Shown here: positions 1 to 22,337 of the stretch, piece after piece
Layout of the letters: every line of letters starts with the position of its first letter
Numbering within the stretch: the first letter of the stretch is position 1
The notes under the pieces: generated by a model
The model's database searches: none
Seen by the model: the letters and a program-made list of their open reading frames with translations, nothing else
Told to the model about the DNA's origin: nothing
Translations under genes and position numbers: made by a program
IMG/VR virus record: IMGVR_UViG_3300032006_000099
Span: 1 to 22,337 of that record
DNA: 22,337 bases
Reading direction: 5' to 3' (one strand)
Source: a virus

Positions 1-1342
1 CCTCGATGGCTACTCCAGGCTGAGCCCATTTCTGCTCGAACTCCCTCATATCTACCGAACCTGATGGTATTAAAATCTTTGTATTTGTACTTGTAGTAGC
101 ATGGGCGATAATAAGACTTCTCGTTTTGTTAATGTATTCCTGCATACCTTTAACCATGCGAACATCTGACATAGGATAGGGGGTTCTGGTATGTTGGTTC
201 ATAAAGAACACAAGTGGATACTTATCAATAGGGAGGATACGAGAATATAAAAGCTTATCGCCCATAATTACGCATTGTTTAATTCTTTTTGTTGGAACAA
301 TTACCGATTCTATTTTTCCAGACTCCACAAGGTCAGCAAAAGTTATTTGCTCTACTTCAGGTTCTTTAGGTAAAACAGGATTCCCCTGAGCCCTACCTTC
401 TTGAACTTTTTGTTCATAAAGAGCTTTTAACTGATCTAAAGCAGCTTGAGCCTGCTCAGGCTCTACAACTAATTGTCCTTGTATAATCCAAGCTGGTTGC
501 TTTAAATATTGCTGATATTCTTCCTCGGTAAGTAAGTCTTCATCCCCAGTCATGCTCTCAAATACTCTATAATGGTCAACCATCACAGAATAATATCTTT
601 CATAACCTCTTATATATTCTTTACTTTCCCCAAAGTTAGCTATTGTTTGAGTTTCAGTAGACTCAGGCCATGTTGTTTCACCGTCATCTTCTCTTCCAGT
701 CTGAGGCCTATCTGTTAAGTGAGTCTCTGTATCTGCATTCTTAATAGCCTTCTTATACATTGGATATAAAGCCTTAGCTTGATCTTTTGTATACAATCTT
801 GATATTATAATATTTTCTGCATCGTCAGCAAAGGGATGTCTCGAATTTGGGTCTATATAAACATCTAATGGGTCTACATCATGGATGCAAACCTCACCTT
901 TACCCATATCCATCATCGGATCTATAGCAACTAAGGCACATCCAAGCCCAGTTACATAATAATCATCTACAACTCTTCTTAATACGGTATTACCTTCTGA
1001 TATCTGCCAAATATACTCCAATAGTCCATTTATAGCTTGAGCTACTGAATTATCACTATCTTCTCTAGGCGATACTCTGAATTGTGGTTTATTAGCAGTA
1101 ATTAAAGCTTTTGCTGCTTCTACTGCTGGATGAATACGATTTACAACTAATGGAGCCTGACCTCTCTCCTCTAGTACCCTCTTTTGGTCTGCTGTCCATT
1201 GTTTGCCAAGGCGAAATTCTCTATCTTCTTGAGCATGATTTGCCCAGACTTCACGCTTTTTTGAATATGTTTTCCATATATCATGCGTTTCATCAACGAG
1301 TTTTTTGCCAGTTTTCTGTGATTTTGAGTTATAAGCCATCAT
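1..1342 (-). CDS. Portal protein, P22-like, 3' end beyond window
   Basis: The portal is the dodecameric ring at the capsid vertex through which DNA is packaged and ejected; it docks the terminase. I read this frame by hand from the reverse strand: it opens with two ATGs (1342, 1339) and stays open to the left edge, about 447 codons. Early residues include a Trp-rich stretch (DIWKTYSKKREVW), then GKQW, PLVVNRIHPAVE and ITANKPQFRVSPRE. Later come PYPMSDVRMVKGMQEYINK and IIAHATTSTNTKILIP. This pattern is typical of P22-type phage portals. The family normally runs to 600-700 residues, so the C-terminal part is missing from the window. The start lies 14 bases after the terminase stop, with only a weak Shine-Dalgarno. 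It is the most downstream gene visible in this late block. The family call is by motif recognition, not a profile search. Confidence 0.85.
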   Translation of the reverse strand, partial: MMAYNSKSQKTGKKLVDETHDIWKTYSKKREVWANHAQEDREFRLGKQWTADQKRVLEERGQAPLVVNRIHPAVEAAKALITANKPQFRVSPREDSDNSVAQAINGLLEYIWQISEGNTVLRRVVDDYYVTGLGCALVAIDPMMDMGKGEVCIHDVDPLDVYIDPNSRHPFADDAENIIISRLYTKDQAKALYPMYKKAIKNADTETHLTDRPQTGREDDGETTWPESTETQTIANFGESKEYIRGYERYYSVMVDHYRVFESMTGDEDLLTEEEYQQYLKQPAWIIQGQLVVEPEQAQAALDQLKALYEQKVQEGRAQGNPVLPKEPEVEQITFADLVESGKIESVIVPTKRIKQCVIMGDKLLYSRILPIDKYPLVFFMNQHTRTPYPMSDVRMVKGMQEYINKTRSLIIAHATTSTNTKILIPSGSVDMREFEQKWAQPGVAIE

Positions 1343-1355
1343 TTAATATTAACAC

Positions 1356-2891
1356 TTACATAGTTAACCAGTCAAGTATTTTATTGCTTTTTATTTCAAG
1401 TTCTTCTTTAGGGTCAAATTCATCCTTTTTTATCCTACAAGGTCTTGATCCTTCAAGTGCAGTCCAAACTGCATCCATAATATCATCATTCTTACCTCTT
1501 GGATAGGATAAGAACTCTTGCTGCGCTGTAAGGTCTTGAGGTCTAAAGAAAAACTCTCCTTTAGCAAATGCTGGTACTAATGATAACAATCTTTCGCTCT
1601 TTCGGTTCCGTGGTTTTACACCTTTTTCTAATCCAGGTATATATAAATTCTTTTCAAGCATCAAAGCCCTTGTGGAACTTCTTAATGCTTCTTGATATGC
1701 AACGGTTTCAATCTTCATCCTCTTTGGATGGAATTTTTCATATATTTCAATAATTTTCTGAGGTTGCTTCGCAGGGTCGAGTCTCTCTCTAAAGATATCG
1801 ACAATGTATTTATTATTATCAGCATCAATACCAATGGTAGCAATAACAAAATAGTCAGCACGGGCACTAAGACTAGATGCAGGATCAACTCCAGTATAGA
1901 GTTCGACTGGTATAATTTTCTTTTCATCTCCTACTTCCCTTACCAAACAAGGTTGGCTGTTTATTTTTTCAAAATCATAATGATGTAAATGTATGTAATC
2001 TGGCTTGAATGGAGCATCATCAGGAGATTGAGCTATATTCATATACTCCTGATAGAATCCATTTATATTTCCCACGCTCTCAAATTCACTCTTTATCTGT
2101 AATATCCTATCTTTAGGGAATCTCTCAGGCCAAATACTGTTTTCGTCATCATCCCATATACTATACCACAATGTTTCCCAGGAGGGACTGTCTTTTGCCC
2201 AATACAAGAAGCAATCTTCAGATATAACTGTTCCAATCATTATTATTCTACCCTCATCAGATAAGGATGGAATAACAGCCTCTGTCATCCATTTTCTGTT
2301 CTTTGCTCTACCCTCAGGGGTAAAAGCATTCAATTCAGATTCAAAATCATCTACTATAATAACATTAGGCCTTGTATCCCCCTCAATAAAACCACGAACC
2401 CTCTGTCCAGTACCAACAGCAACAATACGAGTTCCATTCTTTAGTATGATATCTGTACCAGTCCATCTTCTCGCTGTACTAGAGCTAAAATCTCCAAATA
2501 TTGCTTTAAAGTTCTCACTGTGATCTAAATGGTATTTAATACGAGATAGGAAGTTTATTGACTGAGCTTGAGACTCAGATACAACAACCATAAAGAGATC
2601 ATCCTCTGGTTTCTTATAAGCTATCTTGTATAAAGGAAATATTAAAGAACATACAGTACTTTTAGCAGTTCCACGAGGAGCAGCAATTAAAACACGTTTA
2701 GTATCGTCATTCTTTAATTGTTTGTATATATCTCTATGAAAAGGCGGTGTTTCCTTAGCAAGTGCTTTAGGGAAACAATACTTACCAAACCAACCCATAT
2801 CTCTTTCAAACTCTCGTTTTTCTTTATCAAGAGCATAGGCTGCTTCATAATCAGTATTTTTTTCTAGACCTTTTTGTATTATTGCTTCCAT
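1356..2891 (-). CDS. terL: Terminase large subunit (ATPase plus nuclease)
   Basis: This is the packaging motor: it translocates DNA into the prohead and cuts the concatemer. It has 511 residues, a normal length. The N-terminal ATPase has Walker A APRGTAKST (about residues 71-79), Walker B VIIVDDFE (177-184) and a coupling-type MIGT (218-221). The C-terminal RNase H-like nuclease has GVDPA with Asp336, an acidic residue near Glu395 (KIET), and the closing acidic cluster DDIMDA (469-474). The start codon overlaps the upstream gene's stop as TAATG, indicating translational coupling. The portal follows immediately. The order small terminase, large terminase, portal is classical. Nothing appears truncated. 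The set of motifs makes the identification secure; which subfamily it belongs to would need a profile search. Confidence 0.93.
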   Translation of the reverse strand: MEAIIQKGLEKNTDYEAAYALDKEKREFERDMGWFGKYCFPKALAKETPPFHRDIYKQLKNDDTKRVLIAAPRGTAKSTVCSLIFPLYKIAYKKPEDDLFMVVVSESQAQSINFLSRIKYHLDHSENFKAIFGDFSSSTARRWTGTDIILKNGTRIVAVGTGQRVRGFIEGDTRPNVIIVDDFESELNAFTPEGRAKNRKWMTEAVIPSLSDEGRIIMIGTVISEDCFLYWAKDSPSWETLWYSIWDDDENSIWPERFPKDRILQIKSEFESVGNINGFYQEYMNIAQSPDDAPFKPDYIHLHHYDFEKINSQPCLVREVGDEKKIIPVELYTGVDPASSLSARADYFVIATIGIDADNNKYIVDIFRERLDPAKQPQKIIEIYEKFHPKRMKIETVAYQEALRSSTRALMLEKNLYIPGLEKGVKPRNRKSERLLSLVPAFAKGEFFFRPQDLTAQQEFLSYPRGKNDDIMDAVWTALEGSRPCRIKKDEFDPKEELEIKSNKILDWLTM

Positions 2892-3691
2892 TACGCTTCT
2901 TCTTGTTTACTCTCTTCTTCTTTTTCTGTTGTCTCTGCCAACTCATTGGTTTCCTCCGTTTGGGTTGCTTTGAATAGTTTTTTCTTCTCCTGGATATCAG
3001 CTAGGGTTGTTTCAACAGTAGAAGCTTCTATCTGCTGAGTAGTAATAATTTTACCTTTACCCTTCATATCATTCATATCCATTAACTTATCTAATACAGT
3101 CATAGCTATTTTAGGATCACCATCTTTACCCATATCATCTCCATCCCAATCCATTACTCTTTGAAGTACTGCAGCTAGAGCTTTAGCTGTATCCATTTTC
3201 CCTATAGGGAATTGTTCAACTATTTTATCTAGTTCGTCTTTAGTCATTTGTCTAAAGTCCTCCGTTCTCATTGTTTTTCTTATTGCATATCTTTTTGAAT
3301 CTGGTACATGACCATATACCATTTTTATGGCAGCTTCCTTATTCATTCCAGGTTGCGCCATGAGGTGTGCTAGCTTTTGGAATGCATCGCTAGTCTTTAT
3401 AAATTTACCACGATTATTCTTTCCAGAATGAGTATAGTTATTCACTCTTCCTTCAGACTTAACCTTGCTATCAGTAGATTTAACAAAAGATGGGCCCCAT
3501 GGATACTTTACATCCAAAACCCCAGTCTTTAGCTCATTTCTCTTTAAACATATAGAAACTTCTCCATCTGAGGAGATGCCATACTCACCCTCAGAAACTT
3601 CATAAGGGTGTTTATACGACAAACCCAGTTCATCCGCTTCTTCTCGTGAATAAACTGGGTATTCTTTTCCAGATACTACTTCGTATCTCAC
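2891..3691 (-). CDS. Probable terminase small subunit
   Basis: A 266-aa protein with a GTG start and weak ribosome-binding site, ending in a TAATG overlap with the large terminase. Small terminases recognise the packaging site and load DNA onto the motor. The support is mainly position. A central helical stretch (about residues 103-160) with NKEAAIKMVYGHVP followed by Arg/Lys-rich helices could be a DNA-binding HTH of the small-terminase type, and the C-terminus (about 235-266) is a strongly acidic, disordered Glu/Thr/Lys tail. The N-terminal ~90 residues (a short Tyr/Glu-rich region, then a basic linker) are unlike usual small terminases, so it may be a fusion or a different packaging accessory protein. 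No motif is diagnostic. The function is inferred from neighbours. Confidence 0.5.
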   Translation of the reverse strand: MRYEVVSGKEYPVYSREEADELGLSYKHPYEVSEGEYGISSDGEVSICLKRNELKTGVLDVKYPWGPSFVKSTDSKVKSEGRVNNYTHSGKNNRGKFIKTSDAFQKLAHLMAQPGMNKEAAIKMVYGHVPDSKRYAIRKTMRTEDFRQMTKDELDKIVEQFPIGKMDTAKALAAVLQRVMDWDGDDMGKDGDPKIAMTVLDKLMDMNDMKGKGKIITTQQIEASTVETTLADIQEKKKLFKATQTEETNELAETTEKEEESKQEEA

Positions 3692-3699
3692 AAATAAAG

Positions 3700-3813
3700 T
3701 TATTTACCTCTTTGGGTAAATACACCACGAGTTACTTTTTCTACAACTTTTTTAGTCGCTTTTTTAGTAGCCTCTTTAACAGCCTTAGCTGCTTTTTTTG
3801 CTTTAGCCATCAT
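3700..3813 (-). CDS. Tiny Lys/Ala-rich basic protein, 37 aa
   Basis: A 37-codon gene with a good ribosome-binding site (AAGGAG three bases before ATGATG) in the gap between the lysozyme-like gene and the probable small terminase. The protein starts MMAKAKKAAKAVKEATKKA and continues with Lys/Thr/Val, ending FTQRGK. Alternating Lys and Ala resembles histone-H1-tail or nucleoid-condensing peptides. A DNA- or RNA-binding or capsid-internal role is possible but unproven. It fills the space between its neighbours almost exactly and shares their strand, which supports it being real. Confidence 0.6.
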   Translation of the reverse strand: MMAKAKKAAKAVKEATKKATKKVVEKVTRGVFTQRGK

Positions 3814-3820
3814 TGACTCC

Positions 3821-4309
3821 TTATCTTAGATATTTGTTATAAACTTCTACAAAATGCTCAGGATCACCAGCACCTAGCTCTGTATTGTAATACTTTTTCC
3901 AATAATTTGCCAAACCTTCAACGGTATTAGGCATTCTCTTCGGAACTCTCCAATATTTCAATCTACAGTGTACAATACCTGCAGCTATATTCTTTTCAAG
4001 TATTTCTTCCCATTTCTTTTCATCAAAGTTCTGCCAATGTTTTATATCTACTACACTAGCTTCTGCGCACTTAGCCATTAACTTTGTACGATGTTTGAGA
4101 TAATGAGCAAGGTTATCTACAGCAGTAGCTGCTTCTACCTGGAAAAATGATCTAGCGGGGCCGTCTCCCATTTGACGTATATATTCATAACGGCTTTCGA
4201 CAATACCAGTAGCAAGAACTAGATTTATTGCAGAATCAGAGGCAAATTTTTCCCCCATTCCTGTGCAAACATCTTCTATAAGGCTTTTCATTTGTTTTAA
4301 ACTAACCAT
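3821..4309 (-). CDS. Lysozyme/transglycosylase-like protein, putative endolysin
   Basis: A 162-aa protein. Residues about 33-68 read as a lysozyme-superfamily core: LATGIVESRYEYIRQ, with a Glu in the position of the catalytic acid of goose-type/SLT lysozymes, followed by GPARSFFQVEAATA, which resembles the G-x-x-x-x-F-Q-x-E-x-x-T segment common in phage murein hydrolases. The C-terminal part is Trp/Tyr-rich (CRLKYWRVPKRMP, NYWKKYYN), consistent with an alpha-helical muramidase lobe. No signal peptide is visible. It lies next to a holin-like membrane protein, the usual lysis pairing. It could instead be a virion-associated transglycosylase, since it sits in the packaging block. It overlaps the upstream zinc-ribbon gene by 8 bases, with a GGAAG site before its ATG. 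Confidence 0.5.
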   Translation of the reverse strand: MVSLKQMKSLIEDVCTGMGEKFASDSAINLVLATGIVESRYEYIRQMGDGPARSFFQVEAATAVDNLAHYLKHRTKLMAKCAEASVVDIKHWQNFDEKKWEEILEKNIAAGIVHCRLKYWRVPKRMPNTVEGLANYWKKYYNTELGAGDPEHFVEVYNKYLR

Positions 4310-4430
4310 TTTTTTTATCTTCCTTTGGTTTTTCTTTATTTTTCAGAGAACATCCATAACAATAATAAACACCATTATCAACTACAGTAGCAGGCTTATC
4401 ACAATCAATACACCCCATTGGATGCGGCAT
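4302..4430 (-). CDS. Mini zinc-ribbon protein, 42 aa
   Basis: A short gene read by hand: MPHPMGCIDCDKP, then VDNGVYYCYGCSLKNK and a Lys-rich tail. Two CxxC knuckles (C7-x2-C10 and C24-x2-C27) about 13 residues apart form a minimal zinc ribbon. The start overlaps the stop of the holin-like gene (TAATG) and its 3' end overlaps the lysozyme-like gene by 8 bases, so it fits the operon tightly. Such ribbons bind nucleic acid or protein partners. The role here is unknown; its place between a putative holin and a putative endolysin is odd and may be incidental. Confidence 0.65.
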   Translation of the reverse strand: MPHPMGCIDCDKPATVVDNGVYYCYGCSLKNKEKPKEDKKNG

Positions 4431-4735
4431 TATGTTGTTCTCCCGTTAATTCTACCTTTCAAATAGGCCAGATCATCAGTAACATCGTTCAATTCTTTTA
4501 CAATGTCCTCACGATGTCTCTGACTAGTATCGTCAGACTTGTTCCAACGGTCTAGCATTTTCAAAATAATAGACTCACAGTTCTCAATTGTACCTTCAAT
4601 TCTTCCAATATCGACCCTTATCTGGTCTAAATCTTCATTTTGTGTTTTTTGGCTTTTGATTAGATTCATGATCATCATTACAAATAATGATACTATGATG
4701 CCAATCGCACCGTATTCCATATACACTTCCATCAT
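4430..4735 (-). CDS. Holin-like small membrane protein
   Basis: A 101-aa protein with one N-terminal transmembrane segment (about residues 8-27, GAIGIIVSLFVMMIMNLI) followed by a charged coiled coil. This is the shape of BhlA/UviB-type holins and of several phage membrane-anchored lysis regulators. Holins form membrane lesions that release the endolysin, and the lysozyme-like gene is one tiny gene downstream. The start is uncertain: ATGs at 4735, 4732 and 4720 are in frame, and AAGGG is very close to the first two. Topology alone cannot exclude a spanin or an unrelated membrane protein. Confidence 0.5.
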   Translation of the reverse strand: MMEVYMEYGAIGIIVSLFVMMIMNLIKSQKTQNEDLDQIRVDIGRIEGTIENCESIILKMLDRWNKSDDTSQRHREDIVKELNDVTDDLAYLKGRINGRTT

Positions 4736-4787
4736 ACCCTTTTATCCTTTTATTCATGGTATTGTTCGTAGCCCATTTATCAACGGG

Positions 4788-4807
4788 AAAAAATTGAGGG
4801 GCCCCTC
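4788..4807 (-). terminator. Possible weak terminator/attenuator
   Basis: A 12-base perfect palindrome (GAGGGGCCCCTC, 4796-4807) is followed on the minus strand by AA and a run of six T. It overlaps the stop of the 71-aa gene and lies upstream of the holin-like gene. Only about four pairs can form once a loop is allowed, so it may attenuate rather than terminate. Confidence 0.35.
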
Positions 4808-5022
4808 TAAAACGGAACTTCATTGGGATCAGCTTTGCTGCCTGCATTGTACAGGATTTCGCCCTTTTTACGACTCTCATAGAGCCCGACGACTGTATGG
4901 TAATGGTCTTCTCTTCTTTTCTGAGCCATGAAACCCGTTATTTCTTCCATATCTTTATAAATCTTTTGATAATCTAAAGAATCATCACTCTTAATATAGT
5001 CATTAATATTAAAACTAGACAA
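4807..5022 (-). CDS. Hypothetical 71-aa protein with TTG start
   Basis: A small soluble, mixed-charge protein starting MSSFNINDYIKSDDSL and ending KADPNEVPF. The TTG start is supported by AGGAG seven bases upstream, which overlaps the stop of the preceding basic-protein gene, so the two look translationally linked. A helical stretch (about 20-45) is rich in Glu, Lys and Arg. I do not recognise the family. It is the second gene of the leftward block. An alternative 81-aa frame (4635-4880) overlaps it but lacks a ribosome-binding site and conflicts with the holin-like gene. Confidence 0.6.
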   Translation of the reverse strand: MSSFNINDYIKSDDSLDYQKIYKDMEEITGFMAQKRREDHYHTVVGLYESRKKGEILYNAGSKADPNEVPF

Positions 5023-5032
5023 TAAATTTCTC

Positions 5033-5170
5033 CTATTTACCCTGACCCCTGTATCTCTTGATATATCGCTTCTTAGAGCCTTTATGACTATACTTTGTGA
5101 GTGTACTTTGACCTTGTCTGGTCTTTTTACCTCTTTTACGTGGTTTATAATCTACTAGTGTTAGTCTCAT
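5033..5170 (-). CDS. Small very basic protein, 45 aa, first gene of leftward block
   Basis: A 45-codon gene read by hand: MRLTLVDYKPRKRGKKTRQ, then Ser/Thr/Lys and a terminal KRYIKRYRGQGK. About 40 percent of residues are Lys or Arg, and the pattern resembles ribosomal-protein-like nucleic-acid-binding tails; I have the impression similar short basic proteins recur in marine tailed phages but cannot check. The ribosome-binding site is weak. It is directly downstream of the divergent control region and followed by the TTG-started gene. The likely role is nucleic-acid binding or charge neutralisation, inferred from composition only. Confidence 0.55.
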   Translation of the reverse strand: MRLTLVDYKPRKRGKKTRQGQSTLTKYSHKGSKKRYIKRYRGQGK

Positions 5171-5221
5171 TTTAGTCCAAAAGCTTATCTAAAGGAGAAA
5201 TCGCTTTCTTTTTGCTTATAA

Positions 5222-5249
5222 TTTATATAATAATAACTACTACATGCAA
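5222..5249 (-). promoter_or_regulatory. Candidate leftward promoter
   Basis: On the minus strand TTGCAT (5249-5244) and TATAAA (5227-5222) are 16 bases apart and about 52 bases upstream of the first leftward gene. An alternative is TTGATT to TATTAT with 18-base spacing, slightly further upstream. In AT-rich DNA such matches occur by chance. Confidence 0.3.
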
Positions 5250-5448
5250 TAATCAAGTAAAGCTTTACAGCTTTTTCGGTAAGTGTTACTATATAATTAC
5301 ATAGGGGTATGGGGAAAATTTTTAAAAAAAATATTTCTGATCAAGGCTTATAATCCTACACCCCTTTTTTCCAAAAAATTATTTTAGATTGGGGATACGT
5401 GATATACAGGTTGCTACACCCCTTCGAAATTCACTGGGTGGGGTGCCT

Positions 5449-5470
5449 CCCAAGTTGAATTTCTCTTGGG
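5449..5470 (+). repeat. Inverted repeat CCCAAG/CTTGGG
   Basis: Six-base perfect arms (5449-5454 and 5465-5470) with a 10-base loop, upstream of the 126-aa gene. Either a leader hairpin or an operator half-site pair. Confidence 0.4.
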
Positions 5471-5500
5471 TTGAGTAGCAAGTTGGCCCCCTACTGACCT

Positions 5501-5517
5501 CTGCAAGAGGTTTGCAG
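5501..5517 (+). repeat. Inverted repeat CTGCAA/TTGCAG
   Basis: Six-base perfect arms (5501-5506 and 5512-5517) around a GAGGT loop. It is immediately followed by a second, longer hairpin, so the leader of the 126-aa gene probably carries tandem stem-loops. Confidence 0.45.
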
Positions 5518-5518
5518 T

Positions 5519-5545
5519 CTCATATAGTAGCACACTACATATGAG
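5519..5545 (+). repeat. Long imperfect hairpin in leader of 126-aa gene
   Basis: CTCATAT (5519-5525) pairs with ATATGAG (5539-5545) and GTAG (5527-5530) with CTAC (5535-5538), leaving one bulged A and a CACA loop: 11 pairs in 27 bases. It ends 29 bases before the start codon. It could protect the mRNA 5' end or bind a regulator. Confidence 0.5.
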
Positions 5546-5574
5546 TTCTTCTTAACATAACCATAGGTGAACCA

Positions 5575-5955
5575 ATGGCTGATGCAAAGAATAATGCTAA
5601 TGATAACATCGTAAACGATGCTACATATAGCAATACTGCAGCAGGCACCACCTTCCGTGGCGACTTTGAACCAGAGCGTGACCGCACTGGCAAGATTGTA
5701 TATACATCCAATCTCAAAGTACGCACACTGCAAGTTGAGCGCACGTTCCCAGCTGTTATACCAGCTAAGACCGTTGCTATGATTGCCAAGGCTTCTACGA
5801 AGCTTGAGCAAATCCTCAACGTGCAGGAAGGTGTCGACTACCGACTAAGTGGTGAACCCACACAGTTCGAAGGAACTGATGAGTTACCACCGTCTCAAGT
5901 CGCCTACTACAAACCAGTTGTACTCAGAGATAGTATCTCTGTGTCACTGGCATAG
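5575..5955 (+). CDS. Stand-alone 126-aa protein of unknown function, compositionally distinct
   Basis: I do not recognise the family. The first ~25 residues are Asn/Ala/Thr-rich and probably disordered (MADAKNNANDNIVNDATYS). The rest (about 28-126) looks like a compact beta-rich domain with FRGDFEPERDRTGKIVY, TFPAVIPAKTV and a C-terminal YYKPVVLRDSISVSLA. No Cys, membrane segment or signal peptide is visible. AGGTGA precedes the ATG. Codon use is clearly richer in G/C than the neighbours (many GCC, CGT, CGC, CTC, ACC codons), a pattern that can mark strong expression or recent transfer. It has a hairpin-bearing leader and its own strong terminator, so it is an independent transcription unit like a phage 'moron' or an abundant structural/early protein. 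Minus-strand frames over the same bases are shadows. Confidence 0.75.
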   Translation: MADAKNNANDNIVNDATYSNTAAGTTFRGDFEPERDRTGKIVYTSNLKVRTLQVERTFPAVIPAKTVAMIAKASTKLEQILNVQEGVDYRLSGEPTQFEGTDELPPSQVAYYKPVVLRDSISVSLA

Positions 5956-5957
5956 TA

Positions 5958-5969
5958 GCAGGTACCTGC
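5958..5969. repeat. 12-bp perfect palindrome GCAGGTACCTGC
   Basis: A loop-less twelve-base palindrome just after the stop of the 126-aa gene and before its terminator. As DNA it is a candidate binding site for a dimeric regulator; as RNA it could only form a short hairpin. Confidence 0.45.
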
Positions 5970-5971
5970 GG

Positions 5972-6021
5972 GGAAATGATAGTAGCGTAGCAAGCAACTG
6001 ACACTATCATTTCCTTTTTTT
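5972..6021 (+). terminator. Strong intrinsic terminator
   Basis: GGAAATGATAGT (5972-5983) pairs perfectly over 12 bases with ACTATCATTTCC (6003-6014) and is followed at once by seven T. It closes the transcription unit of the 126-aa gene and is the clearest terminator in the window. Confidence 0.9.
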
Positions 6022-6126
6022 GTTAGTGTATATAGAGTAACAGGGCGTAATAACTGTTAGTAGACACTAGTACACGTATAACGTATTTTTGTTATTAACC
6101 TTTAACCAATGAAAGAGAGTAATACT

Positions 6127-6348
6127 ATGTTTGAATTCATACAAATACCTTTAATAATGTTCTTAGCAATAATAATGTTTGCACTTCTAGCTGTTGCTTG
6201 GTCTTTTAGACTAGCGACTAAACTAGATAATATGCAAGAAATGGAAGAATATGCTAAAGACATTGATGAACAAGCTTTTGCTCAAGGTCGTAAAAGCAGT
6301 TTTGATAACATTAAAGATAATGAGGATGCATATTATGAGTGCGTTTAA
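6127..6348 (+). CDS. Small single-pass membrane protein, 73 aa
   Basis: Starts MFEFIQIPLIMFLAIIMF and has one N-terminal transmembrane segment (about residues 5-27), then a charged, acidic cytoplasmic-type tail with QEMEEYAKDIDEQ. I chose the ATG at 6127 because GAGAG lies about seven bases upstream; an in-frame ATG at 6109 would add six residues but has no Shine-Dalgarno. The family is not recognised. It overlaps the following gene by 14 bases. Small membrane proteins of this kind are common in phage early regions, where some interfere with host functions; nothing in the sequence shows that here. Confidence 0.65.
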   Translation: MFEFIQIPLIMFLAIIMFALLAVAWSFRLATKLDNMQEMEEYAKDIDEQAFAQGRKSSFDNIKDNEDAYYECV

Positions 6349-6520
6349 GAGTAAATTAAACGATCCCAAATTGTACCAAGGGATAAATAAAAAGAGTGCA
6401 AAGCAGCGATTTGCTGCAGTTTTATCAACTTATAAGTATCTATTAGATGAAGGTCGTATTAAGTATAACGGCCCTGCAGCTGCTAGATATGAAGAGTTGT
6501 TAAGACGCAAAAGATTATAA
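6335..6520 (+). CDS. Hypothetical basic helical protein, 61 aa
   Basis: Starts MSAFKSKLNDPKLYQGINK and ends YEELLRRKRL. Predominantly helical and basic, with no known motif. The start at 6335 has GAGG nine bases upstream; the longer in-frame opening at 6251 would run inside the preceding gene and gives an implausible hydrophobic leader that is just the shadow of that gene. It is the last gene before the long non-coding stretch. Confidence 0.6.
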   Translation: MSAFKSKLNDPKLYQGINKKSAKQRFAAVLSTYKYLLDEGRIKYNGPAAARYEELLRRKRL

Positions 6521-6521
6521 A
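6516..6521 (+). promoter_or_regulatory. Possible -10 element for the structured RNA
   Basis: TATAAA ends five bases before the first closing stem of the candidate RNA (6526), so initiation near 6527 would start the transcript at the base of that helix. No good -35 is visible, so this is weak. Confidence 0.25.
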
Positions 6522-6525
6522 TGAT

Positions 6526-7139
6526 TAGGGCATATTCAGCTATCTCAAGCTGTGAAGTTAATCAGACAGAGACCAGTAAGCTACAAGCAACTGCGATATC
6601 TGGGATTGTGCTGTCACGTGTAGTAACCCTACATAAGTAGACGAAGCAACCAGGCGATTATATGCCCTATAAAGAATTAAATATGGTAGGTTTTAAAACT
6701 GTTGAGCCTGATCAGCAACACATAGTTTTATAAATTCCATCCTATGAGTTATCTATAGCCCCATAAGGCGTAGAGCATAGGGTTAGTATCCAGGCTCACG
6801 AAGATAACGGCCTGGCTATTATTGCTAAATATTGTGATAATACGGGTTTAAAGACACTATACTAACACGGTTGCGAATAAGACAACGCAGTCTTATGGCG
6901 GGTATTATGGTAAAGCGGGACAAGTTCTCCCGATATGATAGCCAAGCATTAACGCAGGAAGCGTGAGAAATAGTAATATTTCATCGTTTCGCCAATCAAT
7001 GTAGAGTAATGTCTATGAGATTGCCTAGTAATAGGGAGATGTGATACTCGTGATCCGAAAGGACACCAAACCAAAGAACCGCAATTTACAGGGTAATAGT
7101 TTAAAACTACTAAGCGTTAATCCTGTGGAATACCTACCA
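6526..7139 (+). ncRNA. Candidate large structured phage RNA
   Basis: About 730 bases (6521-7248) hold no gene with a good start and ribosome-binding site, yet are dense in hairpins on the transcribed strand. Clear pairings: 6526-6535 with 6660-6669 (10 bp, perfect, enclosing a domain with CAGCT/AGCTG at 6537-6552); 6695-6701 with 6724-6730; 6790-6795 with 6810-6815 (CCAGGC/GCCTGG); 6817-6822 with 6837-6842; 6877-6883 with 6890-6896 (7 bp); 6916-6920 with 6928-6932; 6967-6972 with 6977-6982 (GTAA loop); 7004-7008 with 7045-7049, enclosing CCTA-GTAA-TAGG (7024-7035); a bulged six-pair stem capped by GAAA near 7050-7066; 7085-7092 with 7122-7129, enclosing TAGTT/AACTA. Three GNRA tetraloops are characteristic of large folded RNAs. 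Size and phage setting resemble GOLLD or ROOL RNAs, but I cannot confirm membership. Exact ends are unknown. Confidence 0.6.
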
Positions 7140-7167
7140 AAGTTTTCAATTTAGGTGTAGGATAGTG

Positions 7168-7173
7168 TATAAT
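7168..7173 (+). promoter_or_regulatory. Possible -10 element for the early operon
   Basis: A perfect TATAAT about 75 bases upstream of the first gene of the rightward operon. The region 17 bases upstream (TTCAAT, 7145-7150) matches the -35 consensus only partly. AATACCTAC occurs twice nearby (7129-7137 and 7171-7179). Confidence 0.35.
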
Positions 7174-7248
7174 ACCTACGTAAATTAATTGGTCTGACAC
7201 TACAATTATGCCTAATATTTTTCTATAACCCTGAAAAGGAGGCAGCTT

Positions 7249-7578
7249 ATGAATAAGCTAAAGGAAAGAGTACGCTGGATGCTCAAAAATTATCCAGAAA
7301 CAAAGAAGTCTGACGACAGGTTAATGCTTTATATTTGGAGAGACGATTACTCCAAGCTCATGCAAGGAAAGCCCAGAATGGGAGATGTAACAAGTTTCTT
7401 CGCAGTATTAGGTAGCAGTATGTTAACTAATTGGGAAAGCGTGACAAGAGTCAGAAGAGAACTTCAACGGAAATATCCTGAATTAAGAGATGAAGAAACA
7501 TATAAAAAGAGGCATAAAGCTGCTTCTGATTATAGAGATAGGTATAGTTCAAGATATAATTTTGAAGGGAGGCACTAA
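7249..7578 (+). CDS. Conserved-type phage protein, 109 aa, first gene of early operon
   Basis: A basic helical protein (MNKLKERVRWMLKNYPETK...). The segments NYPETKKSDDRLMLYIW and TRVRRELQRKYPELRDEETYKKR resemble a small family seen in many tailed phages upstream of replication genes, with a 'P-x-T-x-x-S-D' and an 'R-R-x-L-Q-x-x-x-P-E-L-R' signature; its function is not known to me. A strong AAAGGAGG lies six bases before ATG. It ends in a TAATG overlap with the next gene. Arg/Lys content and position are compatible with nucleic-acid binding, but this is inference. Confidence 0.7.
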   Translation: MNKLKERVRWMLKNYPETKKSDDRLMLYIWRDDYSKLMQGKPRMGDVTSFFAVLGSSMLTNWESVTRVRRELQRKYPELRDEETYKKRHKAASDYRDRYSSRYNFEGRH

Positions 7579-8093
7579 TGGACGGAATGTGGCAAGATAT
7601 CATCATTATGATGACTATAGGAGTATTTGGTTTATGGATCATGACAAAACATTATGATAATGCTTGGAAAATAGAGGAGCTTGAAATAAAGGTCAAAAAG
7701 AATGGAAAGATTGTTAGTCAAGATGAGGAAGCAATAATTAAGGATTTTAGACAAATGCAGACTGATATTATCAAGTTACAACAAGATTGTATAAATATTG
7801 ACGCTAAATACCGCATTAAAGATGAATGGACAGTTAATAAAATACAACAACTAACAGATATACAGGAAAAATTGGTAGCATTTATGGATTCTTGTGAAAT
7901 ACCAAACGACGGTGACGTTGTGGAAGTTCAAGCTATACTAGATAAAATGGCAGAAAAAGGTTTACGAGGACAAATAAGCGTCCAAGATGCTGTGGATACA
8001 TTAGTTAAATCTTATGAAGAAGGAGCTGGAATAGCTACTAGTGGTTCATTAACAATGTCTCAAGCAGCAGATATGGAGTCAGACGATGTTTGA
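7578..8093 (+). CDS. Membrane-anchored coiled-coil protein, 171 aa
   Basis: One N-terminal transmembrane segment (about residues 5-22, WQDIIIMMTIGVFGLWIM), then a long coiled coil (about 28-110) with regular Ile/Leu/Lys/Glu spacing, then an acidic, Ser/Ala-rich tail. No enzymatic motif. GGGAGG precedes the ATG and the start overlaps the previous stop (TAATG). The layout would place a helical rod in the cytoplasm tethered to the membrane. No family recognised. Confidence 0.65.
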   Translation: MDGMWQDIIIMMTIGVFGLWIMTKHYDNAWKIEELEIKVKKNGKIVSQDEEAIIKDFRQMQTDIIKLQQDCINIDAKYRIKDEWTVNKIQQLTDIQEKLVAFMDSCEIPNDGDVVEVQAILDKMAEKGLRGQISVQDAVDTLVKSYEEGAGIATSGSLTMSQAADMESDDV

Positions 8094-8349
8094 CCCTGAT
8101 TGTTGTGAAGAATGTGATTATTGGGAAGCACAGGTCGATATGCACATCGATAATCAGATTAAAGAAACCAAATTAATGAATATTGCGAAGAAGAACTCTG
8201 AAACAAAACTAATAATACCTAATAACATAAAAGCTTCTAGTGGAAACAATAAAGCTAGAAGGGAAGATGTGGAATTAAAAGATGAAGTTTATAGAGTTGG
8301 CAATGTAAAAGTGATTGCAAGGTTGGCACCGACTTCTTCGCAAAAATAA
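8086..8349 (+). CDS. Hypothetical 87-aa protein
   Basis: Begins MFDPDCCEECDYWEAQ with three cysteines (CCxxC) in the first 11 residues, possibly half of a metal site, then a basic low-complexity middle and a short beta-like C-terminus (YRVGNVKVIARLAP). It overlaps the upstream gene by 8 bases with GGAG seven bases before ATG. Family unknown. Followed by a structured non-coding segment. Confidence 0.6.
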   Translation: MFDPDCCEECDYWEAQVDMHIDNQIKETKLMNIAKKNSETKLIIPNNIKASSGNNKARREDVELKDEVYRVGNVKVIARLAPTSSQK

Positions 8350-8351
8350 TA

Positions 8352-8440
8352 AGACATAGGATATAGTCCCTGATAAGCGGATTATGTATGCGGAGTATAT
8401 ATGACAGAGTTTTAGAAACTCTCACACTATATCCTTGTCT
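8352..8440 (+). ncRNA. Structured RNA element, 15-bp closing stem
   Basis: AGACA (8352-8356), a bulged T, and AGGATATAGT (8358-8367) pair perfectly with ACTATATCCT (8426-8435) and TGTCT (8436-8440). Inside are a GAGTTT-TAG-AAACTC hairpin (8407-8421) and a 13-base imperfect tandem repeat (GCGGATTATGTAT / GCGGAGTATATAT, 8377-8402). The stem ends five bases before the AAGGAGG of the next gene, so this is either a cis-acting leader or a small RNA processed from the polycistronic message. It is not a tRNA: the arms do not fit and no T-loop consensus is present. Confidence 0.6.
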
Positions 8441-8455
8441 CCTTAAGGAGGAATT

Positions 8456-8689
8456 ATGCATTTAGACGATAGTGTAATGCAGTGCAAAACAGTTTGCACA
8501 ATTGTAGAAGTTCTTAAAGAGGCTAGAACAGTAACAAAAAATAACACAAGACAGGCAAAAGACGTTAACGAGAAGATAGAGTTTATTGTTTCAAAGCACA
8601 CAAAAGCTATGAATGCTGTTAAAGCAGGTAAAAGACCTGATGTTAAACGGCCTTCGCAGTCTTTAGGAATTTACAGAGTAAATCTGTGA
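8456..8689 (+). CDS. Hypothetical 77-aa protein
   Basis: A helical, Lys-rich protein starting MHLDDSVMQCKTVCTIVEVL and ending SLGIYRVNL. Two cysteines (C10, C14) near the N-terminus, no recognised motif. AAGGAGG lies just upstream, directly after the structured RNA element, so that element may control its translation. The stop overlaps the next start (GTGA). Confidence 0.6.
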   Translation: MHLDDSVMQCKTVCTIVEVLKEARTVTKNNTRQAKDVNEKIEFIVSKHTKAMNAVKAGKRPDVKRPSQSLGIYRVNL

Positions 8690-8964
8690 GTATGTCAATA
8701 AATATAAATCTGGTAATGGATAGGTATCGTTGTGTAATTAATAATAAATATACTGTTGTTGTTACTTTACACAGAAGTAAAGATGCCCAACCATTAAAAG
8801 AGCCTAGAGTTGAATTTTATGAGTTCTTTTTCAATGGAGATAGGCTTAAGGGATTACCACCAGATTTAGATGAAAATAAAGTTAAAGAACGAATAATCAA
8901 ACTAATAACATCAATAGAAACCCCCTTTAATAAGGGAGAAGGAGTAGTAAATGACTCAGTTTGA
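8686..8964 (+). CDS. Hypothetical 92-aa protein
   Basis: A small mixed alpha/beta protein starting at GTG (8686, four-base overlap with the previous stop) or at ATG 8692. Beta-like N-terminal half (NKYTVVVTLHRSKD, EFYEFFFNGDRLKG), helical C-terminal half (ENKVKERIIKLITSI). No recognised family. Overlaps the next gene by 14 bases. Confidence 0.55.
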   Translation: MSMSININLVMDRYRCVINNKYTVVVTLHRSKDAQPLKEPRVEFYEFFFNGDRLKGLPPDLDENKVKERIIKLITSIETPFNKGEGVVNDSV

Positions 8965-9145
8965 ATGGCTAGTATTTGCAATAGGTATTTGTTTTGGAGG
9001 TATCGTAACACATGTTATGTATATTTTTCCAATGAAAAGACTTAGGAGACAATTATACAAGCTAAGAGGTCAAGTATATTATTGGTCAAGACAGATGCCA
9101 ATAACCGCTAAACGTGGACGACCTGCTAAGAAGAAATCTGTTTAA
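8951..9145 (+). CDS. Small membrane protein with basic tail, 64 aa
   Basis: N-terminal transmembrane segment (about residues 6-28, WLVFAIGICFGGIVTHVMYIF), then a strongly basic tail ending AKRGRPAKKKSV. The tail contains an RGRP core like that of AT-hook peptides, which could tether DNA to the membrane, though a short basic tail may simply satisfy the positive-inside rule. GGAG precedes the ATG. It lies just before the ubiquitin-like cassette. Confidence 0.6.
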   Translation: MTQFEWLVFAIGICFGGIVTHVMYIFPMKRLRRQLYKLRGQVYYWSRQMPITAKRGRPAKKKSV

Positions 9146-9172
9146 CCCCTTAAATACCGATCGGAGGATAAA

Positions 9173-9382
9173 ATGGCTAAAGTTACAGTCATATCATACC
9201 ACAACGGTGGTATGCCTAGGGAAATGGAAGGTGGAACACCATCTGAGCTTGCTCAGGAGTTAGACCTTTCACTTCAAGGTGTTCAAATACATGTAGACAG
9301 TGGTGAGGCTAACCCCTCTCAGACACTAGCTGATGGACAATTTGTATCTTTTCAAAAGAGCAAAGTAGCATCAGGTAAGTAG
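9173..9382 (+). CDS. Ubiquitin-like / ThiS-MoaD-like beta-grasp protein
   Basis: A 69-aa small modifier candidate. The order fits a beta-grasp fold: strand-turn-strand (AKVTVISYHNGGMPREME, 2-19), helix (TPSELAQELDL, 22-32), strand (GVQIHVDS), and the hallmark C-terminal segment TLADGQFVSFQKSKVASGK, which matches the L-x-D-G-D-x-V-x-F near the end of ThiS/MoaD proteins. The chain ends Ser-Gly-Lys rather than Gly-Gly; removal of the last Lys would expose a C-terminal Gly for adenylation. GGAGG lies six bases before ATG. It is the first gene of a cassette with E2-like, JAB and E1-like genes downstream, which strongly supports the assignment. A perfect 8-bp hairpin lies within its first codons and a 9-bp stem follows the gene. 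Sequence similarity to ubiquitin itself is not expected at this length. Confidence 0.8.
   Translation: MAKVTVISYHNGGMPREMEGGTPSELAQELDLSLQGVQIHVDSGEANPSQTLADGQFVSFQKSKVASGK
9195..9214 (+). repeat. Hairpin inside the start of the Ubl gene
   Basis: CATACCAC (9195-9202) and GTGGTATG (9207-9214) form a perfect 8-bp stem with an AACG loop, beginning 22 bases after the A of the start codon. It may slow translation or protect the message, or may be coincidental in coding sequence. Confidence 0.4.
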
Positions 9383-9411
9383 ACCCCCGTCTGCATACAA
9401 AAGATGTAAAT

Positions 9412-9456
9412 CTTGCAAGGTAATGTGTCAACTAATACCAATAAGGGCCTTGCAAG
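9412..9456 (+). terminator. Stem-loop between Ubl and E2 genes, possible attenuator
   Basis: CTTGCAAGG (9412-9420) pairs perfectly with CCTTGCAAG (9448-9456) around a 27-base loop, followed by the weakly U-rich TATTCTTTAA. It lies in the 120-base gap after the Ubl gene, the longest gap within the cassette. Partial termination or RNA processing here would give more modifier than conjugating enzymes. The U-tract is too poor for a strong terminator. Confidence 0.45.
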
Positions 9457-9502
9457 TATTCTTTAACTAAACCTAATAAATTAAATAATATAAGGAGTTA
9501 TC

Positions 9503-11251
9503 ATGACTTACAAAATTGATAAAACCTTCCCAGATAAGTTAGGCGATATTATAGATATAAGCGGATTACCTTTTAATCATGAAGCCCCAAGCTTTAAAAA
9601 GAGATTAAAAAGAACATTTGAAAGAATCTTTAAAAAGAATGGAATTAGAAATTCTAAACTAGACAAAGATTATTGGAAGATACTATATGATATGATATCA
9701 AACCCTAATGAGACATTTGGATTAGTAGCTATAGATGGCTATGTAACAGATGTTATGGGAGATGATGATATAGCTTTGATATTTAATATGGGTATACCAA
9801 GACTCAGAGGAAGAAAAATATATACATTAGATAGAATATATGCTAGAATATCATGTAATAATCCAGATATTAAATTTTATAATTCTGGAATAGAAAATGA
9901 TGAAGTATATTTTGATTTTAAATATAAAGTTCCTGCTTGGCATCCACATATTACAAATGCTATGCCTTGCTTAGGCTCTTATGGAACAGAGCTAGGTAAA
10001 TGGAGATTAGAAGCTAATCCAATAATGTATTTAAGGACAATTCATATGTTTTTAAATACCTGGAATCGTAGATCACCATATTGGGATATAAATCATAATA
10101 CAATAGACTATAGCAGCGATAATAAGAAATATAAAGCATCTAAGCTTTTTAATGGTCTTCATTTACAGGGACAGGAAGCTAGTCATTATAATCGACAATT
10201 TATTGTAGATAATATTGATAAGATAGATAGTGGTTCTGTTGTAAATGATTCAAGTATATTAGCTCATATTCTCGGAAAATTGAAATATGTTAAAGATAGT
10301 CTCGGAGACACTATTAGAGAAAAGGTTGATAAAGACCAACTCAATGATATTCAACATATTCACCAATATTTACGAGATAGAAGAGAAAATAGACGATTAA
10401 GTAGAAATGGATTATTTTCAATAATGAAAGAAAGAGATACTAATATCTATGTACCATCTTTCTTTAAAGATAAGACATCTATATCTTCAATTGAAATAAA
10501 AAATGATAGTTTAATTAAAGATGAGGATTATTCTTTAGCATTATCAATATTACAAGCTCTAGAAGAAATAATGGAAGATATATACAAATACATAACACGT
10601 GGTAGTATGTATGAACTTGTATTTGAAGAGTCAGATTATGCAATAAGATTATATTGTCAATATTATGCTCCACTTCTTACTAAATTAAATAAGCATTGTG
10701 ATGAAATGACTAATTCAGAAAAATTCAATCAAAGAGTTACTCATGATTCGGGAGAAATTTCACAATTTGATCCAAAACTATATAAAGTAAAAAGAAAAAT
10801 GCTTACTTTAAGTAGAAATAGATGGAGAAGAATTATGAGAATGATGAAATCTTATTACGATAAAATGTTTTCAAAGGAATTTGTAAATGAAGCAATTGGA
10901 AATAGAATTTCTGAAGCTTTTAAATATACTATCAGTGAACCAACAAATAGGTGGGACGGAGTAGAGTATAGATATTTAATTGATAAAGGAAGATTCTGGT
11001 CTAGAATGTACATTGATAATGTAGATGATAATAAATTTCGAAAACTAGAAAAAATTCTTTCACCTAAATCACCTGAATCATTGAGTGATTTAATAACCTT
11101 GTATGAATCTATTAAGAAAAACCTCATTGAGCAAGAGTCTCAATATTTAATAGGTCAATACAATAACGTCATAAGGAGTCTAAAAGATTATGGCAACCAA
11201 ACTAATAATACCAAAGAAGATACACAACAAGTACACTTATCTTTTAAATAG
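9503..11251 (+). CDS. E2-like (UBC fold) conjugating enzyme with long C-terminal extension
   Basis: A 582-aa protein. Residues about 71-200 look like an E2 core: strands (FGLVAIDGYVTD, EVYFDFKYKVP), then WHPHI (146-150) in the place of the E2 'HPN' motif, then PCLG with Cys156, nine residues after His147, close to the spacing in eukaryotic E2s, and a following helix (MYLRTIHMFLNTWN) ending in SPYWD. Cys156 would carry the Ubl thioester; His149 replaces the usual Asn. An N-terminal ~70-residue basic helical region precedes it. The remaining ~380 residues are helical, charged and unlike anything I recognise; they may bring target specificity or E3-like function. Classical E2s are ~150 residues, so this is very large. 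AGGAG precedes the ATG; the end overlaps the JAB gene by 62 bases. The assignment rests on motif and gene context; the fold needs structural prediction. Confidence 0.7.
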   Translation: MTYKIDKTFPDKLGDIIDISGLPFNHEAPSFKKRLKRTFERIFKKNGIRNSKLDKDYWKILYDMISNPNETFGLVAIDGYVTDVMGDDDIALIFNMGIPRLRGRKIYTLDRIYARISCNNPDIKFYNSGIENDEVYFDFKYKVPAWHPHITNAMPCLGSYGTELGKWRLEANPIMYLRTIHMFLNTWNRRSPYWDINHNTIDYSSDNKKYKASKLFNGLHLQGQEASHYNRQFIVDNIDKIDSGSVVNDSSILAHILGKLKYVKDSLGDTIREKVDKDQLNDIQHIHQYLRDRRENRRLSRNGLFSIMKERDTNIYVPSFFKDKTSISSIEIKNDSLIKDEDYSLALSILQALEEIMEDIYKYITRGSMYELVFEESDYAIRLYCQYYAPLLTKLNKHCDEMTNSEKFNQRVTHDSGEISQFDPKLYKVKRKMLTLSRNRWRRIMRMMKSYYDKMFSKEFVNEAIGNRISEAFKYTISEPTNRWDGVEYRYLIDKGRFWSRMYIDNVDDNKFRKLEKILSPKSPESLSDLITLYESIKKNLIEQESQYLIGQYNNVIRSLKDYGNQTNNTKEDTQQVHLSFK

Positions 11252-12023
11252 ATTTAAGGACTTAGAGTGGTCTGGCCCTGCATGGTATAAGGTCAAAACA
11301 GATGAAGATGGTTTTCCTACAGAATGGAGAATCATTCATTTCCATCCATTAGATTTAGGCAGTCATGCTGCTACTGAATGGGAAGCTAAAGACTTAGCTA
11401 AAATTCTGAAGAAGACCTATGCTAATATGCCAAGCTTGAAGAAAGCTTATATGGGTTTAATCCATAGTCATAATACTATGGGAGCGTTCCTATCTGGAAC
11501 AGACACAAGCACAATCCAAGAGATGGCACCTGACGAAGGATTCTACGGCAGCTTGGTGGTCGCCAGTGCTGGCAAAGCCTTGCATGCCTTTGGATTTGGT
11601 TATAAAGATCAGTATAAATGCGCTCATTCAATAGAGGTAAAAGAAGAGAACATAGAAATTAATGTTCCTGGAATTAAACCAGAAGATGAATGGGTAACTA
11701 TAGCTGATAAGATTGAAAAGAATAAACCAACTCCTAAGAAGAATAGTCAGGTTACATTATGGAATGGTAGTAGGACACGGCATATCCCAAATGTTAATAG
11801 CATAACTGAAACGGATAAAAAGAGTGCTATACTAGATAAGCTAACCAAGGAAAAGAGAGCTCAGGCAGAAGCTATAATGATGAAAAACGATACTGCAGAA
11901 ATGAGTGATATAGCAGCTGAAGATGCTTTACAAAAACTTGGAATTAGTTTAATGGATGTATTAACTCTTATGGATGATGGATATAATTACGGATATGGAT
12001 ATGGAGGATATTATGGCTACTAA
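11190..12023 (+). CDS. JAB/JAMM metalloprotease (deconjugase or Ubl processor)
   Basis: A 277-aa protein with a complete JAMM zinc site: Glu26 (EWSG), H92-S93-H94, then exactly seven residues, Ser102, two residues, and Asp105 (IHSHNTMGAFLSGTD). This class cleaves isopeptide or peptide bonds after a Ubl C-terminal Gly; here it could trim the Ser-Gly-Lys end of the Ubl and remove it from targets. The catalytic domain covers about residues 1-150; the rest is a Lys-rich linker, a helical segment and an odd Tyr/Gly tail (YNYGYGYGGYYGY). The tail codons GGA-GGA double as the Shine-Dalgarno of the E1 gene. It starts inside the end of the E2 gene, with GGAG about 11 bases before ATG. The motif match is strong. 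Confidence 0.88.
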   Translation: MATKLIIPKKIHNKYTYLLNRFKDLEWSGPAWYKVKTDEDGFPTEWRIIHFHPLDLGSHAATEWEAKDLAKILKKTYANMPSLKKAYMGLIHSHNTMGAFLSGTDTSTIQEMAPDEGFYGSLVVASAGKALHAFGFGYKDQYKCAHSIEVKEENIEINVPGIKPEDEWVTIADKIEKNKPTPKKNSQVTLWNGSRTRHIPNVNSITETDKKSAILDKLTKEKRAQAEAIMMKNDTAEMSDIAAEDALQKLGISLMDVLTLMDDGYNYGYGYGGYYGY

Positions 12024-12678
12024 TAGATTCTTAAGAAATAAGGATTTGATTCCTCAGAGTAAACTAGACCATATCGGTCTGGTTGGATTAGGAGGTATCG
12101 GCTCACAGCTGGTACCTCTATTGTCCATTATGGGATGGAAAAAGATGACAGGATGGGATCATGATGTATTGGAAGAGCATAATTTAAGTACTACTATGTT
12201 CCCTCAAGGAGCATTAGGCAAATCAAAAGCTGAAGTAGCTGAAAATATTGCTAATCTATATTCTGTTAAGCCTGGAAATAATAAATTCTTTAAAGAATAT
12301 TATGATGAGGCTAGTCCTACATTACCAAAAATGATCACTTGTCTTGATAATATGGAAGGTAGACTTGTAGCATATAATAAATGGTTAGAACAAGGCAATA
12401 GGGAATTCTTTATTGATTTAAGGATGGGAGCTATGGCTATGGAAATCATTACCGCAACTAAGGATAATGATAACTATTTAGATACTTGGCTACCTTCTCA
12501 TGAGATAAGTGAAGAACCGTGTACAATGAAACATACAATATTTACAGCTTCTATAGTTGGAGGCTTTGGCGTAGACCAAGTCTTTAATGTAGTTGCAAAA
12601 AGACCGTATTATTCGTATATTTGGATTGGCTTAATGCCACTCGAAATGCGAACTGAAAATCTCATTATAACACACTAA
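12013..12678 (+). CDS. E1-like / ThiF-family activating enzyme
   Basis: A 221-aa Rossmann protein that would adenylate the Ubl C-terminus. Motifs: GLGGIGS nucleotide loop (25-31), WDHD acidic strand end (Asp49, Asp51), HNLSTTMF (56-63) in the place of the 'NLNRQ-x-x' segment, LGKSKAEV (69-76) with the conserved Lys, CLDNMEGR (110-117) with the conserved Asp, and EEPCTMKHTIFTASIVGG, whose Cys170 aligns with the catalytic Cys of ThiF. No CxxC zinc pairs are present. The usual Arg of NLNRQ is missing. I chose ATG 12013 over 11974 because GGAGG lies five bases before it; it then overlaps the JAB stop by 11 bases. It is shorter than bacterial ThiF/MoeB (about 245-250 residues). Function in a Ubl-E2 cascade is inferred from the cassette. 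Confidence 0.85.
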   Translation: MATNRFLRNKDLIPQSKLDHIGLVGLGGIGSQLVPLLSIMGWKKMTGWDHDVLEEHNLSTTMFPQGALGKSKAEVAENIANLYSVKPGNNKFFKEYYDEASPTLPKMITCLDNMEGRLVAYNKWLEQGNREFFIDLRMGAMAMEIITATKDNDNYLDTWLPSHEISEEPCTMKHTIFTASIVGGFGVDQVFNVVAKRPYYSYIWIGLMPLEMRTENLIITH

Positions 12679-12690
12679 ATAAGGATAGTT

Positions 12691-13551
12691 ATGGATATTA
12701 ATGTCAGAAAAGTATCCACTGACTGGACGACTTTACCTACTGGGTTGACTTGGTATTTTATCGGTCAACCCAAAACAGGTAAGACAACTCAAGCCAGTAA
12801 ATGGAGTCCCAATGGAGCCGAGGGATGTCTATTAATTGATACTGACTTAGGCTCTGATTTTGTTGAGGGAGCAAATACAGTTACTGTTACCTCATTAAAT
12901 ACTCCAACAAGACCCAAAATGATTGATAATAAGCAAGTTACAGAAAAAGGTAAGCCTGTTACAGAGGTAGTACCTAATGATGAGCGTGGTTATTATAATC
13001 GTACTGGAGATGTAGGAGAACCAATGGAAGTATATTCTATGGTAGAAGTGTACTATTGGTTAAAGGATAATTTGCAAAAATTACCTTATGATACTATTGT
13101 TATTGATACAATTGATCACATAAATAGATGGATTGAATTAGAAGTATGTGATGAAAGAGGTCAAGCAGCAATGGGCGAAGGTTCTTCTTGGGGTGCTGAC
13201 TGGGCACAAGCTAGAAAGAAGAATCTTGACATAGTAAAAAAGTTTCAAACATTGTGTAAATCATTAGGGAGAAATCTTGTTTTGATTTCACATGCTAAGA
13301 GTACCGTCATTACAGACGGGAAAAGCCAATTAGGGCCTGAACTACCCCGTGGGTTAGCTTATGCTCTAACGGCAAGTGCAGACGTGATAGGGTACGCTAT
13401 GGCTAGTAAAGAAGATGGTAAGTTCTATCTTTCTTTTAAAGCATATGATGAAAGGACTGTAGGCAGTAGGCTTAAGCCTTTAGCTCAGAAAGTCCTTGAA
13501 TTTGATTACGATAGCGTAATGAATGAAATACTAAAATACAAAGAAGAATAG
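12691..13551 (+). CDS. Sak4-like RecA-fold ATPase (recombination)
   Basis: A 286-aa single-domain ATPase: Walker A GQPKTGKT (25-32), a following acidic strand end LLIDTDLGSD, Walker B DTIVIDTIDHIN near the middle, and a sensor-like NLVLISHAKS. This arrangement matches the phage Sak4/AAA_24 type, RecA-like proteins that promote single-strand annealing or exchange, usually with a phage SSB. The next gene is a candidate SSB. AAGGATAG lies upstream. An insertion with TRPKMIDNKQVTEKGKP between Walker A and B is variable in this family. It sits 12 bases after the E1-like gene and is thus likely cotranscribed with the Ubl cassette. It could instead be a DnaB-loader-like ATPase, but the motif pattern favours Sak4. 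Confidence 0.75.
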   Translation: MDINVRKVSTDWTTLPTGLTWYFIGQPKTGKTTQASKWSPNGAEGCLLIDTDLGSDFVEGANTVTVTSLNTPTRPKMIDNKQVTEKGKPVTEVVPNDERGYYNRTGDVGEPMEVYSMVEVYYWLKDNLQKLPYDTIVIDTIDHINRWIELEVCDERGQAAMGEGSSWGADWAQARKKNLDIVKKFQTLCKSLGRNLVLISHAKSTVITDGKSQLGPELPRGLAYALTASADVIGYAMASKEDGKFYLSFKAYDERTVGSRLKPLAQKVLEFDYDSVMNEILKYKEE

Positions 13552-13560
13552 GAGATGCCT

Positions 13561-14196
13561 ATGCCGTTCAGAGGTTCTTATGAACAAAGCGAAAACAACT
13601 CTGGTGGTGCAAGCTTCCTTGGTTTCCAAGAGGTTGCATTAACTGATGTTGTAGATAGATCAGCTGATTATCCAAATATGGATATGTTTCTAGAAATAAG
13701 TTTTAGAAACGCAAATTCACAATATCCCTGGAAATATAGCCTATTAGGCTCATTTGACAGAGAAGATGATGATACCATATCTGGTAGTAGTAGCTTATTG
13801 AAAAGAATCTTGTATTTTACAGATGCTATTGGTTGGACTGGTGGAGTTAATCCTCACGGTCACTGGGTTGATGAAGATGATAAGCCTGTTGAAGATATTG
13901 CAGGTTTATTAAATGTCAACTTTACTGTGGCTAATTACGGAATGACTAGCTCAGACGCAGATCATAAGTATTATATATTTACTTATAAGAAGTGGAATGA
14001 GAAAGCTGGTAAAGCATACACAACTGTATGTCCTAAAATTGTAAAGAATACTGACTTTGGTCGTAAAGACCTTGAAAGTTATGTTCAGTACATGAAAGCT
14101 AATAAATTCATTGTAGAACACGATGACACTTCAGCACCTGTTTCTAACGGGGACATGACTAGTACCACTACTGGTAGTGCCCGTAACACGTTCTAA
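13561..14196 (+). CDS. Candidate single-stranded DNA-binding protein
   Basis: A 211-aa protein, beta-rich in the first two thirds (SFLGFQEVALTDVV, DMFLEISFRNANSQYPWKYSLL, VNFTVANYGM, KYYIFTYKKW), with a Ser/Thr/Gly-rich disordered tail. It lies between the Sak4-like ATPase and the primase-helicase, where phages typically keep an SSB or DUF669-type partner. I see no diagnostic motif and the tail lacks the acidic tip of bacterial SSB. The start at 13561 is preferred over 13555 because GGAG (13551-13554) is at proper distance only from the former. Function inferred from context. Confidence 0.5.
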   Translation: MPFRGSYEQSENNSGGASFLGFQEVALTDVVDRSADYPNMDMFLEISFRNANSQYPWKYSLLGSFDREDDDTISGSSSLLKRILYFTDAIGWTGGVNPHGHWVDEDDKPVEDIAGLLNVNFTVANYGMTSSDADHKYYIFTYKKWNEKAGKAYTTVCPKIVKNTDFGRKDLESYVQYMKANKFIVEHDDTSAPVSNGDMTSTTTGSARNTF

Positions 14197-16050
14197 GTGG
14201 AACTTTATCACGAAGTAGCGATAGGGGGCCCTCAGAACAGAGGGCTCCTTATTCCTCAAGAACAAATCATTGATGTTATATTAGAACATGGTGATAAATA
14301 TGCTGTATATAAGAGTCTATATCTGTATGATGAAGAAGGAAGACAATATCATAAGCTAAGAAAAACATTTAAAGATTTTCTAGGTAAGAGATATATAAAA
14401 AATATATTAATTGATATTGATAGAGGCGATAATACAGATGAGTATACACTAAACAAAACAAAAAGTGTATTATTTGAACTAGAAGAATTAGGAGTTCAAA
14501 GACGCTCATATAATATCTATTTTAGTGGAACTGGATATCATATAATAATAAGTGGAGAAGTATTTAATTTCCCTGAGGGGACATCAGACTTACCTTTTAT
14601 TGTTAAAGAAACTATGAATAATTTATTCAGTGATATAGATTTAGCAGTATATAATAGAACATCAATATATAGATGTGCAAATACCTTAAATCCAAAGTCT
14701 GGATTATATAAAATTCCATTAACACATAATCAAGTACAAGAATCATCAGCGGAAGAAATAATATCTGAAGCACATAAACAAATTATACTTGAAACTGATC
14801 CTATTTGGGGAGATGGAGAACTTGAAAGTAAAGTACTTACTGATGTCCCACAAATAAGAGTAATGGAATCTAATGTAGAACCACGCAATATTGTACCCTG
14901 CGTCCAAAAGATGTATAAACTTGGCCCAGAAGAAGGCTCAAGAAATAATACTATGATGCGAATAGCGTCTCATTTCTTTAGGCACGGTATACCAAGTGAA
15001 GCTGCAAAAGCTTCACTATTGCACTGGAATAACGGACAATTAAGAGATGACATTATCATCAAAAAGGTAGAAGACACCTATCGTGGTGGGTACAAATATG
15101 GCTGTAAAGATGTCTTAATGGCTAAGTATTGCCAAACACATTGTATTCATTACAAAAGAAAAGATTATTTGATTGATGTAAAGAACAGCGAAGAGCTGCA
15201 ATCAGAACTAGCAGAAAGACTTGAAACTGACTTCTCTGGTAGGACAATTGATTTAGCTGAGTCTCTAGGTGTACACGATAAAGATGCAACAGTATATCCA
15301 GGAGAACTAGTTACTATATTTGGGTCAACAGGTGCAAACAAAACAGCACTCGCTCAAAATATAGTATTAGGTTACAATGCTGAGCATGATCAAATAATAA
15401 AAGAAAAACAAATACCAACATTATTCTTATCCTTAGAACTATCAGGATTTGTGATGCACAGGAGAAATTTACAAATTGTATCAGGAGCAGATAAAAATAC
15501 TGTAATGAGCAAATATAAAAATCTCTATACTTATCACAAAGAAGAACTAAGCCACATAATAATGCAATCAGTAAGCCCCACAATACCACAAATACAAGAC
15601 AAGATAAAACAACTACAACCAAAATGTGTTGTAATTGATTATATAGACCTCGTAGATGTACCTTTTAATAAAAGAGGAGAGTACGAAAAGCTTAATTATA
15701 TAAGCCACTCTCTATCAAATGTAGCTGTAAATGAAGATATCATTATCATACAGATTTCTCAAGTCTCTAGAGACTACTCAAGGAATCAAATAATGGACTT
15801 ATATGCAGCTAAAGGGAGTGGAGCAATTGAAAATGCTTCAAGAAAAGTTATTGGCATAACAGGTTCTTCAGATGAAACTGAAAAGAAAGTCTCTTTATTC
15901 AAGAACAGCGATGGTGATCTCTTCGATGTTAAGTTAGAATGGACACCTTCATTTAGATTAAAGAGAAAGAAACCTGAAGTTATGCATAGTAAAGTAATGA
16001 ATAAGAAATTCACTATATTGGAGGATGAATGGCAACCACAAAAGAAATAG
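14197..16050 (+). CDS. Primase-helicase fusion (AEP-type primase plus DnaB-like helicase)
   Basis: A 617-aa bifunctional replication protein. N-terminal archaeo-eukaryotic-primase-like domain (about 1-180): catalytic pair ILIDIDRGD (Asp73, Asp75), YFSGTGYH (109-115) with the nucleotide-binding His, and IYRCANTLNPKSG (158-169). The middle (about 230-320) is helical with Cys235, Cys303, Cys312 and Cys316, a possible zinc or PriCT-like linker. C-terminal RecA-fold helicase: Walker A GSTGANKT (376-383), LFLSLELSG (409-417), Walker B CVVIDYIDLV (477-486), and IIQISQVSRD (517-526), the DnaB motif region. It would synthesise primers and unwind the fork, like T7 gp4 but with a different primase fold. 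The GTG start directly follows the previous stop with little Shine-Dalgarno, so translation is probably coupled. The 3' end overlaps the next gene by 22 bases. Confidence 0.82.
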   Translation: MELYHEVAIGGPQNRGLLIPQEQIIDVILEHGDKYAVYKSLYLYDEEGRQYHKLRKTFKDFLGKRYIKNILIDIDRGDNTDEYTLNKTKSVLFELEELGVQRRSYNIYFSGTGYHIIISGEVFNFPEGTSDLPFIVKETMNNLFSDIDLAVYNRTSIYRCANTLNPKSGLYKIPLTHNQVQESSAEEIISEAHKQIILETDPIWGDGELESKVLTDVPQIRVMESNVEPRNIVPCVQKMYKLGPEEGSRNNTMMRIASHFFRHGIPSEAAKASLLHWNNGQLRDDIIIKKVEDTYRGGYKYGCKDVLMAKYCQTHCIHYKRKDYLIDVKNSEELQSELAERLETDFSGRTIDLAESLGVHDKDATVYPGELVTIFGSTGANKTALAQNIVLGYNAEHDQIIKEKQIPTLFLSLELSGFVMHRRNLQIVSGADKNTVMSKYKNLYTYHKEELSHIIMQSVSPTIPQIQDKIKQLQPKCVVIDYIDLVDVPFNKRGEYEKLNYISHSLSNVAVNEDIIIIQISQVSRDYSRNQIMDLYAAKGSGAIENASRKVIGITGSSDETEKKVSLFKNSDGDLFDVKLEWTPSFRLKRKKPEVMHSKVMNKKFTILEDEWQPQKK

Positions 16051-16583
16051 TTGGTGAGTTGATTGATGTAAATCAACAAATGGAGCTACTAGAAAAACGG
16101 CCTGACATTGACATGGAAGAGCACAAGCTTCTCGAAGAGAAGCGAATGACACTACACAAACAAGTTAGGACGAAAATCCAAAATGTCGACTACTTTATGA
16201 TGGAACTTAACAAGAAAGAACACTTGATTGACGCTGAGGTTGAAGCGTTAAAAGATGAGATTGACAGACTACGGTCAAGGAGAAAAGGCTTAGAAAGAAC
16301 GAAAGATTTCTTCAATAAGAATCTTCTTCCAGCTGTAATTATGGAAATTGGGAATGATGATGGAGTATATGAAACTGATACCGCAAGGTATAAGCTTTAT
16401 GAAACATTTGGCCCAGTTGATGTCGACCCTCATGTTATATCAGATGACTTTAAGAAAGTTGAAATAGTTGAGAAATTGGATAAGGTAAAAGCTAGAAAAG
16501 CTGCAATATCAGCATTTAATGCTGGTCAAGAAATGCCACCTGGCATTGATATAGATAAAGTTAAACGTGTAAAGAGATCATAA
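16029..16583 (+). CDS. Gp157-like phage protein
   Basis: A 184-aa protein: a long coiled coil in residues 1-100 (EEHKLLEEKRMTLHKQV, EALKDEIDRLRSRRKGLER) followed by a small beta domain (TARYKLYETFGPVDVDPHVI) and a C-terminal IVEKLDKVKARKAAISAFNAGQ. This helix-then-beta order and the ending 'D-K-x-x-x-x-x-A-I-x-x-x-x-x-G' are those of the siphovirus Gp157 family, found in replication/recombination operons and proposed to relate to DNA-binding or phage-resistance functions. GGAGG lies before its ATG inside the end of the helicase gene. Followed by a structured leader. Confidence 0.7.
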   Translation: MATTKEIVGELIDVNQQMELLEKRPDIDMEEHKLLEEKRMTLHKQVRTKIQNVDYFMMELNKKEHLIDAEVEALKDEIDRLRSRRKGLERTKDFFNKNLLPAVIMEIGNDDGVYETDTARYKLYETFGPVDVDPHVISDDFKKVEIVEKLDKVKARKAAISAFNAGQEMPPGIDIDKVKRVKRS

Positions 16584-16637
16584 TTTGGACTCATTATTAT
16601 CTCTTGCAACCTCTACAGGTTTAGCTCTAAATTATAC

Positions 16638-16698
16638 GGGCTCAGTTGTTCCCATTCCTTATGGTGGGACAGTGAGTAAAAACACCTACGCTGAGCCC
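16638..16698 (+). promoter_or_regulatory. Structured leader of the HNH gene
   Basis: GGGCTCAG (16638-16645) pairs perfectly with CTGAGCCC (16691-16698); inside, TCCCA (16650-16654) pairs with TGGGA (16665-16669). The outer stem ends eight bases before the HNH start codon, where no Shine-Dalgarno is seen. It could hold back HNH translation or mark an RNA processing site. The preceding bases 16584-16637 show nothing recognisable. Confidence 0.5.
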
Positions 16699-16706
16699 TT
16701 ATAATT

Positions 16707-17147
16707 ATGAAGTATGATAAGACAGCATTTCAAGAGGTATTAGAACCTCATCATCGTACTTACTGGAAGATTGCTTACACAAAGCTACAGAGGAAAATGC
16801 AAAGCCTCAAATCATCCCTTAAGAAACGATCAGAAGATTCAGAAGTAGTATTCGATATTACAATGGATCAGCTGCGTGAAATGTTTTATCATAGTTACGG
16901 TAAATCATGTAAATACTGTAGAAGAAAAATGACATTAAGAAATATGGTTTGTGATCATATCATCCCACTGGCAAAAGGTGGAGACTCTGTCGTAGATAAT
17001 CTACAGTTAATATGTAAATCATGTAATACCAGGAAAGGCCCATTAGATGAGAAAGATTTTGAAGAACTTATCTTATGGGTAGAAACACTTAAAGATGAAA
17101 CAAAAGAATATGTGCTGCGAAAGCTCGCAAAAGGAGGAAGATATTAA
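16707..17147 (+). CDS. HNH endonuclease
   Basis: A 146-aa protein. The core is classic: CKYC (zinc pair), then CDHIIPLAKGG with the catalytic His, DNLQLICKSCNTRKG with the Asn and the second CxxC. The N-terminal ~70 residues are basic and helical, likely for DNA contact. Family members nick or cut DNA; free-standing copies in phage genomes are often homing endonucleases, others act in packaging. This one lies in the replication block, not beside the terminase, so a homing or replication-linked role is more likely. No Shine-Dalgarno is visible and a strong stem lies just upstream. The stop overlaps the next start (TAATG). Confidence 0.88.
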   Translation: MKYDKTAFQEVLEPHHRTYWKIAYTKLQRKMQSLKSSLKKRSEDSEVVFDITMDQLREMFYHSYGKSCKYCRRKMTLRNMVCDHIIPLAKGGDSVVDNLQLICKSCNTRKGPLDEKDFEELILWVETLKDETKEYVLRKLAKGGRY

Positions 17148-17458
17148 TGAAACTAGACCGTGAACAAGCTGATATAGTTATGACAGCTTTACAAAATCAT
17201 AGAGCAGAACTCTATATAGATGGTAGTCAAAGTGAAAAAATGGAAAAAGTAAGTAAAATCATTCTTACCATTGAAGAAGAAATGGAAGCTAAACGATTAG
17301 ATCAGCAAAAAATAATGATTAATGAACAAAAAGTCAAAGATTTTAACGATAAGTCAAAGACAGTTGACACAGATTTTACAGCAGTAGGGTCTGAAACTGG
17401 GATAGAGGAAGATTATAGACTGCAGAGTAAGCCAGGGTGTGAGGTTTGCGATGACTAA
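17147..17458 (+). CDS. Hypothetical 103-aa protein
   Basis: A charged, helical protein (coiled coil about 1-70, MKLDREQADIVMTALQNH...) with a C-terminal GCEVCDD carrying a single CxxC. AAAGGAGG lies before the ATG. Not recognised. It overlaps its neighbours on both sides, as is usual in this operon. Confidence 0.6.
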   Translation: MKLDREQADIVMTALQNHRAELYIDGSQSEKMEKVSKIILTIEEEMEAKRLDQQKIMINEQKVKDFNDKSKTVDTDFTAVGSETGIEEDYRLQSKPGCEVCDD

Positions 17459-17861
17459 AAAGCAAATGATGCAAAATAAAATAACACACCTAGAACAAGC
17501 TTTGATGGAAGCTGACTTTGGTATGCGTCAAATGGCTATGAGAATTGATGAAATGCAATCTAAAATCAATAAATATAAAATGACTGATGATTTATCTCAT
17601 CTTACTCAAAACAATGACTTAATCATTGACTTAATAAAAGAAAGACTCAAGGTAGGCGCAAAAAGATACCATCAAAATGTGCCTATTTTACCTCAAGATG
17701 ACCTTACAAGAGATAATTTTTACGAAGCAGTTGAAGAAGCGCTTGATTTGTCCGTATATTTAGCTGCATTCATGCTAAGATTAATGAATGAAAAAGAAGA
17801 AATGGAAAAGGATATAAATCAAGAGGTAAAAGATGACAAAGCTAAGGAAAGCACAACTTGA
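17451..17861 (+). CDS. Possible MazG-like helical protein, 136 aa
   Basis: N-terminal coiled coil (about 5-45), then a domain with KVGAKRYHQNVP followed by NFYEAVEEALDLSVYLAAFMLRL. The helix with E-x-x-E-E-x-x-x-D resembles metal-binding helices of MazG-type all-alpha nucleotide pyrophosphohydrolases, which phages use in nucleotide-pool control, but only one such helix is clear, so this is tentative. The start at 17451 has GAGG six bases upstream; a GTG at 17439 would add four residues. It overlaps the previous gene by 8 bases. Confidence 0.5.
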   Translation: MTKKQMMQNKITHLEQALMEADFGMRQMAMRIDEMQSKINKYKMTDDLSHLTQNNDLIIDLIKERLKVGAKRYHQNVPILPQDDLTRDNFYEAVEEALDLSVYLAAFMLRLMNEKEEMEKDINQEVKDDKAKESTT

Positions 17862-18036
17862 GTGTGCTAATTGGAATGCTGGTGACTGCCTTGGTTGTGA
17901 TGTATATATTGACAGAGGATACCTGGTAAGAAATAACTGGGCTCCAATCTTTCAATCTATAGACTCAAAAAAAGCTAATAAGCCTTGTACCGTAGAAAAG
18001 GGATGTAAATACTTTGATAACTTCGTAGCAAGATAA
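17833..18036 (+). CDS. Small Cys-rich, probably zinc-binding protein, 67 aa
   Basis: Cysteines in the pattern C-x8-C-x2-C (ECANWNAGDCLGCD) and PCTVEKGCKYFDNFV. Small phage proteins with this 'C-x-N-x-x-x-x-x-C-L-G ... C-x-Y-F' outline are widespread; their function is unknown to me. An AGG-AAG ribosome-binding site precedes the ATG inside the end of the previous gene. It is the last gene of the rightward operon. Confidence 0.65.
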   Translation: MTKLRKAQLECANWNAGDCLGCDVYIDRGYLVRNNWAPIFQSIDSKKANKPCTVEKGCKYFDNFVAR

Positions 18037-18049
18037 GCTGCATACCAAT

Positions 18050-18131
18050 CTTAGTGTTCCTTTTCCACTAAGGCAGTTTATCCCTCAAAGGAGGAGAGTG
18101 GTTTTTTATCTTTTTTGACTACTCTCCTCTA
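18050..18131. terminator. Convergent hairpins between early and late blocks
   Basis: Two stems lie between the converging operons. CTTAGTG (18050-18056) pairs with CACTAAG (18066-18072). GAGGAGAGT (18091-18099) pairs with ACTCTCCTC (18121-18129) around a loop rich in T. The second stem overlaps the stop of the leftward gene. T-runs lie inside the loop rather than after the stem, so the terminator would be atypical, but the location and symmetry suggest termination in both directions. Confidence 0.5.
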
Positions 18132-19538
18132 TCCTTTATAAGTTCTATCTTTACTTTTATGATAATCTATAAAAGCTCCACTAGCTAAGACAAGTAAAGC
18201 AGCGACACTTAAACCTCCAAGACCCATAGCAGTATGTCTCATAAGCCAAAAAGGACTAATCATTTTTCTTTGTAATATTTTTTGCTTTAGATATCCACCA
18301 TGCTTTTTGAGTAGCTCATCTATCTTAACAGCGTCCTGTTTATTAATTCCTGGAAACTTATCACTTGTAACTAATTTTTGTAAATTTTCTTTTTTTGGAT
18401 ATTGTTTAATAATTTGTTTTACCGCATTTTTTTTGTCTTTAACAGGTAGATCATCTTGAATATCTGTTACTATTTCAGGGATACCAATTTCTTTAGGAGG
18501 TGCTATATTTAAAACATTCTTTCCACCAAGTTTCATTCCAAATAAATCACGTTTATCATTAGCATAAAATTTTACTTTTGTAGGATTCTTTTCATCCCAT
18601 TCAACAATTCCTTGATAGCCTCCCCAATCATAATTAGGTTTTATACCTGGAGAAACTTTAAAAAATATTCTTTCTTCACCTTTTTTACCAAAAGATTTCC
18701 ATGTTCTTAGATTATTATTTTTAGCAAAAGCAACTTTAACTTTATTAGCAGTTAAATTATCTAACCCGTGTTCGTTAAGCCTAACAAATGTATTATAAAC
18801 AGGTCTATCAAACTGTATACCCCTCATTACATCTCCAACCTTAGCTCCTTGCCTATGCTCTAAAAATTTAATTTTGTTTAAATCTTTCATACCAGGTTGA
18901 TTTTCTGTCATGTATTTAGCTATCTCTTCTGTACCTCCCAAGCTAGCTAAAGCTTTTCTTTTACTAACTGGTTCTACCCATTGTTTAGCATACCTAGCAA
19001 CATCATCTATTGCTGGAGGATTTTTTCTATGTAAATATCTATTTGAATAATCATTTATAAGTTTATAATGTTGTTGTCTTTGATTATTAGCAAGGGTTCT
19101 TCTAGCTTTCCTAAAGGTTTGCTCAGCTTCTTTATCTTTATATCTATATTTACCTTCAGAATCTAACTCTATCTGCCTACCCATTTCTTCTTGTAGGTTT
19201 TCAATATTATCTTGCAACCTTAACAATTCATTATAACCCCTAGTAGACATACCAGTCCTTTTATAAGCATAGGATGTTCTCGGATCAACAACATCTCTCA
19301 TAATTGGCAAAGCATTAGCCGCAACTTCCCTACCAGTTGCTACAATTTGATTACCTCTTCCACCACCATAAAATCCTCTTAAAAAATTATACGGATATTG
19401 AGCTAATCTTGACCTATTATCTCCAGTCATCATCATAACACCAGCGCTGCCAGCAGCTGTTAATGCTAGTTCTTTATGATATTCGTCGAGTAAAGATCGC
19501 ATATCAATTTGTTTATCTTCTGGAACATAAAAAGACAT
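18129..19538 (-). CDS. Probable virion protein, 469 aa, C-terminal membrane segment
   Basis: The N-terminal half is helical and charged (coiled coil about 105-165), the middle is mixed alpha/beta with basic patches, and the C-terminus has one hydrophobic segment (about 437-457, MGLGGLSVAALLVLASGAFI) followed by a short basic tail. There is a second weaker hydrophobic patch near residue 30 (ALTAAGSAGVMMMTG). Not recognised by sequence. It is the last gene of a leftward block and is coupled to the 929-aa gene by a TAATG overlap. Large membrane-active proteins in such pairs are often ejection (internal virion) proteins in podoviruses; this role is inferred from context only. Confidence 0.5.
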   Translation of the reverse strand: MSFYVPEDKQIDMRSLLDEYHKELALTAAGSAGVMMMTGDNRSRLAQYPYNFLRGFYGGGRGNQIVATGREVAANALPIMRDVVDPRTSYAYKRTGMSTRGYNELLRLQDNIENLQEEMGRQIELDSEGKYRYKDKEAEQTFRKARRTLANNQRQQHYKLINDYSNRYLHRKNPPAIDDVARYAKQWVEPVSKRKALASLGGTEEIAKYMTENQPGMKDLNKIKFLEHRQGAKVGDVMRGIQFDRPVYNTFVRLNEHGLDNLTANKVKVAFAKNNNLRTWKSFGKKGEERIFFKVSPGIKPNYDWGGYQGIVEWDEKNPTKVKFYANDKRDLFGMKLGGKNVLNIAPPKEIGIPEIVTDIQDDLPVKDKKNAVKQIIKQYPKKENLQKLVTSDKFPGINKQDAVKIDELLKKHGGYLKQKILQRKMISPFWLMRHTAMGLGGLSVAALLVLASGAFIDYHKSKDRTYKG

Positions 19539-22327
19539 TATATAATCCTAGGTCTTAAGAAGTCTGAATCATCTTGATATTTTTTAATTTGCCTAGGTAA
19601 CTGCTGATAAGGTAATCCAGTAGCTTTTTCTATTGCTCTACTTGGGTTTTCTATTAAACCACCCTTTCCACCTTCAAATACATTACCAAATATATCGTAT
19701 CCCATTCTTCCAAATGGAATCATACTCCAAGCATAATAACCACCAAGCCTAGCCCAATCATCATTTATCATAGCTCTAACTGTAGCTGGAATCAATCTTA
19801 ACGCAGGAGGTGTTATTACCTGAAGAGGAGCAAGTGCTGTAGGATAAGTACCAAAGAACGCCCTACTCCTCTCTTTCTCATTGCCAAATGCCCAGTCAGC
19901 CATATCCTGTAACCATCCATAAGGTTGTGGCAGAGCATTTTCAAACAAAGAGTACATAAAGACATTGCCTAACCCAAACATGAGCAAGTCCATAGTAGCC
20001 ATCCGTTTAAATTTTTCAAATTCAGGAGTACCTTCTTTCCATCCCCTAAGGTGAGCCTCCCTAATAACATCATTTCTAAATCTTACTGAGTTCCATGCCC
20101 ATAATTGGAATCTAGTCATAGCTTTACCCATAGCAGACCTTGCAAAAGCTGGTCTAAAAGGAGCTGAATATAAGAATTGTGTAGATTTTACACCTTCCAT
20201 GCCAAGCTTGATAAGTATTGGGTCGTCAAATTGCTTTATGGCGCCTTCAAAGTTACGTCTACCTTGTAAATAATGAGCCATAAAAGCATCTCTACGAAGA
20301 GTTCTTTCAGGTCTACGCATAAACCAAGCAGCTTTATTAAACACAGAGTCTATAATTCCATGTTTATTTGCTATATTTTTTAAATTCTTATCAGATAAAT
20401 TAGGGTCTTTTTTAATAGCAGAAGTTGCTTCAGATAAAAAGTCTTTAAACCTAGCGCTTTTAAACTTTGGATTTAGACCAGCCTCGTAAATAATAAAATC
20501 TTCTATTACACCAAGACTTTGTACCCATTTTTCAACATCAGCCATATTTTTCCATTCAGGATTAACATTCGTCCTTAAGAAGTTTATATCTCTAGCATTT
20601 TTAAAATTACCAAATCCAGTAGATATAAGAGTATGAACACTACCACCATAAAGGTTAGCAGCAGCACTTTTAGGGTGAGCTAGTAATGTTGCAAGCTGAT
20701 ACTTAGCTTCAAGATTTCCCCATCTTGCGAGATTGCCAAAATCTATACCTCTTAATTCTTCTGGAACGCCAGCATCTTTCTTTTTACCTATACCAAGCTT
20801 ACTACGTATTTGATTAACTCTATTCTTAACATTGGTATCATTCCACCAAGCATACGGAGTTCCTTTTATCTTCATATTAGGATTATTTAAAATTCTTTCT
20901 GGCAATTGCTGAGGATAACCTAATGCGTCTTGAGCATATAGATTAAAAAAGTCTACCCACTCATTAGTAAGTTTAGAATTTCCATGTTTCTTGAAATGCT
21001 CGGATTGAAATTTATGTATATCTGATCTAACTTTTATTTGTGCAGCATGTTGATACATATTATCAATAACGCTTTTCATATACTGAGAATAAACCTCAGG
21101 CTCTACACTCCATCCAGGAATATGTGCATCACGTTTATGTTGAGCTCCTACCATTCTATTCTCAGCAAAACCTTTTATTCTTTCGGAAGCTTTTCCGTTC
21201 TTTGCAGCAATATCCTTTAAAACCTCAAAAGATAAGTTATACTTATCATTTAATTCACCAGTTGGTATCCAGTCTCCAGTAATCTGTCTATAATGATAAA
21301 TTAACTTAGCCATTTCTTTATCACGTTCTTTTTCTGACAATCGAGTTTCTTTATTTAAAATTTCTATAGCATCTCTTAAACCTTTTGCAGCCTTTTTAGC
21401 ATCACCAGAAATATGAGGCCAATAGCCTTCAGCCCCTAAATCTCCAGTTCTTCCTATCAAAAGATTATCTTGTATTTGCTTTTTAACATCTTCCCTAGCC
21501 TTTGGAAAATAAGATATCATTTGACTTTTAGCAATCTCTCTAAGTCCATCTATACCTTCAGTTAGGTCTACACGCTTACCTTCCAATATGGATTTATCAA
21601 ACTTCTTTAGAAAATTTTCAACAATATAATAATCTGCTGAATACCCTTTCTGCTTAGCTTTCATAGGTTCATATAATCTATCCCACTCACTTATACCAAA
21701 TTCATCTCTTCCACCAGTCATCCAACCATGAACTATTTTGTTCCATTTTGTGATAACTTCATTAATTTTATTAACTATTTCACGACCACTCATTTTAACG
21801 ACTTTACCACCACCTAGTGTAACATCAAACTGTTGTTTCTGGAGCTCAGCCCAATTGTATTCTTTTTGTATATTATTCCACTGATCTATATACTCTTTAG
21901 ATTTCAAATTATATGCCGCTGAGCCTTCTTTATCCATAATTCTTTTAGGCATGGTATGGTATTCACGTTCTCTTACAGCTATTCTAAAAAGTTTATCTCC
22001 ACCTGCTACACCCTCAAGATAAGGTCTTATATCATCATCAAATTTTCTTTTATTTTCTTCATATAGCTGAGTAGCTTGTTGATTCATAGTATGCACAGCA
22101 CTTTGCATTTTAGTCATCATGTTCTCAGGCTGCTTTATTGCACCAGTAGCCCATTCACCAGCTTTATTTTTATAAGGAGCCCTAGCATCAAACAGCTCTA
22201 AATCATATCTCATTAAATCTTGGCCTATAGCTTTTGGAAACATCAACCAATGCCAGCCAGTAATTTTAGCTGCCTTTTCTCTAACTGGTCTCATAACTCT
22301 CTGCCACCAAGTACCATCTCTTGTCAT
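19538..22327 (-). CDS. Large probable internal virion/ejection protein, at least 929 aa
   Basis: A very long, mainly helical protein starting MTRDGTWWQRVMRPVREKA. The C-terminal third has hydrophobic and aromatic stretches (TMDLLMFGLGNVFMYSLFENAL near 790-815, then FFGTYPTALAPLQVITPP), suggesting membrane contact. No enzymatic motif is evident. Size, position in the late block and pairing with a second membrane-active protein fit podovirus internal virion proteins, which form the DNA-ejection channel. I do not recognise the family with certainty. The ATG at 22327 has no Shine-Dalgarno in the ten bases that remain upstream, so the true start may lie outside the window and the protein may be longer. 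Confidence 0.5.
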   Translation of the reverse strand: MTRDGTWWQRVMRPVREKAAKITGWHWLMFPKAIGQDLMRYDLELFDARAPYKNKAGEWATGAIKQPENMMTKMQSAVHTMNQQATQLYEENKRKFDDDIRPYLEGVAGGDKLFRIAVREREYHTMPKRIMDKEGSAAYNLKSKEYIDQWNNIQKEYNWAELQKQQFDVTLGGGKVVKMSGREIVNKINEVITKWNKIVHGWMTGGRDEFGISEWDRLYEPMKAKQKGYSADYYIVENFLKKFDKSILEGKRVDLTEGIDGLREIAKSQMISYFPKAREDVKKQIQDNLLIGRTGDLGAEGYWPHISGDAKKAAKGLRDAIEILNKETRLSEKERDKEMAKLIYHYRQITGDWIPTGELNDKYNLSFEVLKDIAAKNGKASERIKGFAENRMVGAQHKRDAHIPGWSVEPEVYSQYMKSVIDNMYQHAAQIKVRSDIHKFQSEHFKKHGNSKLTNEWVDFFNLYAQDALGYPQQLPERILNNPNMKIKGTPYAWWNDTNVKNRVNQIRSKLGIGKKKDAGVPEELRGIDFGNLARWGNLEAKYQLATLLAHPKSAAANLYGGSVHTLISTGFGNFKNARDINFLRTNVNPEWKNMADVEKWVQSLGVIEDFIIYEAGLNPKFKSARFKDFLSEATSAIKKDPNLSDKNLKNIANKHGIIDSVFNKAAWFMRRPERTLRRDAFMAHYLQGRRNFEGAIKQFDDPILIKLGMEGVKSTQFLYSAPFRPAFARSAMGKAMTRFQLWAWNSVRFRNDVIREAHLRGWKEGTPEFEKFKRMATMDLLMFGLGNVFMYSLFENALPQPYGWLQDMADWAFGNEKERSRAFFGTYPTALAPLQVITPPALRLIPATVRAMINDDWARLGGYYAWSMIPFGRMGYDIFGNVFEGGKGGLIENPSRAIEKATGLPYQQLPRQIKKYQDDSDFLRPRII

Positions 22328-22337
22328 TGTAAACCAT

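Follow-up and report, generated by a model that had tools for sequence, protein, structure and literature searches.

Large ornate RNAs are few, and those encoded by phages have no known function. GOLLD, a large ornate noncoding phage RNA with a marine metagenomic member, has symmetric kissing loops and a variable 5' part adjoining a conserved part, and the phage RNA ROOL is likewise large, its fold being complex and multibranched (PMC12286853). For OLE RNA, Kretsch et al. argued for a symmetric intermolecular kissing loop from the L9.3 tetranucleotide, which alternates between palindromes, GAUC and AGCU among them (PMC12286853). The DNA analysed here (the window, that is, the whole stretch) is a 22,337-base virus record, IMGVR_UViG_3300032006_000099, whose gene products include a P22-like portal, a large terminase, a DnaB-type primase-helicase, an AAA ATPase and an HNH nuclease. 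The terminase shares at most about 28% identity with GenBank phages among the matches listed, and the nearest relatives of the phage are IMG/VR contigs. Our reading of the phage as marine is taken from these relatives and one genome match, not from a field of the record.

Positions 6521-7248 lie between leftward structural genes on one side and a rightward early operon on the other, and had been characterised in a preliminary description as about 730 bases without a credible gene, carrying one large structured noncoding RNA, either of the GOLLD or ROOL class or perhaps of a new one. We found that the span divides into three structured RNAs, each an independent + strand module: alpha (6526-6669), beta (6684-7139) and gamma (7151-7215). 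We place the probability that it holds real, conserved and new structured RNAs at roughly 95%. The span is noncoding, conserved and phage-encoded and has a fold supported by covariation, and thus is of the general kind of a large structured phage noncoding RNA; that part of the description is strongly supported by covariation and a new class survives as an option, but the single RNA gives way to three separate ones. The perfect 10-bp stem over 144 bases noted earlier is indeed present (6526-6535 with 6660-6669), but as alpha, beta and gamma are found apart in homologues, it closes only the first module, alpha. The absence of a credible gene was borne out: the beta homologues share no conserved ORF, their longest stop-free stretches lie in frames that differ from one to another, and no conserved protein was found in the span, so that a coding role was rejected for either strand on ORF conservation among homologues. 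Folding of 6521-7248 gave a minimum free energy of -195.1 kcal/mol (z = -3.5), which none of 20 dinucleotide shuffles equalled, in agreement with the earlier claim of structure beyond random. Taken by itself, the window sequence gave only modest z values (-1.0 to -1.8) in local windows of 200 nt, as would be expected of chance structure in AT-rich intergenic DNA; that explanation has a negligible probability, however, being refuted by covariation of beta, alpha and gamma far above slid and shuffled controls.

Beta, the largest module (about 456 nt), was followed in homologues obtained by a local search of 161 related loci (labelled L; in the clade lists, labels joined by slashes denote one contig). 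It is present in seven other IMG/VR contigs, making eight carriers with the window; the seven yield six distinct sequences, or seven if the window is counted. These form clade A (the window, L085/L006/L163, L082/L162 and L008/L165), whose other members are 75-79% identical to the window, and clade B (L124/L012/L164, L011/L168, L052/L166 and L121/L167; L124 and L011 being identical across beta), with 60-62% identity. Exact conserved-motif scans of IMG/VR revealed no beta contigs beyond the known seven, a looser motif returned 13 more IMG/VR contigs, all unrelated, and the beta motif was absent from 84,980 species genomes. In addition, a covariance model of the P4-P5 domain applied to 104 loci detected no divergent copy, and a DNA similarity search of 50,697 phage and 72,556 plasmid records gave just one 32-nt chance match.

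When the homologues were examined for covariation, as had been proposed in the preliminary description, covariation was present. With alignments built from sequence only, a structure derived from clade A alone made 131 of 161 distinct cells canonical in clade B, versus 59-72 when partners were slid, and 16 of the 21 cells changed on both sides still paired. Conversely, a structure from clade B alone made 174 of 247 cells canonical in clade A (87-108 when slid), with pairing in 49 of the 70 cells that had changed on both sides. In the joint alignment, 98.1% of the cells of 120 pairs were canonical versus 37-44% when slid, 38 pairs had double-sided changes, and none of 500 shuffles reached the covariation score; because the joint structure was derived from those very sequences, the cross-clade test provides the cleaner evidence. 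With RNAalifold by itself, 112 pairs were obtained, 33 of them double-changed, and the sense strand folded more stably than the antisense strand in every homologue.

The beta fold is closed by stem P1 (6684-6691/7132-7139), which covaries from UGGUAGGU/ACCUACCA to UAGUGGGU/ACCCACUA. Hairpin P2 (6695-6729) carries a self-complementary loop, GAUC at 6710-6713, which is a candidate symmetric kissing loop. P3 (6734-6738/7127-7131) encloses a multibranch domain spanning 6734-7131 and covaries from AUUCC/GGAAU to ACUCA/UGAGU or AUCCA/UGGGU in clade B. The P5 domain (6782-6866), supported by covariation and the covariance model, is formed by GUUAGUAU/AUACUAAC in the window and GUAAUCAU/AUGAUUAC in others, and contains a nearly invariant hairpin (6817-6842, UAUUAUUGCUAAAUAUUGUGAUAAUA). 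A long-range helix within 6869-7086 (6869-6874/7081-7086) bridges more than 200 nt and occurs in four complementary versions, GGUUGC/GCAAUU, GGUGAG/CUCACU, GGGCAG/CUGUCU and GGUCAG/CUGACU. A second nearly invariant hairpin lies at 6993-7023 (GUAGAGUAA..UCUA), and the near-invariance of both hairpins suggests contacts or binding sites. As to the three GNRA tetraloops claimed earlier, GUAA (6973-6976, in the hairpin 6967-6982) is a true tetraloop, replaced by GAGA in clade B; GAAA (7057-7060), in the hairpin UCC-GAAA-GGA (7054-7063; CCC/GGG, CUC/GAG or GGC/GCC in homologues), is a true tetraloop in clade A but a GAUAA pentaloop in clade B; and the second GTAA (7006-7009) falls in a 6-nt loop and forms no tetraloop.

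Rfam searches gave no match to the window up to an E value of 10, only chance-level matches at gathering and permissive thresholds for the window, four beta homologues and eight relatives, and no plausible family for the beta homologues. The GOLLD model, RF02032, matched none of seven records (the window and six homologous ones) at E ≤ 10, with its controls matching only below the cut-off, and the ROOL model, RF03087, likewise matched none of the seven, nor its controls in the same search, so that only recognisable members of the two families are excluded. The proposed assignment to the GOLLD or ROOL class thus found no support, and RF01998, cited there as the GOLLD accession, actually belongs to group-II-D1D4-1, a group II fragment, whose model was also negative. 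The OLE model gave no match in all-family scans of the window and homologues, and no tRNA was found in the window. Text searches of open-access papers, covering titles and abstracts and, beyond these, PMC12286853, brought up no account that we recognised as describing this RNA.

Likenesses of construction to these families were observed nevertheless. Like GOLLD, the window RNAs are large, ornate, noncoding and phage-encoded, with a variable 5' part, a conserved part and a kissing-loop candidate; unlike GOLLD, many members of which exceed 800 nt, beta is about half that size, alpha and beta belong to different families and occur as modules that can be separated, and the tRNA gene that often, not always, lies near or inside GOLLD does not occur in the window. 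Beta shares with ROOL the large size, the phage origin and the complex multibranched fold, but has about 456 nt versus the 574 positions of the model, and the sequences are unrelated as far as tested. With OLE it shares a palindromic loop switch from GAUC to AGCU, a resemblance of mode rather than membership that is based on one event, whereas beta is phage-encoded and has no Rfam match. Beta founds a new class of large phage RNA, which is set apart from the known ornate phage RNAs by model searches with weak or silent controls and probably works as they do. Such a compact class with covariation support allows an independent check on whether large phage RNAs commonly self-assemble. The large multibranched fold, the GNRA loops and the two nearly invariant hairpins might also be those of a ribozyme or of a self-splicing intron remnant, but we consider this unlikely, since no Rfam intron or ribozyme family, including the group I and group II intron cores in the window, matched at E values up to 10, RF01998 was negative, and beta neither interrupts a gene nor contains an intron-encoded protein.

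A self-associating, stand-alone RNA acting in the manner of GOLLD and ROOL is the best-supported guess for beta, based on the P2 palindrome switch, the occurrence in a phage, the GNRA loops and a fold that is large and closed; we give it slightly less than an even chance. In L124 and L011, four consecutive sites of the P2 loop have changed from GAUC to AGCU, which is again self-complementary, and no further copy of GAUC occurs in L082, L008, L052 and L121. However, the switch represents a single event in evolution and may be coincidental, and a wobble partner elsewhere in the beta molecule is possible. The shorter length of beta compared with GOLLD and the ROOL model also speaks against this reading. 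Under the self-association reading, beta would be transcribed with the early unit, accumulate as a stand-alone RNA and fold compactly, held by GNRA contacts; it would then self-associate by way of the palindrome in the P2 loop, in the manner of GOLLD, ROOL and OLE, and may provide the infection with a scaffold or compartment made of RNA. Beta has an elaborate + strand fold, is non-coding and patchily present, and is conserved between phages whose neighbouring proteins have strongly diverged. The terminases encoded by beta-bearing contigs in clades A and B (L006, L008, L011, L012 and L052) are 92-94% identical to that of the window, the 582-aa early protein beside beta shares 49% (L085) or 26-27% (L124, L121) identity with its window counterpart, and beta itself shares 60-79%; these figures argue that the beta RNA has its own history.

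Alpha has about 145 nt in the window (6526-6669, closed by 6526-6535/6660-6669) and up to about 177 nt in relatives, with the conserved motifs GAAGUUAA.CA.ACAG, UGGGAAGUGU and GUGAAG.AGCC..GCGA. Its homologues, in L139 and the groups L191, L205, L204 and L132/L126, are all without beta, and it is absent from the beta-bearing homologues. Six distinct sequences support 46 consensus pairs, with 90% of cells canonical versus 36-40% when slid and double-sided changes in 16 pairs; for alpha, as for gamma, the structure was derived from the same alignment as was used for the counts. Alpha may be a second, smaller stand-alone RNA. In L085, a different hairpin domain closed by TAGGTTTGT/ACAAACCTA (about 4335-4410, just 5' of beta) takes the place of alpha.

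Gamma (7151-7215, +) comprises P1 (7151-7156/7210-7215), P2 (7157-7161/7175-7179) and a loop-loop helix (7163-7167/7198-7202) that covaries as UAGUG/CACUA in the window, ACUGU/ACAGU and AGUGU/ACACU. Its profile matches 19 loci, and in eight distinct sequences the 18 nested pairs were 96% canonical versus 24-40% when slid. It occurs in clade A and, without beta, in L139, L097/L099, L092 and L200. Its 3' end lies about 20-25 nt before the Shine-Dalgarno sequence, an AAGGAGG upstream of the first ORF of the rightward early operon (7249-7578, +; no match in Pfam or PHROGs), and it stays ahead of the operon in relatives that lack beta. Three-way-junction riboswitches with loop-loop contacts are exemplified by the purine riboswitch. 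Gamma resembles this type in its P1, two hairpins, loop-loop helix and placement before an operon, but differs in having no Rfam match. As a three-way junction with kissing hairpins directly 5' of a Shine-Dalgarno sequence, gamma is probably a cis-acting leader controlling the operon just downstream.

Alternatively, beta might form, together with alpha and gamma, one giant 5' leader that influences the early operon in cis, for instance as a composite riboswitch or an element controlling translation. All three modules lie 5' of the operon on the same strand, with gamma keeping its place before the Shine-Dalgarno sequence, and in L121 the ATG of a short ORF lies within about 30 nt 3' of beta; the pre-operon position also suits a precursor processed for another use. 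However, alpha and beta have each been lost or replaced in relatives that retain the operon, the genes that follow beta differ between clades A and B, and beta is closed by its own P1, apart from gamma, and we therefore regard a giant leader as rather unlikely. A promoter scan called no sigma-70 promoter near 6516-6521, where a -10-like hexamer before the 5' helix had been proposed, and a simple scan found no terminator between alpha and the operon. The upstream unit ends, 3' of a 126-aa gene, in a strong hairpin resembling an intrinsic terminator by sequence and fold (5972-6021, +; GGAAATGATAGT/ACTATCATTTCC followed by seven T), which the terminator scan overlooked because its loop is long.

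In relatives, the slot from the 126-aa gene to the early operon extends over as much as 1.4 kb without a + strand ORF of at least 45 codons. One module, M2 (about 190 nt; closing stem UUGGCACUCA/UGAGUGCCAA; 31 pairs, 96% canonical), recurs there in L139 (3622-3797), L097 (4371-4554), L092 (2003-2184), L058, L200, L049, L051 and L024; its two strands fold equally well, so that either orientation is admissible, and it had no Rfam match where scanned. Shorter blocks, for which conservation is the sole claim, are common to the slots of L126 and L092, of L024 and L132, and of L024 and L126. Since this slot is occupied by other conserved modules in related phages, it resembles an island of exchangeable RNAs; in the window, three structured RNAs, each with its own inheritance, stand there in tandem at the start of the rightward early operon. 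Whole-module exchange in one slot suggests that RNA "genes" can act like phage accessory protein genes, and such exchangeable structured-RNA modules are currently missed entirely by Rfam-based annotation. A fuller picture, in which an exchangeable island of unrelated structured RNAs includes, in beta, a third natural phage RNA-only homo-oligomer after GOLLD and ROOL, with the palindromic P2 loop as one of its bridges, strikes us as doubtful. A hypervariable slot in an early position, with several unrelated structured modules exchanged among close relatives, would also be expected if the RNAs acted in trans as decoys or inhibitors directed against RNA-processing enzymes or the defences of the host, and if selection drove their exchange as in an island of anti-defence genes; as Rfam revealed no likeness to a known RNA target, we hold this to be improbable.

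Several minor features were also observed. Conserved noncoding blocks M3-M6 (L126 2021-2284, L132 3645-4168 and L024 3998-4448) occur across otherwise different slots and look like further RNA modules with closing stems. Segments of L082 (6001-6085) and L087 (105-190) resemble a portion of the L024 slot (E = 7e-8); the L082 block lies directly 5' of the AAA_24 gene, a place where the gap in the window measures just 12 bases, so that a module looks to have moved. One operon of the window encodes a 69-aa protein (9173-9382), possibly ubiquitin-like as judged by eye, together with a weak Prok-JAB-like protein (11190-12023) and a ThiF/E1-like protein (11974-12678), a set that recalls PRTRC or Cap2/Cap3-type modules, here in a phage; none of the three reached the curated PRTRC cut-off. 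Among GTDB genomes, the single contig with a close terminase (91%), L207, is binned in a Euryarchaeota MAG; a DnaB-type helicase argues for a bacterial host, suggesting that this bin may be mixed.

Follow-up and report, generated by a model that had tools for sequence, protein, structure and literature searches.

Ubiquitin-like conjugation in bacteria is known chiefly as an anti-phage weapon. Several described operon types carry such machinery, including Bil, in which BilA possesses two ubiquitin-like (Ubl) domains (PMC11354881), and Bub, bacterial operons linked to Cap regulators (PMC13373217), and further operons combining E1, E2, JAB and Ub components have been predicted, among them some with small stand-alone Ubls that carry a C-terminal glycine (Iyer et al. 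2006, PMC1779556). The phages considered here appear to own the whole cycle, placed among replication genes and in two distant lineages. The reading that we favour, and hold to be reasonably probable, is a self-contained phage cycle of Ubl conjugation and deconjugation, acting most likely on proteins of the phage or the host where replication takes place.

Gene order of the cassette and its spread among phages

The window, meaning the whole 22.3 kb stretch of DNA that was analysed, is an IMG/VR fragment from a marine virus of bacteria. ORF calls place four co-directional neighbours on the + strand, encoding a Ubl, an E2-like protein, a JAB protease and an E1 (Table 1), at the places listed in a first-pass annotation, with the E1 lying within an ORF of 11974-12678. 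The E1 most likely starts at the ATG at 12013, which follows a GGAGG, rather than at the opening of the ORF, and with this corrected start both of the overlaps described in that annotation were confirmed, E2/JAB at 62 nt and JAB/E1 at 11 nt. As annotated, the cassette is complete, linked and situated within a phage replication operon. The terminase gene of the window is on the opposite strand. Two big minus-strand proteins (18129-22327; 469 and 929 aa) have no PHROG match at 0.01.

Table 1. Positions of the cassette, its motifs and its neighbours in the window
Feature	Position	Strand	Basis
Shine-Dalgarno-like GGAGG of the Ubl	9163..9167	+	sequence
Ubl, 69 aa, single beta-grasp modifier, C-terminus KVASG followed by K	9173..9382	+	
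E2-like protein, 582 aa, long helical C-terminal part	9503..11251	+	
E2 active-site motif HPHITNAMPCLG: H147, H149, C156 (codon 9968-9970), G158	9941..9976	+	
Stretch shared by the E2 and JAB reading frames, 62 nt	11190..11251	+	
JAB/JAMM metalloprotease, 277 aa	11190..12023	+	
JAMM motif HSHNTMGAFLSGTD; catalytic Glu E26 lies upstream	11463..11504	+	
GGAGG, likely E1 ribosome site, within JAB C-terminal codons	12003..12007	+	sequence
E1-like enzyme, ThiF fold, 221 aa from likely start; ORF opens 11974	12013..12678	+	
E1 Cys170 codon, in EEPCTMKHT, kept in 88/88	12520..12522	+	
Sak4-like AAA ATPase, directly 3' of E1 (context)	12691..13551	+	
213-aa protein, unknown function (context)	13555..14196	+	
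Primase-helicase (context)	14197..16050	+	
Gam-like protein (context)	16029..16583	+	

A search with the E1 recovered the order Ubl-E2-JAB-E1-Sak4-like-g6-helicase in 31 of 31 IMG/VR loci, followed to the contig ends, and because this order recurs in relatives together with near-invariant catalytic residues, the cassette is not a chance arrangement. Linkage, on which the first-pass annotation had let its reading depend, held up in related phages, with order and linkage recurring in the loci examined and no unlinked genes found. Wider scans covered 79 E1 loci and the best 80 of 271 JAB loci; in the latter, the E1 lies downstream in 80 of 80 distinct JAB ORFs, and the complete ORF upstream of JAB is E2-like wherever present, nearly always with HxH..C.

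Two phage worlds carry the cassette, marine phages and Bacteroidota phages. Among annotated phage records (n = 50,697), E1 relatives occur in 74 and JAB relatives in 52, and the same four-gene order is found in annotated Bacteroidota phages, including the Bacteroides phages DAC17 and crAss001 and Flavobacterium phage Fpv3, and also in Kolpuevirus, Kahnovirus (cr85_1), cr112_1, Dulem virus 41 and bajarodcaudo virus 1. Carriers in culture comprise crAss001 in Bacteroides intestinalis, DAC15/DAC17 in B. thetaiotaomicron and Fpv phages in Flavobacterium psychrophilum. In crAss001, gp79 is the Ubl plus a C-terminal part, gp78 the E2, gp77 a 'metalloprotease domain' protein and gp76, the E1, a 'thiamine biosynthesis protein', all sitting between primase and uracil-DNA glycosylase with a Sak4-like gene close by. 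With its E1 filed under that name, a system open to testing has apparently gone unnoticed in this important phage of the gut, and the same genes in the same order in so well-studied a phage make laboratory tests possible. In crAss001, genes for replication and recombination belong to the middle class, transcribed from 10-30 min (PMC8375218), a timing that gp79-gp76 may share, judging from their place.

Upstream of the Sak4-like gene (67 loci), the E1 was present in 65/66, JAB in 52/54, E2 in 32/34 and Ubl in 30/31, where the denominators count loci with enough sequence and many near copies render the loci non-independent; among the phages grouped with the window, the cassette is near-core. In locus L253 the cassette is missing, and its usual place before the Sak4-like gene is taken by a MoxR-like AAA ATPase and a 744-aa protein (L253:6524-9801). 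Another locus scored as lacking genes in these counts, L256, proved to be a profile miss, its JAB and E2 both being present and divergent, with HPF in the E2. By a first-Met heuristic, 68 of 70 related loci have an E2/JAB overlap of 17-125 nt; several crAss-like phages, at 62-68 nt, come close to the 62 nt of the window, and this recurrence fits common descent of the block. At L171:3140-3848, ~700 nt of extra sequence separates JAB and E1, an arrangement from which other loci differ. After the E1 in crAss-like phages there is a conserved gene without a family match (crAss001 gp75; L035:7738-8550).

Sequence and structural features of the four proteins

AlphaFold models the window Ubl as a beta-grasp whose tail is flexible (pLDDT 86.8), and Foldseek placed SUMO and archaeal ubiquitin at the top, with TtuB having the highest TM-score (0.74) among the matches listed, in agreement with the earlier call of a beta-grasp modifier. 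The protein combines this fold with a C-terminal glycine, and its tail (..KVASGK) has Ser-Gly plus one residue and no free GG. Ser-Gly occupies the same position in 38 of 38 aligned Ubls, long Ubls having been cut at Ser-Gly for the alignment and ORFs having been picked by position or profile, with the motif not used. Beyond Ser-Gly the tail comprises zero residues (L144, L153), one (K in the window; C, S, Q or R in others), two, ~10 (L057, L143) or eighteen (L154), and in Bacteroidota phages it extends to well over 100 (crAss001, KKIKSG followed by AMSR). The crAss-like Ubl at L035:3328-4002 continues after KSG into a C-terminal part of unknown function. With Ser-Gly fixed and the tail variable, the Ubl resembles a protease-matured precursor, and the JAMM protease probably matures it ahead of E1 activation, a sharp prediction arising from this sequence pattern.

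The window JAB has HSHNTMGAFLSGTD (H92, H94, S102, D105) as well as the JAMM glutamate E26, and the perfect HxHx7Sx2D read in it earlier is there. The complete E...HxH...SxxD set is present in 128 of 129 JABs, the exception being L092, where the exon is split by an intron. The intron (L092:6088-6300) belongs to group I (RF00028, Rfam E 3.9e-17) and interrupts the HSH active-site codons; introns in conserved phage genes usually sit at such codons. A seeming loss of JAMM in L073-L080 was traced to a two-residue insertion within the motif. The Pfam Prok-JAB match of the window JAB (E 0.0035) is under the cut-off, and the JAB profile matches archaeal Rpn11 and AMSH-LP weakly. A Gly/Tyr tail, GYGYGGYYGY (window 11970-12023), is common among relatives; its codons contain the likely ribosome site of the E1, so conservation of the tail may partly serve that GGAGG.

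The window E1 matches Pfam ThiF at E 9.5e-11, passing the cut-off, and carries the GxGGxG, Asp, Lys and DN/DxxxxR features of a ThiF-type adenylating domain together with the catalytic cysteine of ubiquitin-like E1s. All 88 of the phage E1s compared share G25, G27, G28, D49, D51, N57, K72, D112, R117, C170, K173 and T175, and the annotated Cys170 is correct when counted from the start at 12013. The NLxRQ arginine is absent from all 88, with NLST or NLSG instead, a point against the conjugation cycle proposed below. The eukaryotic E1 site is C-T-x-R/K, which the EEPCTMKHT of the phage E1 resembles, and the best PDB matches to the E1 profile are the eukaryotic UBA6, UBA5 and UBA3. A dN/dS of 0.05-0.10 for the E1 and silent-only changes in the Ubl, a protein 100% identical in the window and in L002 despite 9 silent differences, point to purifying selection; the E2 evolves fast (dN/dS ~0.45), and the E2s of those two loci are only 50% identical.

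The E2 is the weakest link among the four parts. The HPHI (residues 147-150) and Cys156 previously noted in the 582-aa protein are both present, providing the HPN-like motif and catalytic Cys expected of a UBC/E2. H149 and C156 are invariant (44/44), H147 and G158 occur in at least 90% of the 44, and the HPH spacing is 10 in 32 of them. HPHITNAMPCLG mirrors the yeast Ubc4 motif, HPNINANGNICLD, with Asn changed to His and one residue fewer, and the L171 E2 has the exact Ubc4 spacing. In the model of the whole chain (pLDDT 88.3, pTM 0.83), a helix (55-65), strands (73-128), HPH (147-149), Cys156 and helices at 159-169 and 173-184 precede a long helical region past residue 184, and the predicted order of elements around Cys156 is UBC-like. 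Foldseek with this whole-chain model returned no UBC match, with helical-bundle noise from the PDB and one viral protein at E 6.9e-6, and the sequence had no convincing match in Pfam, NCBIfam, PHROGs, PADLOC or the PDB. A profile of the E2 core compared with four yeast E2 sequences brought the catalytic motifs into register at E 0.031, a score reached by 3 of 200 column shuffles and thus only suggestive; comparison with PRTRC_B yielded no useful match. As a whole-chain UBC match is absent, the assignment rests on motif, element order and gene context.

Proposed cycle and alternative readings

A working conjugation cycle is likely, judging from its parts. The JAMM protease would cut the Ubl precursor past the invariant Ser-Gly, and the E1 would adenylate the new C-terminal glycine and then form a thioester on Cys170. 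The Ubl would pass to Cys156 of the E2-like protein and on to targets, no E3-like protein having been seen, and the same JAMM protease may be able to take the Ubl off again. Targets at the replication site are proposed because the cassette lies inside the replication/recombination operon of two distant phage groups, in one of which it is near-core; the Sak4-like, 213-aa or helicase proteins would be candidates, a guess that their location suggests. SUMO and ubiquitin modify eukaryotic PCNA, to which a similar regulation in phages may be likened: the cassette could represent a near-core phage-specific family, marine and gut crAss-like, in which tagging of replication/recombination proteins regulates phage DNA synthesis, a tentative proposal to which we give somewhat less than an even chance.

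The same cycle might instead serve counter-defence or the exclusion of competitors, tagging host defence proteins or the structural proteins of superinfecting phages. That the fastest-changing part is the E2, the would-be chooser of targets, fits an arms race, as does the halved identity of E2s whose Ubls are the same. Accessory anti-defence genes are usually variable in place, however, and a near-core cassette that keeps its place in the replication block in both groups of phages makes this use unlikely, even with the precedent for tagging of phage structures in Bil, which modifies phage tails according to work cited in a passage of PMC12135933.

A role in sulfur transfer, with the Ubl donating a thiocarboxylate as ThiS does and the E1 activating it in the manner of ThiF, towards a cofactor or a modified base, would agree with the ThiF family match of the E1, with its name of 'thiamine biosynthesis protein' in phage records and with the Ubl profile, which matches ThiS (E 1.4e-5) and, weakly, SAMP2. 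This role is very improbable given the linked E2-like protein with its invariant Cys, on which the annotation's preference for conjugation over sulfur transfer is supported, and given an E1 that is nearest to conjugating E1s and has an invariant catalytic Cys of its own; no rhodanese or sulfurtransferase was seen adjoining the cassette. We regard as similarly far-fetched an assembly or maturation module, in which JAB frees the Ubl from a C-terminal partner and the E1 and E2 do something else. The large C-terminal part joined to the Ubl of Bacteroidota phages and the proposed precedent of the lambda TAPI/TAPK pair (PMC1779556) would suit it, but in both groups the genes are among replication rather than tail genes, and described tail-assembly sets are without E1 or E2 (PMC1779556).

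Comparison with known systems

In the E1 tree, where cellular sampling is thin and branches are long, the marine phages form one clade (100/100) and the Bacteroidota phages another (98/91), and the two join each other (91/87, short of the star mark) apart from PRTRC, Cap2-like and other cellular ThiF proteins. A pattern-based scan of ~85,000 species genomes for a cellular cassette returned only short ThiF-like matches, the one strong E1 match among 296 Bacteroidota genomes was a JAB-E1 fusion in a different kind of operon, and no relatives of the crAss001 E1 were found on plasmids. No published phage cassette of this kind was found, subscription papers aside, and an earlier description is possible; the crAss-like genome paper and a Crassvirales review make no mention of ubiquitin or ThiF.

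Phage-encoded Ubl and JAB protease are also shared with the tail-assembly proteins I and K of lambda and T1, which occur without E1 or E2 and among tail genes, whereas the cassette is among replication genes. The operon types of Iyer et al. 2006 contain the same four component kinds (PMC1779556), but they are bacterial, mostly have JAB or E2 fused to E1, and do not include a phage replication cassette (PMC1779556). CBASS type II Cap2/Cap3 combines E1 and E2 activities with a JAB protease, and Cap2 matches the E1 profile weakly; it has a fused E2-E1 Cap2 and a CD-NTase, whereas the cassette has separate E2 and E1 and possesses a Ubl. As the first-pass annotation had stated, neither a CBASS nucleotidyltransferase nor a PRTRC ParB-like partner was found among the window proteins scanned. 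Bub operons share bacterial Ubl conjugation, and among the matches to the E1 profile is a structure of BubCD (E 3.4e-5); the cassette differs in belonging to a phage replication operon and in having JAB and E1 as separate genes.

PRTRC plasmids and ICEs share an E2-like PRTRC_B beside a ThiF-type E1, related E1 profiles and a CxG at the E2 cysteine, but differ in their ParB-like partner and are separated by the E1 tree; the PRTRC_ThiF match reached 25.7 bits against a cut-off of 144.75, and the B and C families had no match. Bil BilABCD, like the cassette, unites in a single operon the genes for a Ubl, an E2, a protease of the JAB family and an E1, and its protease trims the Ubl C-terminus, as proposed here. 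The 69-aa single-domain Ubl differs from the two-domain BilA, Bil is a bacterial defence operon and the cassette part of a phage replication operon, and of the PADLOC Bil profiles BilD alone matched, weakly and to the E1, at E 0.0032. In its workings the cassette resembles Bil, Bub and PRTRC, and by the tests tried it lies outside Bil and PRTRC.
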